DNA of 64,000 nt. Source: Luteimonas sp. 9C (lineage in GTDB: Bacteria > Pseudomonadota > Gammaproteobacteria > Xanthomonadales > Xanthomonadaceae). The notes below the pieces were generated by a model. The model was not told the origin of the DNA, searched no databases, and saw nothing but the letters and a program-made list of their open reading frames with translations. Position 1 is the stretch's first letter. Each line of letters begins with the position of its first letter. The position numbers were made by a program, and so were the translations under genes. This document shows, in pieces, positions 1 through 64,000 of the stretch. The stretch spans positions 1,626,095 to 1,690,094 of the forward strand of contig NZ_LR733312.1 of the NCBI RefSeq assembly GCF_902506295.1, in the 5' to 3' direction.

Positions 1-897
1 CGCGTACGCCATCAGCGCGGCGACGTCCGCCGCCTCGATCGGTTTCTGGCTGCCTTCGATCGCCGCCGCGGTGCCGCCGCCGCTGAAGCTCGAGAACAGC
101 ACGCTGGAGATCGAGCGGTTCATCGCCTTGGCCATCAGCCGGGTGAGCAGCATGCCGGCCGCGCCGACCATGGTGCCGGCGATGATCAGCGCCTCGTTGC
201 CCAGCACATAGCCTTCGAACGCGACCGCGAGCCCGGTCAGCGCGTTGTAGAGCGAAATCACGACCGGCATGTCGGCGCCGCCGATCGGCAATGTCATCAG
301 CACGCCCAGCGCGAGTGCCAGCACGAAGAACACCACAATCGCCGGCACGCCCAGCGCATGCACGATCAGGCCGCCGGCGATCAGCGCGCCGACGAACACC
401 GCCAGATTGAAGAGCTGCTGCCCCGGGAACACGTAGCGCTTGTCCATGCGCCCGTCGAGCTTGGCCCAGGCGATGACCGAGCCCGACAACGCGATCGCGC
501 CGATCAGGGCGCCCAGCACGGCCAGCACCAGCGACAACGTTGCCGGCGCCTCGCCGGACGACGACCAGCGCAGCAGTTCGACCGCGCCGATCGCCGCCGC
601 CGAGCCGCCGCCCAGGCCGTTGTAGAGCGCGACCATCTGCGGCATGTCGGTGATCGCCACCTTCTTGCCGGAGATCCACGCGAGCCCGGTGCCGAGCGCG
701 ATCGCCACCAGCATCAGGCCGAGATTCGCGAGCCCCGGCACGAAGAACGTGGCCACCGTCGCCAGCACCATGCCGACGCCGGCCCACTGGATGCCCGAAC
801 GCGCGGTCCGCGGTGAGGCCATGCGCTGCAGGCCCAGCAGAAACAGCGTGGCAGCGATGAAATAGCTTGCAGCCACGAGCCACTGCAGGCCGCTCAT
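1..897 (-). CDS. pntB: NAD(P) transhydrogenase subunit beta, partial (C-terminus outside window)
   Basis: Membrane subunit of the proton-translocating transhydrogenase, which moves hydride between NADH and NADP+ using the proton gradient. The 299 codons seen hold the membrane domain: successive hydrophobic helices, the glycine-rich cytoplasmic loop with MSGKK-like and YNGLGGGSAA segments, and the conserved IGGADMPVVISLYNALTG helix near residues 205-225. The NADP-binding domain III would lie left of position 1. The start ATG (895-897) has an AGGG 9 nt upstream. pntAB lies 43 bp upstream on the same strand, so the two are probably cotranscribed. The third subunit gene (pntAA) is not adjacent; it begins 1.7 kb further along, beyond three genes on the other strand. 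Confidence 0.95.
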   Translation of the reverse strand, partial: MSGLQWLVAASYFIAATLFLLGLQRMASPRTARSGIQWAGVGMVLATVATFFVPGLANLGLMLVAIALGTGLAWISGKKVAITDMPQMVALYNGLGGGSAAAIGAVELLRWSSSGEAPATLSLVLAVLGALIGAIALSGSVIAWAKLDGRMDKRYVFPGQQLFNLAVFVGALIAGGLIVHALGVPAIVVFFVLALALGVLMTLPIGGADMPVVISLYNALTGLAVAFEGYVLGNEALIIAGTMVGAAGMLLTRLMAKAMNRSISSVLFSSFSGGGTAAAIEGSQKPIEAADVAALMAYA

Positions 898-940
898 GCG
901 ATGCACCCTGCGTGCGAACCCGTCTGCGCGCCGAAGGCCA

Positions 941-1240
941 TCACTCGGGCTTCCCCGGACGGCCGGAAGGCTTGAACATCTCCAGCATCCGCTCCGTCAC
1001 GACGTAGCCACCGGCGGCGTTGCCGGCGCCCATCAACACGGCGATGAAGCCGATCACTTTCTCCAGCGTGGTCTCGGCGTGGCCGAGCACCAGCATTGCA
1101 CCGATCAGCACGATGCCGTGGATGAAGTTCGAACCCGACATCAGCGGGGTGTGCAGGATCACCGGCACCCGCGAGATGATCACGTGGCCGGCGATCGCCG
1201 CCAGCATGAAGATGTACAGCGCCACGACACCATCGATCAT
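941..1240 (-). CDS. pntAB: NAD(P) transhydrogenase subunit alpha part 2 (membrane)
   Basis: Small membrane subunit, equal to the C-terminal membrane part of one-piece PntA, found as a separate protein in alpha-proteobacteria and xanthomonads. The 99 residues have three hydrophobic segments (about 5-24, 38-54, 63-85) and the family's MSGSNFIHGIV and MGAGNAAGGYVVT motifs, followed by a polar tail rich in Pro and Gly. It precedes pntB by 43 bp. A good -10 hexamer (1267-1272, minus) lies 27 bp upstream of the ATG, so pntAB-pntB probably has its own promoter and does not depend on read-through from pntAA. Confidence 0.94.
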   Translation of the reverse strand: MIDGVVALYIFMLAAIAGHVIISRVPVILHTPLMSGSNFIHGIVLIGAMLVLGHAETTLEKVIGFIAVLMGAGNAAGGYVVTERMLEMFKPSGRPGKPE

Positions 1241-1266
1241 CGCGAGTCCCCGTGCCTGTCGTCCGC

Positions 1267-1289
1267 ATCATAACCGCCGTTGAACGGCG
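1267..1289 (-). promoter_or_regulatory. Candidate pntAB promoter with palindromic operator
   Basis: On the minus strand a TATGAT hexamer (1267-1272) sits so that transcription would start about 20 nt before the pntAB ATG. Directly upstream, in the spacer, is a perfect 7+1+7 inverted repeat (1275-1289: CGCCGTT, one base, AACGGCG). No good -35 hexamer is visible at the right distance, which fits an activated or regulated promoter. The role as an operator is inferred from position and symmetry only. Confidence 0.4.
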
Positions 1290-1438
1290 CGCCAGCGGCA
1301 CGCCGCCGGGCCACGTCAACCGCCGGGGCCGACATGCGTTGACCTGTGCACACCCCGCCACTGGCGACGACCCTGACAATGGATGGCAGCCACTTCCCAG
1401 ACTCACGAGCGCACCGCGCTCACGGTAGGCTTGGCGAC

Positions 1439-1990
1439 GTGACCGACTCCTCTGTCGCGGCCGACGCCGCCCGCCCTGCCCCGCCCACATCGCTGGAAGG
1501 CTTTCTCGCCAGTGTGGAGCGCCGCGCCTTCCGCTTTGCCGAGCTCGGCCTGCGGCATCGCGACGACGCCTTGGACGCGGTCCAGGACACGATGATCAAG
1601 ATGCTCGGCTATCGCGACCGACCGCCAACGGAATGGACACCGCTGTTCTGGACCGTCCTGCGCAGCCGGATCATCGACGTGCAACGGCGCCGCACGTTCC
1701 GCCTGAGCTGGCTCAGCGATGCGCGCATGCCGGACGGCGAGGAGATCGACTGGGCCGACACCGGTCCCGACCCGGCCCGCAACCACGATGGCCGCGAGGC
1801 CTGGGGACGATTGGCGGAAGGCCTGCGGCAATTGCCGCGACGCCAGCGCGAAGCATTTTCGCTGCGCGTGCTCGAAGAATTCGATGTCGAAACCACCGCC
1901 CGCATCATGGGATGCGGCGAAGGTTCGGTGAAAACCCATCTGTTCCGCGCCCGCGAGGCGCTGCAGAAACACCTGGAGGAATTCCGATGA
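1439..1990 (+). CDS. ECF-like sigma-70 family RNA polymerase sigma factor
   Basis: Group-4 style sigma factor. It has a region-2 helix set (aligned to DALDAVQDTMIKML, then the WTVLRSRIIDVQRRR promoter-melting segment) and a region-4 helix-turn-helix (LPRRQREAFSLRVLEEF through SVKTHLFRARE). The start is uncertain: GTG 1439 gives 183 aa, the usual family size, and was chosen. In-frame ATGs at 1346 and 1379 would add a 20-31 residue tail with no family signal. The stop overlaps the next ATG (ATGA), coupling it to a single-pass membrane protein that probably acts as its anti-sigma-like partner, followed by a DUF3106 gene. The sigma / DUF3619-like / DUF3106 trio is a recurring set in beta- and gammaproteobacteria; its regulon is unknown. 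Confidence 0.85.
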   Translation: MTDSSVAADAARPAPPTSLEGFLASVERRAFRFAELGLRHRDDALDAVQDTMIKMLGYRDRPPTEWTPLFWTVLRSRIIDVQRRRTFRLSWLSDARMPDGEEIDWADTGPDPARNHDGREAWGRLAEGLRQLPRRQREAFSLRVLEEFDVETTARIMGCGEGSVKTHLFRAREALQKHLEEFR

Positions 1991-2370
1991 ACCGGTCGCA
2001 CGACCCGCACGACGATGCCGCCCTGCGCGCGCTCTATCGTCAGGCGCAGGACACGATCACGCCCGCGACCACCGCGCGCCTGCATCGCGCGCGCCATGAC
2101 GCCGTCCAGGGCGCCGGATCCGGGCATCGCCGCTGGGGCCTGCCGCTGGCGACCGGCTTCGCCGCACTCTGTGCCTTGGCCATCGGCGCGCGCATGCTGA
2201 TGCCGGGCACCGAAACGCCATCATCGACCCCGATGCCGGTGCTCGCGGCAGCCGAATCGGCCGCGCATCTCGACGAAGGTGTCGACGAAGCGCTGGCCGG
2301 ATACGACGAATCGCCCGATTTCTACCGTTGGCTCGCCGCCAATGAATCCACCCTCATCGCCGCGGAATGA
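1987..2370 (+). CDS. Single-pass membrane protein, DUF3619-like putative anti-sigma partner
   Basis: A 127-residue protein: a charged N-terminal helix (about 10-45, Arg and His rich), one membrane helix (about 51-69), then a Pro/Ser-rich segment and an acidic C-terminal tail ending in a conserved-looking YDESPDFYRWLA block. This layout (cytosolic helix, TM, periplasmic tail) and the position directly after a sigma factor with a 4-nt overlap suggest a membrane anti-sigma or sigma-modulating protein of the DUF3619 kind. No zinc-finger anti-sigma HxxxCxxC motif is present. The next gene also overlaps by ATGA. The function is inferred from context. Confidence 0.6.
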   Translation: MNRSHDPHDDAALRALYRQAQDTITPATTARLHRARHDAVQGAGSGHRRWGLPLATGFAALCALAIGARMLMPGTETPSSTPMPVLAAAESAAHLDEGVDEALAGYDESPDFYRWLAANESTLIAAE

Positions 2371-2822
2371 CCATGTCCCCGTTCCTGACCCGTCCCGTTC
2401 TTCTTGCCGTCGTGCTGCCCGTGGTGCTCCTGTGCGGCCACGCCGCGCGCGCGCAGTCCACGCCAACGCCCGCCTGGGATCAGCTCACGCCCGCGCAGCG
2501 CGACCAGCTGATCGGCCCGGTGCGTGAGCGCTGGAACGGCGCCAGCGCCGAGGAGCGCGCACGTATCCTCGAGCACGCACGACGCTGGCAGGCGATGACG
2601 CCGGCCGAGCGCGCCGAGGCGCGTCACGGCATGCACAGCTGGAAGCAGTTGCCACCCGAGCAGCGCGAGGAAGCACGCGCGCTCTACACCAAACTGCGCA
2701 CGTTGCCGGACGCCGAGCGCGAAGCCCTGCGCGAGCGCTGGAAGCAGATGACGCCCGAACAGCGTCGCCGATGGGCCGCGGAGAACCCGGCGCCGCCGCG
2801 TCGCGAGTCGCGCGGTCCCTGA
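2367..2822 (+). CDS. DUF3106 domain protein, exported
   Basis: 151 residues with an N-terminal signal peptide (hydrophobic 8-25, cleavage likely after AARA near residue 29). The mature part is made almost entirely of short helices built on the motif L/M-x-P-x-x-R (LTPAQR, MTPAER, LPPEQR, LPDAER, MTPEQR), typical of DUF3106 and reminiscent of periplasmic LTxxQ chaperone-like proteins. It is the third gene of the sigma / membrane partner / DUF3106 set and its ATG overlaps the preceding stop. It is plausibly a periplasmic sensor or effector of that sigma system. A second in-frame ATG two codons downstream is equally possible. Confidence 0.8.
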   Translation: MTMSPFLTRPVLLAVVLPVVLLCGHAARAQSTPTPAWDQLTPAQRDQLIGPVRERWNGASAEERARILEHARRWQAMTPAERAEARHGMHSWKQLPPEQREEARALYTKLRTLPDAEREALRERWKQMTPEQRRRWAAENPAPPRRESRGP

Positions 2823-2910
2823 TCGAGGACGGCAACCGCCCCCCTGGCAGAAGTCGAGACGGTGAACGGCCTCGGCGACCGGCAGGTCTGCCCGGCCACG
2901 AGCGCTGCGC

Positions 2911-4023
2911 TCAGCCCGCGGGGGCGCCTTCAACCGGGCGCGCCGGCCACACGGTGTTTGCGAGCAGTTCGTCGCCCCAGTCCGGGGCCAGCGCGCCGTC
3001 GACCAGCAGCAGCTGGACGAAGTTGAGGACGTTGCGCGCGAACATTTCGCTGGCATGCGTGGCGCCCATGGACGCGAGATCCAGCGGACCCGCGACGATG
3101 ACGCCGCCGATGTCGACCGTCTGGCCCGGCTGCGTCGCCTCGCAGTTGCCGCCGCTCTCCGCCGCGAGATCGACGATCACGCTGCCCGACCGCATGCCGG
3201 CCACCATGTCCGCGGTGACGATCTTCGGCGCAGGGCGTCCGGGCACCGCGGCCGTGCAGACCACGACGTCGATGCCCTTGAGGTGATCGCCGAGCCGTCG
3301 CTGCTGTTCGGCGCGCTCGTCGTCGGTCAGCGCACGTGCGTAGCCGCCCTCGCCTGCGGCGCTGACGCCGAGATCGAGGAAGCGGCCACCCAGCGATTCG
3401 ATCTGCTCGCGTGTCTCCGGCCGCACGTCGAAGCCTTCGACCTGTGCGCCGAGGCGCTTCGCCGTCGCGACCGCCTGCAGGCCGGCGACGCCGGCGCCGA
3501 CGACCAGCACCTTCGACGGCCGGATCGTGCCGGCGGCGGTCGTCAGCATCGGGAAGAACCGCGGCGCGAGTTGCGCGCCGATCAGCACCGCCTTGTAGCC
3601 CGCCATGCCGGCCTGGGAACTCAGCACGTCCATCGACTGCGCGCGCGTCGTGCGCGGCAGGCGTTCGAGCGGAAACGCGACCAGTCCCCGCGCGACGATC
3701 GTCTCGCCGCGCTCGCGATCGGCCTCGGGCTGCAGCACGCCGACCAGGGCCGCGCCCGGATCGAGCCACTGCAGACGGCTCACGTCCGGCGGCCGCACGC
3801 ACAACGCGACCGCCGCGCCCGAAAGCGCGGCGCGCGCATCGTCGACCAGGGTCGCCCCGGCGTCGGCATACGACGCATCGGAAAAATGGGCGGCGCGTCC
3901 GAGCCCGCGCTCGACGCGCACCCGGGCGCCGGCTGCCACGAGCTTCTTGCAGGTCTCCGGCGTCAGCGCCACGCGCTGTTCGCCTGCCGCGGTTTCACGC
4001 GCCACGCCGATCATCACCGACAT
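2911..4023 (-). CDS. pntAA: NAD(P) transhydrogenase subunit alpha part 1 (NAD-binding)
   Basis: Soluble domain I of the transhydrogenase, 370 aa. It opens with the alanine-dehydrogenase/PNT N-terminal fold (GVARETAAGEQRVALTPE) and has the NAD-binding Rossmann loop near residues 176-181 (GAGVAG) followed by the RxLGAxVxGFDVRP segment and the EQIESLGG loop. It ends after the VDGALAPDWGDE helix, where one-piece PntA would continue into the membrane part. Its partners pntAB and pntB are on the same strand but 1.7 kb downstream, past the sigma-factor trio on the opposite strand, so the operon is split. The 85 bp between this start and the next gene should hold its promoter. Confidence 0.94.
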   Translation of the reverse strand: MSVMIGVARETAAGEQRVALTPETCKKLVAAGARVRVERGLGRAAHFSDASYADAGATLVDDARAALSGAAVALCVRPPDVSRLQWLDPGAALVGVLQPEADRERGETIVARGLVAFPLERLPRTTRAQSMDVLSSQAGMAGYKAVLIGAQLAPRFFPMLTTAAGTIRPSKVLVVGAGVAGLQAVATAKRLGAQVEGFDVRPETREQIESLGGRFLDLGVSAAGEGGYARALTDDERAEQQRRLGDHLKGIDVVVCTAAVPGRPAPKIVTADMVAGMRSGSVIVDLAAESGGNCEATQPGQTVDIGGVIVAGPLDLASMGATHASEMFARNVLNFVQLLLVDGALAPDWGDELLANTVWPARPVEGAPAG

Positions 4024-4108
4024 CGACCTCGTCCTCGCCCTGGAGTCGACCTCATCCTAGGGCATGTCGCCGCTCGCGGCGCATCGCTGCCTTGGTGTCC
4101 CGGCTCGC

Positions 4109-6235
4109 TCAGCCCGCGCCCGCCTGCTTGGCCAGTGTCGCCAGCGCCTGCGACACCGCGCCCCCGCCAGGACGGGCCTGCAGTTGCCCCGCGTCGATCA
4201 TCGCGTGCAGGTCCGCCGGCATCAGCAGCCATTCGCGCGCGCCCGTCGCATTGACCAGCAGACAGGCGCCGCTGAGCGAACTGCGCCAGGCCAGCCGCAG
4301 GGTGCGCGCCGCGCCGGCGCCGGCGGGCTGCATGAAACGCTGTCCTTCGGCGAAGGTGGTGTCGGCGAGCCCGGCCTGCGGATCGGCATCGTCCGGCAAC
4401 AACGGCGCGTCCTCGTCGGCCGGCGGCGTCGACGCATGCACCTGCCGGGCCGTGGGGCTGGCATGTTCGGCGACCAGACCCGCCAGGCGCGCCTCGGTGG
4501 CAGCGGCATCATCGCCGGACTGCGCGCAACAGTCGCGCAGGGCGGGCAGGATGCCGAGCAGGCGATCGGCGACCGCACTGCCGCCGTCGCTCGCCGCCAG
4601 GCCGTCGGATTCGACCAGTGCGTCGCCGAGCGACAGCACTTCGCGGTAGCGATCGGATGTCTCGCCATCGCGCAGCCACGACTGCGCGAGTGCGCGGCGC
4701 CATTCGACATCGAGAAAGCCGGCGACCGACGGCAGCAACTGACGCCCGTCGAGGCGACGCGCCAGCTCCAGACGCGCCCGGCGCCGGGCCGCATCCAGTC
4801 GCTCGCGACCGCGCAGGGCCTGCCAGGTGCGACGCTCCACCGCCTCGGCGCGACGCCGGTGCGCAGCGAGCGCACCGTCGATCTGCGCCAGCTGGGCGGG
4901 AAACACCCGGCCATCGCCATGTGGACTGTCGAGCACCGCGTCGGCCACGCGATCGGCGAGCAGTTGCTGTTCGATCGACTGCGGATCCTCCGAATCGACG
5001 CCGTCCCAGAGTTCCACCAGCGCCGACAGCAGCTGCATCGCAGGCGGCGACGAGGGCTCGAACAGATGCGCATCCTCGATCGCGAGATGCAGCCAGACCA
5101 CCGAAAGCAGCGCCAAACGCTCGCGTGCGTCAGGCGCGAGCTGGTGGCGGGCGACGAGCAGGTCGAACAACGCGCCGACCAGAATCAGCGCCTCGTCCTG
5201 CTCGCCGTCGAATGCGACCGTCTTTCGATCGATGCCGAGACCGGAGGCGACTGCATACAGGCCCTCGCGCAAGCGGACTGCATGGCCTTCACCCGACGGC
5301 AGGCTGCGCTCGGACTGCAGCAGCGCCAGCGTGGACAGGAATTCGTCGCGACGGAAACTGCGTTCGGCGGCATCCAGTTCCGCGCGGCGCGCGTCGCGCT
5401 GGCGGCGCGCGTGCCGACGCAGCAGGTTGCCGCGCGGCGCGTCGGCATGTGCGGCCGGCGTCACACCGGCGCCGGATCGCACCACCGCATTGCCCTGCTC
5501 CCAGATCCGGGTCTTGTTGGCGGGCAGCGCGTCGGTCGAGCCGGCGAGGCCCGCGATGAGCGTCGCATGATCGCTGTCGCCCGCCAGGGCGCAGCCGGCT
5601 TCAGCCAGACGCGTATTGCACCAGGCGTAGAGCCCACCCAATTCGGCATCGAGCAGGGCTTCATGCCGGCGCAGCAGCGACGTGCGCAAGCGACGCCCGC
5701 AGTCGCCGGCCTGGAAGGCGCGCAGGAAACAGTCGACCAGAAACCGCGCCGCCAGGGGGTTGGAAGGGCGCCCGCGATACTCCAAGCGGCCAGCCAGCGT
5801 GTGCAGACGACGGTCGATGATGTCTCGCATGCTTTCGAAGCGGCGGTCCAGCGCTTCGGCCACCGGCTGGCCGATCAGCTGCGCCTGCAGTTCGTCGTCC
5901 GACAGCAGCGAGAACGCACTGCGTGCATGGGTGAGCGGCGGCTCGGGCCAGGCGGCAAACACCTCGCCCATCGCCTTCTGCCAGCGATGCTCATGCTGGA
6001 TCAGTTCGGCGGCGAGCACGGTCAGACTGGTGAGGTCTTCCGCATCGTCGTCGCGTCCTGCGGCATCGGGGCTCGCTTCGTCGGCGACGCGCTGCAGCCG
6101 CGTCCGTTCCGCACGCAAGGCCTCGCCGAGCAATGGCAGCAGGCGCGCGGTCGCCTCGCGGCGGATGCCTTCCATCAACTGCGCAGGCGCTTCCGCCCGT
6201 GATACGTCGCCCGGCCCCTGTGTCGACACGGGCAT
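4109..6235 (-). CDS. DUF1631 family protein, copy 1
   Basis: Large (708 aa) Ala/Arg/Leu-rich helical protein of family DUF1631. N-terminal blocks typical of the family are visible: a LLSDDELQAQLIGQPVAEALDRRFE segment at about 110-135, an LxxRLHTLAGRLEYRGRPSNPLAARFL block, and an AELGGLYAWCN block. The middle is helical and Arg-rich. The last about 90 residues form an all-beta patch (LRLAWRS, LLVNATGAREWLLMP) that looks like a small PilZ-type barrel. An ATG 12 codons upstream (6271) is possible, but 6235 has an ACGGAG ribosome site 8 nt away and was preferred. A longer paralogue lies 80 bp upstream on the same strand. No biochemical role is established. Confidence 0.85.
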   Translation of the reverse strand: MPVSTQGPGDVSRAEAPAQLMEGIRREATARLLPLLGEALRAERTRLQRVADEASPDAAGRDDDAEDLTSLTVLAAELIQHEHRWQKAMGEVFAAWPEPPLTHARSAFSLLSDDELQAQLIGQPVAEALDRRFESMRDIIDRRLHTLAGRLEYRGRPSNPLAARFLVDCFLRAFQAGDCGRRLRTSLLRRHEALLDAELGGLYAWCNTRLAEAGCALAGDSDHATLIAGLAGSTDALPANKTRIWEQGNAVVRSGAGVTPAAHADAPRGNLLRRHARRQRDARRAELDAAERSFRRDEFLSTLALLQSERSLPSGEGHAVRLREGLYAVASGLGIDRKTVAFDGEQDEALILVGALFDLLVARHQLAPDARERLALLSVVWLHLAIEDAHLFEPSSPPAMQLLSALVELWDGVDSEDPQSIEQQLLADRVADAVLDSPHGDGRVFPAQLAQIDGALAAHRRRAEAVERRTWQALRGRERLDAARRRARLELARRLDGRQLLPSVAGFLDVEWRRALAQSWLRDGETSDRYREVLSLGDALVESDGLAASDGGSAVADRLLGILPALRDCCAQSGDDAAATEARLAGLVAEHASPTARQVHASTPPADEDAPLLPDDADPQAGLADTTFAEGQRFMQPAGAGAARTLRLAWRSSLSGACLLVNATGAREWLLMPADLHAMIDAGQLQARPGGGAVSQALATLAKQAGAG

Positions 6236-6315
6236 CGCGCCCACTCCGTCCCTCGAATGATCGCGGGACAATAACGCAAGCGTTGTCGAGGCGTCTTAAC
6301 GCCAAGCCGCAACAG

Positions 6316-8649
6316 TCACGCGGTCGCCGCGTCGCTCGCGGCGTCGTTGGCGGCGTTGAGCTGCTGCCACAGCTGTTTCATCGCCTCGTCGAAGGGGGCA
6401 TCGACGGCGCGCACCACCGCACGTCCGGCGCCGACCAGCGCGGCCAGTTCCTCCGGCGACACCACCATCCGGCGGATGCCGCGGCGGTTCACGATCAGCA
6501 ACCGCTGGGTGAGCGGACTGATCCACGCGACGCGCGCGGCGGACTCGCGGCCGGTGTCGTCGACCAGGCGCAGCCACTGGCCGACGCGCAACTGGCGCAT
6601 GCGCGCCGCGATCGTGGGATCGAATGTCAATGCGTCATGGCCACCCGCGAGACGCAGGGCGGGATCGGGCGCGTCGTCCTCGACTTCCGAAGACTGTGGG
6701 GCGTGCACGCTGCGCGGCGTATCCGGCATTGCCAGCGCGGCGATGATCCGCGCCACCGCATCGCGCGCAGCGCCGGCATCGAGACCGCAACTGGAATAGC
6801 ACTCGGCCAGCGGCACCTGCAGCGCGAGCAGCTCGTCGGCGACGGCGGCGCCCAATGCGTGCGCGGCGTCGAAGTCGACCTGGACCATCGCGTCGCCGAT
6901 GCCGATCGCGGTGAGATGCCGCGCGGAATCCGGGCCTTCGCGCAGCCAGGTCTGGGTGAGGTGGTGCCGCCAGTGGCGATCGAGGAAGAACGCCACCGCG
7001 GCCGTCAGCCTGCGCCCGGACAACCGCGAGGCGACCATGTCGTCGACGCTGCGACGCGCCTGCTGCAACCGCTCGCGGCCGTGGATCGACTCGGCCGCGC
7101 GGCGTTCGGCGACATCCGCGCGCCGGCGTTGCTGGTCGAGCCGTTCGCGCAGTTCGCCGGCGGCCAGTTCGAACACCGCCTGGTCGCTCTCGTACTCGTC
7201 CACGACCCGGTCGACAACGCGACCGGCCTGGTCGAGCAGGTCACGATCCTGGGGCGTGTCGCCGACATTGCCGTCGCAGGCCTCGGTGACCGCGTCCAGC
7301 AGCCGGCGCGCGGGGTGGGCGCGCTGGTTGAACATCGAGTCGTCGGTCAGCGCGACCTTGAGATAGGGCATGACCAGCCGGCCATAGATGTCACGCGCCT
7401 GCTGCAGCAGATCGTTGGCGTCGAACAGCGACTGGAACAGGATGCCGATCAGATCGATCGCGTCCTGGTCCTCGCGGCGCATCGGCGTCTGTTCGGGGTC
7501 CACGCCCAGCTCGCGCAGGCCGCGCAGGAGCTCGTCCCGGATCACGTCGCCCAGACGACGGCGGTCGTCACCGACCAGCGCCCGCGCGAATGGCGCGGGA
7601 TCGTCGCCCTGCAGCATCCGGGCGACGCTGAGCAGTTGTGACATGCCCAGCACCGGTCCGCCGGCGCCATCGGCGCCGGTATCCGTCGGCGTGTCGTGTG
7701 CACGGCGCTCGCGCCACTGGTGCAGCTGTTCGCGCACGAGGTCGCGGTATCCGCGCGGTGCGCTCTGACCGGCGTGTGGATGGCCGTGCGCGGCCAGGAC
7801 ATCCATCAGGCCCGACGAAAGCGGTCCATAGCCGGCGACGTCCGTCTCGGCCGCGTTCGTCGCGGTAGATTCGGCGTGGGCCACCACGCCGCCTTCGGGC
7901 ACCCAGCTGTCGCCGGCGGGCTCGCGATGCGCGGCACGCGCCGGCGCCACCGCGTGCGCGGCGGGTCGCGCCGACGCCTGCGGCGTCACCGCACCCGGAC
8001 CGATCCCGGCCGCATCCATGGATGCGTTGGCCTTGGCGTAGACCTCGGCCAGAATGCCCGGCAGGCGCTTGTCGAACTGGTTGAACACCATGGTCCGCAG
8101 GCCGGCCGGTAGTTCGTCGGCCTTGAACAGCCGCATGAACGCCATGACCGGGACTTCCGGACGCAAGGGGTTGGCGTGCACGCCCTCGATTCCGAGACGG
8201 GTCGCCAGGGCGTCGAGCCGATCGGCGAGCGCAGCGAGCGGATGCAGGAACTGGTGATCCATCAGCTCCACGATCTGCTGCGCGGCCAACTGGACCTCCA
8301 ACTCGCCTTCCGACATCAACGACAGTCCGTCGGCGACCGGCGGCGCAGGGCGATCGGCCAGCCACTGGTCGAATTCGGTTTCGATGGTCTTGCGGAAGCG
8401 GGTCGCGAGTTCCAGTGCGCGCTGGCTCAGATCGAGCACGGCCATGCGCTCTTCCTGCGCGACCATGTAGTCGTGGCGTGCGATCGCAGCCAGCCGGACC
8501 TGCTCTTCGATGGCGCTCCAGAAGCCTGACAACACCCCGCCCAGCGCGGTCACCGCGTCATGCCGCAGCGTTTCGAGGACGCGCGCGGCGTCGCGGGCGG
8601 GCCCCGCGCGCACGCCGGAGGCGGCGCCGATGTCGTGGTGATGCGTCAT
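6316..8649 (-). CDS. DUF1631 family protein, copy 2
   Basis: 777 residues, same family as its downstream neighbour, with the cleaner family signature: LSLMSEGELEVQLAAQQIVELMDHQF at about 110-135, then LGIEGVHANPLRPEVPVMAF and FNQFDKRLPGILAEVY. A low-complexity Ala/His/Pro-rich linker follows (around 225-300), then a helical block with IDLIGILFQSLFDANDL. The C-terminal about 100 residues carry a beta-rich module (LRVGQWLRLVDD, ARVAWISPL, RLLIVNRRGIRRMVVSPEELAALV) that resembles a PilZ-like barrel. The start at 8649 gives the natural family N-terminus; no Shine-Dalgarno is visible (the upstream minus-strand bases are pyrimidine-rich). It is divergent from the nitroreductase gene. Confidence 0.85.
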   Translation of the reverse strand: MTHHHDIGAASGVRAGPARDAARVLETLRHDAVTALGGVLSGFWSAIEEQVRLAAIARHDYMVAQEERMAVLDLSQRALELATRFRKTIETEFDQWLADRPAPPVADGLSLMSEGELEVQLAAQQIVELMDHQFLHPLAALADRLDALATRLGIEGVHANPLRPEVPVMAFMRLFKADELPAGLRTMVFNQFDKRLPGILAEVYAKANASMDAAGIGPGAVTPQASARPAAHAVAPARAAHREPAGDSWVPEGGVVAHAESTATNAAETDVAGYGPLSSGLMDVLAAHGHPHAGQSAPRGYRDLVREQLHQWRERRAHDTPTDTGADGAGGPVLGMSQLLSVARMLQGDDPAPFARALVGDDRRRLGDVIRDELLRGLRELGVDPEQTPMRREDQDAIDLIGILFQSLFDANDLLQQARDIYGRLVMPYLKVALTDDSMFNQRAHPARRLLDAVTEACDGNVGDTPQDRDLLDQAGRVVDRVVDEYESDQAVFELAAGELRERLDQQRRRADVAERRAAESIHGRERLQQARRSVDDMVASRLSGRRLTAAVAFFLDRHWRHHLTQTWLREGPDSARHLTAIGIGDAMVQVDFDAAHALGAAVADELLALQVPLAECYSSCGLDAGAARDAVARIIAALAMPDTPRSVHAPQSSEVEDDAPDPALRLAGGHDALTFDPTIAARMRQLRVGQWLRLVDDTGRESAARVAWISPLTQRLLIVNRRGIRRMVVSPEELAALVGAGRAVVRAVDAPFDEAMKQLWQQLNAANDAASDAATA

Positions 8650-8717
8650 TTGAAGGAGAATCGGGGGAAGGGCAGACTGCCCCGTACATAAGATTCCCGA
8701 ACCCCCACGGCAGGTCT

Positions 8718-9314
8718 GTGACCATCTCCGCAAATACTGAACACGAGGCGCTGTCCGCGCTCGACGCACGTCGCTCCATCCCCGCCAAGCAGCTCGGCGC
8801 CCCCGGACCGGATGACGCCACGCTGTTGCGCATGTTGCGTTCGGCTTCGCGCGTGCCCGACCACGGCAAGCGCGTGCCGTTCCGGTTCCTGCGCATCGCC
8901 GGCGAGGATCGCGACGCGCTCGGCGAACGGCTCGCGGCGCGCTCGCGCGAACGCGATCCGGACATCGGCGAAGGCGCGCTGGACAAGGACCGCCGGCGCT
9001 TTTCGCACGCGCCGCTGGTGATCGTCGTGGTCGCTGTGCTCGACCCCGCGGATGCCAAGATCCCGGAGGTCGAGCGGCTGCTCACCGCGGGCAGCGTCTG
9101 CTTCGCATTGCTGCAGGCTGCGCAGGCACTGGGCTTCGGCGCGTCCTGGCTGACCGGTTGGCCGGCCTACGATGCCGAGAGTCTCGCCCTGCTCGGGCTC
9201 GGTCCCAACGAGCGCGTCGCCGGCTTCATCCATATCGGCACGCCGCGGATCGACGCGCCGGAGCGCGACCGGCCGGATCCGGCCGCGTTGCTGAGCGACT
9301 GGCACGCGCCGTGA
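8718..9314 (+). CDS. Nitroreductase family FMN protein (YdjA-like)
   Basis: 198 aa oxidoreductase of the small YdjA-like nitroreductase group, which uses FMN and NAD(P)H. The N-terminal ALDARRSIPAKQLGAPGPD and SRVPDHGKRVPFRFLRI segments hold the expected FMN-contact Arg/Ser and the S-x-x-PDHGK-like loop. The C-terminal LQAAQALGFGASWLTGW and LGLGPNERVAGFIHIGTP complete the fold. The GTG start at 8718 was chosen because the homologous region begins there. A TAAGAT -10-like hexamer (8689-8694) is suitably placed upstream. The stop overlaps the GTG of the exonuclease gene (GTGA). The substrate is unknown. Confidence 0.86.
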   Translation: MTISANTEHEALSALDARRSIPAKQLGAPGPDDATLLRMLRSASRVPDHGKRVPFRFLRIAGEDRDALGERLAARSRERDPDIGEGALDKDRRRFSHAPLVIVVVAVLDPADAKIPEVERLLTAGSVCFALLQAAQALGFGASWLTGWPAYDAESLALLGLGPNERVAGFIHIGTPRIDAPERDRPDPAALLSDWHAP

Positions 9315-10267
9315 CCCTGCCGCCGCAGGCACTGCAGGCGACGCCGGCGCCGCCCACCGCGCCGCTGTATCTGGTCGATGCCAGCCTCTACGTGTTCCGC
9401 GCCTGGCATTCGATGCCCGACGAGTTCCGCGATGCCGAGGGCTGGCCGACCAATGCCGTACACGGCTTCGCGCGCTTTCTCGCCGAGCTTGTCGAGCGGG
9501 CGAACCCGCAGTACATCGCGGTCGCGTTCGACGAAGCGCTCGACAGCTGCTTCCGCAACCGCCTCTACCCGGCCTACAAGGCCAACCGTCCACCCGCGCC
9601 CGACGAACTGCGCCGTCAGTTCGCGCACTGCAAGGCGCTGTGCCGCGCGCTCGGTTTCGTGGTGCTCGCCGATACCGAGTACGAAGCCGACGATCTGATC
9701 GGCAGCGCGCTCGTGGCCGGGCGCGCGCGCGCGCATCACGGCGTCATCGTCTCGGCCGACAAGGACCTGTCGCAGCTGCTCGAAGGCGCCGACGAGCAGT
9801 GGGACTACGCGCGCGGCGTGCGCTGGACTGCGGCCGGGGTGCGCGACCGTCATGGCGTCGAAGCGCACCAGATCGCCGATTACCTCGCGCTGTGCGGCGA
9901 CGCGGTCGACAACATTCCCGGCGTGCCCGGCATCGGCAGCAAGACCGCGGCGAGTCTGCTGCACCACTTCCGTACGCTCGACGCGCTGCTGGAACGCAGC
10001 GACGAGATCCAGTTTCTGCGCTTCCGCGGCGCCGGACAGGTCGGGCCGAAGTTGCGGCAGCATGCCGACGCTGCACGCCTGTACCGCCAGCTGACGACGA
10101 TCGCTTGTGATGCGCCGCTGGGCGAAGGTGCGACCGGGTTCGCACGCCGCAACGGCGACGCTGGGGCGTTGCACGCGCTCTGCGAATCCCTGCGGTTCGG
10201 ACCGCTGACGCGCCGCCGTCTGCACGCCGTCGCCGGCCTGGACTACGCGCCGCCCGCGCTGGCCTAG
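9311..10267 (+). CDS. 5'-3' exonuclease / flap-endonuclease-like protein (PolA N-domain family)
   Basis: 318 aa nuclease of the FEN/PolA 5'-exonuclease family. Acidic metal-binding motifs are all present: YLVDASLYVFRAWHSMP near the N-terminus, VAFDE, YPAYKANRPPAPDEL (the helical arch), YEADDLIGSAL, VSADKDLSQLL, and the helix-hairpin-helix GDAVDNIPGVPGIGSKTA. It is a stand-alone exonuclease without a polymerase domain, like E. coli Xni, but Xni lacks several of these acidic residues while this one appears complete. GTG start overlaps the nitroreductase stop. Likely role: flap or RNA-primer processing during replication and repair. Confidence 0.9.
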   Translation: MTLPPQALQATPAPPTAPLYLVDASLYVFRAWHSMPDEFRDAEGWPTNAVHGFARFLAELVERANPQYIAVAFDEALDSCFRNRLYPAYKANRPPAPDELRRQFAHCKALCRALGFVVLADTEYEADDLIGSALVAGRARAHHGVIVSADKDLSQLLEGADEQWDYARGVRWTAAGVRDRHGVEAHQIADYLALCGDAVDNIPGVPGIGSKTAASLLHHFRTLDALLERSDEIQFLRFRGAGQVGPKLRQHADAARLYRQLTTIACDAPLGEGATGFARRNGDAGALHALCESLRFGPLTRRRLHAVAGLDYAPPALA

Positions 10268-10295
10268 AGCGCTGTCGATCGTCACGGCCGCGCGT

Positions 10296-10301
10296 TAGCA
10301 T
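10296..10301 (+). promoter_or_regulatory. -10-like hexamer placed for a leaderless Nudix mRNA
   Basis: TAGCAT lies exactly 6 nt before the ATG at 10308, so initiation at the normal distance would begin at or next to the start codon. No Shine-Dalgarno precedes the ATG. The -35 region is poor. Confidence 0.35.
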
Positions 10302-10307
10302 CGGCGC

Positions 10308-10868
10308 ATGACGAATCCATCGATGCGCGACACCACCGAAGTCCTCTACCAGGGCGACTGGCTCCGACTGGTTCGCCACGGCACGTGGGAGGCCTGCGAA
10401 CGTACGCACGGCGGCAACGGCATGGCCGTGCTGGTGATCGCGGTGACGCCCGACGACGAGGTGCTGTTCGTCGAGCAGTACCGCGTGCCGCTGGGCGCCC
10501 GCACGATCGAAATGCCGGCCGGCCTGGTCGGCGATGGCGGCTCCACCGATTCACTGGAAGACGCCGCGCGCCGCGAACTGATCGAGGAGACCGGCTGGTC
10601 CGCCGGTCGCGTCGACGTGCTGCTGACCGGCCCGACCACCGCCGGCATGAGCAACGAGCGCGTCGCGTTCGTCCGGGCGCGCGAGCTGACGCGCGTCGGC
10701 GACGGCGGCGGCGTCGATGACGAAGCGATCATCGTCCACACCGTGCCCCGCGCGACCGCGCCGGCGTGGCTGATGCGCAAGCACGCGGAAGGCTTCGAAC
10801 TCGACCTCAAGCTCTGGGCCGGGCTGTGGATGGTGGACTTCAATCCGGACGGTTCACCCGCGGATTGA
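10308..10868 (+). CDS. Nudix hydrolase (ADP-ribose pyrophosphatase-like)
   Basis: 186 aa Nudix protein. The N-terminal strand set (VLYQGDWLRLVRHGTWE), the VLFVEQYRVPLGARTIEMPAGL approach and the catalytic helix LEDAARRELIEETGW match the ADP-sugar pyrophosphatase branch. The Nudix box is not canonical: the loop between the conserved Gly and the catalytic helix is longer and the expected Glu seven residues before REL is an Asp. The REL and EE residues that bind the metal are intact, so activity is likely. The ATG lacks a Shine-Dalgarno and follows a -10-like hexamer by 6 nt. Confidence 0.87.
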   Translation: MTNPSMRDTTEVLYQGDWLRLVRHGTWEACERTHGGNGMAVLVIAVTPDDEVLFVEQYRVPLGARTIEMPAGLVGDGGSTDSLEDAARRELIEETGWSAGRVDVLLTGPTTAGMSNERVAFVRARELTRVGDGGGVDDEAIIVHTVPRATAPAWLMRKHAEGFELDLKLWAGLWMVDFNPDGSPAD

Positions 10869-10895
10869 GCGGGTCGCCGGCACGGGCGCGAGTCC

Positions 10896-11123
10896 TCAGG
10901 CCTTTTTGACGAACTCCGTCCGCAGCACCAGGCCCTTCACCTTCTCGACGTTGCATTCGATCAGGTCCGGGTCGTCGGTCAGGCGGATGTGCTTGGCCAG
11001 CGTGCCGCGCTTGAGCGTGACGCTGGTGCCCTTGACCTTGAGGTCCTTGATCACGGTGACCGCATCACCGTCGGCGAGGCGGGTGCCGTTGCTGTCCCTG
11101 ACCACGCGCTCTTCTTCAGACAT
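10896..11123 (-). CDS. Short YjdM/PhnA-domain protein lacking the zinc ribbon
   Basis: 75 aa protein consisting only of the PhnA C-terminal domain: V-x-D-S-N-G at the start, then ADGDAVTVIKDLKVKG and the closing TEFVKKA. E. coli YjdM is about 111 aa because it also has an N-terminal zinc ribbon with two CxxC motifs; that part is absent here and no cysteine ribbon is encoded just upstream. AGGAA lies 8-9 nt before the ATG, which supports this as the true start. The old name 'alkylphosphonate utilization' is misleading; the function of the family is not known. It follows pip on the minus strand. Confidence 0.85.
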   Translation of the reverse strand: MSEEERVVRDSNGTRLADGDAVTVIKDLKVKGTSVTLKRGTLAKHIRLTDDPDLIECNVEKVKGLVLRTEFVKKA

Positions 11124-11136
11124 CGGTATTTCCTGC

Positions 11137-11159
11137 GCGCGACGGGCCTGCCGTCGCGC
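11137..11159 (-). other. 9-bp perfect hairpin just upstream of the YjdM-like gene
   Basis: GCGCGACGG (11137-11145) pairs perfectly with CCGTCGCGC (11151-11159) around a 5-nt loop. It ends only a few bases before the ribosome-binding site of the minus-strand gene starting at 11123. There is no U-run, so it is not a classical terminator; it could weaken read-through from pip or occlude translation. Confidence 0.4.
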
Positions 11160-11203
11160 AACGAGATGGGAGATGACGTCGCCGCAGGCCGACTGCGCGT
11201 GCG

Positions 11204-12145
11204 TCAGGCGAAGCGGTCGGTCGCGCGCACCAGCGCGTCGACGTTCTCGGCCTCGAATGCGGAGTGACCCGAGGCCGGCGTGACCACGAGCTCGGCCTTT
11301 GGCCACACCTGGTGCAGGTCGAACGCGTTCTGCACCGGACACACCACGTCGTAGCGGCCGTGGACGATGACGCCGGGAATGTCGACCATGCGGTAGGCAT
11401 CGCGCAGCAACTGGTCGTCGACCTCGAAGAAGCCGGCGTTGGTGAAGTAGTGGTTCTCGATGCGCGCGAAGGCCAGCGCGAACTGCGCGTCGGCATGGCT
11501 GTCGGCGAAATCGGCATCGATGTGCAGGAAGCTCGTCGCGCCTTCCCAGACGCTCCACGCGCGCGCGGCGGCCAGGCGCGTGGCCTCGTCGTCGCTGGTC
11601 AGACGCGCGTGGAACGCGGCGATCAGATCGCCCCGCTCGTCCTCCGGAATCACCGCGATGTACTGCTGCCAGGCTTCCGGGAACAGACGCGACGCGCCTT
11701 CCTGGTAGAACCATTCCAGCTCCCAGCGGCGCAGCATGAAGATGCCGCGCAGGATCAGTTCGGTGACCTGGCGCGGATGCGTCTGGGCGTAGGCCAGTGC
11801 CAGCGTCGACCCCCAGGATCCACCGAACACCTGCCAGCGGTCGATGCCCAGATGGGCGCGCAGCGCTTCGATGTCGGCGACGAGATCCCAGGTGCTGTTG
11901 TCGACGAGGTCGGCATGCGGGGTCGAACGCCCGGCGCCCCGCTGGTCGAACAGCACGATCCGGTACTTGGCCGGATCGTGGAAGCTGCGCATCTTCGGGC
12001 TGCAACCGCCGCCCGGCCCACCGTGCAGCAGCACCACCGGCTTGCCCTTCGGGTTGCCGCACTGCTCGTAGTAGAGCGTGTGGCGATCGTCGACGGCGAG
12101 CATGCCGGTGTCGAAGGGTTCGATGGCGGGATAGAGCTGGCGCAT
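11204..12145 (-). CDS. pip: Proline iminopeptidase
   Basis: 313 aa alpha/beta-hydrolase of peptidase family S33 that removes N-terminal proline from peptides. The oxyanion loop HGGPGGG (41-47) and the nucleophile elbow GGSWGS (Ser110) are clear. The acid is in GRYDVVCP and the catalytic His in SGHSAFE near the C-terminus. The PxxVTELILRGIF and ENHYFTNAGFF segments are typical for the Xanthomonas-type enzyme. Cytoplasmic: no signal peptide. It is the first of two minus-strand genes here, with the YjdM-like gene 80 bp downstream. Confidence 0.94.
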   Translation of the reverse strand: MRQLYPAIEPFDTGMLAVDDRHTLYYEQCGNPKGKPVVLLHGGPGGGCSPKMRSFHDPAKYRIVLFDQRGAGRSTPHADLVDNSTWDLVADIEALRAHLGIDRWQVFGGSWGSTLALAYAQTHPRQVTELILRGIFMLRRWELEWFYQEGASRLFPEAWQQYIAVIPEDERGDLIAAFHARLTSDDEATRLAAARAWSVWEGATSFLHIDADFADSHADAQFALAFARIENHYFTNAGFFEVDDQLLRDAYRMVDIPGVIVHGRYDVVCPVQNAFDLHQVWPKAELVVTPASGHSAFEAENVDALVRATDRFA

Positions 12146-12180
12146 GCGCGTGGATCCGGGAAAAACCGGCCGCCAGTCTA

Positions 12181-13032
12181 TCAGCCGGTCCCGGGCGCAC
12201 CGGGCGCGCGGCCCAGCGTGACGCGGTCGCGGGCCTCGAGATCGCGCTCGGTTGTGACCTCGACGAGCCCCGCCTGCTCGAACAGCGCACGGACCGCCGC
12301 GCCCTGCGCCAGGCCGTGTTCGACCAGCAGCCAGCCGCCGGGCACGAGGTGCGCCCGCGCGCCCGCGGCGAGCACGCGGATCGCGTCCAGGCCGTCGGCA
12401 CCGGAGGACAGCGCCGACGCGGGCTCGAAGCGCAGATCGCCCTGTGCCAGATGCGGGTCCGCGTCTTCGATGTAGGGCGGATTGCTGGCGATGACGTCGA
12501 AGTGCGCACCCGCCAGCGGCGCATACCAGTCACCGTGATGGAAGCGCACATGTGGCACGTCCAGTGCGTGCGCGTTCCCACGCGCGACCGTGAGCGCGTC
12601 GACGCTGGCATCGGTCGCCAGCACATCGGCATCCGGCCGTTCGCGGGCGATGGCCAGCGCGATCGCGCCGCTGCCGGTGCCCAGATCCGCGACCCGCGCG
12701 TGCCCGGCAGGTAGCCGCGCCAGTGCCAGCTCGACCAGCAGTTCGGTCTCCGGCCGCGGGATCAGCGTCGCCGGCGTCACCGCCAGATCGAACCCCCAGA
12801 ACCCCCGCATGCCGGTGAGATAGGCCACCGGCTCGCCCGCGGCGCGGCGCGCGACCAGCGCCTCGAATCGCGCCGCCACGCCGTCGGGCGCGGGATCGCG
12901 CGCATGGGCGTAGAGCCACGTCTGCGAACGGCCTGCGGCGTGCGCGAGCAGCCAGCGCGCGTCGATGGCGTCGATGCGCGCGGCGGCATCGCGCAGCAGT
13001 GCATCCAATGCGGGACTCGGATTCGTAATCAT
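12181..13032 (-). CDS. prmC: Release factor glutamine methyltransferase
   Basis: 283 aa SAM-dependent enzyme that methylates the Gln of the GGQ motif in release factors RF1 and RF2. The N-terminal helical domain (1-80) ends with [14 protein letters not shown], followed by the [15 protein letters not shown] signature. The SAM loop [12 protein letters not shown] and the catalytic SNPPYI motif are intact. It is not next to prfA here. Just upstream on the minus strand a TACGAT hexamer lies 8 nt from the ATG with no clear Shine-Dalgarno, another possible near-leaderless start. Confidence 0.95.
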
Positions 13033-13092
13033 GATTTCACATCGTAGCCGGGCCCCGGCCGGGCATGGTGTCGCACCCCGAGGAGATCACCG

Positions 13093-13965
13093 ATGCGCCG
13101 TACGATCCATGCCTGTGTCGCCGCCACGCTCGCCCTGCTCGTCTCCGGCTGTCAAAGCGCGTTCTTCGGCTTCGTCAACCGCGACAGCGCGCAGCCCGAT
13201 GCCACGGCCGTCTACGACACCAGACGCGGACTGGCGCTCGACATCTATCGGCCGCAGAACGCGGCGCCTGACGCGCCGGTCGTGCTGTTCTTCTACGGTG
13301 GCTCCTGGCAGATGGGCACCCGCGCGCAATACGCCTTCGTCGGCAGCCGCCTGGCGCAGAACGGGGTCGTCGCGGTGGTCGCGGATTACCGCACCTGGCC
13401 GGCCGCGGGCTTCCCGGCATTCATGGGCGACGCGGCACATGCCGTGCGCTGGACGGTCGACCACGCGGCCCAGTTCGGCGGCGATCCGAAGCGCGTCTTC
13501 ATCGCCGGTCATTCGGCCGGTGCGCAGATCGCGGCGTTGCTGGGCACCGATGCGCGGCATCTGGCCGAGGTCGATCTGCGCCCCCGCGACCTTGCCGGCG
13601 TGATCGGCCTGTCGGGTCCGTACGATTTCGTGATCAGCGGCAAGCTCGAAGACATCTTCGGCCCGCGCAGCCAGTGGCCCGAGGCGATGGCGCTGCGCTT
13701 CGTCGACGGCGACGAGCCCCCCTTCCTGCTCATCCACGGAGACGGCGACCGGACGGTGGACGTCGGCAACAGCCGCAAGCTGGATTTCGCTCTGCGCCGC
13801 AAGGGCATCGCCTCGACCCTCGAAGTCATCCCGGGTGGTAACCACTTCATCACCGCGGCCGCGTTTTACGATCCGGAGCGCGCGCCCGATGTGCTGCCCG
13901 CGGTGCGCCGGTTCGTCGGCCTGCCCGTATCGGGCGATGTGGACGCCGACACCGACGCAAAATGA
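13093..13965 (+). CDS. Lipoprotein alpha/beta-hydrolase (HSL-like esterase)
   Basis: 290 aa. The signal peptide ends in a lipobox (LVSGC, Cys20), so it should be membrane-anchored. It has an esterase core: the oxyanion FFYGGSW segment in place of the HGGG of hormone-sensitive-lipase relatives, a nucleophile elbow GHSAG (Ser141), an acid in HGDGDRTV and a His in GGNHF. GAGGAG lies 8 nt before the ATG. The gene is divergent from prmC. The stop codon is within a 10-bp hairpin. The substrate is unknown; the closest relatives are carboxylesterase/kynurenine-formamidase-like proteins. Confidence 0.87.
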   Translation: MRRTIHACVAATLALLVSGCQSAFFGFVNRDSAQPDATAVYDTRRGLALDIYRPQNAAPDAPVVLFFYGGSWQMGTRAQYAFVGSRLAQNGVVAVVADYRTWPAAGFPAFMGDAAHAVRWTVDHAAQFGGDPKRVFIAGHSAGAQIAALLGTDARHLAEVDLRPRDLAGVIGLSGPYDFVISGKLEDIFGPRSQWPEAMALRFVDGDEPPFLLIHGDGDRTVDVGNSRKLDFALRRKGIASTLEVIPGGNHFITAAAFYDPERAPDVLPAVRRFVGLPVSGDVDADTDAK

Positions 13966-13986
13966 AGGCGGCCGAAGCCGCCTTCA
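13963..13986. terminator. 10-bp perfect hairpin overlapping the esterase stop codon
   Basis: TGAAGGCGGC (13963-13972), loop CGAA, then GCCGCCTTCA (13977-13986). On the plus strand it is followed by an A-run, not U. On the minus strand it is followed by ATTTTG. It could end transcription weakly or protect the 3' end of the esterase mRNA; it is not a textbook terminator for the plus strand. Confidence 0.45.
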
Positions 13987-14309
13987 AAAATTCCGTGACG
14001 CGTGTGGGAGGGAGGTACGGACACGGAATCCGATGCGCGGCCCTTGGGGCCGCTGGCGCCGCCTAGAACCACTGCGCGACGCCTGTTGACCCGATATTGC
14101 TGCAGCGCAACAGCGATTGCAAGCGCGTATGTAATCGTTTCCATTGAGACTGTTTCGATGGATCTCGCGCCAGCGTTCCATAGCCATAGGCTATCGATTG
14201 AATTCCTATTATCGATTTCCCATATCGATAGATGGCGCCTACTCTATGTGCAGCCGGATTCGCCGGCCGCGATGGCAAGTCGCACGCCTTCCCCCGTCCA
14301 GGAGCTTTC
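13987..14309 (+). promoter_or_regulatory. Intergenic region upstream of ahpC
   Basis: No gene is seen in this stretch. It contains a second perfect 7-bp hairpin (14037-14053: GCGGCCC, TTG, GGGCCGC) and, from about 14080, a marked drop in GC with many ATCGAT/CTAT-type words, typical of a regulated promoter. A TTGAAT -35-like hexamer is at 14198-14203 with weak -10 candidates around 14221-14228. The OxyR-like site overlaps this -35. Confidence 0.55.
14180..14216 (+). promoter_or_regulatory. OxyR-like operator of ahpC
   Basis: The OxyR consensus is four ATAG/CTAT-type elements spaced by 7 nt. Here ATAG (14180-14183), 7 nt, CTAT (14191-14194) match perfectly; after 7 nt comes ATTC and after 7 more CGAT, which match partly. 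The site overlaps the candidate -35 (14198-14203), the position used for activation by OxyR. oxyR itself lies 2.5 kb downstream. Confidence 0.6.
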
Positions 14310-14873
14310 ATGTCCCTCATCAACACCGAAGTCCAGCCGTTCAAGACCACCGCGTTCCAGAACGGCGAGTTCATCGAAGTCAGCAACGAGAGCCTCAAGG
14401 GCAAGTGGTCGGTCCTGATCTTCATGCCGGCCGCCTTCACCTTCAATTGCCCGACCGAAGTCGAGGACGCCGCCGACAACTACGCGCAGTTCCAGAAGCT
14501 GGGCGCCGAGGTCTACATCGTCACCACCGACACGCACTTCTCGCACAAGGTCTGGCACGAAACCTCGCCGGCCGTCGGCAAGGCGCAGTTCCCGCTGGTC
14601 GGCGATCCGACCCATCAGCTGACCCGCGCGTTCGGCGTGCACATCGAAGAAGCCGGCTTGGCCCTGCGCGGCACCTTCGTGATCAATCCCGAAGGCGTGA
14701 TCAAGACCGTCGAGATCCACGACAACGCGATCGCCCGTGACGTCAGCGAGACCCTGCGCAAGCTCAAGGCTGCCCAGTACGTCGCCGCCAACCCGAACGA
14801 GGTCTGCCCGGCCAAGTGGAAGGACGGCGAGAAGACCATCGCCCCGTCGCTCGACCTCGTCGGCAAGATCTGA
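14310..14873 (+). CDS. ahpC: Alkyl hydroperoxide reductase peroxiredoxin subunit
   Basis: 187 aa typical 2-Cys peroxiredoxin that reduces H2O2 and organic peroxides. The peroxidatic Cys47 is in FTFNCPTE (most AhpC have FTFVCPTE) and the resolving Cys166 is in VCPAKW; the C-terminal APSLDLVGKI end matches E. coli AhpC. The ATG at 14310 is preceded by AGGAG at 7 nt; an upstream in-frame ATG at 14232 would add 26 residues without homology. It is followed after 196 bp by ahpF, with two overlapping strong hairpins in between. Regulation by OxyR is expected from the operator upstream. Confidence 0.97.
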   Translation: MSLINTEVQPFKTTAFQNGEFIEVSNESLKGKWSVLIFMPAAFTFNCPTEVEDAADNYAQFQKLGAEVYIVTTDTHFSHKVWHETSPAVGKAQFPLVGDPTHQLTRAFGVHIEEAGLALRGTFVINPEGVIKTVEIHDNAIARDVSETLRKLKAAQYVAANPNEVCPAKWKDGEKTIAPSLDLVGKI

Positions 14874-14922
14874 TCGCCTGATCTGATCGTGTGACACGAC
14901 GGCGCAGTCCATCGCGCCGTTT

Positions 14923-14997
14923 CCACCCCCATCCCGCACAGCGAGGATGGGGGTGGACCGCAGCCGGCACCCTCCCCCGCCGGCTGCGGTCCACCCC
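14923..14997 (+). promoter_or_regulatory. Two mutually exclusive hairpins between ahpC and ahpF
   Basis: Hairpin A: a perfect 12-bp stem, 14923-14934 with 14945-14956. Hairpin B: a perfect 19-bp stem, 14950-14968 with 14979-14997, loop 10 nt. The 3' arm of A and the 5' arm of B share 14950-14956, so only one can form fully. Downstream is a C/T-rich tract, not a U-run. The pair starts 50 nt after the ahpC stop and ends about 70 nt before the ahpF start. It may stabilise the ahpC mRNA end, lower ahpF expression relative to ahpC, or be a dispersed repeat. Confidence 0.6.
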
Positions 14998-15069
14998 TCT
15001 CCCCCGGTTCCGGCGCGCCGCTTTGCCGGCGCGTCGCGGACGCCCCCACCCGTCGTCAGGAGCGTTGCC

Positions 15070-16653
15070 ATGTTGGAAGCCGATCTCAAGGCGCAGTTGA
15101 AGGCCTATCTGGAACGCGCGGTGCGCCCGATCCACATCGTCGCGTCGGTCGACGACGGCGCGAAGTCGCGCGAGCTGCTGTCGCTGCTCGAAGACCTCAA
15201 GGATGCGAGTCCGAAGATCACCGTCGACGCCGCCGGCACCGACGCGCGCAAGCCGTCGTTCGCACTGACTTCGCCGCATACGGACATCGACGTGCGCTTC
15301 GCCGGCCTGCCGATGGGTCACGAGTTCACCTCGCTGGTGCTGGCGCTGCTGCAGGTCGGCGGTCATCCGTCGAAGGCGGCCAAGGACACGATCGAGCAGG
15401 TCGCGGCGCTCGATGGCGACTACACCTTCGAGACCTACTACTCGCTGTCTTGCCAGAACTGCCCGGACGTGGTGCAGGCGTTGAACCTCGCCGCCGTGCT
15501 GAATCCGCGCATCCGCCACACCGCGATCGACGGCGCGCTGTTCCAGGCGGAAGTCGAGGCGCGCGAGATCATGTCGGTGCCGACGGTGTTCCTCAACGGC
15601 CAGAAGTTCGACCAGGGTCGGATGACGCTGGAGCAGATCGTCGCCAAGCTCGACACCGGCGCGGCCGACCGCGCGGCGAAGGCGATCGCGACCAAGAAGC
15701 CGTTCGAGGTGCTGGTAATCGGTGGCGGCCCGGCCGGCGCGGCCGCGGCGATCTACGCCGCGCGCAAGGGCATCCGCACGGGCGTGGCGTCGGAGCGTTT
15801 CGGTGGCCAGGTGCTGGACACGATGGCGATCGAGAACTTCATTTCGGTCAAGGAGACCGAAGGCCCGAAGATGGCCGCGGCGCTGGAACAGCACGTGCGC
15901 GAGTACGACGTCGACATCATGGACCTGCAGCGCGCGACGCAGCTGGTGCCGGCGGGCGATGACGGCCTGATCGGAATCCAGCTGGATAACGGGGCGTCGC
16001 TGACGTCGCGCACCGTCGTGCTGTCGACCGGCGCGCGCTGGCGGCAGATGGGCGTGCCCGGCGAGGACCAGTACCGCAACAAGGGCGTGGCCTATTGCCC
16101 GCACTGCGACGGGCCGCTGTTCAAGGGCAAGCGCGTGGCGGTGATCGGCGGTGGCAATTCCGGTGTCGAAGCCGCGATCGATCTGGCCGGCATCGTCGCC
16201 CACGTCACCCTGATCGAGTTCGACGCGCAGCTGCGCGCCGACGAAGTGCTGCAGCGCAAGCTGCGCAGCCTGCCGAACGTGCGCATCGTGACCAGCGCGC
16301 AGACGACCGAAGTGCTCGGCGACGGCGCGAAGGTCAATGCGCTGGTCTACCGCGACCGGGTCGGCGGTGACAGCCACCGTGTCGAACTGGAGGGTGTGTT
16401 CGTGCAGATCGGCCTGCTGCCCAATACCGAATGGCTCAAGGGCGTGGTCGCGCTGTCGCCGCGTGGCGAGATCATCGTCGACGATCGCGGCCAGACCTCG
16501 TTGCCCGGTGTGTTCGCCGCTGGCGACGCGACGACGGTGCCCTACAAGCAGATCGTCATCGCAATGGGCCAGGGCGCCACGGCTGCGCTCAGCGCGTTCG
16601 ATCATCTGATACGCGTGCCGGTCGTCGAGACGGCCGAGGCCGAAGCGGCGTGA
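15070..16653 (+). CDS. ahpF: Alkyl hydroperoxide reductase flavoprotein subunit
   Basis: 527 aa FAD enzyme that passes electrons from NADH to AhpC. The N-terminal tandem-thioredoxin domain has its CxxC at Cys128/Cys131 (SCQNCP). The thioredoxin-reductase-like part has the FAD loop [10 protein letters not shown], the second redox CxxC at Cys343/Cys346 (YCPHCDGP), the NADH-binding [10 protein letters not shown] and the C-terminal FAAGDAT motif. Length and spacing match E. coli AhpF (521 aa). AGGAG precedes the ATG by 7 nt. It may be cotranscribed with oxyR and the rnk-like gene as in Xanthomonas. Confidence 0.97.
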
Positions 16654-16680
16654 TCCCGCGCGCGGCCCGCGTCCTGCATA

Positions 16681-16707
16681 TCCCGGCATCGCCTGCGCGA
16701 TCCGGGA
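16681..16707 (+). other. Bulged hairpin between ahpF and oxyR
   Basis: TCCCGG (16681-16686), a bulged C, ATCGC (16688-16692), loop of 4, then GCGAT (16697-16701) and CCGGGA (16702-16707). The stem is 11 bp with one bulge and sits 20 nt before the oxyR GTG. Without a U-run it is more likely to set the relative level of oxyR than to terminate. Confidence 0.4.
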
Positions 16708-16726
16708 CGTGTGCGGAGCGCGCGCC

Positions 16727-17638
16727 GTGAACCTGCGCGACCTGCGCTATCTGGTCGCGCTCGCCGACGAGCGGCATTTCGGCCGCGCCGCGGCCGCGTG
16801 TTTCGTCAGTCAGCCGACGCTGTCGACGCAGATCCGCAAGCTCGAAGAAGAACTCGGCGTCGCGCTCGTCGAACGCGCACCGCGCAAGGTCATGCTGACG
16901 CCGATCGGCGTGCAGGTCGCCGACCGCGCGCGCCGCATCGTCGGCGATGTCGAGCAGATGAAAGCATTGGCCCGGCGCAGCATGGATCCCGAAGCCGGTT
17001 CGATCCGGCTCGGCCTGTTTCCGACCCTCGGCCCGTATCTGCTGCCGCATGCCGTGCCGCCGCTGCGCGCACGGTTTCCGCAGCTGGAACTGCTGCTGGT
17101 CGAAGAGAAGAGCGACGTGCTGCTGACGCGACTGCGCGACGGCCGCCTGGATGCTGCGATCCTCGCGCTGCCGGTCGACGAGGACGCACTGCATGCCGAA
17201 TTCCTGTTCGAGGAACCTTTCCTGCTCGCGGTGTCCGACCAGCATCCGCTGGCCGCGCGCGAACGTTTGAGTCTGCAGGAGCTGTCGTCGCAGAAGCTGT
17301 TGCTGCTCGAGGATGGGCATTGCATGCGCGAACAGGCGCTGGACGTCTGTCGTCTCTCGGGCGCCGGCGAACATGCCGAGTTCCGCGCCACCAGTCTGGA
17401 AACGCTGCGGCAGATGGTCGCCGCGAATGTCGGCGTGACCTTGCTGCCGGTGCTGGCGACCAAGCCGCCGGTCGCGCCGTCGCCGCATCTGCGCCTGCTC
17501 GATTTCAGCGACACCCGCCCGACCCGGCGCATCGCCCTGGTCTGGCGCCGCAGCTCGGCCATGCACGCGTTCCTGCTGGAACTGGCGGGCGTACTGCGCG
17601 ATCTGCCACCCGCGTTGTTCGAGCACGCTGCGGCCTGA
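16727..17638 (+). CDS. oxyR: Hydrogen peroxide-sensing LysR-type regulator OxyR
   Basis: 303 aa LysR-family activator/repressor. The N-terminal winged helix-turn-helix (NLRDLRYLVALADERHFGRAAA, SQPTLSTQIRKLE) is followed by the effector domain, which has Cys199 (DGHCMREQ) and Cys208 (ALDVCRL) at exactly the E. coli positions; these form the regulatory disulfide. GTG start: GGAG lies 8 nt upstream and the protein begins like other OxyR. Position after ahpF and before a small rnk-like gene matches the ahpF-oxyR-orfX arrangement described for Xanthomonas. Expected targets include ahpC through the upstream operator. Confidence 0.96.
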   Translation: MNLRDLRYLVALADERHFGRAAAACFVSQPTLSTQIRKLEEELGVALVERAPRKVMLTPIGVQVADRARRIVGDVEQMKALARRSMDPEAGSIRLGLFPTLGPYLLPHAVPPLRARFPQLELLLVEEKSDVLLTRLRDGRLDAAILALPVDEDALHAEFLFEEPFLLAVSDQHPLAARERLSLQELSSQKLLLLEDGHCMREQALDVCRLSGAGEHAEFRATSLETLRQMVAANVGVTLLPVLATKPPVAPSPHLRLLDFSDTRPTRRIALVWRRSSAMHAFLLELAGVLRDLPPALFEHAAA

Positions 17639-17640
17639 GT

Positions 17641-17662
17641 CATTCCCGCGCACGCGGGACAC
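17641..17662. repeat. Small REP-like palindrome after oxyR
   Basis: TCCCGCG (17644-17650), CA, CGCGGGA (17653-17659), preceded by CAT and starting 3 nt after the oxyR stop. The sequence resembles the widespread 'cattcccgcg...cgcggga' REP core of proteobacteria. It is probably an mRNA-end stabiliser or weak terminator. Only one clear copy is visible here. Confidence 0.4.
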
Positions 17663-17746
17663 GTCACAATGGACCCCGGGCGGCGCACTGCGTCGCCTTT
17701 CGTATGGGCGTCGTTCGAGCGCCCTCCCAACCCGAGGAAATTCCTG

Positions 17747-18169
17747 ATGTCATCGCATTCCACCAGCGGCCTGCCGCCCTCCGACGCACCGTCGATCCGT
17801 TTGACCCGTCACGATCTCGCGCGCCTCGACGCGCTGCTCGCCTCACCGACCTGGCGGCAACACCCCGGCGCAGCTGCGCTGCAGCGCGAACTCGACCGCG
17901 CCGACCTGCTGCCGGACGATGCGCCCGCCGACGCGACCGTCGGCATGCATGCACGCGTGACGTGCATCGACGACGCCACCGGCGCCCGACACACCCTCAC
18001 CCTCGTCTATCCGCACGAAGCGGACGTGGACGCCGGCCGCGTGTCGGTCCTCGCGCCCGTCGGCACGGCCCTGCTGGGATTGACGATCGACCAGCGCATC
18101 GACTGGCCGGTCAGCGGCGGTCGCACCCTGCGCCTGCGCGTGCTGGAAGTCGCGCCCGCTGATCATTGA
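17747..18169 (+). CDS. rnk: GreA/GreB C-domain protein, nucleoside diphosphate kinase regulator Rnk-like
   Basis: 140 aa. A short N-terminal coiled region ([13 protein letters not shown]) precedes a GreA/GreB-type C-terminal FKBP-like domain (MHARVTCIDDATGARHTLTLVYPHEAD, VLAPVGTALLGL, QRIDWPV). E. coli Rnk (136 aa) has the same layout and binds RNA polymerase without Gre-like cleavage activity. GAGG lies 9 nt before the ATG; an upstream in-frame ATG (17669) is less likely. Its position after oxyR corresponds to orfX of the Xanthomonas ahpF-oxyR-orfX operon, but I have not compared the sequences. Confidence 0.85.
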   Translation: MSSHSTSGLPPSDAPSIRLTRHDLARLDALLASPTWRQHPGAAALQRELDRADLLPDDAPADATVGMHARVTCIDDATGARHTLTLVYPHEADVDAGRVSVLAPVGTALLGLTIDQRIDWPVSGGRTLRLRVLEVAPADH

Positions 18170-18220
18170 TCGCCCTGCGTGCGGCGCCGACCCGGGCGCC
18201 GCACGGTTCAACGCAACGAT

Positions 18221-18871
18221 TCAGAGCGGCACGCCGACCTGGCAGGCCACGCCGGTACCGCCGATGCCGCAATACCCGCCCGGGTTCTTGTGCAGGTACT
18301 GCTGGTGTTCGTTCTCGGCGTAATAGAACGGCGGCGCCTCGTCGAGAATCTCGGTGGTGATGTCCGGATAGCCTGCTGCATGCAGCTTCGCGGCGTAGGC
18401 GTCGCGGCTGCGATGGGCCAACACGGCCTGTCCGGGCGTCGTGCAGTAGATCGCCGAGCGGTACTGGGTGCCGGCGTCGTTGCCCTGGCGCATGCCCTGG
18501 GTCGGATCGTGACTTTCCCAGAACGTCTGCAGCAGCGTGTCGAACGCGACCTGCGCCGGGTCGTAGACGACGAGCACGACTTCGGTGTGTCCGGTCTGTC
18601 CGGAGCACACTTCACGGTAAGTCGCGTTCGGCGTCACCCCGCCGGCGTAACCGACCGCGGTCGTGACCACGCCCGGCAGCGACCAGAACTTGCGTTCCGC
18701 GCCCCAAAAGCAGCCCATGCCGAACTGCACCTGCTCCAGACCTTCGAACGCATCCTGCAGCGGGCGGCCGTGCACGGCATGCGTGTTGTCCAGCGTCACC
18801 GGCGTGTCGCGACCGGGCAGCGCGTCCTGGGGCCGCGGCAGACGCTGTTTCCAGGCTCCGATTCCGAGCAT
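18221..18871 (-). CDS. msrA: Peptide-methionine (S)-S-oxide reductase
   Basis: 216 aa repair enzyme that reduces methionine-S-sulfoxide in proteins. The catalytic Cys54 is in [10 protein letters not shown]; the [18 protein letters not shown] and QYRSAIY segments are standard. The C-terminal [16 protein letters not shown] tail carries the two recycling cysteines as in E. coli MsrA (212 aa). GGAG precedes the ATG by 9 nt. It converges on the rnk-like gene and extends the peroxide-defence island. The upstream gap holds a complex palindrome that may affect its expression. Confidence 0.96.
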
Positions 18872-18944
18872 CGCGATATCTCCGGGTCGCGGCAGATTGC
18901 CGTCCGTATTGGATGCGGGCGCGCGTGCCCGCTTCCAAGGTGTC

Positions 18945-19069
18945 AGCATCTGTTCGCGCTCCCGACGCACGTCGCGTGGCCGCGTTGCGGCCACCTTGCG
19001 GGCCGGGCCTGTGGGCATGCAGGCCCGCACGCTCCGGCGCGACATACGCCGGGAACGTGAACAGGTTCT
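18945..19069. repeat. 125-bp nested palindromic element
   Basis: Outer arms 18945-18976 and 19038-19069 are inverted copies (25 of 32 positions; six of seven differences are transitions). Inside are two more hairpins: TGGCCGC/GCGGCCA (18977-18983 with 18987-18993, loop GTT) and GCGGGCC/GGCCCGC (18998-19004 with 19022-19028). The whole can fold as a three-stem structure. It starts 74 bp upstream of the msrA start and ends in the stop codon of the EamA gene. It looks like a dispersed intergenic element or MITE-like repeat. Confidence 0.55.
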
Positions 19070-19998
19070 CAGCCCGGCTGCTGCGGCACCCGCGCGCGGC
19101 CCTTCAGGCTCGCGAGGAAGATGCCGGCCAGCGTGAACGCGAGACCCAGCCATTCGCGCGGCAGGGTCTCGCGTTGCAGCACGAGGATGTCGAGCAGGAA
19201 CGCGCAGACCGGCTGCACGAGCAGCAGCAGGCCGACCAGTGCGACCGAGAGATGCTGCATGGCGCGCGAGATCAGGATCCAGCTCAGGCAGTGGCCGAGC
19301 GCGGCGAGCAGCAGCAACCAGCCCAGCGCCTGCCAGGCCGGAATCGCGAACGACACGCCCTCTGCGACCCCCGCCAGCCCCAGCAGCCCCGCGCACAGCA
19401 GCGACACCATCGCCAGCACCTGCGCCACCGGCGCGGAAGCGGCTGCGCTCGACGCGCCGACATTGCCGGCGCGCTGCACATGACGCAGGCCGATGTTGTA
19501 GACCGCGTAACACAGGCCGGTCGCGAGCCCGAGCCACACGCCCCAGCGGTAATCGGCCGGCAGCGTCGCCCAGTCTGCGCCGAGCATCAGCCACAGGCCG
19601 AAGAACGCCAGCGCAATGCCGGCGACGAAGCGCAGGCCCACACGTTCGCCGAACAGCACGACCCCGGCCAGCGCCATGAAGAACACCTGCGCATTGGCCA
19701 GCAGCGTCGCCAGTCCCGGGCCGATCAGCAGGATGCTCCGGTGCCACAGCCACAGGTCGGCGGCGAACGCGGTGGCCGGCAGCAGCGCCAGCCACCACAT
19801 GCGTCGCGGCAGCGGGCGCCAGTCGCGGCGCAGATGCACGAACAGAGCCAGCAGCACGCCGGCGAACAGCATCCGGTAGAAGGCCGAGACCGTCGGCGGC
19901 GTGCCGGCCAGACGCACCATCAGGCCGTTGGTGCCGATCAGCGCGGCGCCGGTCAGCATCCACGCGAGGGCGGCGCGACCGGCCGGGGTGTCGTGCAT
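19069..19998 (-). CDS. EamA/DMT-family transporter
   Basis: 309 aa integral membrane protein with ten hydrophobic segments in two EamA repeats (repeat 1 about 10-140, repeat 2 about 155-295), the usual drug/metabolite transporter layout. Motifs such as [29 protein letters not shown] and the second-repeat [18 protein letters not shown]... [13 protein letters not shown] are typical. ATG 19998 was preferred; the frame remains open further upstream but that part is not membrane-like. The substrate cannot be told. The stop codon is at the end of the palindromic element upstream of msrA. Confidence 0.88.
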
Positions 19999-20050
19999 CG
20001 GTTGGACTCGCGTGGGGAGCGCGCAGCGTAGCAGCGCCGCACTGCGGTCT

Positions 20051-22186
20051 TCAGCTGAAGACCGCGGGCGCCACCTGTACGCAGTTGCGGCCCTGTCGCT
20101 TCGCCGCGTACAGCGCCTTGTCGGCACGTGCGACCGCGGCGGCCGGCGTGTCTTCGCCGCGCTGGCGGGTGGCGATGCCGATGCTCACCGTCAGCCGCAC
20201 GCGCTGGCCTTCGTGGCGCACCTCGCAGTTCTCGACCGCGGTGCGCATACGCTCGCCGACCGCACGCGCTTCCGCGCCATCGCGACCCGGCAGCACCGCG
20301 ATGAATTCCTCGCCTCCGTAACGGCCGAACATGTCGGCGTCCGACAGCACACTGCGCAGCGCGGTCGAGACCGCGCGCAGGCAGTCGTCGCCGCAGGCAT
20401 GACCGTAGCGGTCGTTGACGGACTTGAAATGGTCGAGGTCGATGAACAGCACCGAGACCGGCCGCCCCGTGCGCTCGGCATCGGTGAAGGTGCGTTCGAT
20501 CCAGACATCGATGGTGCGGCGGTTCATCGTGCCGGTGAGCGCGTCGATCTCCGCCGAGCGGCGCAGCTTGACCGCAGCGGCGGCCTGGTCTACGTGCAGT
20601 TGCACCACGCGCGCGAGCTCGCCGATCACCGACATCTCGTCGGTCGTGAAGCCTTCGTCCCCGGCGCGGCGCAGCAACAGCACGCCCCAGCCCGGGGCGC
20701 GGACCTGGAACGGCACCAGCGCTTCCATCGCCACCACCGGGCCGCCGACCGACGGTCGCACCGGCTGCTGCAGCGCCAGACCCGCGGTCGCCTGCCGGCG
20801 CAGCAGCAGGCCACGGCGGTTGATCTCGTGCTCCACCGACGGCAGCGCGTCCGAGGGCTCGACCAGCAGATGGTCGCGGCCCTGGTAGCCGCGCAGCACC
20901 GCGATGCAGGATTCGGTCGGCACCAGCGGCAGCAGATGGTCCATCAGCAGCCGGAAGCCCTGCCACGGAATCTCGCCCGGGTCGAGACCGTGGAGCTGGG
21001 TCTGCAGGGCGGTCGACAGGTCCGCGCGCGCGGATTCGCGGCGCATCTTGCGCTCGGTGTCCTGGCGCGCGAGCCGGTCCCGGTCGCGGGCTTCGCGGTA
21101 GTCACCGATGCGATGGGTCAACGCCAGCGCGAGCAGCAGCGCGAACGCGACGGCGGCGCCCTGGTAACCGAAATGCAGCATCGGTCCGTCGGGGGCTAGG
21201 CCATGCCGCGCCAGGGCCACCCACATGCCGGTCAGCACGGTCAGCGCCGTCGCGGCCGTCAGTGCCCATGCCATCGGCACGCCCCGGCGCCCCGCGTCGA
21301 TCAGCATCCCGGTCACCGCGAGCCCCGCGATCGTCCAGCCCACCGCGCTCAGCGCCTGCGACACCTCGCCCAGCCCGGGCAGGTTGAGCAGGAACACCGC
21401 AGCCAGGGCGACCAGGCCGATCCCGATGCCCCGCACCAGGCGGGCGTGCCGATAGACCACGCCGCGCATCGCATAGGCTTCGATCAGCCACAGCGCAGCG
21501 GCCGCATGGAGGAGTGTCAGCGCCGAAACGCCCTGCAGCCGCCACAGGCCGAAGAACCGCACGCCCGGCAGCCCGTACAGATGCCCGTTCATGGCCTGGA
21601 GCAACAGCACCAGCGCGACGGTGAACCCGAAGAAGCCGATGAACAGCCGGTCACGGGACGCATAGGCCAGGGCCAGCGCAAGCGCCGCCAGGGTCAGCAG
21701 GCCGCCATAGACGCCACCGGCCAGCGCCACGCCGGACCGCTCCACGCGCCGGATGTCGATCGCCTGGGCGAGCACCGGTTGCATGCTGCCGCGCAGACCG
21801 CCGTCGGCCTCCACCTCGAGCACCATCGGACCGTGGGCATCGCGCGGCAACAGGAACGCGTAGCCGGCCGGCAGGATGCCCTCCTCGGCGCCGACGGCGA
21901 AGAAATCCAGTGCCTCGCTGCGCCAGCCGTCGGTGGCGACCAGCTGCAGCCGGCTGACCGGCTCGCGCGGAAACCACAGCGCCCAGCGCGTGGTCACCTC
22001 GCCGGGCAGTTCGAACGCGAGCGTCATCCGTCCGTCCGGTTGCGGCTGCACCTCGACCGGAACGCTTTCGCCCGGACGCAGCTGGGTGGCGGAGACCAGC
22101 GCCACGAACAGGCCCATCAACAGCAGCAGGCAGGCGGCCAGCACCCAGCCGTGGCCGGGCATTGCACGCGAGGCGGTTACCTCCAT
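20051..22186 (-). CDS. Membrane diguanylate cyclase (7TM-GAF-GGEEF)
   Basis: 711 aa. The N-terminal membrane helix (about 12-32) is followed by a periplasmic beta domain (about 40-165, 7TMR-DISM-like), seven TM helices (about 175-380), a coiled linker, a GAF-like domain (about 430-540) and a GGEEF domain. The active site is canonical (RYGGEEF, GGEEF at 624-628; [12 protein letters not shown] metal site), so it should make c-di-GMP. The inhibitory I-site is missing: SDAD stands where RxxD is expected. The start at 22186 is chosen over an internal ATG 8 codons later. Divergent from glnS. The signal sensed by the periplasmic domain is unknown. Confidence 0.92.
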
Positions 22187-22448
22187 GAATATGCCTGCCC
22201 GTCGACCGCGCAGGGCCGCTCCTGGATCTGTCCGATGCCCCGATGCGCTGGATCGCGCATGCGTCGCCCCCCTGGTCTCGTCTGTTCCATCGCAACTCGC
22301 GTGCCACGGTTTCCGTACCGTCGTCACAAAATTATGGCAGGACTGCGTCACATCGATCGCTACGACGCCATCACGCCCGGCCCGGCGCGTCGCTTGTGGA
22401 CGGTCCGCTACACTGCGCGGCTCTTCCGCAGCCGCCACCCGAGCCTCC
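22187..22448. promoter_or_regulatory. Divergent promoter region of cyclase and glnS
   Basis: 262 bp without a gene. An AT-rich patch (about 22325-22336) stands out in the otherwise GC-rich sequence. A TACACT hexamer (22409-22414) lies 35 nt before the glnS ATG but no matching -35 is visible. No hairpin of note. Confidence 0.35.
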
Positions 22449-24212
22449 ATGTCCTCCGCCGACTCCACCGTTCCGTCGACCGATCCCGCCACCCCGGCAC
22501 GCCAGGACTTCATCCGGCAGATCGTCCGCGAGGACCTGGCCAGCGGAAAACACGCCTCGGTCCGCACCCGTTTCCCGCCCGAGCCCAACGGCTATCTGCA
22601 CATCGGCCACGCCAAGGCGATCTGCCTCGATTTCGGCATCGCCTCGGAGTTCGACGGCCGCTGCAACCTGCGTTTCGACGACACCAATCCGGAAAAGGAA
22701 GACCTCGAGTTCGTCCGCGCGATCGAAGATGACGTGCGGTGGCTCGGCTTCGAGTGGGCCGAGCTGCGCCACGCCTCGGACTACTTCGACGTCTATTACC
22801 GGGCCGCCGAGAAGCTGATCGAACAGGGTGACGCCTTCGTCTGCGACCTCACGGCCGAGCAGGTGCGCGAGTACCGCGGCACGCTGGTCGAGCCGGGCCG
22901 CAATTCCCCGTTCCGGGACCGCAGCGTCGAGGAGAACCTCGACCTGTTCCGGCGCATGCGCGCGGGCGAGTTCGCCGACGGCACGCGCACGCTGCGCGCG
23001 AAGATCGACATGACCAGCGGCAATATGAACCTGCGCGACCCGGCGCTGTACCGTATCAAGCAGGTCACGCACCAGAACACCGGCGACGCTTGGCCGATCT
23101 ATCCGATGTACGACTTCGCCCACGCGCTGGGCGACTCGATCGAAGGCATCACCCATTCGCTCTGCACGCTGGAGTTCGAGGACCACCGCCCGCTGTACGA
23201 CTGGGTGGTGGACCGCGTCGACCTGGCCGGCACGCCGGACCTGCTCGACTCGCTGACCGCGCGCGGCCTGCCGAACGTCGCCGCGAAACCGCGCCAGATC
23301 GAGTTCTCGCGCCTCAACATCAACTACACGGTGATGAGCAAGCGCAAGCTGACCCAGCTCGTCACCGAAGGCCTGGTCGACGGCTGGGACGACCCGCGCA
23401 TGTACACGCTGCAGGGCCTGCGCCGCCGCGGCTACACGCCGGCGAGCCTGCGTCTGCTGGTCGATCGTGTCGGCATCAGCAAGCAGAATTCGGTCATCGA
23501 TTTCTCGGTGCTCGAAGGCGCGCTGCGCGACGATCTCGACGCCCGCGCGCCGCGCCGCATGGCGGTGGTCAATCCGCTGAAGCTGGTGCTGACCAACCTG
23601 GCCGACGGCCATGCCGAAACGCTGCGCTTCCCGAACCACCCGAAGGACGAGGCGCAGGGCGTGCGCGAGGTGCCGTTCTCGCGCCAGCTGTGGATCGAGC
23701 ACGACGACTTCGCCGAAGTGCCGCCCAAGGGCTGGAAGCGGTTGATTCCGGGCGGCGAAGTGCGCCTGCGCGGCGCGGGCATCGTGCGCTGCGACGAGGT
23801 CATCAAGGACGACAGCGGCGCGATCGTCGAACTCCGCGGCACGCTCGATCCCGAGTCGCGCCCCGGCATGGACGGCGCGAACCGCAAGATCAAGGGCACG
23901 ATCCACTGGGTCAGCGCCGCGCATGCGGTCGAAGCCGAGGTCCGGCTGTTCGATCGCCTGTTCGTGGTCGAGAAACCCGACGACGAGTCGACCGGCAAGA
24001 CCTACCGCGACCATCTGAATCCCGAGTCGAAGCGCAGCGTGACCGGCTACGTCGAGCCTGCCGCAGCATTGGCCGCGCCCGAGCAGTCGTTCCAGTTCGA
24101 GCGCCTCGGCTATTTCGTCGCCGACCGTGTCGACCACACGGCCGCGAGGCCGGTCTTCAACCGCAGCGTGACGCTGCGCGACACCTGGACGGCGGACCGG
24201 ACCGGCGGCTGA
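22449..24212 (+). CDS. glnS: Glutaminyl-tRNA synthetase
   Basis: 587 aa class I tRNA synthetase that charges tRNA-Gln. HIGH motif as [13 protein letters not shown] (about 55), KMSKS-like motif as VMSKRKL (about 300), and the beta-barrel anticodon-binding C-terminus ([26 protein letters not shown]). An N-terminal Ser/Thr/Pro-rich tail of about 20 residues precedes the [11 protein letters not shown] start of homology. Length is close to E. coli GlnRS (554 aa). ATG 22449 is the first Met giving the family N-terminus. Confidence 0.97.
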
Positions 24213-24296
24213 CCGGTCCCGTCGGCTGCCGGTGCCTGCGCTGCGGCCTGGACGCCGGGCGGCGGCGGGCGCGCCGGAGCAGGTAACATCGCCGGC

Positions 24297-24686
24297 ATGA
24301 TCCGCCTGCGCGCCCTGTCGTTCCGCCTGTTGCCTGCCCTGCTGTTGCTGGCGCTCGTCGCGTGCGCGGCGCCTGCCCCGCCGGTCGCCGAGGCCGCGCC
24401 GCCCGCAGGCGTGCCGGTCATCGACGGCCCCGTCGCCCCATCGGGTGTGCCCGATCTCGATACCAGTTGCCGCGTCGACAGCGACTGCGCGGTCAAGAAC
24501 GTCGGCAGCTGCTGCGGTTACCAGCCGGCCTGCGTCAATGCGAACGCGCAGGTCGATCCGCAGGCGGTGCAGGCCGACTGCGCACGCCGCGGCATCGCCG
24601 GGGTCTGCGGCTTCGTCGAGATCCAGTCCTGCGCCTGCGTCAACTCGCGCTGCGAGGCGCCCGCCCCGGGCAGCCTGCTGCGCTGA
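24297..24686 (+). CDS. Cysteine-rich lipoprotein, unknown function
   Basis: 129 aa. The signal peptide ends in a lipobox (LVAC, Cys23). After a Pro/Ala-rich linker the mature domain (about 55-119) has ten cysteines (58, 64, 72, 73, 79, 95, 104, 112, 114, 119), including a CC pair, enough for five disulfides. No catalytic motif is recognised; it recalls small secreted disulfide-knot domains. A TAACAT -10-like hexamer (24284-24289) lies 7 nt before the ATG, so the mRNA may be leaderless. The gene lies between glnS and a deaminase gene and probably ends by residue 129. Confidence 0.75.
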   Translation: MIRLRALSFRLLPALLLLALVACAAPAPPVAEAAPPAGVPVIDGPVAPSGVPDLDTSCRVDSDCAVKNVGSCCGYQPACVNANAQVDPQAVQADCARRGIAGVCGFVEIQSCACVNSRCEAPAPGSLLR

Positions 24687-24713
24687 TTCCCCGTTTCGTT
24701 TCCGGAAATTCCA

Positions 24714-25274
24714 ATGCTGTATGCCCAGGTCCACCTGACCCTGCCCGCGTGGGTGCACGAACACGTCGACGTCTCGCGTGACTACGCCGGCGACGACGCC
24801 AAGGTCGCGCTCGCGATCGATCTTTCACGCCTGAACATCGAAGCGCAGAGCGGTGGTCCGTTCGGCGCCGCCGTGTTCGGCAGCGACGATCGCATCATCG
24901 CCGTGGGCGTGAACCGGGTGATGCCCCACAGCTGCTCGGTGGCGCACGCCGAGACCATGGCCTACATGCTCGCGCAGCAGCGCCTGCAGACGCCACGGCT
25001 CAACGAGCGCGGCGGTCCGATCACCCTCGCGACGTCCTCGCAGCCCTGCTGCATGTGCTACGGCGCGACCGTCTGGGCCGGCATCGACCGGCTGCTGATC
25101 GGCGCACGCTCCGAAGACGTCGAGGCGCTGACGCCGTTCGACGAAGGCCCGCTGCCCGAAGACTGGATCGGCGCCCTCAACCAGCGCGGCATCGAGGTCG
25201 TGCGTGACCTGCGACGCGACGATGCGCGCGCGGTGCTGCGCGCCTATGGCGAAACCGACGGGGCGAAGTACTGA
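24714..25274 (+). CDS. Cytidine/deoxycytidylate-type nucleoside deaminase
   Basis: 186 aa zinc deaminase. The zinc and proton-shuttle motif HAE is at residues 78-80, and the second zinc motif PCxxC at 111-115 (PCCMC). The N-terminal GGPFGAAVFGSDDRIIAVGVNRV segment matches guanine deaminase and tRNA adenosine deaminase-like members. The longer-than-usual N-terminus and C-terminal LNQRGIEVVRDLRRDDARAVL helix argue for the guanine-deaminase-like subgroup, but the substrate cannot be read from the sequence. It overlaps nothing and is followed by rlmM 1 nt after its stop. Confidence 0.87.
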   Translation: MLYAQVHLTLPAWVHEHVDVSRDYAGDDAKVALAIDLSRLNIEAQSGGPFGAAVFGSDDRIIAVGVNRVMPHSCSVAHAETMAYMLAQQRLQTPRLNERGGPITLATSSQPCCMCYGATVWAGIDRLLIGARSEDVEALTPFDEGPLPEDWIGALNQRGIEVVRDLRRDDARAVLRAYGETDGAKY

Positions 25275-25275
25275 C

Positions 25276-26394
25276 ATGACCGACATCGATCACGACCCGA
25301 CCATTGCCGGCCCGGCCGACGACGCCACCTCGCCCCTGCACGCGATCAGCGGCCTGCTCTGCTACTGCCGCCCGGGCTTCGAGCCCGACCTGGCCGCGGA
25401 GCTGACCGAGCGTGCGGCTGGTGTGCACGTCGCGGGCTACGCGCAGACCCGGCGCGGCGACGGCTACGTGCTGTTCCATTCCGACAACGGCCCGTCGCTG
25501 ACCAGCGAACTGCCGTTCCGCGAGCTGATCTTCGCGCGCCAGAAGATGATGCTGCTGGCCGAACTGCGCGACCTTGACCCGACCGACCGCATCACGCCGA
25601 TCTTCGAAGTGCTCGCCGGCCGCGGCCGCCACGGCGAGCTGATGGTCGAGCATCCCGAATCCGACGAAGGCAAGCAGCTCGCCGGCCTGGCGCGCAGCTT
25701 CGCCAATGCGCTGCGTCCGGCGCTGCGCAAGCGCGGCTTCCTGAGCCAGAAGGATGAAGCGCGGTTCCCGCGGCTGCATGTGTTCTTCGTGTCGGGCACG
25801 CATGCCTACATCGCCCAGTCGGTCGTCGGCGACAGCGCGCCGTGGGCGATGGGCATCCCGCGCCTGCGCACCCATGCCGATGCACCGTCGCGCTCGGCGC
25901 TGAAGCTCGAGGAAGCGTTCATGGCGCTGCTCACCGAGCGCGAGCGCAACGCGCGCATCAAGCCGGGCATGCGCGCCGTGGATCTGGGCGCTGCCCCGGG
26001 CGGTTGGACCTGGGTGCTGACACGCGAGCACATGCGCGTGGTCGCGGTCGACAACGGTCCGATGCAGGCCGATCTGATGGAGACCGGCCTGGTCGACCAC
26101 CACCGGGTCGACGGGTTCCGCTACCAGCCCGTCGGCGCCGTCGACTGGCTGGTCTGCGACATGGTCGAACAGCCGCGCAAGGTCGCCGAGCGCATGGCCA
26201 CCTGGTTCCGTGAAGGCTGGTGCCGCAATGCGGTCTTCAACCTCAAGCTGCCGATGAAGAAGCGCTGGCAGGAAACGCTGCTGGCACTGGACCTGTTCGC
26301 CAACAACGCCGGCGAGCACGACAACCTGGTGATCCGCGCGCGGCAGCTCTACCACGACCGCGAAGAGATCACGGTCTACGCCAGCGTCGAGTAA
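25276..26394 (+). CDS. rlmM: 23S rRNA 2'-O-ribose C2498 methyltransferase
   Basis: 372 aa RlmM. An N-terminal THUMP-like half (LLCYCRPGFEPDLAAELTERA, LPFRELIFARQ) is followed by a Rossmann methyltransferase half with the SAM loop VDLGAAPGGWTWVLT and the catalytic-lysine region NLKLPMKKRW; the EHDNLVIRARQLYHDREEITVY ending is characteristic. It sits directly behind the deaminase gene. A further in-frame start 24 codons upstream lies inside the deaminase gene and was discarded. It modifies helix 90 of 23S rRNA. Confidence 0.95.
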   Translation: MTDIDHDPTIAGPADDATSPLHAISGLLCYCRPGFEPDLAAELTERAAGVHVAGYAQTRRGDGYVLFHSDNGPSLTSELPFRELIFARQKMMLLAELRDLDPTDRITPIFEVLAGRGRHGELMVEHPESDEGKQLAGLARSFANALRPALRKRGFLSQKDEARFPRLHVFFVSGTHAYIAQSVVGDSAPWAMGIPRLRTHADAPSRSALKLEEAFMALLTERERNARIKPGMRAVDLGAAPGGWTWVLTREHMRVVAVDNGPMQADLMETGLVDHHRVDGFRYQPVGAVDWLVCDMVEQPRKVAERMATWFREGWCRNAVFNLKLPMKKRWQETLLALDLFANNAGEHDNLVIRARQLYHDREEITVYASVE

Positions 26395-26415
26395 CCCGGA
26401 ACCGGAGCGCGCGTC

Positions 26416-26757
26416 ATGGCTGCAGGCTGGATCACCGTCGTCGCCCCGTACCTGCCGGAAATCGTCCGGCTGGCGCGGCCGATCTTCACCCGGACGCCCC
26501 CGCCCCTGGTCGACCTCGGGCAGCAGCGACGCAACGACGTGATCGACGCGCAGATCACCGAACTGCAGGACGCCGCGAGCCAGAATGCCGATTCGATCGG
26601 CAAGCTCGCCGCCGACATGCAGCAGACCATCGAGGCGCTGCAGCTGGGCGCGGCGCGTGTGGAACGGCGCCTGCTGCGGGCGCAGGTCCTGGCGGTGGTC
26701 GCGACCACCGCCGCGGTGCTCGCGTTCGGCCTCGCCGCCTGGGCGCTCGCGCGCTAG
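26416..26757 (+). CDS. Small tail-anchored coiled-coil protein, unknown function
   Basis: 113 aa. The middle (about 41-88) is a charged heptad-like helix with no Pro or Gly breaks except near the start, predicted coiled coil. The C-terminal 23 residues (90-112) form a single strongly hydrophobic helix that ends with an Arg: a tail anchor. GGAG precedes the ATG by 8 nt. It lies 21 bp behind rlmM and could be cotranscribed. No family is recognised. The N-terminal segment with WITVVAPYLPEIVRLARP may also associate with a membrane. Confidence 0.7.
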   Translation: MAAGWITVVAPYLPEIVRLARPIFTRTPPPLVDLGQQRRNDVIDAQITELQDAASQNADSIGKLAADMQQTIEALQLGAARVERRLLRAQVLAVVATTAAVLAFGLAAWALAR

Positions 26758-26947
26758 AAGCGGTTGCGATACACGAGCTCGCCGGCGTCCACCTGGGAGC
26801 ACGCTGCGCGCACGACGCCAGCGCGGACGTGCACAGTGGTGGCGGGCGCCGGCGGCCATCGCTGCGTTGTGACATCGCATCGCTGCTGACGCAGCCGCCA
26901 CATCCGCGCGGCATACTGCGCCCGCCCTCCACTCCGGATTGATCCGC

Positions 26948-27883
26948 ATGGCGTCCAGCCTGCTCACCCTGCTCGACGATATCGCCACCGTGCTCGACGA
27001 CGTGGCCCTGATGACCAAGGTGGCCGCGCGCAAGTCCGCCGGCGTGCTCGGCGACGACCTGGCCCTCAACGCGCAGCAGGTCACCGGCGTCACGGCCGAT
27101 CGCGAACTGCCGGTGGTCTGGGCGGTCGCCAAGGGCTCGGCGCGCAACAAGCTGATCCTGGTGCCGGCAGCGCTGGCGATCAGCGCCTGGCTGCCGTGGC
27201 TGGTCACGCCGCTGCTGATGGCCGGCGGCCTGTTCCTCTGCTACGAGGGCTTCGAGAAAGTGCTGCACAAGCTGCTGCACAAGGCCGAGGACGATGCCGC
27301 CAAACCGGGCCGCACGGCCGCGCTGGCGGGCGCCGATGTCGACCCGGTCGCGTTCGAGCGCGACAAGATCCGTGGCGCGGTGCGTACCGACATGATCCTC
27401 TCGGCCGAAATCATCGCGATCACCCTCGGCACCGTCGCCGGCGCCGCCTTCCTGACCCAGCTCGGCGCATTGGCGGCGATCTCCGCGCTGATGACCATCG
27501 GCGTCTACGGCCTGGTCGCGGGCATCGTCAAACTCGACGACGCCGGCCTCTATCTGAGCAAGCGTGCGTCCAGCGCGGCGCAGGCAGTCGGTCGCGGCAT
27601 CCTGCGCGTCGCGCCGTGGCTGATGAAGACGCTGGCGATCGTGGGCACCGCGGCGATGTTCCTCGTCGGCGGCGGCATCCTGACCCACGGCGTGCACGAC
27701 GTGCAGACCTGGATCGACGACGCCGCGAGCGGCCTGGGCGCGCTGCCGGAGATCGGCATAGTGCTCGGCGCGGTGCTGCCGACGCTGATCAACGCGGTCG
27801 TCGGCATCGTGGCCGGTGGCCTAGCAGTGGGCGTCGTCACCCTGGTGCGTCGCATGCGCGGCAAGCCGGCGACTGCGCACTGA
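26948..27883 (+). CDS. DUF808 family membrane protein (YedI-like)
   Basis: 311 aa. Begins [40 protein letters not shown], the diagnostic YedI start, and has seven or eight hydrophobic segments with the family's [33 protein letters not shown], and Gly-rich C-terminal helices ([17 protein letters not shown]). A TTG three codons earlier is in frame but the ATG 26948 is the family start. The 190 bp upstream contain a CATACT -10-like hexamer. Function unknown; E. coli YedI is 305 aa. Confidence 0.92.
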
Positions 27884-27893
27884 CGGCAGGCGC

Positions 27894-28205
27894 TCAGCAG
27901 GGCAGCACGAAGGCGCCGAGCCAGACCAGCAGGCCGGCAAGCCACATCCCGAGCATGACGGTGCACGCACTGAGCAGCCACAGCGCGCGCAGGCCCGCCC
28001 GCAGTGCGCGGGTGCGCCGCCAGGTGAGCAGCGGCGCCGCGAGTCCGATGCACAACGCAAGCGCGAGCACGGCGTAGCCGAGCGCGACGAACCCGCCCGG
28101 CTTGACCGCTTCGACCGGGCACCGGGTCATCGAGAATGCCGGCGATGCGGCGCAGGCCAACAGCGCCACGGCGGAGGCCTGCAGGGACCGGAGCAACGGT
28201 CTCAA
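27894..28205 (-). CDS. Small membrane protein coupled to ubiquinone hydroxylase genes
   Basis: 103 aa if a TTG start (28203-28205) overlapping the preceding stop by TTGA is used. That start gives a proper signal-like N-terminus (LRSLQASAVALLACAASPAFS), followed by a CPVEAVKPGGF loop and two or three TM helices. If the first ATG (28130) is used it loses the first hydrophobic segment. Not related to a family I recognise. Placement after two Ubi hydroxylases with a 4-nt overlap suggests cotranscription, not necessarily a role in quinone synthesis. Confidence 0.55.
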   Translation of the reverse strand: MRPLLRSLQASAVALLACAASPAFSMTRCPVEAVKPGGFVALGYAVLALALCIGLAAPLLTWRRTRALRAGLRALWLLSACTVMLGMWLAGLLVWLGAFVLPC

Positions 28206-29380
28206 AGCCCGGCGGCCCGCTTCCACAGCAGGTTGCGCAACGGCGGCAGCGCTTGCGCGATCCCCAGCGCGTGGCTGCGCAGCAGCACCGGCAGCAGCGC
28301 GTCGTTCGAGTACGCACGGTTGATCGATTCGAAGGCGTGCGCGGCGACCGCACTCTCGCTGCGCCGCGTGCGCGCCCAGCGCGCGAGCCGCTGCGGCGCA
28401 TCCCAGCGCGCACCGCGTCGCCGCGCATCGGCGACGCTTTCGGCCAGCCCGATCACATCGCGCAGGCCGAGGTTCACGCCCTGCCCGGCCAGCGGATGCA
28501 CGACGTGCGCCGCATCGCCGACCACCAACACGCGGCCCTGGACCTGCGCATCGGCCAACTGGCGCCGCAGCGGGAACGCCGCGCGCACCGACACCGGCGT
28601 CAGCGCGCCAAGCCGACCGCCGGACGCGCGCGTCAACGCATCCGCGAACGTGGCGTCGTCGAGTGCGCAGACGCGGGCCGCCTCGTCGGCGGGCAGCGTC
28701 CAGACCAGGGAGCTGCGGCCCTGCCCGACCGGCAGCAGCGCCAGCGGGCCGGTGGGCAGAAAGCGCTGCCACGCGGTGTCGCGATGCGGCTCGCCGCTGT
28801 CGACGTAGCCGACCACGCCCGCCTGCGCGTAGTCGTGTGCGCGCGCGCCGATGCCGGCGAGCGTGCGCAGCGTCGAGGCCGCACCGTCCGCCGCGATCGC
28901 CAGACGGGCTTCGATCCGGCTTCCCGCATCGAGCCGCAGGGTCACGCCATCGGCGTCCTGCTCCAGCGCATCGACCTGGGCCGGCGCACGCACGTCGACG
29001 CCGGCCGAGGCCAGCCGCGCCCACAGCCGGTCGACCAGCAGGCCGTGCTCGACGATCCAGCCGAGCTCGCGCATGCCGAGCTGATCGGCGTCGAACACGA
29101 GTTCGCTGCCCCCGCCCGCATCCCAGACCTGCATGCGCCGGTAGGGATGGGCGCGCGCGGCGCGGACCGCGTCCCAGGCACCGGCCGCACGCAGCAGGCC
29201 GGCACTGTCGGGGGCGAACGCGTACACGCGCAAATCGGGGTGCGCCGTCGACCACGCCGCCGGCACGCGCGACTCGACCAGCACCACGTCGAGATCCTCC
29301 GCCGCCAGCGCCAGCGCGCACGCGGCGCCGACCACGCCGCCGCCGACGATCACCACATCGCGTCGCTCGCGTCGGCTCAT
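28202..29380 (-). CDS. UbiI/UbiF/VisC-type FAD-dependent ubiquinone biosynthesis hydroxylase
   Basis: 392 aa flavin monooxygenase. The FAD loop VVIVGGGVVGAACALALA is at residues about 9-26, the ADGAAST DG-type motif in the middle, and the canonical VVGDAAHVVHPLAGQGVNLGLRDV GD motif near 295-318. It belongs to the UbiH/UbiF/UbiI/VisC family, and together with the preceding ubiH should hydroxylate ring positions of the ubiquinone precursor. Which position it uses cannot be decided from sequence alone. Its ATG overlaps the ubiH stop (ATGA). Confidence 0.9.
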   Translation of the reverse strand: MSRRERRDVVIVGGGVVGAACALALAAEDLDVVLVESRVPAAWSTAHPDLRVYAFAPDSAGLLRAAGAWDAVRAARAHPYRRMQVWDAGGGSELVFDADQLGMRELGWIVEHGLLVDRLWARLASAGVDVRAPAQVDALEQDADGVTLRLDAGSRIEARLAIAADGAASTLRTLAGIGARAHDYAQAGVVGYVDSGEPHRDTAWQRFLPTGPLALLPVGQGRSSLVWTLPADEAARVCALDDATFADALTRASGGRLGALTPVSVRAAFPLRRQLADAQVQGRVLVVGDAAHVVHPLAGQGVNLGLRDVIGLAESVADARRRGARWDAPQRLARWARTRRSESAVAAHAFESINRAYSNDALLPVLLRSHALGIAQALPPLRNLLWKRAAGL

Positions 29381-30600
29381 GCGCCCGCTCCACGGCACAG
29401 CGCCGGCACGTCGCCGCGGTAGCCCATCGCGCCGCCGGCGAGCATGGCCTGCAGTGCAGAATCCTGATCGATCGCCAGCAGCCCGAGGCTGCGCAGCGGT
29501 CGCAGCAGCCGCGCGGGGTTCGAGGTGACGCGAGCCAAGCCGTCGGAGAATGCGAGCGTGCGCGTGCGGTCTTCCCGACGACGCGCAACGTGGCGCTCGA
29601 GCACGCCGGGGGCGCCCGGATCGACCGCGCCGGCGATGCATTCGGCTAGCGTGAGCGCATCGCGCAGACCGAGATTGAAGCCCTGCGCACCGATCGGATG
29701 CAGGCTCTGCGCCGCATTGCCCACCAGCACGGCGCGCGTGTCGATGCAGCGCCCGGCGACGACGCGCCGCGCCGGATGGCGACTGCGCGGACCGACCGAC
29801 ACGAACCGTCCCGCGCGCCAGCCGAAGCTCATCTGCACGCGTGCGAGGAAGGCCGCATCGTCGAGTGCGGCAACCGCCTCGGCGTCGTCGCTGGCCACGC
29901 CGTGGACCAGACCGTAATGCCGGTCGCCGCGCGGCAGCAGCGCCGTGGGTCCGGTATCGGTCAGGCGCTCGAACGCACGACCATCCGGTGCACGCGCCGC
30001 ACGCAGGCGGGCGATGAACAGGGTCTGCGCGTAGTCGTGGATGTCCGCGCCAATGCCCAGCGCGCCGCGCACCGCGCTGTCGGCCCCGTCGGCGCCGACC
30101 ACGAGCCGTGCGCGCACGCGGACGTCGCCGTCCGGGCCGTCCAGCCGGACCACGCGGCAACCGTCCTCGATCCCCTCGAAGCCGGCAAAGCGTGCCGGCC
30201 GGTAGCGGACCAGTCGCGGCAGTTCCGCCAGCCGCGCTTCCAGCGCCTGGCCGAAATCGCGCGCGACCACGACCTGCCCGAAGGTCTCGCGTCCGTAATC
30301 GGCCGCAGCCAGCGTCACCCGGCCGAAATCGCCGGCGCGGCTGACATGGATCTCGCGGATCGGACCGCCCGGCGCGCGCAGCTTCTGCAGAACGCCGAGC
30401 GCGGTCAGCGCGTTGACCGTGGCCTCGGCGAAGCTGAGATTGCGCTCGTCGAAAACCGCGGGCATCGCGCCCGCCGGCGTGGCCTCGACCAGCGCGGCAT
30501 CGACGCCCGCGCGGTCCAGCGCGATGGCGAGACAGGCGCCGACCAGACCACCGCCGACGATGAGGACCGGATGCACCGGTGCTGGAGAGGTTTCGACCAT
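29377..30600 (-). CDS. ubiH: 2-octaprenyl-6-methoxyphenol hydroxylase
   Basis: 407 aa FAD monooxygenase of the ubiquinone pathway (C1 hydroxylation). The FAD-binding loop is VLIVGGGLVGACLAIALDRAG; the RNLSFAEATVNALTALGV and VGADGADSAVRGALGI segments are as in UbiH, and the GD motif reads LVGNAAQSLHPIGAQGFNLGLRDA, with the Asn found in E. coli UbiH where most relatives have Asp. It overlaps the downstream flavin hydroxylase by 4 nt. The 89 bp upstream are shared with the divergent membrane-protein gene at 30690 and should carry both promoters. Confidence 0.93.
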   Translation of the reverse strand: MVETSPAPVHPVLIVGGGLVGACLAIALDRAGVDAALVEATPAGAMPAVFDERNLSFAEATVNALTALGVLQKLRAPGGPIREIHVSRAGDFGRVTLAAADYGRETFGQVVVARDFGQALEARLAELPRLVRYRPARFAGFEGIEDGCRVVRLDGPDGDVRVRARLVVGADGADSAVRGALGIGADIHDYAQTLFIARLRAARAPDGRAFERLTDTGPTALLPRGDRHYGLVHGVASDDAEAVAALDDAAFLARVQMSFGWRAGRFVSVGPRSRHPARRVVAGRCIDTRAVLVGNAAQSLHPIGAQGFNLGLRDALTLAECIAGAVDPGAPGVLERHVARRREDRTRTLAFSDGLARVTSNPARLLRPLRSLGLLAIDQDSALQAMLAGGAMGYRGDVPALCRGAGA

Positions 30601-30648
30601 GCCGGTGATGATACGCGCCGCCTCCTGCGCCCCGGGTCGCCGCTCCGT

Positions 30649-30654
30649 TAGAAT
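30649..30654 (+). promoter_or_regulatory. Candidate -10 of the putative transport protein gene
   Basis: TAGAAT lies about 35 nt before the ATG at 30690. No convincing -35 is visible. It lies in the ubiH divergent intergenic region. Confidence 0.35.
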
Positions 30655-30689
30655 GCGCCCTCGACCTGATGCTGTACCGGAGCCCTGCG

Positions 30690-31280
30690 ATGACCGTCAC
30701 CGCCCGCCGCGCCACGATTTTCGCCCTGCTGGCCGCGCTGATGGCCGCGACTCGGCTGCATCATTTCGGGGCCGTCCCGGACGCGTCGTGGGCCGTGTTC
30801 TTCATCGGCGGTTTCTATCTGGCCCGCTGGCAGCGCTGGGCGTTTCCGGCGCTGATGGTGCTGGCCGTCGCGGTCGACTGGTTCGTCATCACCAGCCAGG
30901 GCCTGTCGTTCTGGCAGCACTACTGCGTGTCGCCGGCCTACTGGTGCCTGGTGCCGGCCTATTTCGCGCTGTGGGCCGGTGGCGGCCTGCTGCGTCGACG
31001 TCTGTCGGCCTCCGCGCCGGTCGCGATCGGCCAGCTGATCGTTGCGCTCGTGGCCTCGGTCGCGCTCTGCCATCTGCTGGCGCAGGGCAGCTTCTACTGG
31101 ATCAGCGCCTCGGTGGCCGATCCGACCCTCGCGGGCTGGTGGAAGAACTACAGCGACTGGCTGCTGCCCTACCTGCGCGTCGCCGCGCTGTACGTCGGCG
31201 CCACCGCGATGGCCCACGTGCTGCTGACGCGCGTGCTGCCGAAGCCCGCGACCGCCGGCCGCCCGCTGCGCGCCGACTGA
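30690..31280 (+). CDS. Putative transport protein, DUF6580-like, next to cobalamin adenosyltransferase
   Basis: 196 aa with five or six TM helices. The first loop (ATRLHHFGAVPDASWAVFFIGGFYL) recalls DUF6580 putative transport proteins, which look like energy-coupling-factor S components. ATG 30690 has GGAG at 7 nt and was preferred over an ATG 7 codons earlier. It is followed 10 bp later by a PduO-type cobalamin adenosyltransferase, so a role in uptake of cobalamin or a precursor is a reasonable guess. The family assignment rests on pattern similarity only. No ABC or EcfT gene is adjacent. Confidence 0.65.
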   Translation: MTVTARRATIFALLAALMAATRLHHFGAVPDASWAVFFIGGFYLARWQRWAFPALMVLAVAVDWFVITSQGLSFWQHYCVSPAYWCLVPAYFALWAGGGLLRRRLSASAPVAIGQLIVALVASVALCHLLAQGSFYWISASVADPTLAGWWKNYSDWLLPYLRVAALYVGATAMAHVLLTRVLPKPATAGRPLRAD

Positions 31281-31290
31281 CGTCGCGCCG

Positions 31291-31842
31291 ATGGGCAACC
31301 GGCTCTCGAAGATCTACACCCGCACCGGCGACGACGGTTCGACCGGTCTGGGCGACGGCGCGCGCGTGGGCAAGGATTCGCTGCGGGTCACCGCCTACGG
31401 CACGGTCGACGAGGCCAACTCGACGATCGGCCTGCTGCTGGCCGCCGACGTGCCCGACGACATCCGGGATCTGCTGACGACCGTGCAGCACCAGCTGTTC
31501 GATCTCGGCGGCGAGCTGTGCATTCCCGGCCACGCCGCGATCGAGGACGCCGATATCGAGCGACTCGAGCAGCAGCTCGACCGGTACAACGACGATCTGC
31601 CACCGCTGAAGGATTTCATCCTGCCCGGTGGCGGCGAAGCAGCCGCGCGCTGCCACATCGCCCGCACGGTGGTGCGCCGCGCCGAACGCGAGTCGGTCGC
31701 GCTGTCGCGGGTCGAGGACGTGCGTCCGCAGGCCGTGCACTATCTGAATCGCCTGTCGGACCTGCTGTTCGTGCTCGCCCGGGTACTGGCGCGCGCCAGC
31801 GGCCACGGCGAAGTGCTGTGGCACCACACGCGGCGACGCTGA
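31291..31842 (+). CDS. Cob(I)yrinic acid a,c-diamide adenosyltransferase, PduO type
   Basis: 183 aa. N-terminal RTGDDGSTGLGDGARVGKDSLRVTAYGTVDEANSTIG, the ATP-binding signature of PduO-type enzymes, then the RRAERESVALSRVE helix and YLNRLSDLLFVLAR. The enzyme adds the 5'-deoxyadenosyl group to cob(I)alamin, giving adenosylcobalamin for B12-dependent mutases and reductases. Its neighbour upstream is a putative transporter, and the next gene starts 3 nt later. No other cobalamin gene is in the window, which suits B12 salvage. Confidence 0.94.
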   Translation: MGNRLSKIYTRTGDDGSTGLGDGARVGKDSLRVTAYGTVDEANSTIGLLLAADVPDDIRDLLTTVQHQLFDLGGELCIPGHAAIEDADIERLEQQLDRYNDDLPPLKDFILPGGGEAAARCHIARTVVRRAERESVALSRVEDVRPQAVHYLNRLSDLLFVLARVLARASGHGEVLWHHTRRR

Positions 31843-31845
31843 GCG

Positions 31846-32799
31846 ATGCACCATCCGGTCGGCTTCGGCGGTGGTGACCTGCGGCGGGTACCGGTGTTCT
31901 CGCACCCGAGCCTGCTCGACCACGACACCGGCCCAGGCCATGCCGAACGCCCGGAACGCCTGGCTGCGGTCATCGAGGCGCTGCGCACCGCGTTTCCCGA
32001 TCTCGACCTGCGTCAGGCACCGCCCGCGACCCGCGGGCAACTGCTGCGTGTCCATGACGCCGCGCTGCTGGAGACGGTGCTCGATTCCCGACCGACCGGC
32101 CGCATTCCGCTCGACAGCGATACCGTGCTGTCGCCGGGTTCGGCCCAGGCCGCGCTGCATGCCGCAGGCGCCGGCGTGGCCGCGGTGGACGCGGTGCAGG
32201 GCGGCAGCGAGCGCCGCGTGTTCTGCGCCGTGCGCCCGCCCGGCCACCACGCCACGGCCGACATCGCGATGGGCTTCTGCCTGTTCAACAACATCGCCGT
32301 CGCCGCGGCGCACGCGCTCGACCGTTACGGCCTGACCCGGGTCTCGATCGTCGACTTCGACGTGCATCACGGCAACGGCACCCAGGCGATCTTCGAAGCC
32401 GAGCCGCGCGTGCAGTACGTCAGTTCGCACCAGATGCCGCTGTTTCCCGACACCGGCCGGCGCGACGAGCGCGGCGTCGGCAACATCGTCAACGTGCCGC
32501 TGGCCGCGGGCACCGGCAGCCCGCGGTTCTGCGAGGCCTGGCGCGAGCGCCTGCTGCCCGAAATCGACGCCTTCGCCCCGCAACTGCTGATGATCTCGGC
32601 CGGCTTCGACGCCCACTGGCGCGACCCGCTGGCGCAACTGCAGCTCGATGCCGAGGATTTCGGCTGGCTGACCCGCGAGCTCGTCGCGATTGCCGAACGG
32701 CACTGCGAGGGCCGGGTGGTGTCGATGCTCGAGGGCGGCTACGACCTGCAGGCACTGCGCGAAAGCAGCGTGGCCCACCTGCGCGCACTGACCGGCTGA
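31846..32799 (+). CDS. Histone-deacetylase-superfamily amidohydrolase
   Basis: 317 aa zinc hydrolase of the HDAC/acetoin-utilisation/acetylpolyamine amidohydrolase superfamily. Catalytic and zinc motifs are intact: RPPGHHA with the His-His pair, DFDVHHGNG, SAGFDAH and the closing EGGYD. The N-terminal HPSLLDHDTGPGHAERPERLAAV is typical of bacterial class II HDAC-like enzymes. Substrate in bacteria is an acetylated small molecule or lysine; it cannot be told here. It starts 3 nt after the adenosyltransferase gene and may share its transcript. Confidence 0.92.
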   Translation: MHHPVGFGGGDLRRVPVFSHPSLLDHDTGPGHAERPERLAAVIEALRTAFPDLDLRQAPPATRGQLLRVHDAALLETVLDSRPTGRIPLDSDTVLSPGSAQAALHAAGAGVAAVDAVQGGSERRVFCAVRPPGHHATADIAMGFCLFNNIAVAAAHALDRYGLTRVSIVDFDVHHGNGTQAIFEAEPRVQYVSSHQMPLFPDTGRRDERGVGNIVNVPLAAGTGSPRFCEAWRERLLPEIDAFAPQLLMISAGFDAHWRDPLAQLQLDAEDFGWLTRELVAIAERHCEGRVVSMLEGGYDLQALRESSVAHLRALTG

Positions 32800-32935
32800 G
32801 ACGCGCCTGGGCGCGCTTGCGGCCCTAGCGGACGACGCCGGCATCGCAGGTGAACGGGATGCGGGTCGGCCGCATTGCCGCTGCCCGGTGGATCGGTCAT
32901 GCTGGCGCCCGTTTTTCCCGCTGAACGGATCGACC

Positions 32936-35338
32936 GTGCGCACAGCTCTCCGCCTGCTTCCCCTGCCGTTCTGCATCGCGGTTTCGCTGTCCGCCCACGC
33001 CGACGACCGGCTGCGTCCGAATTACTGGGCATTGTGTCCGATCGAAGACGCCGTCCCCGCGTTCGTCGACGCACAGGCCCCCGTCGGCACGGTCGAGGAC
33101 CGCGAACGCCAGCCCACCGACATCGACGGCGACGCCTTCGACGGCCTGGCCGGTATCGACAGCGATTTCACCGGCAACGTCAGCGGCAATGTGACCCTGC
33201 GCCGCGGCGACCAGTTCCTCGGCACCGACGACCTGCAGTTCTCGCAGGACGATGGCACCTTCGTCGCCGACGGCAACGTGCGCTACCAGGACCGCGGCAT
33301 GCGTGTCGTGGCCGACCGCGTGGAAGGCGACACCATCGCCGAGTCCTACCGCATGGACAGCGTGCAGTACCAGCTGACCGCGCGTCGCGGCAACGGCGGC
33401 GCCGACCACATCCGCATGGACGGCACCGTCGGCGCCCTGCTCGGCTCCACCTATTCGACCTGTCCGCCCAGCGACCGCTGGTGGGAGCTGAAGGCCGGCC
33501 AGATCGACATCGACACCGACATGGGCATGGGCACCGCGCGCAGCGCGACCCTGCGCGTGGGCAAGGTGCCGGTGCTGTACGTCCCGTGGTTCCGCTTCCC
33601 GATCGACGAGCGCCGCCTGTCGGGTCTCCTGTTTCCGCGTATCTCGCAGTCGGGTCGCAATGGGTTCGACTACAGCCAGCCGATCTATCTCAACCTGGCA
33701 CCGAATTACGACATGACGCTCGAACCGCGCTGGATGAGCAAGCGCGGCGTGGGCCTGGCGACGGAGTTCCGGTATCTCAACGAAGGCGGCAAGGGCGAAT
33801 TCGACTTCAACGTCCTGCCGTCAGACGGCCTCACGCGTGACGACCGGGAACTGGAACTGATCGAAGTTCCAATCGCCGAGAATCGGCGCAAAGACGACCG
33901 TTTCCTGCTGAGCTACGCAGGGCAGCAGGCCGTGACCGGAAGCTGGCAGGCGCGCGCGAACCTGACCTACATGAGCGATCCCCGGTATCTCGAGGATTTC
34001 AGCAACAACATCGATGGCATTTCCAGCACATCGACGCGCAGTACGTTGGGCGTATTCGGCCGGGGCCTGTACTGGAACGCCGCTATCGGTGCCGACTACT
34101 ACCAGCTGACGGACTACACGCTCAACGAAAGCAGGCTGGCGTATCACAGGCTGCCCTATGCGCAGGTCAGCTGGGACCAGCCCATCGGCCGGCTGTTCGT
34201 CGCCGGTCTGGACGCTGAGGCGACGAAGTTCAGTCACCTGGATTCGACCGCCCGCCCGGGTGGCGCCCGCGTCGACATCAAACCGTACATCAGCATGCCG
34301 CTGGAGGGCGCGAGCTGGTTCGTGCGTCCCACGGTCGCGTGGCGTTATACGGGCTACGATCTGTCCAACGAACTTGCCGCGCAGGTCGCCCGCACCAACG
34401 GCCGGGGCACTCCCAATGAGTCGCCCAGCCGAAACCTGCCGATCGCCTCGGTCGACGCCGGCCTCTTTTTCGACCGCAACACCCGTTTCCGCGGTGAGGA
34501 TTTCCTGCATACGCTCGAGCCGCGGGTGTTCTTCCTGCATACCCCGTTCCGGGACCAGTCCGATCTGCCCGTGTTCGACACGCGGGATCTGACTTTCAGC
34601 TGGGGCCAGCTGTTCCGCGACAACCGGTTCTCAGGGGCCGATCGTCAGGCGGATGCGAACCAGATCACGCTGGCCACGAGCACCCGCCTGATCCGCGAAT
34701 CCGATGGCATGGAAAAACTGTCGGCCAGCGTCGGACAGATCTTCTATCTCGACGACTCGCGGGTCTCGCTGCCCAACCGGTCGCCAATCGAACGCGGGCG
34801 CTCGGCGTGGGTGGCGGACACGACCTATGCGGTGAACGACCGCTGGACGGTCGGCGCCAGCTACCAGTGGGACCCCAAGAGCCGTCAGGAAGATCTGGCC
34901 AGTCTGCGAACGCGTTACCTCATCGGTGACGAAGGCATCGCCAACTTCTCCTATCGAAGCCGCGGCGACCTGATCGAGCAGGTGGATCTGTCGTTCCTGT
35001 ATCCGATCTCGCCGGCGTGGAGCGTCATTGGCCGCTACTACTACTCGCTGACGGACAACCGGCTGCTCGAAAGCATTGCCGGCTTCCAGTGGGACAGCTG
35101 TTGCCTCGCGGCCCGCGTGGTGGCGCGCCGCTACCTGCGCAACCGCCAGGGCGAGCTGAACAACGCCATCATGTTCGAACTTGAACTGAAGGGTCTGGGC
35201 TCGGCCGGACCCAACACGGAAGACCGTTTGCGCCGTGCTATTCTCGGTTATTACCGCGATGACCTCTATCTCGTGCCGCCGTCGGAGCTGCGTAACAGCG
35301 ACGATGATGAGACCCTGACCCCCGGCCTGAGCCAATGA
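32936..35338 (+). CDS. lptD: LPS-assembly protein LptD
   Basis: 800 aa outer-membrane beta-barrel that inserts LPS into the outer leaflet with LptE. A GTG start (32936) gives a proper signal peptide (cleavage after about residue 22); an earlier in-frame ATG would disrupt it. The N-terminal OstA/LptA-like domain (about 60-240) is followed by the barrel. The four structural cysteines are all present, Cys34, Cys176 and the pair Cys722/Cys723 (SCCLAARVVARRYL), so inter-domain disulfides should form. It starts an lptD-surA-pdxA-rsmA cluster, and its stop overlaps the surA ATG. Confidence 0.96.
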   Translation: MRTALRLLPLPFCIAVSLSAHADDRLRPNYWALCPIEDAVPAFVDAQAPVGTVEDRERQPTDIDGDAFDGLAGIDSDFTGNVSGNVTLRRGDQFLGTDDLQFSQDDGTFVADGNVRYQDRGMRVVADRVEGDTIAESYRMDSVQYQLTARRGNGGADHIRMDGTVGALLGSTYSTCPPSDRWWELKAGQIDIDTDMGMGTARSATLRVGKVPVLYVPWFRFPIDERRLSGLLFPRISQSGRNGFDYSQPIYLNLAPNYDMTLEPRWMSKRGVGLATEFRYLNEGGKGEFDFNVLPSDGLTRDDRELELIEVPIAENRRKDDRFLLSYAGQQAVTGSWQARANLTYMSDPRYLEDFSNNIDGISSTSTRSTLGVFGRGLYWNAAIGADYYQLTDYTLNESRLAYHRLPYAQVSWDQPIGRLFVAGLDAEATKFSHLDSTARPGGARVDIKPYISMPLEGASWFVRPTVAWRYTGYDLSNELAAQVARTNGRGTPNESPSRNLPIASVDAGLFFDRNTRFRGEDFLHTLEPRVFFLHTPFRDQSDLPVFDTRDLTFSWGQLFRDNRFSGADRQADANQITLATSTRLIRESDGMEKLSASVGQIFYLDDSRVSLPNRSPIERGRSAWVADTTYAVNDRWTVGASYQWDPKSRQEDLASLRTRYLIGDEGIANFSYRSRGDLIEQVDLSFLYPISPAWSVIGRYYYSLTDNRLLESIAGFQWDSCCLAARVVARRYLRNRQGELNNAIMFELELKGLGSAGPNTEDRLRRAILGYYRDDLYLVPPSELRNSDDDETLTPGLSQ

Positions 35339-36654
35339 AGACACTGATCTATTCCCTCGCGGCCGCGGCCGCGCTGTTCGTATCGACTGCGCACGCGCAG
35401 GACCTCCAGCCGCTCGACCGCATCGCTGCGGTCGTCGACGAGGACGTGATCCTGGCCAGCGAACTCGAGCGCGCCGTGGCCAATATCCGTGGCCAGTACG
35501 CGACCCGCCAGGACCAGCTGCCGCCCCAGGAAATCCTCGAGCGCCAGGTGCTCGAACGCCTGATCACGATGCGCCTGCAGACCGCGAACGCGCAGCGGAC
35601 CGGCGTGCGCATCAGCGATCAGGAAGTCGATCAGGCGGTCGCCGCGATCGCCCAGCAGAACAATTTTTCCATCGACCAGCTGCGCCAGCAGCTGGCGGGT
35701 GACGGCATGTCGTTCGACGACTTCCGGACATCACTACGCGAAGAGCTGATGATCCAGCGCATGCGCCAGCGCTTCGCCCAGACCCGCATTTCGGTCAGCG
35801 ACGCGGAAGTCGATGCGGCGCTGTCGGCCGCGGCGACCGGTGCGCAGTACCGTCTGGCCCACATCCTGGTGGCGCTGCCGGAAGGCGCGACGCCGGAGCA
35901 GATCCAGACCGGCCAGCAGAAGGTCGACGGCATCAAGTCCCTGCTCGATCGCAACGAGATGGAATTCTCGGCGGCTGCCGTGCGCTACTCCGACAGCCCG
36001 AATGCGCTGGAAGGCGGCGACCTGGGCTGGCGTCGTGCGGACGAGATCCCGTCCGCGTTCGCCGCCGCGGTCACCGGCCTGCAGCCCGGCCAGACGATCG
36101 GCCCGATCCGTGGCCCGAGCGGATTCCAGATCCTGCAGCTGGTCGACCGCCGCGAGGCCGCGCAGTCGGCCGATGCCGGGTCGGTCACCGAGTTCCAGGC
36201 CCGCCACATCCTGATCCGCAGCACGCCCGGGGACGACGCCGCTGCCAAGGGTCGCGCCGACAGCCTGCGCGCCCGTCTGGCAGGCGGCGCCGATTTCGCC
36301 GAAGTCGCGCGCGAGAACTCCGAGGACAACGCGACCAAGGCCACGGGTGGCGAGCTCGGCTGGTTCACCCAGGACGAGTTCGGCCCGGACTTCGGCAGCC
36401 AGGTCGCCGCCATCGGCGATGGCGACGTGTCCCAGCCGTTCCGCACCCAGGCCGGCTGGCACATCGTGCAGCGCCAGGCCACGCGCCAGAGTGCCGGCAA
36501 CGACAACAACCGCCGCGCCCAGGCGCGCGAGGCCATCGGCCAGCGCAAGCTCGAGGACGAGTGGGACCGCTACGTGCGCGAACTGCGCGGCGAAGCGTAC
36601 GTCAGCGTGCGCGTCGGTCCGAACCGCGATCCCGAGATCGGCAGCGGCGGCTGA
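35335..36654 (+). CDS. surA: Periplasmic chaperone / peptidyl-prolyl isomerase SurA
   Basis: 439 aa. Signal peptide (1-21, cleavage after AHA), N-terminal chaperone domain with DRIAAVVDEDVILASEL and the QNNFSIDQLRQQLAGDGMSFDDFR helix pair, then two parvulin domains: the first begins QYRLAHILV and ends with EGGDLGW; the second begins FQARHILIR and has GGELGWF. It helps fold outer-membrane proteins, including LptD, whose gene is just upstream and overlaps by 4 nt. Length matches E. coli SurA (428 aa). Confidence 0.96.
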   Translation: MKTLIYSLAAAAALFVSTAHAQDLQPLDRIAAVVDEDVILASELERAVANIRGQYATRQDQLPPQEILERQVLERLITMRLQTANAQRTGVRISDQEVDQAVAAIAQQNNFSIDQLRQQLAGDGMSFDDFRTSLREELMIQRMRQRFAQTRISVSDAEVDAALSAAATGAQYRLAHILVALPEGATPEQIQTGQQKVDGIKSLLDRNEMEFSAAAVRYSDSPNALEGGDLGWRRADEIPSAFAAAVTGLQPGQTIGPIRGPSGFQILQLVDRREAAQSADAGSVTEFQARHILIRSTPGDDAAAKGRADSLRARLAGGADFAEVARENSEDNATKATGGELGWFTQDEFGPDFGSQVAAIGDGDVSQPFRTQAGWHIVQRQATRQSAGNDNNRRAQAREAIGQRKLEDEWDRYVRELRGEAYVSVRVGPNRDPEIGSGG

Positions 36655-36655
36655 G

Positions 36656-37636
36656 ATGCGCCCTGTCCGGCTGGCGCTGGTCCCGGGCGAACCGGCCGGC
36701 GTCGGACCGGAACTCTGCGTGCGTGCCGCGTGGCGTGACTGGGGCTGTGATCTCGTCGCCATCGGCGATCGTGCCACCCTCCAGCGCGCCGCCGTTGCGA
36801 TCGACCTGTCGATCGCCTTCACCGATGCCGAAGCCGTCGACGCGCCGCCCGGCACACTGCGACTGATCGAACTGCCGCATGCCACGGCCACCACGTTCGG
36901 CAGTCCCGATCCCCGCAATGCACGCAGCGTGCTCGACGGCCTGCTGCACGCCGCTGCGGGCTGCCGCGATGGCCGCTTCGATGGGATGGTGACCGGGCCC
37001 GTGCACAAGGCGGCGATCAATGCCGGCGGCGTGCCCTATACCGGCACCACCGAACTGCTGGCGCAGGACGCCGGCTGCGATGTGGTCATGATGCTGGCCA
37101 ATCCGACGCTGCGCGTCGCGCTCGCGACCACGCATCTGCCGCTCCGGGCCGTGCCCGACGCGATCACCGCGCCGCTGCTCGAACGCGTGATCCGCATTCT
37201 CGACACCGCGCTGCGCACGGATTTCGGCATCGCCGCACCGCGTATCGCCGTGCTCGGCCTCAACCCGCATGCAGGCGAAGCCGGGCACCTGGGACACGAG
37301 GAGATCGAGACCGTCACACCGGTGCTCGAACGCCTGCGCGCACGCGGCCTGCTGCTCGAAGGTCCACTTCCGGCAGACACCGCGTTCCTGCCCGCGCGTC
37401 TGGCCAATGCCGACGCCGTGCTCGCGATGTATCACGACCAGGGCCTGCCGGTGCTCAAGTACAGCGGCTTCGAGTCCGCGGTGAACCTCACGCTCGGCCT
37501 TCCGTATCCACGTGTCGCCGTGGATCACGGCACTGCGCTGGAACTCGCCGGCACGGGCCGCGCCGATCCGTCGAGCCTGTTCGCTGCGATCGAACAGTGC
37601 ACCGCACTCGGCCGCAACCGCAGGTCTGCTGCGTGA
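36656..37636 (+). CDS. pdxA: 4-hydroxythreonine-4-phosphate dehydrogenase
   Basis: 326 aa metal-dependent NAD enzyme of pyridoxal-phosphate synthesis (deoxyxylulose-5-phosphate-dependent route). Conserved blocks: PGEPAGVGPEL at the N-terminus, TGPVHKAAI, the metal-binding THLPL His, GLNPHAGEAGHLGHEE, and AMYHDQGLPVLKY. It starts 1 nt after surA and its stop overlaps the GTG of the following tRNA-binding-domain gene. No coupling to pdxB in this window. Confidence 0.95.
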   Translation: MRPVRLALVPGEPAGVGPELCVRAAWRDWGCDLVAIGDRATLQRAAVAIDLSIAFTDAEAVDAPPGTLRLIELPHATATTFGSPDPRNARSVLDGLLHAAAGCRDGRFDGMVTGPVHKAAINAGGVPYTGTTELLAQDAGCDVVMMLANPTLRVALATTHLPLRAVPDAITAPLLERVIRILDTALRTDFGIAAPRIAVLGLNPHAGEAGHLGHEEIETVTPVLERLRARGLLLEGPLPADTAFLPARLANADAVLAMYHDQGLPVLKYSGFESAVNLTLGLPYPRVAVDHGTALELAGTGRADPSSLFAAIEQCTALGRNRRSAA

Positions 37637-37980
37637 GCACGGACGCCGCGATCGGCTGGGACGACTTCATGCGCGTCGACCTGCGGGTGGGCCGCGTGGT
37701 GTCGGCTGAACCGTTCCCGGAAGCGCGACGCCCCGCCTACATTCTCCAGGTCGATTTCGGCCCCGAGCTCGGCGTGCGCAAGGCAAGCGCGCAGATCACC
37801 GCGCACTACACGCCCGAAACGCTGCTCGGCCGGCTCGTGGTCGGCGTGGTCAATTTTCCGCCCAAGCAGATCGGCCCGCTGATGTCGGAATGCCTGGTCA
37901 CCGGCTTCCACGATGTCGACGGCCACGTGCGCCTGTGCCTGCCCGACGGCGACGTCGCACCCGGCACCCGCCTGCTGTGA
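37633..37980 (+). CDS. CsaA-like tRNA-binding-domain protein
   Basis: 115 aa OB-fold protein of the CsaA / tRNA-binding-domain family. The MRVDLRVGRVVSAEPFPEARRPAYILQVDFG start, the KxSxAQIT segment, the VVGVVNFPPKQIGPLMSE loop and the terminal LCLPDGDVAPGTRLL follow CsaA closely. GTG overlaps the pdxA stop (GTGA). In Bacillus CsaA is described as a chaperone with affinity for SecA and preproteins; the role in this genus is unknown. Between pdxA and rsmA this gene is not usual for enterics. Confidence 0.88.
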   Translation: MSTDAAIGWDDFMRVDLRVGRVVSAEPFPEARRPAYILQVDFGPELGVRKASAQITAHYTPETLLGRLVVGVVNFPPKQIGPLMSECLVTGFHDVDGHVRLCLPDGDVAPGTRLL

Positions 37981-38014
37981 TCTCCCTCTCCATACATCCT
38001 GGCTTGACCACACG

Positions 38015-38824
38015 ATGATGCGTTCCCCTGCCGCGCCCGGCGCGTTCTCCGAGCCGCCGAAGAAATCCCTCGGCCAGAACTTCCTGCACGAGCGCGGCGT
38101 TGTGGAGCGCATCGTGCTCGCGGTCAATCCGCAGCCCGGCGAGCGACTGGTCGAGATCGGCCCCGGCCAGGGGGCGATGACTTTTCCCCTGCTCAAGCGT
38201 CACGGCGCGCTGACCGCGATCGAGTTCGACCGCGACCTGCTCGAACCGCTGACCCTCCAGGCCGCCGCGCACGGCGCGCTCGAACTCATCCACGCGAACG
38301 TGCTTGACGTCGACTTCACCGCGCTCGCCGGCGATGCGTCGATCCGGCTGGTCGGCAACCTGCCCTACAACCTGTCGTCGCCGATCCTGTTCCACGCGCT
38401 CGACCATGCGGCGGTCATCACCGACATGCACTTCATGCTGCAGAAGGAAGTCGTCGAGCGCATGGCATCGGGCCCCGGCAGCAAGGTCTACGGCCGGCTC
38501 AGCGTGATGCTGCAGGCCTACTGCGAGGTCACGATGCTGTTCGTCGTCGGTCCCGGCGCGTTCCGGCCGCCACCGAAGGTGGATTCGGCCGTGGTGCGTC
38601 TCAGGCCGCGTGCGCCCGGTAGCGTCGGCATCGATGATCCGCGCCGTTTCTCCGACATCGTGCGCGCCGCGTTCGGCCAGCGCCGCAAGACGCTGCGCAA
38701 TGCACTGTCGAGCGTGATGGAGAGTGACGCGATCGCGGCCGCCGGCATCGATCCGCAGCTGCGTGCCGAACAGCTCGCAGTCGCCGATTTCGTACGTCTG
38801 GCGAATCATCCGGTAACTGCGTAG
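38015..38824 (+). CDS. rsmA: 16S rRNA (adenine1518/1519-N6) dimethyltransferase
   Basis: 269 aa KsgA. The KSLGQNFLHE start, SAM loop EIGPGQGAMTF, IEFDRDLLEP acidic end and the catalytic NLPYNLSSP motif are intact; the C-terminal helical domain follows. It dimethylates two adenosines near the 3' end of 16S rRNA during 30S maturation. Two ATGs in tandem (38015, 38018) can start it. It lies 34 bp behind the CsaA-like gene and 38 bp before apaG, as in the conserved pdxA-ksgA-apaG-apaH order. Confidence 0.96.
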   Translation: MMRSPAAPGAFSEPPKKSLGQNFLHERGVVERIVLAVNPQPGERLVEIGPGQGAMTFPLLKRHGALTAIEFDRDLLEPLTLQAAAHGALELIHANVLDVDFTALAGDASIRLVGNLPYNLSSPILFHALDHAAVITDMHFMLQKEVVERMASGPGSKVYGRLSVMLQAYCEVTMLFVVGPGAFRPPPKVDSAVVRLRPRAPGSVGIDDPRRFSDIVRAAFGQRRKTLRNALSSVMESDAIAAAGIDPQLRAEQLAVADFVRLANHPVTA

Positions 38825-38862
38825 TCGATGCATTCATGGCCTGCGGATACACTGTCTCCAGC

Positions 38863-39246
38863 ATGGACGAGACCGCCGACTACACCCTCGAGATCCAGAT
38901 CGCGACGCGCTTCCTCGACGAGGAATCGACGCCCGACGACGATCGCTACGTGTTCGCCTACACGATCCGCATCCGCAACACCGGGCGCCTGCCCGCGCAG
39001 CTGATGGCCCGCCACTGGTTCATCACCGACGCCAACGGCCGCACCGAGGAAGTGCATGGCGACGGTGTGGTCGGCGAGCAGCCGCGTCTGGAACCCGGCG
39101 AAGCCTTCACCTATACCTCCGGCGCGGTGCTCTCGACCGCGGTGGGCACGATGGAAGGCTCCTACGACATGGTCGGCGACGACGGCGCGCAGTTCGACGC
39201 GCCGATCCCGCCGTTCACGCTCTCCATTCCGCGAACCCTGCACTGA
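38863..39246 (+). CDS. apaG: ApaG protein
   Basis: 127 aa beta-sandwich (fibronectin-III-like) protein. RYVFAYTIRIRNTGRLPAQLMARHWFITDANG and VGEQPRLEPGEAFTYTSGAVLSTAVGTMEGSY are diagnostic. The start at 38863 gives the standard 125-127 aa length; an in-frame ATG at 38836 would add nine unlikely residues. A TACACT hexamer 9 nt upstream may be a local -10. Its stop overlaps apaH by one base (TGATG). Function not known beyond conserved linkage to apaH. Confidence 0.94.
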   Translation: MDETADYTLEIQIATRFLDEESTPDDDRYVFAYTIRIRNTGRLPAQLMARHWFITDANGRTEEVHGDGVVGEQPRLEPGEAFTYTSGAVLSTAVGTMEGSYDMVGDDGAQFDAPIPPFTLSIPRTLH

Positions 39247-40097
39247 TGGCGGTCTGGGCGATCGGCGATCTGCAGGGCTGCTATGGCCCCACGCAGCGAC
39301 TGCTGGAGGCGATCCGCTTCGATCCGGCGGTCGACCGTCTGTGGTTCTGCGGCGATCTGGTCAACCGCGGCGGCGAATCGGTCGAGACCCTGCGGCTGGT
39401 GCATTCGCTGCGCGACAACGTCGTCAGCGTGCTGGGCAACCACGACCTGTCGCTGCTGGCGATCGCCGAGCGGCGCGAGGAAGACCAGCGCAAGGTCAAT
39501 GCCGACCTGCAGGGCGTGCTGTTCGCGCACGACCGCGATGTGCTGCTCGACTGGCTGCGCACCTGTCCCCTGCTGCACGTCGACCGCGAACTCGGCTGGA
39601 TGATGCTGCACGCCGGCCTCGCGCCGCGCTGGGATGTCGAGCTCGCGCAGCGCCATGCACGCGAGATCGAGCACAAGCTGCGCGGTCCGGGCTACAAGAA
39701 GCTGCTGCGCAACATGTACGGCGATCGCCCCGCGTGGTCGCCGAACCTCACCGGCTACGACCGCGACCGCGCGATCATCAACGTGTTCACGCGCATGCGC
39801 TACTGCTCCCCGCGCGGCCGCATCGCGTTCGAGGAGAAGGGCACGCCCGGCACCCAGCAGCCCGGCATCTACCCCTGGTTCGAAGTGCCGGGGCGCGCCG
39901 AGCGCGATCTGAAGATCGTCTGCGGCCACTGGTCGACGCTGGGTCTGTTCCTCGGCATGGGCGTGCATGCACTCGACACGGGCGCGGTGTGGGGCGGCAC
40001 CCTCACCGCGCTCCAGCTCGACGCCGACACCCTGCGCCTGGTGCAGGTACCCGGCCGTGACGTGTCCGGCCTGCCACCGCGGAAGATCCAGGCCTGA
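39246..40097 (+). CDS. apaH: Symmetrical bis(5'-nucleosyl)-tetraphosphatase
   Basis: 283 aa calcineurin-like metallophosphatase that splits Ap4A to two ADP and, in E. coli, can remove Np4 caps from RNA. Metal-binding motifs are complete: GDLQGCYG, GDLVNRGG, GNHD, and the C-terminal CGHWSTLGL. Its ATG shares a base with the apaG stop. Length matches E. coli ApaH (280 aa). Confidence 0.96.
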   Translation: MAVWAIGDLQGCYGPTQRLLEAIRFDPAVDRLWFCGDLVNRGGESVETLRLVHSLRDNVVSVLGNHDLSLLAIAERREEDQRKVNADLQGVLFAHDRDVLLDWLRTCPLLHVDRELGWMMLHAGLAPRWDVELAQRHAREIEHKLRGPGYKKLLRNMYGDRPAWSPNLTGYDRDRAIINVFTRMRYCSPRGRIAFEEKGTPGTQQPGIYPWFEVPGRAERDLKIVCGHWSTLGLFLGMGVHALDTGAVWGGTLTALQLDADTLRLVQVPGRDVSGLPPRKIQA

Positions 40098-40102
40098 CGC
40101 CG

Positions 40103-40699
40103 ATGCGGGCACCGGCGCGGCTCGCACTGCTGCTCCTGCTCTCCTGCGTTGCCATGCAGGCGGCCGCGATGCCGGCGCTGGTCGACGCCGCGCGCGCCCA
40201 GGTGGGCGTCACCGTCCGCTACGACCCCGCATACGTGCGTCTGTCCTATCCGGGCGGCGACGTGCCCGAAGACCGCGGCGTCTGCACCGATGTCATCGTG
40301 CGCGCGCTGCGCACACAGGGACTGGATCTGCAGCGCGCGGTCCACGAGGACATGCGCACCGCGTTCGCCGCATACCCGCGTGACTGGGGCGCCCGGGCGC
40401 CCGATCGCAACATCGACCACCGGCGCGTGCCCAACCAGATGCGCTGGTTCGAGCGGCAGGGCTGGCAACGCGCGATCAGCGACAGGCCGGCGGACTACCG
40501 GCCGGGCGACATCGTCGCCTGGCGTCTGCGCAGCGGCCTGCTCCACATCGGCATCGTGTCGGATCGCCGCAGCACGGCGGGCACGCCGCTGATCCTGCAC
40601 AACATCGCCCGCGGCACGCGCGAAGAGGATCTGCTGTTCGCGCATCCGGTGATCGGCCGATACCGGCCGGACCTGCCCGCCGCCCGCACGGCGCGCTGA
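40103..40699 (+). CDS. DUF1287 protein (YijF-like), exported
   Basis: 198 aa with a cleavable signal peptide (about 1-22). The DUF1287 fold shows as GVCTDVIVRALRTQGLDLQRAVHEDM, FAAYPRDWGARAPDRNIDHRRVPNQ, and the closing RPGDIVAWRL and HIGIVSDR parts. The Cys in GVCTDV and the His in HIGIV are consistent with an NlpC/P60-like cysteine amidase, which remains an inference. It follows apaH by 5 bp and its stop is directly next to the convergent folA stop. Confidence 0.88.
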   Translation: MRAPARLALLLLLSCVAMQAAAMPALVDAARAQVGVTVRYDPAYVRLSYPGGDVPEDRGVCTDVIVRALRTQGLDLQRAVHEDMRTAFAAYPRDWGARAPDRNIDHRRVPNQMRWFERQGWQRAISDRPADYRPGDIVAWRLRSGLLHIGIVSDRRSTAGTPLILHNIARGTREEDLLFAHPVIGRYRPDLPAARTAR

Positions 40700-41203
40700 T
40701 CAGGCGCGTCGGTACTCGACGAAGGCGAAGGCGTGCGCATGACGCGCATCGGCGGCATGTGCGGTGCGCGAGATCTCCTGCCACGTCGCCGCATCCCAGG
40801 CCGGGAAGAACGCGTCCGCACCTTCGACCACCGTGTCGACGTGGGTCAACTGCAGGACGTCCGCACACGGCAGCGCGAGCGCGTAGATCTCACCGCCTCC
40901 GATGACGCAGAGCTCGGTCGCGTCCTGCGCCTTCGCCGCTGCGATCGCCGCCTCGAGCGTCGCGACGGCCTGCATGCCATCGAACGGCGCACGCCCGCTG
41001 CGGGTCAACACCAGGTTGGTCCGTCCGGGCAGCGCGCGCCCCAGCGACTCCGCCGTGCGGCGCCCCATCACGATCGGCCTGCCGACCGTGAGTGTCTTGA
41101 AGTGGCGGAAATCGTCGGGCAGGTGCCAGGGCATGGCATTGCCGCGGCCGATCGCGCGCTGGCGATCGAGCGCGGCGACGAGCACCAGGGCGGGACGGCT
41201 CAT
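40700..41203 (-). CDS. folA: Dihydrofolate reductase
   Basis: 167 aa DHFR making tetrahydrofolate with NADPH. N-terminal VLVAALDRQRAIGRGNAMPWHLPDDFRHFK (the active-site Asp in LPDD), then VMGRRTAESLGRALPGR and VIGGGEIYALALP, the NADPH-contacting parts. Length is typical (E. coli 159 aa). Its ATG overlaps the stop of the lipoprotein gene, and it ends the minus-strand lgt-thyA-lipoprotein-folA run, with thyA providing the dihydrofolate it recycles. Confidence 0.96.
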   Translation of the reverse strand: MSRPALVLVAALDRQRAIGRGNAMPWHLPDDFRHFKTLTVGRPIVMGRRTAESLGRALPGRTNLVLTRSGRAPFDGMQAVATLEAAIAAAKAQDATELCVIGGGEIYALALPCADVLQLTHVDTVVEGADAFFPAWDAATWQEISRTAHAADARHAHAFAFVEYRRA

Positions 41204-41754
41204 CGTGCGTCCAGCGCATCGCGCAGGCGTCCACCGGACGCGAATTCCCAGTCACCGCCGAGCTCGACGTCGTCGACGCGCCACTGCGCGTTCTCGCAAC
41301 GCATCAGCGCATGATCGCGCCAGCGCGTTTCAGCCTCGCCGGCATAGCGCATCCCGACCGCGACGCGCGTCGGCGCGGCAGGATCGGCCTCTGCCGACAG
41401 CACGGCGGTCGGGCCTTCGAACAGGCTGGTGAACAGGCTGCCCTCGATGAAGGACGGCTTGTCGTCGGGGGACGCCGCGATCTCGGCCTGCTGGCGGACG
41501 CGCGCATGCGCGATCGAAGCCTGCATGCCGGACGACAGCAGCGGACCGAGCGTGCGCATCGCCTCGGCCGACGGCAGCCCGCGCGGATTCAACGTGACGA
41601 CCTGCCGGAAGAACGTCTCCGCGGCATCGACAGGCGATGCGCCGGCGCACGCTGCGGGTGCGGTCGCCACCGCGTTCCCGCGCGCCGCCATCTGCTGGCA
41701 ACCCGCAGCGGCCAGCGATACGACGAGCGCCAACGTGATGCGCGCGATGGTCAT
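41200..41754 (-). CDS. Lipoprotein between thyA and folA, unknown function
   Basis: 184 aa. Lipobox LAAAGC (Cys19) after a short signal peptide. The mature part has two short helical regions ([14 protein letters not shown], then [19 protein letters not shown]) and a beta-rich C-terminus ([32 protein letters not shown]), a layout like NTF2/DUF3828 periplasmic proteins. It overlaps both neighbours by 4 nt (thyA stop, folA start), so it must be translated with them. No link to folate metabolism is apparent; family assignment is tentative. Confidence 0.75.
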
Positions 41755-42545
41755 ACCGCGATCGGCGCCTTGATGGCAGGCGCGGGGTCGTAGCCCTCGA
41801 TCGTGATGTCCTCGAAGCGGAACCCGAACAGATCGGTGACGTCCGGATTGAGCCGCAAGGTCGGCAGCGCGCGCGGCGTGCGGGTCAGCTGTTCGCGCGC
41901 CTGGTCATAGTGGTTCGAATACAGATGCGCATCGCCCAGCGTGTGCACGAAATCGCCGACGCCCAGCCCGCAGACCTGCGCCACCATGTGGGTCAGCAGC
42001 GCGTAGCTGGCGATGTTGAACGGCACACCGAGGAAGATGTCGCCGCTGCGCTGGTAGAGCTGGCAGCTGAGCTTGCCGTCGACGACATAGAACTGGAACA
42101 GCGCGTGACACGGCATCAGCGCCATCTCCGACAACTCGCCGACGTTCCAGGCGCTGACCACCAGACGACGCGAATCGGGATTGCGGCGGATCTCGTCGAC
42201 CAGCCATTGCATCTGGTCGATGGTGCGGCCGTCGGCCGTCGTCCAGCGCCGCCATTGTTTGCCGTAGACCGGACCCAGTTCGCCATCGGCGTCGGCCCAC
42301 TCGTCCCAGATGCTGACCTTGTGCTCGCGCAGATAGGCGATGTTGGTGTCGCCCTGCAGGAACCACAGCAGCTCGTGGATGATCGAGCGCCGGTGCAGCT
42401 TCTTGGTCGTCACCAGCGGGAAACCGGCGTTGAGGTCGTAGCGCATCTGCCAGCCGAACACGCTGCGCGTGCCGGTGCCGGTGCGGTCGGACTTCTCCGC
42501 GCCGTGCTCGAGTACGTGTTGCAGCAGATCGAGGTACTGCTTCAT
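41751..42545 (-). CDS. thyA: Thymidylate synthase
   Basis: 264 aa, the same length as E. coli ThyA. Methylates dUMP to dTMP using 5,10-methylenetetrahydrofolate. The catalytic Cys is in [11 protein letters not shown]; the [20 protein letters not shown] start and the C-terminal PAIKAPIAV are standard. ATG 42545 has GGAG at 8 nt; an ATG seven codons upstream gives extra residues absent from the family. It follows lgt by 36 bp. Confidence 0.97.
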
Positions 42546-42581
42546 CGCGATCTCCGGATCATGCAAAGCGACTCGCGTCGC

Positions 42582-43481
42582 TTATTTCGTGTCGACGCTT
42601 GCCGCGGGCGGCACCGCCTGCAGGGTCGGCGCACTGCGCGACTTCCACAGCAGGAACAGGCCCAGCGCGATCAGCGGCAGCGACAGTACCTGCCCCATCG
42701 TCAGCCAGCCGAACGCCAGATAGCCGAGCTCGGCATCGGGCACGCGCACGAACTCGACGATGAAGCGGAACACGCCGTACAGCAGCGCGAACAGGCCGGA
42801 CACCGCATAACGCGGCCGCGGCTTGCGCGAGAACCACCACAGCACCGTGAACATCACCAGGCCCTCGAGAAACGCCTGGTAGAGCTGCGACGGATGCCGC
42901 GCGAACTGGTCCAGCGCACCGGTTGCGAACTCGCTCTGCAGGCGCTCTGCCGACCAGCCGCGGAAGGCGGGATCGGTCGGGAACACCACGCCCCAGCCTG
43001 CCTGCGTGTACTTGCCCCACAGTTCCGCGCCGATGTAGTTGCCGAGTCGGCCGAAGCCGAGCCCCGGCGGCACCCACGGCGCGACGAAATCCATGACGTC
43101 GAAGAAGTGCAGGCCTTGCCGGCGCGTCCACCACCAGGCCGCGACCAGCACGCCGAGCAGGCCGCCGTGGAAACTCATGCCGCCGTCCCAGACCTTGAAC
43201 AGCATCAGCGGGTTCTGCAGCAGGTCGCCGAAGGCATAGAACAGGACGTAGCCGATGCGGCCGCCGAGGATCACGCCGAGAATGCCGTAGAACAGCAGGT
43301 CGCCGAACTGCTCGACATTCACGCCCGGCAGGCGTCCGGCACGGATGCGGCTGCGACCAAGCAACCAGGCGACGCCGAAGGCCAGCAGGTACATCACGCC
43401 GTACCAGTGCACCGACGGATGGAACGCGCCGAGCTGCGGCAGCTGGACGGCGATCGGATCGATCTGGTGGAGGATGGTCAT
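42582..43481 (-). CDS. lgt: Prolipoprotein diacylglyceryl transferase
   Basis: 299 aa membrane enzyme that adds diacylglycerol to the lipobox Cys of prolipoproteins, as on the several lipoproteins predicted in this window. Seven TM helices. Motifs: [32 protein letters not shown], the Lgt signature [13 protein letters not shown] and [12 protein letters not shown]. Located upstream of thyA, a conserved arrangement in gammaproteobacteria. Confidence 0.96.
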
Positions 43482-43485
43482 CGGA

Positions 43486-44265
43486 TCAGCGCGGCAGTGG
43501 ATGGGTCGGCTCGTCCACGGGCGGCGTCGACGCGCCGCGCACCCGCATCGCGTTGCGCTTGGCCCACAGGTTCAGCAGCTCGACGGCAGCCGAGAACCCC
43601 ATCGAACCGTAGATGTAGCCCTTCGGGATGTGCACCCCGAAACCGTCCAGCAGCAGATACATGCCGATCAGCACGATGAAGGTCAGCGCCAGCATCTTGA
43701 CCGTCGGATTGGCGTCGATGAACTTGCCCAGCGGCTGTGCCGCCAGCAGCATCACCGCCACCGCCAGCAGGATCGCGCAGACCATCACCGGCACGTAGTC
43801 GCCGGCCATGCCGACCGCCGCGATCACCGAGTCCAGCGAGAACACGATGTCGATGACCGCGATCTGCGCGATGACTGCGCCGAACGACGCAGTCGCCTTG
43901 CCGACCGTGCCGTGCGCTTCGCCGTCCTCGCCCTTGAGCTGCTCGCGGATCTCCATCGCGCCCTTCACGATCAGAAACAGGCCGCCGAGAATCAGCACCA
44001 GGTCGCGCACCGAGATGCCACGCCCGAACAGTTCGAACAGCGGCTCGGTCAGACCCGCCAGCCACGCCAGCATCAGCAGCAGGCCGATCCGCGTGATGCA
44101 GGCTACGGCGATGCCGAACTTGCGCGCGAACTCGCGCTGCTCGACCGGCAGCTTGGACACCGCGATCGAGATGAAGACCAGATTGTCGATGCCGAGCACG
44201 ATCTCGATCGCACTGAGCGTGATCAGCAGGATCCAGACCTGCGGGTCGGTGAGCAATTCCATCAT
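43486..44265 (-). CDS. TerC family integral membrane protein
   Basis: 259 aa, seven TM helices. The two TerC motifs with membrane-embedded Asp are seen: [12 protein letters not shown] (about 17-28) and [12 protein letters not shown] (about 140). TerC relatives are involved in metal (often Mn) homeostasis and metalation of exoenzymes. Start: GTG 44274 and ATGs at 44265 and 44262 are all possible; 44265 was taken because GAGG is then 11 nt away. It ends 4 bp before the lgt start codon on the minus strand. Confidence 0.9.
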
Positions 44266-44320
44266 CGGTGACACATCCTCATTGAGATTCGATCGGCGTG
44301 GCGACCGGCCGCCGCTGCGC

Positions 44321-44701
44321 TCACATCCAGCGCGGCAGCAGGATCAGGCCCCACACCACCAGTACATGGACCATCGTGACGAACACCGCAGCCGAGCCCA
44401 TGTCCTTGGCCCGGCCCGCGAGTTCGTGGAATTCAGCGCCGTAGCGCTCGATCACCGCTTCGATCGCAGAGTTCAGCAGCTCCACGGCGAGCACCAGCAG
44501 GCAGCTGCCGAGCAGTAGCGCCCGTTCGACACCGCTGTCGCCCAGCCACAGTGCCAGGGGCGCGAGCACCACCAGCAGGTAGACCTCGAGCCTGAACGAC
44601 GACTCGTGCAGCCAGGCCGCACGCAGACCCTGGCAGGACCAGACCGTCGCCTGGAGCATGCGCCCGAACCCACGGGGGCGATGACCGATCCCGTCCGCCA
44701 C
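44321..44701 (-). CDS. dgkA: Diacylglycerol kinase
   Basis: 126 aa (E. coli 121). Small three-helix membrane kinase that phosphorylates diacylglycerol for phospholipid recycling. The active-site signature ELLNSAIEAVIER and the RAKDMGSAAVF third-helix part are clear; the N-terminal amphipathic helix ends with ATVWSCQGLRAAWLHESSFRLE. It is upstream of terC on the minus strand. Confidence 0.96.
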   Translation of the reverse strand: MADGIGHRPRGFGRMLQATVWSCQGLRAAWLHESSFRLEVYLLVVLAPLALWLGDSGVERALLLGSCLLVLAVELLNSAIEAVIERYGAEFHELAGRAKDMGSAAVFVTMVHVLVVWGLILLPRWM

Positions 44702-44915
44702 GACTCAACGCGCCCGTCGAACGACATGTCGCGCGATGCGCGCCACACTGCGGCCGTACACGGGCCGCGGAACAGTCGATGACATGGAAGGCGGGGCCGT
44801 GGGGCAGTCGCGGTGCGGCAATTCTGACACATCACCCGCGGAGCGACCGCCTCACCGGTTTGCATTGACGGGCGGCGGCTGCTTGACTGGCCGGCGGATC
44901 TTCGTGGAGCAGCCC

Positions 44916-45629
44916 ATGCGTTTCATCCCGTTCTTACATCGCGGTCGGACCCTGTGCGCCGCCGCGCTGCTCGTCGCCGGTGTGCTGGCAGGCTGCGCCA
45001 CCGGCGGTGGCGTGACCGCCGACCTGGATCCGGTGTCGTCGCCGGCATGGGCCACCGACATGGCGCGCTTCGCCGCGGAGGACGCCGCGACGCCGCCTCC
45101 CGGACGCCCCATCGTCTTCACCGGCAGCTCCTCGGTGCGGATGTGGACGACGCTGGCCGCGGATTTTCCGGAAGTCGCCGTGCTCAATCGCGGGTTCGGC
45201 GGCTCCCAGGTGCGGGACGCCGTGTGGTACGCCGACGAGATCGCCCTGCGCTACCGGCCGCGGCAGATCGTGCTCTATGCCGGCGACAACGACATCGCCG
45301 AAGGGCGCTCGGCCGCGCAGGTCCTCGCCGACACGCAGGCCTTCGTCACCCGCATCCGAGCGACCCTGCCGGGCACGCCGATCGCCCTGCTGGGCATCAA
45401 GCCCAGCCCCTCGCGCGCGAATCTGCTGGACGTGCAGCGCGCTGCGAACGATGCGCTGCGCGACTGGGCGGCGACCCAGCGCAACATCGCCTACATCGAC
45501 GTGTTCACGCCGATGCTCGATGCGGACGGCGTACCGCGCGAAGACCTGTTCATCGCCGACCGCCTGCACATGAACGCCGCAGGCTATGCGATGTGGCGCG
45601 ACATCATCGGGCCCTACCTGCTCCGTTGA
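44916..45629 (+). CDS. GDSL-like (SGNH) lipoprotein esterase
   Basis: 237 aa with a lipobox (LAGC, Cys27). SGNH hydrolase features: block I Ser in VFTGSSSVRMW, the Gly of GGSQVRD, the Asn of YAGDNDIAEG and the Asp/His pair in DRLHMNAAGY. The Gly and Asn blocks (II and III) are slightly altered but complete. GGAG lies 6 nt before the ATG. Divergent from dgkA. A strong terminator lies 165 nt downstream. The substrate is unknown: an acyl or acetyl ester in the periplasm. Confidence 0.88.
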   Translation: MRFIPFLHRGRTLCAAALLVAGVLAGCATGGGVTADLDPVSSPAWATDMARFAAEDAATPPPGRPIVFTGSSSVRMWTTLAADFPEVAVLNRGFGGSQVRDAVWYADEIALRYRPRQIVLYAGDNDIAEGRSAAQVLADTQAFVTRIRATLPGTPIALLGIKPSPSRANLLDVQRAANDALRDWAATQRNIAYIDVFTPMLDADGVPREDLFIADRLHMNAAGYAMWRDIIGPYLLR

Positions 45630-45794
45630 CGGCATGACCCGATGATGCGGGCGGGGTCCCGCGTCCGGACCCTGCCGCCATCGTGCGGCAAGGAGACGTG
45701 TGCGTTGCACATTCGACACGGACCTGCGACCTGACTCCCCTAACAGCGCGGCAGATCTTTGTCGATTCTGCGTGATGCGAACGATTTTTGATGG

Positions 45795-45821
45795 AGGGCG
45801 CCCTCGGGCGCCCTTTTTTTT
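45795..45821 (+). terminator. Rho-independent terminator
   Basis: AGGGCGCCC (45795-45803) pairs with GGGCGCCCT (45806-45814) in a perfect GC stem, followed by eight T (45814-45821) on the plus strand. It lies 165 nt after the GDSL gene stop, leaving a long 3' region, and just before the stop of the minus-strand ABC permease. Confidence 0.85.
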
Positions 45822-45830
45822 CCGCGGATT

Positions 45831-47062
45831 CTATTGCTGCCGCAGTGCGTCGATCGGATCGAGCTCCGAGGCTTTGCGCGCCGGGTAGTAACCGAAGAAC
45901 AGACCGGTCGCGACCGAAAAACCTGCAGCCAGCAGCACGATCTGGCTGTTGAGCGCGGTCGGCAGATCGCTGAAGCGGCCCACCAGCAACGCACCGCCGA
46001 CGCCGATCGCGATCCCCAGCACGCCGCCGCCGAGCGACAGCAGCATCGCTTCGGCGAGGAACTGGCGACGCACATCGCGTGGCCCGGCGCCGACCGCCAT
46101 GCGCAGGCCGATCTCACGGATCCGCTCGGTCACCGACACCAGCATGATGTTCATGATGCCGATCCCGCCGACGATCAGCGAGATCGTCGCGACCGCGCCG
46201 AGCAGTAGCGACATCAGACGCGTGGTCGCGGTCCGCGTCGCGACGATCTCGGAGATGTTGCGCACGCTGAAGTCGTCCTCCGCGCCCGGCGCGATGCGGT
46301 GACGTTGCCGCAGCAGCGCTTCCACCTCGCCCTGCACATACGGCAGATCGTCGGCATTGCCGACCGTCAACGCGATCTGCATCACCGCGCCGGCCGGCAT
46401 GCCCATTGCGCCGAGCAGACGCCGGCGCCCGGTTTCGAGCGGCACCATCATCACGTCGTCCTGGTCCTGGCCGAAGCCGCCCTGTCCTTTCGAATTCAGC
46501 ACGCCGACGACCACGAAGGGCGTGCGGCCGATGCGCACAGTCTGGCCTACGCCGCTGTCCTCGCCGAACAGTTCGCGCCGCACGGTTTCGCCGATGATCA
46601 CGTTCTTGCCGGCGCCGCTGTAATCCTGCGGTTCGAAACCCGACCCGTCGACGATCGTCCAGCCGTTGATCTCGAAGAAGTCCGGCTGTACGCCCTGCCA
46701 GCTGCTCGCCCAGTTCTTCTCGGCGAACACGATCTGGCTGTTGCCGCGCAGCGAACCCGAGACCAACTGCACTTCGGGAATCTCGCCGCGGATCGCTTCG
46801 GCGTCGCCCTCGTTCAACGTGAAGAAACTACTGCCGGCCTGACGCGCGCCGCCCGGCGTGCGCCGCGAGCCCGGCGAGATGTCGAGCCGCTGCGAACCTA
46901 GACCCGACACCATGCGGTCGATCTCGCCCTGCGTGCCCTGCCCTACCGACACCATGACGATGACCGCCGCGATGCCGATGATCACGCCGAGCGACGTCAG
47001 CGCGCTGCGCATCCAGTTGCCCCGCAACGCGAAGATCGCGGTGCGCAGGACGTCAAGATAGG

Positions 47063-47066
<4 letters not shown>
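45831..47066 (-). CDS. MacB-type ABC transporter permease
   Basis: 411 aa. N-terminal TM helix (RSALTSLGVIIGIAAVIVMVSVGQG), a large periplasmic domain (about 50-270), then three TM helices of an FtsX-like domain (about 285-405, with GGIGIMNIMLVSVTERIREIGLRMA). It is the membrane half of a MacB system, here separate from its ATPase, whereas E. coli MacB is a fusion. It overlaps the ATPase gene by 4 nt and is read with it and the adaptor as macA-ATPase-permease. Such pumps export macrolides, peptides or lipoprotein-like cargo; substrate not known. Confidence 0.92.
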
Positions 47067-47817
<751 letters not shown>

Positions 47818-47821
<4 letters not shown>

Positions 47822-49341
47822 CGGGCCGCCGCGCGCTCGCCGGTGACGATCAGGTCGCCTTCCGATAGGCCGCCCGAGGCCTCGGTCATGCTGCCGTCGC
47901 TGGCGCCCAGACGCACCGGCACTGCTTCCCGGCGCCCGTCGACCAGCCGGTAGACGGTGACGCGGGTCGCGCCGACGGTCGATGCCAGCGTCCGGTTCCA
48001 CTGCGCGCGCTGGTTCGCGTCGAGCGTTGCAGTGAAGCCGGCGAAGGTCTGCTGGAAGCGGTCCATCATCCGCTGGCGGATCTGCGCCTGGACGCTCGGA
48101 TCCGCACCGCCGCCGCCCTGCGCCACGCCCGGCGGCGGTCCGCCACCAGCGCTGCCGCGTCGTGTGCCGCCTGCATTGCCGGCACGCGGCGCCTGCGAGC
48201 GCTCGCGCATCGTCGCGAGCGCGCTGTCGAACGCGGCCTGCTGGGGCGCGGTGAGCTGCATGGCCGCGGCGGCCGCCGCCAGATCGTCGGCCAGCCCGCC
48301 GCCACGCGGCGCGCTGCCAACGTCGGGACGCTCGGCTGCGGCGATGTCGGCGGCATCCGCCGGGCGATAGCGCAGCGCCGCGTTGGCGATCTTCAACACG
48401 TTCTCGCGGTTGCTGACTTCGATCTCGGCATTGACGGTCAGACCCGGCAGCAGGGTGCTGTCGGCGTTGTCGACCGCGACGACCACCGGATACGTCACCA
48501 CGTTGTTGGTCGTCGTCGCCGCCAGCCGCACCTGCTCGACGGTGCCGTTGAAGCGGCGGTCGTTGAAGGCGTCGGCGGTGAAGGTCACGGTCTGGCCCAC
48601 CTGCACCTGCCCGATGTCGGCTTCGTCCACCGCGAGTTCGATGCGCATCTTGCGCAGGTCCTCGGCGATGGTGAACAGCTCGGGCGCCTGCAGGCTGGCT
48701 GCCACCGTCTGTCCGGGCTCGATCGAGCGGGTCAGGATGGTGCCGTCGACCGGCGAGCGGATCACGGTGCGCTCCATATTGATCCGCGAAGTCCGCGTCG
48801 ACGCGGTCTGCTGCACGATCTGCGCCTGCGCGGAGGTCGCCTGCGCCTTCGCCTGGTCGAGCGCGGCGCGCGCCAGATCGACGTCGCTGCGGGCCACCAG
48901 CTGCTCGCCGGCGAGCGACGACTTGCGCTCGTAGTCGAGCTGCGCGTTACGCAGGGTCGCCTGGGCCTGCGTCAGCGAGGCACGCGCGCTGTTGACCTGC
49001 GCCGCGCCCTGTTCGATCTGCGCCTGGAAGGTCGCCGGGTCGATGCGCGCGAGTACCTGGCCCTGCTCGACCGGATCGTTGAAGTCGACCAGCACCTCGG
49101 TGATCTGGCCGGACACCTGGCTGCCGACGACGACCGTCGAAGTCGCGCTGAGCGTGCCGGTGGCCGAGATCACCACCCGGATGTCGCCGCGCTCCACCGG
49201 CGTCGTCCGCCACGCGTCCTCTGCGCCGGCTGCGCTGCGCTGGGACCAGAACCACGCACCGGCGGCAACGACGACGGCGATCACGATGACGGGCGCGAAC
49301 CGCGACAGCGCGCGGCGACGGGGCTTGGGACGGGTCGACAT
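47818..49341 (-). CDS. MacA-type periplasmic adaptor with an LTxxQ-like insertion
   Basis: 507 aa membrane-fusion protein: N-terminal TM anchor (about 13-32), lipoyl-like half (VVGSQVSGQITEVLVDFNDPVEQGQVLARID), alpha-hairpin (about 105-190), barrel and membrane-proximal domains (to about 325) and the returning strand (460-507). Between residues about 328 and 458 there is an extra region: two helical modules, each with an LTAPQQ or LDANQR box, separated by a Gly/Pro-rich linker. This is not present in E. coli MacA (371 aa). ATG 49341 was preferred to an upstream TTG. First gene of the three-gene ABC set. Confidence 0.9.
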
Positions 49342-49458
49342 GGATGCGGTCTTGATGGGCAACTGGAGACGCTAACGCATCGCACGGCGCGGAGTTGACC
49401 GCGCTCCGGAATTTTTTGAATACGCGGTGCGATCCGCCGACATCGGGTCGGCGACGAT

Positions 49459-50772
49459 TCAGACCAGACGATCGCCCAGCACGATGGTGACCGTCGTGCC
49501 TTCGTCGGGCGTGCTGTCGAGCGCCACGGGCCAGCCGAAACGCGTGCCCAGGCGTCGCACGATCGACAGGCCGATGCCCTTGCCGGACTGCGAGAACGGA
49601 TCGGCGCGGTAGAACGGGTCGTAGACACGCTTGAGCACGTCGGGAGTCATGCCGATGCCGGTGTCGCGGACGATGATGCGGTCGTGCTCGATCACGACCT
49701 CGACGCCACCGGCTTCGGTGAAGGCCCAGCCGTTGCGCAGCAGATGCCCGATCATGACCCCGAGTACGCGCGGCGGCGCGTCGAGGCGCGGCCGGGCCTG
49801 GATATCGAGCGTCAACGTCAGCTGCTTACCGTCGAACAGCGGCCGCACCTTGTCGAGTTCCTCCTCGACCACCTCGACCACGTCGAAGATCTCGCTCTGC
49901 GGCATCACGCCCCGCTCGCGCGCCAGCACCAGCAGCGCATCGATCACCGCCTCCATGTCCTGCGTGGCGCGCCGGATGCGCAGCAGCGGACGTTGCTGGT
50001 GCGGCGGCGTGGTGGGATCGGCCGCGATCATGTCGCTGGCGACGCGGATCACGGTGAGCGGCGTGCGCAGTTCGTGGCTGGCATCGCGGGTGAACTCACG
50101 CTCGCGCCGGACGAATGCGCCGATGCGATCGCCGAGCCCGTGCAGCGCACTGGTCAGCGCGCGCGCCTCGCGGCCGGCGTCGTCCTGCGTGGTGAGGGCC
50201 GCGGGCACGCCGTCGTCGTCGTCGGACGGATTCCAGCGACCGACCTCGTCGGCGAGCCGGTGGATCGGCAGGACCATGCGTTTGGAGGTGCGATAGGTCA
50301 TCCACGAGACGACGAACATCGTCGCCATCATCAGCAGTGCAAGACCGCCGGCGGCCAGTGCGAGAATGCGATCGAACAGCGACAGCGACGCGGCCAGGTA
50401 CAGGGTACCGGCCTCGCGCCGCTCCACCAGCAGCACACCCTCGGTGTCGCGCCTGGGCGAGAACCCTTCCGGCGCGCCCTTGAACCACAGCAGATTGGCG
50501 ACCGCGCGGTCGCCACCGATGATCGCCTGCAGCTCACCGCCCCCGGCAGGCACGAAATACCCCTGCAGGTTGACGCCGAACGGCGGCGGATACGACGCAT
50601 CGGTGGCCTTGGCCTGCCACCAGGCATCGGCTTCGGCCTGCAGCCACTGCCGCGCGACGACCTCGCGCCCGATGAAGGCCGCGGTCATCACACAGACGAT
50701 CAGCGTCATTCCGGCGATCACCGCCTGGAACGTGAACGCATCACGGATGCGGTTGGGCAGCCCCTGGGGCAT
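49459..50772 (-). CDS. Sensor histidine kinase of a two-component system
   Basis: 437 aa membrane kinase. Two TM helices (about 15-35 and 138-157) enclose a periplasmic sensor loop (about 36-137); a HAMP-like linker follows, then the phosphoacceptor His233 in DASHELRTPL and an HATPase with N-box HLLRNGWAFTEAG, G1 DTGIGM and G2 GKGIGLSIV. The N-box has the less common sequence LRNGW instead of LxNAxKYS. Partner of the response regulator whose gene lies 22 bp upstream. The signal is unknown; the transporter genes downstream could be a target. Confidence 0.93.
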   Translation of the reverse strand: MPQGLPNRIRDAFTFQAVIAGMTLIVCVMTAAFIGREVVARQWLQAEADAWWQAKATDASYPPPFGVNLQGYFVPAGGGELQAIIGGDRAVANLLWFKGAPEGFSPRRDTEGVLLVERREAGTLYLAASLSLFDRILALAAGGLALLMMATMFVVSWMTYRTSKRMVLPIHRLADEVGRWNPSDDDDGVPAALTTQDDAGREARALTSALHGLGDRIGAFVRREREFTRDASHELRTPLTVIRVASDMIAADPTTPPHQQRPLLRIRRATQDMEAVIDALLVLARERGVMPQSEIFDVVEVVEEELDKVRPLFDGKQLTLTLDIQARPRLDAPPRVLGVMIGHLLRNGWAFTEAGGVEVVIEHDRIIVRDTGIGMTPDVLKRVYDPFYRADPFSQSGKGIGLSIVRRLGTRFGWPVALDSTPDEGTTVTIVLGDRLV

Positions 50773-50794
50773 GGTCGGACGTCGCGTCGCCGGC

Positions 50795-51508
<714 letters not shown>

Positions 51509-51658
51509 GAAACGACTCCGTAGCTGGGTGCGTGTGGATTAAGCTTTGTGAATTTCCCACTTTTGCAGTGCAGGAGTTGTGAAGATTTCGTGCCCCGACC
51601 GCGTCACAGCGGGCTTGGCGCTACGATCTGCGCCTTCTCCCCAATCCGGAAGCCCGTC

Positions 51659-52003
51659 ATGACCGGCTACGAGCGCTATCTGCCCATCCTGCTGCTGGTG
51701 GGCTCGAACATCTTCATGACGTTCGCCTGGTACGGGCACCTGAAATACCGCAGCGTGCCGATCCTGACGGTCATCGTCGTCAGCTGGGGCATAGCGTTTT
51801 TCGAATATCTGCTGATGGTGCCGGCGAACCGGATCGGCGCCGCGGTGTATTCGGCGCCCCAGCTCAAGGGCATGCAGGAGGTCATCACCCTGCTGGTGTT
51901 CGCGGGCTTCTCCACCTGGTATCTGGGCCAGCCGCTGAAATGGAACCACTGGGCGGGCTTCGCGCTGATCGTGGTCGCGGCCTGGCTGATTTTTCTGGAG
52001 TAG
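51659..52003 (+). CDS. DUF486 (DMT-like) small membrane protein
   Basis: 114 aa with four TM helices. Begins MTGYERYLPILLLVGSNIFMTFAWYGHLKY and ends KWNHWAGFALIVVAAWLIFLE, both characteristic of DUF486. The PANRIGAAVYSAPQLKGMQEVITL loop is the most conserved part of the family. Related to small multidrug-like transporters, but no transport function is shown. Divergent from the two-component genes; a TACGAT hexamer lies about 30 nt upstream. Confidence 0.9.
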   Translation: MTGYERYLPILLLVGSNIFMTFAWYGHLKYRSVPILTVIVVSWGIAFFEYLLMVPANRIGAAVYSAPQLKGMQEVITLLVFAGFSTWYLGQPLKWNHWAGFALIVVAAWLIFLE

Positions 52004-52115
52004 TCGGGCGCCGCGACTGCACGCTCCTCACCCCGCCACCTGCATCGCGAGTGGTCATCTCCGCTCCCGGAGGGCGCAGGGCGTCGGGGCATTCCGCCTT
52101 CGGCGACACGCGTCT

Positions 52116-52418
52116 TCAGAAGCGGATGCGGCCGGTCAGGATGTCCTTGAACATCACCCAGTCGCCGATGAAGGAATAGATCGGGTGCCTGAAGGTCGCC
52201 GGCCGGTTCTTCTCGAAGAAAAAGTGCCCGACCCACGCGAAGGCGTAGCCGCAGACCAGGGCCGCCAATGCCCACCAGGCATTGCGCTGCCACAGCGCGA
52301 TGGCCAGCAGTACCAGCACGCCACAACTGCCGATGAAATGCAGGCGCCGCGACACCGGGTGCGCGTGCTCGCCGAGATAGAACGGATAGAACTCGCGGAA
52401 GCTGGCGAAGCGGCGCAT
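52116..52418 (-). CDS. Mpo1-like (DUF962) membrane protein
   Basis: 100 aa. FREFYPFYLGEHAHPVSRRLHFIG, two TM helices, then GHFFFEKNRPATFRHPIYSFIGD, matching DUF962/Mpo1. Yeast Mpo1 is an Fe-dependent dioxygenase in phytosphingosine (2-hydroxy fatty acid) degradation; the His residues and the EKN box are retained here. A good GGGAGG is 5-6 nt before ATG 52418, so the longer frame start (52460) is unlikely. Bacterial substrate unknown. Confidence 0.9.
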   Translation of the reverse strand: MRRFASFREFYPFYLGEHAHPVSRRLHFIGSCGVLVLLAIALWQRNAWWALAALVCGYAFAWVGHFFFEKNRPATFRHPIYSFIGDWVMFKDILTGRIRF

Positions 52419-52484
52419 GCGTCCTCCCGGGGCAGGCGGTGTCCGCGTCATTGATCGCACCGGCGCCTGGAGGCGTCAACCGCT

Positions 52485-52808
52485 TCAGGCATTGCGCGGC
52501 GCGAACATGATCACCGCCATGCCGCACAGGCACAGCGCGGCGCCCAGCAGATCCCAGCGGCCCGGTACGATGCCGTCGACCCGCCAGAGCCACAGCAACG
52601 CGACCGCGACGTAGACGCCGCCGTAGGCCGCATACACGCGACCCGACGCGGTGGGATGCAGGGTCAGCAGCCACACGAACGCCGCCAGCGCCCCTGCCGC
52701 CGGCAGCAGCAGCCAGGCGCTGCCGTCCTTGCGCAGCCACAGCCACGGCAGATAGCAACCCACGATCTCGAAGACCGCGGTGGCGACGAACAGCAGCAGC
52801 GTCTTCAT
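52485..52808 (-). CDS. YnfA family small membrane protein
   Basis: 107 aa with four TM helices, UPF0060. [23 protein letters not shown] and the central [30 protein letters not shown] are the family signature; related to small multidrug-resistance transporters. It overlaps the end of mazG by 4 nt (ATGA) and so is translated together with it. Confidence 0.93.
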
Positions 52809-53656
52809 GTCCCGCGCTCGGCCTGCTTCGCGCGATTCCAGTACGCGTCCTGCGCGTCCAGCGACTGTCCGGCGAGCGCACCGCCGTCGGCGTCGGCCAT
52901 CGTTTCCATGGCGCGGAAGCGGCGCTCGAACTTGTGGTTCGCGCGGCGCAGGGCCGCACCGACGTCGACCTTCGCGTGCCGCGCGAGATTCGCGGCGACG
53001 AACAGCAGATCGCCCAGTTCCTCCTCGAGCCGATCCTGCGCCGCAGTGTCGTCCGGATCGGCAGCGACCGCGTCGAACTCCACGCGCACCTCGTCGATCT
53101 CCTCGTGCAGCTTGGCGATCACCGGCTCTGGACTCGGCCAATCGAAGCCGACGCGCGCGGCGCGGGACTGCAGTTTCACCGCGCGCTGCCATTCGGGCAG
53201 CCCGCGCGCGATGCCGGCCAGCGCCGAGGTGTCGGTGTCCCCGGCCGCAGCGCGCTCCTCGCGCTTGATCGCCTCCCAGTTGCGCAGCACGGTCTGGGCG
53301 TCGCCCGCGTCCACGTCGCCGAAGATGTGCGGGTGCCGGCGGATCATCTTGTCGCTGATCGCAGCGACGACGTCGCCGAACGCGAACGCGCCCTGCTCCT
53401 GCGCCATCTGCGCATGGAACACCACCTGCAGCAGCAGATCGCCGAGCTCGTCGCACAGACCCGGCAGGTCAACGCGATCGATCGCGTCGGCGACTTCGTA
53501 GGCCTCCTCGATTGTGTAGGCGGCGATGGACGCGAAATCCTGCTGGACGTCCCAGGGGCATCCGCGCTGCGGGTCACGCAGGCGCGCCATGATGTCGAGG
53601 ATGCGGCGGATGTCGCCGGGGGCATCGGTCACGTCGGACTCCTTGGGAACGGTCAT
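52805..53656 (-). CDS. mazG: Nucleoside triphosphate pyrophosphohydrolase MazG
   Basis: 283 aa with two MazG domains. The first has [27 protein letters not shown] and [17 protein letters not shown]; the second has [13 protein letters not shown] and [17 protein letters not shown], with the ExxE metal motifs in both. The family hydrolyses NTPs to NMP and PPi, clearing non-canonical nucleotides and (in E. coli) lowering ppGpp-linked effects. Followed by ynfA with an overlap. Confidence 0.96.
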
Positions 53657-53774
53657 GCGTCACCTCGCGCGAGGCAAGGCGGTGTGGACACGCGTTTGCG
53701 CGCGACGTCGGGACGGAAGTCTCCATCGGGGCTGCATGCGCGCGCGGCGGTGCGCCGTCCACGCACGCATGGGC

Positions 53775-54599
53775 TCAGGCCTCGAGCCAGTCGCGCCACG
53801 GCAACGACGGATCGCCCAGCGCGATGAAATCGCCATTGAGAATCGTGTCGCGCTGGTTGTAACGGAACGGGCGACCCTGTGGATCGAGCACCGCGCCGCC
53901 TGCGCCTTCGAGAATCGCCTGACCGGCCGCCGTATCCCATTCGCTGGTCGGGCCGAAGCGCGGATAGACATCCATGCCGCCTTCGGCGAGCCGGCAGAAC
54001 TTCAGCGACGAGCCCAGCGGCACGGGCGTGACCTCGCCGATCCGCTCGAGCAGCGCCATCGTGCGCGGGTCCCGGTGCGAGCGGCTCGCCGCCACGCGCA
54101 GCGCGACCGGCGCCGCGGGATCGTGGCGCGGCGCGTGCAGCGCGGTGTCCCGGTCGCCCTCGCGCACAAACGCGCCGAAGCCGGGCGCGCCATGCCACAG
54201 CGCACCGGTCACCGGCGCCTGGATCACGCCGAACACCGCGACGCCGTCTTCGATCAGCGCGATGTTGACCGTGAACTCGCCATTGCGCTTGACGAACTCG
54301 CGCGTGCCGTCGAGCGGATCGACGAGCCACATGCGGGTCCATGCGCGGCGCTCCGCCGCGGGCACCACCACGGCGGATTCCTCCGACACGATGGGAATCT
54401 CCGGCGTCAGCGCGCGCAGGCCGTCGACGATGACGCGATGGGCGGCCAGATCGGCCGCGGTCACCGGACTGGCGTCGGCCTTGCGGACGACATCGAAATC
54501 CTCGGCGTAGATGGCGAGGATCGCATCGGCCGCGGCGCGCGCGATCGCGATGACACCGTCGCGGACCGCCGCGGTGACGGATCCGGCGGCGTCAGCCAC
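53775..54599 (-). CDS. cysQ: 3'(2'),5'-bisphosphate nucleotidase
   Basis: 274 aa Li-sensitive inositol-monophosphatase-superfamily enzyme that removes the 3'-phosphate of PAP and PAPS. Metal motifs: SEES (about 72), DPLDGTREF (about 93-101) and WDTAAGQAIL (about 220). It helps keep the sulfate assimilation intermediate PAP low. It overlaps the upstream gene nudE by 8 nt, the two being cotranscribed. Confidence 0.95.
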   Translation of the reverse strand: MADAAGSVTAAVRDGVIAIARAAADAILAIYAEDFDVVRKADASPVTAADLAAHRVIVDGLRALTPEIPIVSEESAVVVPAAERRAWTRMWLVDPLDGTREFVKRNGEFTVNIALIEDGVAVFGVIQAPVTGALWHGAPGFGAFVREGDRDTALHAPRHDPAAPVALRVAASRSHRDPRTMALLERIGEVTPVPLGSSLKFCRLAEGGMDVYPRFGPTSEWDTAAGQAILEGAGGAVLDPQGRPFRYNQRDTILNGDFIALGDPSLPWRDWLEA

Positions 54600-55143
54600 C
54601 GTGGTGACGCAGCCAGTCGCGGACGATGAACAGCGCAGCGATCGAACGGCCTTCGGAGAACTCGTCGAGCAGGATCAGCTCGTGCAGCGCATCGAGCTTC
54701 CACGACACCACGTCGAGTTCTTCGGGCTCATCGCCGGCCAGCCGCTCGGGATAGAGATCGCGCGCGACGACCAGCGTCGCCTGGTGGCTCATGTACTGCG
54801 GCGCCAGCGAGATCGACCGCAGCGCTTCGACGCTGCGCGCGCCATGGCCGATCTCTTCCTTGAGTTCGCGGTTCGCGGCTTCGAGTGCGGTCTCGCCCGC
54901 ATCGATCCGGCCCTTGACCAGGCCCAGCTCGTAGCGATGGAAGCCGGCGGCGTACTCGCGCACCAGCAGCACCGTGTCGGCGTCCAGCATCGGCACCACG
55001 ATCACCGCGCCGTGGCCGCGCCCGTGCAGGCGCTCGTACAGGCGCCGCTCACCGTTGGAGAATTCCAGGTCCAGCCGTTCCATGCGGTACAGCGCCGCGT
55101 CGTGCTCGGTGACGTCGTGGATGATCGGCAGGGTCTTGCTCAT
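54592..55143 (-). CDS. nudE: ADP compounds hydrolase NudE
   Basis: 183 aa Nudix enzyme. The Nudix box is canonical: GRIDAGETALEAANRELKEEIG. It hydrolyses ADP-ribose, Ap3A and NADH-like ADP compounds. The N-terminal LxxxNGxxRxYERLHGRGHGAVIVVP and DELLLIREYAAG-like block are as in E. coli NudE (186 aa). It is divergent from bioA and precedes cysQ, a pairing conserved in gammaproteobacteria. Confidence 0.93.
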   Translation of the reverse strand: MSKTLPIIHDVTEHDAALYRMERLDLEFSNGERRLYERLHGRGHGAVIVVPMLDADTVLLVREYAAGFHRYELGLVKGRIDAGETALEAANRELKEEIGHGARSVEALRSISLAPQYMSHQATLVVARDLYPERLAGDEPEELDVVSWKLDALHELILLDEFSEGRSIAALFIVRDWLRHHGG

Positions 55144-55184
55144 GCCGACACCCGCCCGTCTGCACGGTGGCTGCGTTGCGGAGC

Positions 55185-55190
55185 GATAAT
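55185..55190 (+). promoter_or_regulatory. -10-like hexamer placed for a leaderless bioA mRNA
   Basis: GATAAT ends 6 nt before the bioA ATG (55197), so transcription would start at or next to the ATG. No Shine-Dalgarno precedes it. The only -35-like words (around 55160-55167) are weak. Confidence 0.4.
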
Positions 55191-55196
55191 GCGCGG

Positions 55197-56600
55197 ATGA
55201 CTGGACAGATTCACGATGCGGCCATTCTAGCCGACGGCAACGACTGGCGGACCCGCGACCTCGCCGCGGTCTGGCACCCCTGCACCCAGATGCGCGAGCA
55301 CCCTGACATCCAGCCGATGCTGCCGATCGTGCGCGGCGACGGTGCGTGGCTGGTCGAGGCCGGGGGTCGGAAGATCCTGGATTCGGGCAGCAGCTGGTGG
55401 ACCAACCTGCACGGCCACGCCGAACCGCGGATCGCCGAGGCCATCGCCACCCAGGCGCGCACGCTGGAACAGGTGATCCTGGCCGGCTGCACGCATCCCG
55501 CCGCCGTCGAACTCGCCGAGCGGCTGCTTGCCGTCGCGCCGCGCGAGCCCGGTCGGCCGCCGCTGACCAAGGTCTTCTATGCCGACAACGGCTCGGCCGG
55601 CGTCGAAGTCGCGCTGAAGATGGCGTTCCAGTGGTTCCAGAACCGCGGCGACGAGCCGCGCCGGACCAAGTTCGTCGCGCTGCAGAACGGCTATCACGGC
55701 GAGACGCTCGGCGCGCTCGCGGTCGGCGACATTCCGCTGTATCGCCGCGTCTACGCACCGCTGCTGTGCGAAGCGGTGTTCGCGCCCTCGCCCGATGCCT
55801 ACACCGCGCGCGCCGGCCAGAGCGCGGCCGGCCACGCCGAAGACGCGGCCGATGCGCTGGCGCACCTGCTCGACGCGCACGCCGGCGAAATCTGCGCGCT
55901 GATCCTCGAACCGCTGGTGCAGTGCGCCGGCGGCATGCGCATGCACGACCCGGTGTATCTCAAGCGCGTGCGCGAACTCTGCGACGTGCACGGCGTGTTC
56001 CTGATCGCCGACGAGATCGCGGTCGGCTTCGGACGCACCGGCACGCTGTTCGCGTTCGAACAAGCAGGCGTACAGCCCGACCTGCTGTGCCTGTCGAAGG
56101 GCCTGACCGGCGGCTTCCTGCCGCTGTCGACGGTGCTGGCGACGCAGGCGCTGTACGACGGCTTCCTCGATGCCTCGCGCGAACGCGCCTTCCTGCATTC
56201 GCACAGCTACACCGGCAACCCGCTGGCCTGCGCCGCAGCCCTGGCCTCGCTCGACATCTTCCGCACCGACGACGTACTCGCACGCAACCGCGACACGGCC
56301 GCGAAGATGGCCGCACTCGCGGCGCAGATCGGCGCGCACCGGCATGTCGCCGACACGCGCCAGACCGGCATGGTCGTCGCGTTCGAGCTCAGCCGTGATG
56401 GCGACAAGGCCACGCCGTTCGATCCGGCGCTGCGCGTCGGCCTGCACGCCTATCGCCATGCGGTCGAGCGCGGCGTGCTGCTGCGTCCGCTCGGCGACAT
56501 CCTGTACTGGATGCCGCCCTACTGCATCGACGACGCGCAGCTGCAGCTGCTGGCCGAGGTCACCGCGTCGGCCATCGAGGCGGGCGCCGCATGCGCGTGA
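55197..56600 (+). CDS. bioA: Adenosylmethionine-8-amino-7-oxononanoate aminotransferase
   Basis: 467 aa class III PLP aminotransferase, third step from the end of biotin synthesis (KAPA to DAPA using SAM as the amino donor). Motifs: HPCTQM, SSWWTNLHGH, QNGYHGETLGA, DEIAVGFGRTG (most BioA have DEIATGFGRTG) and the PLP-Lys loop LSKGLTGG, plus HSHSYTGNPLACAAA. A longer in-frame ATG at 55167 is possible but the -10-like hexamer at 55185 argues for 55197. It overlaps rsmE by 10 nt. Confidence 0.95.
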   Translation: MTGQIHDAAILADGNDWRTRDLAAVWHPCTQMREHPDIQPMLPIVRGDGAWLVEAGGRKILDSGSSWWTNLHGHAEPRIAEAIATQARTLEQVILAGCTHPAAVELAERLLAVAPREPGRPPLTKVFYADNGSAGVEVALKMAFQWFQNRGDEPRRTKFVALQNGYHGETLGALAVGDIPLYRRVYAPLLCEAVFAPSPDAYTARAGQSAAGHAEDAADALAHLLDAHAGEICALILEPLVQCAGGMRMHDPVYLKRVRELCDVHGVFLIADEIAVGFGRTGTLFAFEQAGVQPDLLCLSKGLTGGFLPLSTVLATQALYDGFLDASRERAFLHSHSYTGNPLACAAALASLDIFRTDDVLARNRDTAAKMAALAAQIGAHRHVADTRQTGMVVAFELSRDGDKATPFDPALRVGLHAYRHAVERGVLLRPLGDILYWMPPYCIDDAQLQLLAEVTASAIEAGAACA

Positions 56601-57328
56601 TCCGCGCGTTCGTCGAGCGCCCGCTCGCGGCCGGCCAGCGTGTCGAACTGCCGGACGACGCCGTCGCGCATCTGGTGCGCGTGCTGCGTCTGCGCGAAGG
56701 CGACGCCTGCGTGCTGTTCAACGGCGACGGCGTCGACCACGACGCACGCCTGGTGCGCGTGGACAAGCGCAGCGCGGTGGCGCAGATCACCGGCAGCCGC
56801 GCGATCGATCTGGAATCGCCGCTGTCGATCACCCTGGTGCAGGGCATCGCGCGCGGCGAGAAGATGGACTGGATCCTGCAGAAGGCAACCGAACTGGGCG
56901 TCGCAGCGTTCGTGCCGGTCTCGAGCGATCGCAGCGAAGTGAAGCTCGACGCCGAACGCGCGGCCAAGCGACTCGCGCACTGGCGCAGCGTGGTGGTGTC
57001 GGCCTGCGAACAAAGCTGGCGCTCGAGAATTCCAGACGTCGCACCGCCTCGCGCCCTCGCGGCCGCACTCGCCGATCTGCCGGCGGGTGCGTCGCGCTGG
57101 CTGCTCGATCCCGATGCCGGATCGGGGGTCGCGACGATGACGCCACCGTCAGCCGGGATCGTGCTCGCGATCGGCCCGGAAGGCGGCTGGTCCGCGAACG
57201 ACCGCGCGGCGCTGGTGGCCGCGGGCTTCGGGGGACTGCGGCTCGGCCCGCGGATCCTGCGCACCGAGACTGCCGGCATGGCCGCGATCGCGGCCTTGCA
57301 GGCCCGCTTCGGAGATCTGGCCGGCTAG
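56591..57328 (+). CDS. rsmE: 16S rRNA m3U1498 methyltransferase
   Basis: 245 aa SPOUT (knotted) methyltransferase. N-terminal PUA-like part (MRVIRAFVE, HLVRVLRLREGDACVLFNGDG), then the trefoil knot with SLVQGIARGEKMDWILQKATELGV, AIGPEGGWS (about 192-199) and LGPRILRTETA. It methylates N3 of U1498 in 16S rRNA. Overlaps bioA by 10 nt and converges on the chemotaxis cluster. Confidence 0.96.
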   Translation: MRVIRAFVERPLAAGQRVELPDDAVAHLVRVLRLREGDACVLFNGDGVDHDARLVRVDKRSAVAQITGSRAIDLESPLSITLVQGIARGEKMDWILQKATELGVAAFVPVSSDRSEVKLDAERAAKRLAHWRSVVVSACEQSWRSRIPDVAPPRALAAALADLPAGASRWLLDPDAGSGVATMTPPSAGIVLAIGPEGGWSANDRAALVAAGFGGLRLGPRILRTETAGMAAIAALQARFGDLAG

Positions 57329-57341
57329 CGCCGGCGGCGCC

Positions 57342-57809
57342 TCAGGCGGCCAGCGCCTCGCGCACCGACTGTTCGATCAGGTCGATGTCGGGAATCAGCG
57401 CAATGTCGTCGTTGAGGCGCACGCGGGCGCGCACCGCGAACGGCAGCGCGTCGCCGTCGCCGTCGGATTCGTCGAGCAGGTGTTCCTCGGAAATCGTCAC
57501 CAGCCGCGGAAAGCCTTCGGTCAGCAGCGCGAAGAACGGCAGACGCGCGTCGCCGCCCAGCGTCTTGAGCACGACTACCTTGCTGGCGAGTTCGGCGTGT
57601 TCGTTGCCCTGCTTCGAGAGCACAGGGAACGCCACCAGCGGCAGACGCCAGCCGCGCCAGCGCAGACGGCCGAGCAGCCAGTCGGGCGCGTTCGCCACCG
57701 CTTCGGGCGGGGAGTACGAGAGCACCTCGGAAATCGTCGCATTGGGCAGCAGCAACTGGGTCGCACCGGCGCGGATCAGGACGCCCCGGATTTCTTGATG
57801 GGCACTCAC
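57342..57809 (-). CDS. CheW-like protein of the Pil-Chp cluster (ChpC-type)
   Basis: 155 aa CheW-domain protein. GVLIRAGATQLLLPNATISEVLSY, then WLLGRLRWRGWRLPLVAFP and the C-terminal RVRLNDDIALIPDIDLIE strand. The central Ser/Glu-rich loop is longer than in classical CheW. It overlaps the preceding CheB-like gene by 4 nt and is the third gene of chpA - CheB-like - CheW-like on the minus strand, the position ChpC occupies in the Pseudomonas Pil-Chp cluster, which controls type IV pili and cAMP. Confidence 0.85.
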   Translation of the reverse strand: MSAHQEIRGVLIRAGATQLLLPNATISEVLSYSPPEAVANAPDWLLGRLRWRGWRLPLVAFPVLSKQGNEHAELASKVVVLKTLGGDARLPFFALLTEGFPRLVTISEEHLLDESDGDGDALPFAVRARVRLNDDIALIPDIDLIEQSVREALAA

Positions 57810-59332
57810 AGCGACAAGCCTCCGGAATCGAAATGCCGCTCGCTGGGCATCCAGCGTGCGATCAACCAGTCGGCGATGTCGGTCGGACTGCCCGAGGGAC
57901 CGCCGCGCTGCGCCACCGCGCGGGCCGCGCCCGGGTCGTAGCAGCCTTCTTCGCTCTGGCCGCCCACCAGCGCGCCCTGCCAGGCAGGGCCCATGGCCAC
58001 GTCCACCAGCGCGGCATCGGCGCCGCTGAGAAACAGCAGCGCGCTGTCGTCGGCGGGCACCGCGTCGGCCAGACCGGCCACATCCGCAGTCTCCGCGAAC
58101 TGCAGCTCGCCCTTGACCGCCGTCGGCAGCAGATCCGGCGGCAGGAAATAGACTTCGCCCGGCGAGACCGTCATGCCGGCCTCCGCCAGCTGCACCGGCA
58201 TCGCGGTCGCCCGCTCCATCTGCCGCACGAGCCGGTCGTAGCGTCCGCCGTCGAGCTGCAGCCGCACCAGTACCGGGCGCGGGAAGCCTTCCGGCAACGC
58301 GCCCAGCAGCTGGCGCACCGCATCGGGGCCGCCCAGCCCGCCTTCGATCAGCACCACACCCTTGATCGCCCCGTGGCCGTAGCTGTCGGTGTCGGTGAGG
58401 CTCAATCCCGAGATGCGCGATTCGAGCTCCGACAGATCCCGCTGCAGGGTCTTGGCCGGCGTCGCGGCGACCGGCGCATCGTCCCCGGCCGCCGCTGCGG
58501 TACGGAACGACGGCAGTGCATCGTCGTCGAGCAGCGTCAGCGGTTCGGACACCGGGTCGACCGTCGGTTCAGACGCCTGACCGACGCTGGCTTCGTCGCC
58601 CGCCTCCGTTGCGGACGGCGCTGCGGCCGGCGGCTCGATCGAGGTCGTGAAATCGTCCGACCACGCCGCCAGATTCTCGTTGAGATCGCGCACTTCGCCC
58701 GGCGGCACCGCCGGCGGCGTGTAACTGGTCTCGTCGTACTCGGCGAGTTCGAAATCAAAACTGAATTCAACCGCGGGCGTCTGCACGCTCGGCGGCGCGT
58801 CGAATTCGGCCGCGACCGGATCGAATGCGAGATGTACCGCGTCGTCGGACGGGGATACCAGCGCGGATGACGCCGCGCTCTCCGCGGCCTCCGGCGCCGG
58901 GTCCACGACGAACGATGGCACATCGCGGTGCGCGTCGAGCTCCAGCGCCAACGCCGTGTCTTCGACCGGCGTATCGGTGGCCGCCGACGGCGGCAGCACA
59001 TCCCCGCCCCCGCGCAGCTTCGCGGCCAGATGCCGCACCCAGCGGGCGGCGTCCCAGCCGCTGCGTTCGAGCACCAGCGCGGCTTCCTCGAAGATCACGG
59101 TCCGGCCGGGCACGGAGAACGCCGGCTCGAAGGCTTCGAGCGCGTCTTCGTCGGCGGGTTCGAGCACCACGACCAGCGCCGACGGCGACAGCGCCTCGAC
59201 GGCGTCCGCCGCGTGCTGCGAGGGATCGAGCGTCGCGACCAGTTCGGCGCCGGCTTCAGCCAGGCCCTCGATCACGCGATCGCAGGCCGCACCCGCGCGT
59301 GCCAGCACCACGGTCCGGACCGCGTCAGTCAT
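57806..59332 (-). CDS. Degenerate CheB-like (ChpB-type) protein
   Basis: 508 aa. N-terminal CheY-like fold without a receiver Asp arrangement ([25 protein letters not shown]...), a long acidic low-complexity linker (about 125-270) and a CheB-methylesterase-like C-domain. In that domain the catalytic residues differ: the GASTGG Ser position reads EGGLGG, and the QHMP His position reads LQLD; the GMGxDG Asp region is rearranged (SGADAA). Other CheB framework features (GEVYFLPPD, the SGAD loop) are kept. It is read between chpA and a CheW-like gene and overlaps both. It is likely a non-catalytic scaffold. Confidence 0.8.
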
Positions 59333-62300
59333 CGTCGCGCTCCAGCTTCAACAGTTCGTAGACATGGCGCAGCAATTCCGGCTCCTGGTAGGGCTTGCCG
59401 AGATAGCGGTCGACGCCGATCTCGAACGCGCGCTGGCGATGTTTCTCGCCGGTACGCGAGGTGATCATCATGATGTGCACGTCGCGCATCCGCGCATCGG
59501 CCTTCATGTGCGTCGCCAGTTCGTAGCCGTCCATGCGCGGCATCTCGATGTCGAGCAGCATCAGGTCCGGCACGCGCTCGTCCATGCGCTCCAGCGCATC
59601 GAGGCCATCCTTCGCGGTCACCACCTCGAAGTTGTGTCGCTCCAGTACGCGCCCGGTGACCTTGCGCATCGTCACCGAATCGTCGACGACCATCACCAGC
59701 GGCACCGCGCGACGTTCGACCACCGGCTCCGCGGCCTGCACGGGCGCGTCGGGCTGGGCGGCCTGTGCACCGTGGCGACGCACCAGCGGCGCGATGTCGA
59801 GGATGACGACCACGCGGCCGTCGCCCATGATCGTCGCGCCGAAGATGCCCGGGATCGAGGTGATCTGCGGCCCCACCGGCTTCACCACGATTTCCTTGTT
59901 GCCGACGATTTCGTCGACCGCCACCGCCGCGCGCAGTTCACCGGCGCGGATCAGCAGCAAGGGCATCTGCAGCTGCCCTTCGGCGCGCGCCGAAGGCTGG
60001 CCGACGAGGCGACCCAGGTCGTAGAGCGGGTAGTCCTCGCCGCCGTAACGGTAGATCGCCCCCGGCTGCGCATCCGCGCGGGCGATACGGCCCACGCCGC
60101 GCACCGAGGCGATCGGCACCGCGAAGCTGGTCTCGCCGATACGCACGAACGCGGCCTGGGTGACGGCCAGCGTCTGCGGCAGACGGAGGGTGAACGTGGT
60201 GCCCGCACCGTCGCGCGAGCGGATGTCGAACGTGCCGCCGAGCTGGCGCACTTCGCTGGCGACGACGTCCATGCCGACGCCGCGGCCGGCCAGCCGGCTG
60301 ACTTCGGTGGCGGTCGAGAAGCCGGGCTGCAGGATCAGCGCATCGAGATCGAACTCGGTGACGTCGGCATTCGCCTGCAGAAGACCGCGTTCCTCCGCGC
60401 GGCGGCGGATCGCGGCGCGGTCGAGACCGGCACCGTCGTCGCCGACTTCGAGCACCACTTCCGAACCCTCACGACGCACCGCGATATGGACGCTGCCCTC
60501 GTCGGGCTTGCCGGCGCTGCGACGCGCGTCGGGCGCTTCGAGGCCGTGTGCGACCGCGTTGCGCAGCATGTGCTCCAGCGGCGACACCATGCGTTCGAGC
60601 ACGTTGCGGTCTAGCTCGCCCTGCGTGCCTTCGAGGCGCAGCTGGACCTGCTTGCCGGTGTCCTGGGCCGCCTGGCGGACCACGCGACGCAGCCGCGGCA
60701 CGAGGCCGTCGAACGGCACCATGCGCGTGCGCATCAGGCCTTCCTGCAGATCCGAGCTCACACGGGACTGCTGGGTCAGCAGCGTCTCGTACTGGCGCGT
60801 CTGGTCGTCGAGCATCTGCTGCAGGCTGCCGAAGTCCGACGCGGTCTCGCTGAGCGCGCGCGAGAGCTGCTGCAGCGTGGAGAACCGGTCGAGCTCCAGC
60901 GGATCGAAGGTCGTGTCGGTGGTCTCGCCTTCGCGCTGGTACCGGGCGACGATCTGCGCCTCGGTCTCGATGTCGAGCCGGCGCAGCTGATCGCGCAGAC
61001 GCGTATTGGTCTGCGCGAGTTCGTTCATCGCACCACGGAACGCGCCGAGCTGCTGTTCCAGACGCGCACGATAGATCGCGACTTCGCCGGCGTAGGTGAC
61101 CAGCTTGTCGAGCAGGTCGGCGCGGATGCGCACCTGCTCCTGCGAGCCACGCAACGCGGTCTCGTCTTCTTCGCCGCCGTCGCCGTCGAGCGGCAGCGGT
61201 GCGGACAGCGGCGCCAGTTCGATCTTCGGCGCTTCGCTGGCCGGCGTCGGCACTGCAGCCGGGGCGTCGCCGCCGGGCTTGCCGTTGAACGCATCGACCA
61301 GCGCCTGCGACGGCCCGATCGCCCGGCGCTCGCCCGCGCGGCTGACCATCGTATGCAGGCGGTCGAACCCACGCTCGAGCAGCATCACGTCGCCACGGCG
61401 CAGGGTGCGTCGACGCTCGGCGACGGACTCGAGCAGCGTCTCCATCGCATGCCCGAGCTCGCCGATCTCCATCAGGCCGGCCATGCGCGCGCCGCCCTTG
61501 AGCGTATGCAGGTCGCGCTGGAGACCGGCCACCGCATCGCGGTTGTCGGGCGCCGTGCGCAGCTGCGCGAGCAGCGCATCGGAATGGTCGAGCAGGTCGA
61601 TGCCTTCCTCGACGAAGATGTCGATCAGTTCGGGATCCAGGCCGTCGAGTGCCAGCGGCGCGTCGGGATCCTCTCCGCTGGGCGGCAGGGCATCGACATC
61701 CACGGAGATGCCGGCGTCCGGCAACGGCTCGCCGTCTGCGGGCGCCTGCATCGCGCCGTCCACGGGCTCGACCGGTTCCGCTGCGGCGGATTCGAGGTCG
61801 GTCTCTGCAGCCGCGTCGGCGCCGTCCTCTCCGATGTCGATCGTCTCGACCTCGGTGTGCGACGCGCCGTCGTCATCCACATCGGCCTTCAGGCTGACCG
61901 GCGCTGCTTCGTCATCACGCACCGTCGTCGCACCGATGTCATCCGGGGCGCCGCCGGCATCAGCCGCCTCGTCGCCGTGTGCGACGTCGACCGTGTCGGA
62001 CACGGGCGGCTGCAACGCTGCCGACTCGGCGTCGCGCAGGCGACGCGCCGTTTCGAGCTGTTCGAAACGCGCGCGCTCGGAGACGAGCACACTGGCGTCG
62101 ATCTGCGCCTGTCGACGCAGTCGTTCGAAGGTGTCGCGTGCGACACGCGCGGCGGTTTCGTGACGTGCCCCGTCGGCAGCATCCGTGTCTGCGTCCTGCG
62201 CCGCCGGACGGTCGCCGTCGGCGTGCGGTTCGTCCGTGCGCGCGAGGTCGGACGTCGTTTCGGCTGCTTCGGCCTCCACCTGCGCAAGACGTTCCGCTTC

Positions 62301-64000
62301 GAGCCGCTCGGCTTCGAGACGCGCCGCTTCGGCTGCTTCGGCCTCGATCTGCGCGAGACGTTCCGCTTCGAGCCGCTCGGCTTCAAGGCGCGCCGCTTCT
62401 GCTGCCTCGGCCTCCACCTGCGCGAGACGTTCCGCTTCGAGCCGTTCGGCTTCGAGACGCGCCGCCTCGGCTGCTTCGGCCTCGATCTGCGCGAGACGTT
62501 CCGCTTCGAGCCGCTCGGCTTCGAGACGCGCCGCTGCTGCTTCGGCCTCGATCTGCGCGAGACGTTCCGCTTCGAGCCGCTCGGCGTCGAGACGCGCCGC
62601 CTCGGCTGCTTCGGCCTCGATCTGCGCGAGACGTTCCGCTTCGAGTCGCTCGGCTTCGAGCGTTTCCGGTGCCTCCTGATCAGTCTGATCGTCATCGGCA
62701 CGCGTCGGATCCGACAGATCGCCCGACGCATCGAAGTCGTCGGGCAGATCGAATTCGAAGCGTTCGACCGGCGCCTCGGGCAGCCGGTCGCGCAGTGCGC
62801 TCACCTGTGCGGCCAGTGCGGTGCGCACTGCGATGCGGGGTTCGGGCGCGTGCAGCTGCCGCAATGCTTCGCGGGCTGCGACACAGACGGCGTCGAGCAC
62901 CGGCGTGACGTCGGCCTCGGGCGCCGTGCCTGCCGCGACCAGGCGCCGCGCATACTCCTCTGCGGGGCCGAGCAGCAGGCCGATCGCGGGCACTTCCGCC
63001 ATCGCGAACGCGCCGTGCATGGTGTGCAGCGCGCGCAGCAGGCGTTCGCCATCGGCAGGCATGCCGGCATCGATCGCGCCGAGCCAGTCGCCGACGGTCT
63101 GCAGGTGGCCCTGGACTTCGGTGTCGAGAATTTCCAGCAGCAGCGCGTCCACCGACGCGGGCACCGTGTCGACCTCGTCCGTGGCTGCGACCGGCGTCGT
63201 CTCGGCGTCGTCGACGGCCGCGTCCTCGTGCGCGGCTGCAACCGTCGCGGCCCCGGATCCGTCGATGGCCGGCGATGCCGCGACGGTCCCGACTTCAGCG
63301 CTGTCTGCTGCGACGACGCGTGCGGCGGGTCGCGCCGGCATGGCGTCGTCGCCGGCGGCGATACGGGCCGCGTTGGCCTGCATCGTGTCGAGGTCGGCGC
63401 GTAAGGTGCCGTCCCCGCGCAGCACGGCCAGAAGCTCGGGCAGCGTGTAGAAGGCCTGGTCGACCATTTCGACCACGGCCGGCGTGGCGGGGCGCCCCTC
63501 GATCACCCGGTTGAGCATGGTCTCGATCGACCAGCTGAATTCGCCGAGTGCCTTCGCACCGACCAATCGTCCACTGCCCTTGAGGGTGTGGAAGACGCGC
63601 CGGATGGGCCGCACCCGCTCGATGTTGTCCGGCTGCGCACGCCAGGGTGGCAGCAGGGCATCGAGATTCTCGATCTCCCCGGCGAACTCCTCGAGGAACA
63701 CTTCGCGGATTTCGTCGTCGATCTCGTCGCCGACATCCTCGAAGCCACCGGCGACGTTGCGCGCGGGCGACATCGACGGCGTCGACGGGTGCGGCGTCTC
63801 CACCGGCCCGGCTGTCGATACCGGTGCCGATGCCGGCGCCACGGTGGCCGGCGGCTCCCAGACGTCGATACCGCGCGCGAGCTGGTCCAGATCGACGCCC
63901 GGGGCACCGTCGCCGTCCTCGAACGGATCCGGTGCGCCGGCGGTCTCCGACGCCGCGTCCGCCGCGGGAAGCGGCCAGTAGCCCAGCGCCTCCAGGCTGC
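59325..64000 (-). CDS. chpA: Hybrid chemotaxis kinase ChpA, partial (N-terminus outside window)
   Basis: Very large CheA-type kinase of the Pil-Chp pilus system; the frame is open to 64000, so the N-terminus is missing and at least 1,558 residues are seen. In order (minus strand): Hpt with HTLKGS (His about 63590), a second Hpt-like with HTMHGA (about 63025; the Lys after His is missing), a charged repeat helix (62259-62660), a Hpt with HTLKGG (about 61507), a CheA dimerisation and HATPase (N box [29 protein letters not shown]), CheW-like and a C-terminal receiver (VVDDS, LLDIEMP, LGKPY). It overlaps the CheB-like gene by 8 nt. Confidence 0.93.
62259..62660 (-). repeat. Six-copy 69-bp tandem repeat inside chpA
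   Basis: On the minus strand from 62660 to 62259 there are six near-identical units of 69 bp (one is 66 bp, the last is cut to 60), coding for 23-residue units of the form [23 protein letters not shown]. Differences are few (Ile/Val, one Asp, one missing Glu). In protein it is a 134-residue Glu/Ala/Arg/Leu helix, likely a single alpha-helix or coiled spacer. In DNA it is a repeat that could expand or contract by slippage or recombination without shifting frame. Confidence 0.92.

Follow-up and report, generated by a model that had tools for sequence, protein, structure and literature searches.

A run of predicted hairpins between ahpC and ahpF of Luteimonas sp. 9C as a candidate intercistronic RNA processing element

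In Luteimonas sp. 9C (genome size 3.35 Mb) the genes ahpC and ahpF and an oxyR-like gene follow each other on one strand, and the 196 nt gap between ahpC and ahpF is predicted to fold into four consecutive hairpins, designated H1, A, B and H4. We consider it somewhat likely that the RNA of this gap is an intercistronic element at which the ahpC-ahpF(-oxyR) transcript is split and which sets ahpC above ahpF, and the hairpin run probably helps the cell to produce more AhpC than AhpF. In our best reading the type of element, an intercistronic processing or stabilising hairpin, is already known and this case is a new one. All positions refer to the window, i.e., the whole stretch of DNA that was analysed (64 kb). 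The genes and sites around the gap are:

14180-14216, + strand: OxyR-like site 5′ of ahpC, matching 13 of 16 fixed letters
14310-14873, + strand: ahpC (TIGR03137, 318 bits, cut-off 272)
14891-15100: GTG frame of 69 codons that crosses the ahpC-ahpF gap, a candidate leader peptide
15070-16653, + strand: ahpF (TIGR03140, 779 bits, cut-off 503), with AGGAG at 15058-15062
16709-17638, + strand: gene for an oxyR-like LysR regulator (best NCBIfam match OxyR PRK11151, 319 bits, slightly below the cut-off of 329)

Sites for OxyR were scored with a repeated ATAG-N7-CTAT, which we take to be the OxyR motif. The site upstream of ahpC has the highest score in the 64-kb window (the runner-up reached 11), and 20 mononucleotide-shuffled windows peaked at 10-12. 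Transcription would start upstream of ahpC, from a promoter under the control of OxyR, and then read through the gap. A promoter scan of 14100-15200 returned no sites and is uninformative, since the expected number was 0.1. An ATG in frame with ahpF lies upstream of it at 14947; it was taken as chance, because no more than 11 of 94 gaps leave an extension of at least 100 nt open.

The features of the gap are as follows:

14898-14921, + strand: hairpin H1 of the predicted fold, the first 3′ of the ahpC stop, 8 bp including one G-U pair
14922-14957, + strand: hairpin A, a perfect stem of 13 bp with 3 further inner pairs next to a 1-nt bulge
14950-14957, + strand: the eight bases common to A (3′ arm) and B (5′ arm)
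14950-14997, + strand: hairpin B, a perfect 19-bp stem closed by a 10-nt loop
14998-15010, + strand: pyrimidine-rich stretch 3′ of B (11 of 13 nt), where a U-run would sit
15011-15036, + strand: hairpin H4 of the predicted fold, upstream of the ahpF ribosome-binding site

For the region 14890-15040 an MFE of −95.7 kcal/mol was calculated (z −7.8), and none of 200 dinucleotide shuffles was as low. The arms of A are TCCACCCCCATCC (14922-14934) and GGATGGGGGTGGA (14945-14957), those of B are GGGGTGGACCGCAGCCGGC (14950-14968) and GCCGGCTGCGGTCCACCCC (14979-14997). At 92% pairing the arms of B lengthen to 24 nt each, spanning 14945-15002. The initial annotation had described perfect stems of 12 and 19 bp that share seven bases, placed exactly where the levels of ahpC and ahpF mRNA should diverge. 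The position, the 19 bp stem and the overlap hold; A has 13 bp, and eight bases are shared, seven only with A taken as 12 bp. The window sequence also agrees with it on the missing U-run, none being present after B. H1 and H4 are two extra hairpins that were not part of that annotation.

The same annotation had taken A and B for mutually exclusive folds, as in an attenuator. The predicted energies speak against this. One 8-mer, TCCACCCC, is present both in the 5′ arm of A and in the 3′ arm of B, so that every shared base pairs identically in A or in B. The nine partitions, in which zero to eight of the shared bases were assigned to B, ranged from −51.9 to −52.6 kcal/mol, a spread of at most 0.7, and two stable mutually exclusive folds, as expected for an attenuator or a riboswitch, were not found in these partition energies. 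Fold energies were −71.9 kcal/mol with A full, −72.0 with B full and −72.5 for the optimum, in which the shared bases are split; the full-A and full-B folds thus lie at most 0.6 kcal/mol from the optimum, and A and B are present in each. Because B retains 11 and A 5 + 3 private pairs, the two hairpins are predicted always to form together, and their overlap in the modelled folds is a junction that can slide between two hairpins present at the same time.

We compared the shared bases in eight sequences, the window and seven relatives. Base 14956 is A instead of G in three of the eight, and its partner has changed in all three cases in B and in one of three in A, a comparison of few sequences in which the alignment of A is uncertain for one of the three (G024). 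Over the eight shared positions, 64 of 64 cells are paired in B and 60 of 64 in A. A regulated attenuator, or a switch between two folds that exclude each other, would find support in the retention of the overlap: arms overlap by at least 5 nt in 37 of 94 non-redundant gaps, versus a mean of 10.8 and a maximum of 20 in 500 permutations of the flanks, a null that retains position-specific composition, not relatedness; the genus gaps, counted on their own, gave 22 of 34. Against such a switch stand the flat energies of the coexisting hairpins, the preservation of B rather than A on change of a shared base, the lack of a U-run after B, and the Rfam search of 14000-15300, in which no family reached its gathering score. 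We therefore hold the switch to be very improbable. At E ≤ 1 there were seven Rfam matches, six to miRNA models and one to DUF805b, all of which scored below the gathering score and were taken as chance. In transcription attenuators of the trp/his type, overlapping arms are ordered X, X′Y, Y′X. The arms in the gap overlap in the same order; unlike those attenuators, the ahpC-ahpF element has no U-run after B and no established leader peptide, and its states are isoenergetic and coexist.

To follow the element through the genus and the family, ahpC-ahpF gaps were extracted from 137 of 139 loci; 130 of them are distinct. The remaining two loci are the halves of one relative (G020; L139 and L063), which is split across contigs inside the hairpins. 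The assembly of this relative is interrupted at the A/B hairpins, where each of the two contigs runs out into G/C-rich nonsense; a strong foldback that defeats sequencing might account for this break. The genus sample comprises gaps from 47 of the 49 genomes with AhpF, the family sample 90 of the 153 genomes with an AhpC match; the 63 other family genomes mostly have lower-scoring AhpC, and the genus sample includes three of them (G004, G026, G033). Removal of redundant gaps, gaps shorter than 100 nt and gaps with N left 94 gaps, 89 of them with an upstream helix. Further relatives were taken as the best 80 of 591 from a scan with AhpF, in which the nearest named record is Lysobacteraceae bacterium PS02340 (95%), followed by Luteimonas sp. 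4-12 (94%). An adjacent ahpC was present in 78 of these 80, and the stem test was applied to the 52 of the 78 that were assigned to a genus, near-duplicates being kept; [Pseudomonas] boreopolis was grouped with Xanthomonas, where we presume it to belong.

The best ungapped stem exceeded all 20 dinucleotide shuffles in each of the 34 non-redundant genus gaps, with a median score of 21.8 versus 9.1 after shuffling. The same was true for 52 of 60 other family gaps, hence 86 of the 94 non-redundant gaps overall, and the stem exceeded its shuffles in 40 of 52 named gaps; it failed in 8 of the 60 non-genus family gaps and in 12 of the 52 named ones. By genus, the stem exceeded the shuffles in 7/7 Stenotrophomonas, 7/7 gaps labelled Xanthomonas and 3/3 Pseudoxanthomonas, gave mixed results in four Luteimonas and four Lysobacter, and was weak in five Rhodanobacter and two Dyella, which have 11-bp stems. 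One family gap (L187) leaves no room for such an element, since it is only 4 nt long. The computation shows that the long stem is retained in place across the family while its letters differ. The length of the longest bulged helix was discarded as a statistic in favour of the ungapped stem score: shuffled gaps also average 16-19 pairs. In that comparison one genus gap was counted as family after de-duplication.

Covariation was determined in the eight near sequences. With B drawn full, 91.6% of cells were paired, versus 90.5% with A full, so that the two drawings are hardly distinguishable overall. For the individual hairpins the values were 90.7% for H1 (double change at 1 pair), 91.1% for A, 94.1% for B (double changes at 3 pairs, and one pair mismatched in 6 of the 8 sequences) and 90% for H4 (double changes at 2 pairs). 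No double change was found in the inner part of A in these sequences. With B full, 12 cells showed a double change versus a shuffled mean of 5.1, and none of 500 shuffles was as high. The covariation score was above all 500 shuffles, and sliding the partners led to a sharp drop; this control is based on eight related sequences, which are few, and relatedness stays in its null. The pairs with a double change numbered 6 versus 3.9 after shuffling (34 of 500 shuffles as high), the further pair types 15 versus 15.6 (428 of 500 as high). The stem test, the double-change cells and the covariation score thus point to an RNA structure under selection, whereas the pairs with a double change and the pair types are unremarkable.

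The rarity of the stems was tested in a 464-kb sample of the own genome, made up of the 64-kb window and 20 stretches of 20 kb, with a few bases masked. B is the only perfect stem of at least 15 bp with a loop of 3-12 nt in this sample, A and B are its only pair of perfect stems of at least 9 bp having at least 4 nt in common, and three block-shuffled copies of it contained no perfect stem of at least 17 bp. With mismatches and spans of up to 130 nt permitted, four other places of the sample outscored B, so it is only the perfection together with the short loop that is special, and strong imperfect hairpins as such are not. Three of these four places belong to palindromic repeats that are unrelated to the ahpC-ahpF element, namely L290 and L297, which have a repeat in common, and L295 with another repeated palindrome. 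The former is a REP-like repeat of the CCCTCACCCCAACCCCTCTCCC type (L290:7233-7362, L297:7188-7272 and 7749-7879), and the latter (L295:3158-3394) is a different REP-like palindromic repeat of the same genome. The window and its closest relative (G064) have 19 bp as their longest perfect run; in the six other near relatives, which have a mismatch within B, it is 9-10 bp.

The initial annotation had proposed a search for the motif elsewhere in the genome, where numerous copies would point to a REP-type origin. Neither BLAST nor a covariance model found a second copy. A BLAST search of the own genome with the gap as query returned the gap itself, its own reverse strand and then short matches, of which the best had 31 nt (E 0.019) and was located in the H4 part. 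The model, built from the eight sequences, found no other place in the own genome at E ≤ 1, with 150 of 2352 first-look candidates scored. Across 52 genomes of the genus, searched with stricter filters and 92 candidates scored per genome, it gave 27 matches in 25 genomes at E ≤ 0.001, and by their coordinates all 27 fall in the ahpC-ahpF gap. The other 27 of the 52 genomes had no model match at this threshold, three of them being also without a match to AhpF; in the model-negative genomes that do have AhpF, the element has probably diverged in sequence. Each 12-mer of A or B is present at most three times in the 464 kb. A second match of the model and two weak BLAST matches, considered as a possible antisense copy, are the same palindromes on the opposite strand.

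A remnant of an interspersed repeat of the REP type has in its favour that other palindromic repeats exist in this genome (L290, L295, L297). The numerous copies that define REP or BIME sequences were found neither by BLAST, beyond self and reverse strand, nor by the 12-mer count, nor by the model, for which part of the first-look candidates were scored and which in 25 genomes points to this gap alone, and we give such an origin hardly any weight. In four other genomes of the genus (L124, L125, L127, L128) a different palindromic repeat, by eye of the TGTAGGAGC or TGTGGGAGC type, is located upstream of the hairpins in the same gap.

Cleavage by RNase III cannot be predicted from sequence alone. 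Intercistronic stabilisation is known from malE-malF, where it is brought about by repeated REP sequences. Of the ahpC-ahpF element, by contrast, no second copy was found, and its stabilising role is a predicted one. The reference list of PMC5927463 has titles on stabilising intercistronic stem-loops, for the puf operon and for the polycistronic case of Newbury et al. The ahpC-ahpF element resembles these in having a hairpin 3′ of the upstream gene of the operon, which is expected to be the more abundant one.

The closest precedent is the ahpCF operon of E. coli. As far as the available text of PMC5371410 goes, RNase III cleaves between ahpC and ahpF in this organism (RNA-seq and in vitro cleavage), and the half-life of ahpC mRNA is about 14 min in the wild type versus about 6 min in the rnc mutant, with the stability of ahpF unaltered; the authors proposed a hairpin that remains 3′ of ahpC and invoked a need for stoichiometry. 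When we folded the E. coli gap, a GC hairpin was predicted, followed by ATTTTCTT; it lies upstream of the tabulated site, assuming that the coordinate of that paper refers to NC_000913.3. Gene pair, place and the presence of a structured gap are the same in both organisms, and the plan of the Luteimonas gap, with hairpins near ahpC and then a long stem, is similar. The sequences are, however, unrelated, the E. coli fold is weaker (z only −2.7) and no perfect 19-bp stem is predicted in it, and cleavage was measured in E. coli, whereas for Luteimonas we infer it. Our literature search, which covered few subscription papers, found no published hairpin in the ahpC-ahpF gap of Xanthomonadaceae.

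The Luteimonas genome has an RNase III-like gene with a PF14622 domain above cut-off. With 19 perfect base pairs and the gene for the enzyme present, the long stem of B would be a suitable substrate for RNase III. Processing combined with protection of the 3′ end is favoured because of the E. coli precedent, the similar plan of the gap and the RNase III-like gene; it had been named as the alternative in the initial annotation and is the better supported reading. Following read-through, B, with a stem of about two helical turns, would be cleaved by RNase III; alternatively, the transcript could be trimmed back to B. The ahpC part would keep H1 and A at its 3′ end, where they would stop 3′-5′ exonucleases, so that it may outlast the ahpF part.

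Termination after ahpC has to be weighed against such processing, and the main rival is Rho-dependent termination past ahpC with subsequent 3′-5′ trimming to B, which would then form the stable end of ahpC mRNA with no part for RNase III. The pyrimidine-rich stretch after B is in line with this, and it is enriched across the family: at least 80% pyrimidine in the 15 nt after B was found in 37 of 89 gaps, versus 11.6% of random 15-mers from the same gaps. According to the available text of PMC7815308, rut sites contain much C and little G, and 3′-5′ exonucleases trim the transcripts that Rho has terminated. The stretch is, however, only 13 nt long in the window and H4 follows immediately, which leaves little unstructured RNA; furthermore, termination typically takes place 100-200 nt beyond the rut site (PMC7815308, available text), and the RNase III result from E. 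coli would be left unexplained. Altogether we consider Rho-dependent termination rather unlikely.

Whether termination can occur without a U-run is disputed. A partial intrinsic terminator, which in the window would have to be a GC-rich type working without a U-run, could be seen in the strong GC hairpins shortly beyond the end of ahpC, and a hairpin with a T-run does occur in the same gap in some Pseudomonas and at the family loci L172 and L085. In the window no T-run follows the hairpins. A T-rich tail was present in none of the 94 non-redundant family gaps when the ungapped stem was used as the rule, yet in 10 of 89 gaps, with at least 5 T within 10 nt after the stem, when the stem was defined by MFE. 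The candidate terminator in the window was rejected on the missing U-run, the family evidence being mixed, and we regard intrinsic termination as decidedly unlikely here. T-runs of at least 5 nt are present in 7 of the 130 distinct family gaps, those of at least 6 nt in L172 and L085. Because some gaps carry such runs, partial termination may contribute in some lineages. At L256, L260 and other Pseudomonas loci, as well as at L172 of the family, the gap has a GC hairpin and then a T-run, like an ordinary terminator. Lineages may thus achieve the ahpC:ahpF ratio differently, as the terminator-like hairpins with T-run in the gaps of Pseudomonas and L172 suggest. In Xanthomonas, work from 1997 reportedly described ahpC and ahpF-oxyR-orfX as separate transcripts, which would fit the processing reading and the termination rivals alike. 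For S. maltophilia, ahpCF is regarded as an operon in the available text of PMC7041247, which contains no data on the ahpF transcript.

On the processing reading, the eight shared bases would allow A and B to sit directly against each other, with no single-stranded linker between them. Once B is cut, these bases would return to A, which could then refold with all of its 13 bp and form the new 3′ end. The folds predicted for 5′ fragments ending at 14957-14968 contain A in full, which suggests that a cut in B passes the shared arm to A. It is conceivable, although we think it doubtful, that the shared arm was selected for this effect, i.e., that the element is a self-sealing processing site in which the cut in B frees the arm to complete A. 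If so, the end of the cut ahpC mRNA would become a nearly blunt, exonuclease-resistant hairpin, and the overlap would be a device that leaves a protected 3′ end after endonuclease cleavage.

A ring of AhpC works together with a dimer of AhpF, and in E. coli both proteins are abundant (PMC5371410, available text). With varying letters, the element occurs in Xanthomonas, Stenotrophomonas and Pseudoxanthomonas as well as in part of Luteimonas and Lysobacter. If it sets the AhpC:AhpF ratio, these bacteria would provide a natural series for studying how RNA structure, and not promoters, fixes the ratio of subunits, and the RNase III case of E. coli would perhaps exemplify a rule that holds for this operon more widely.
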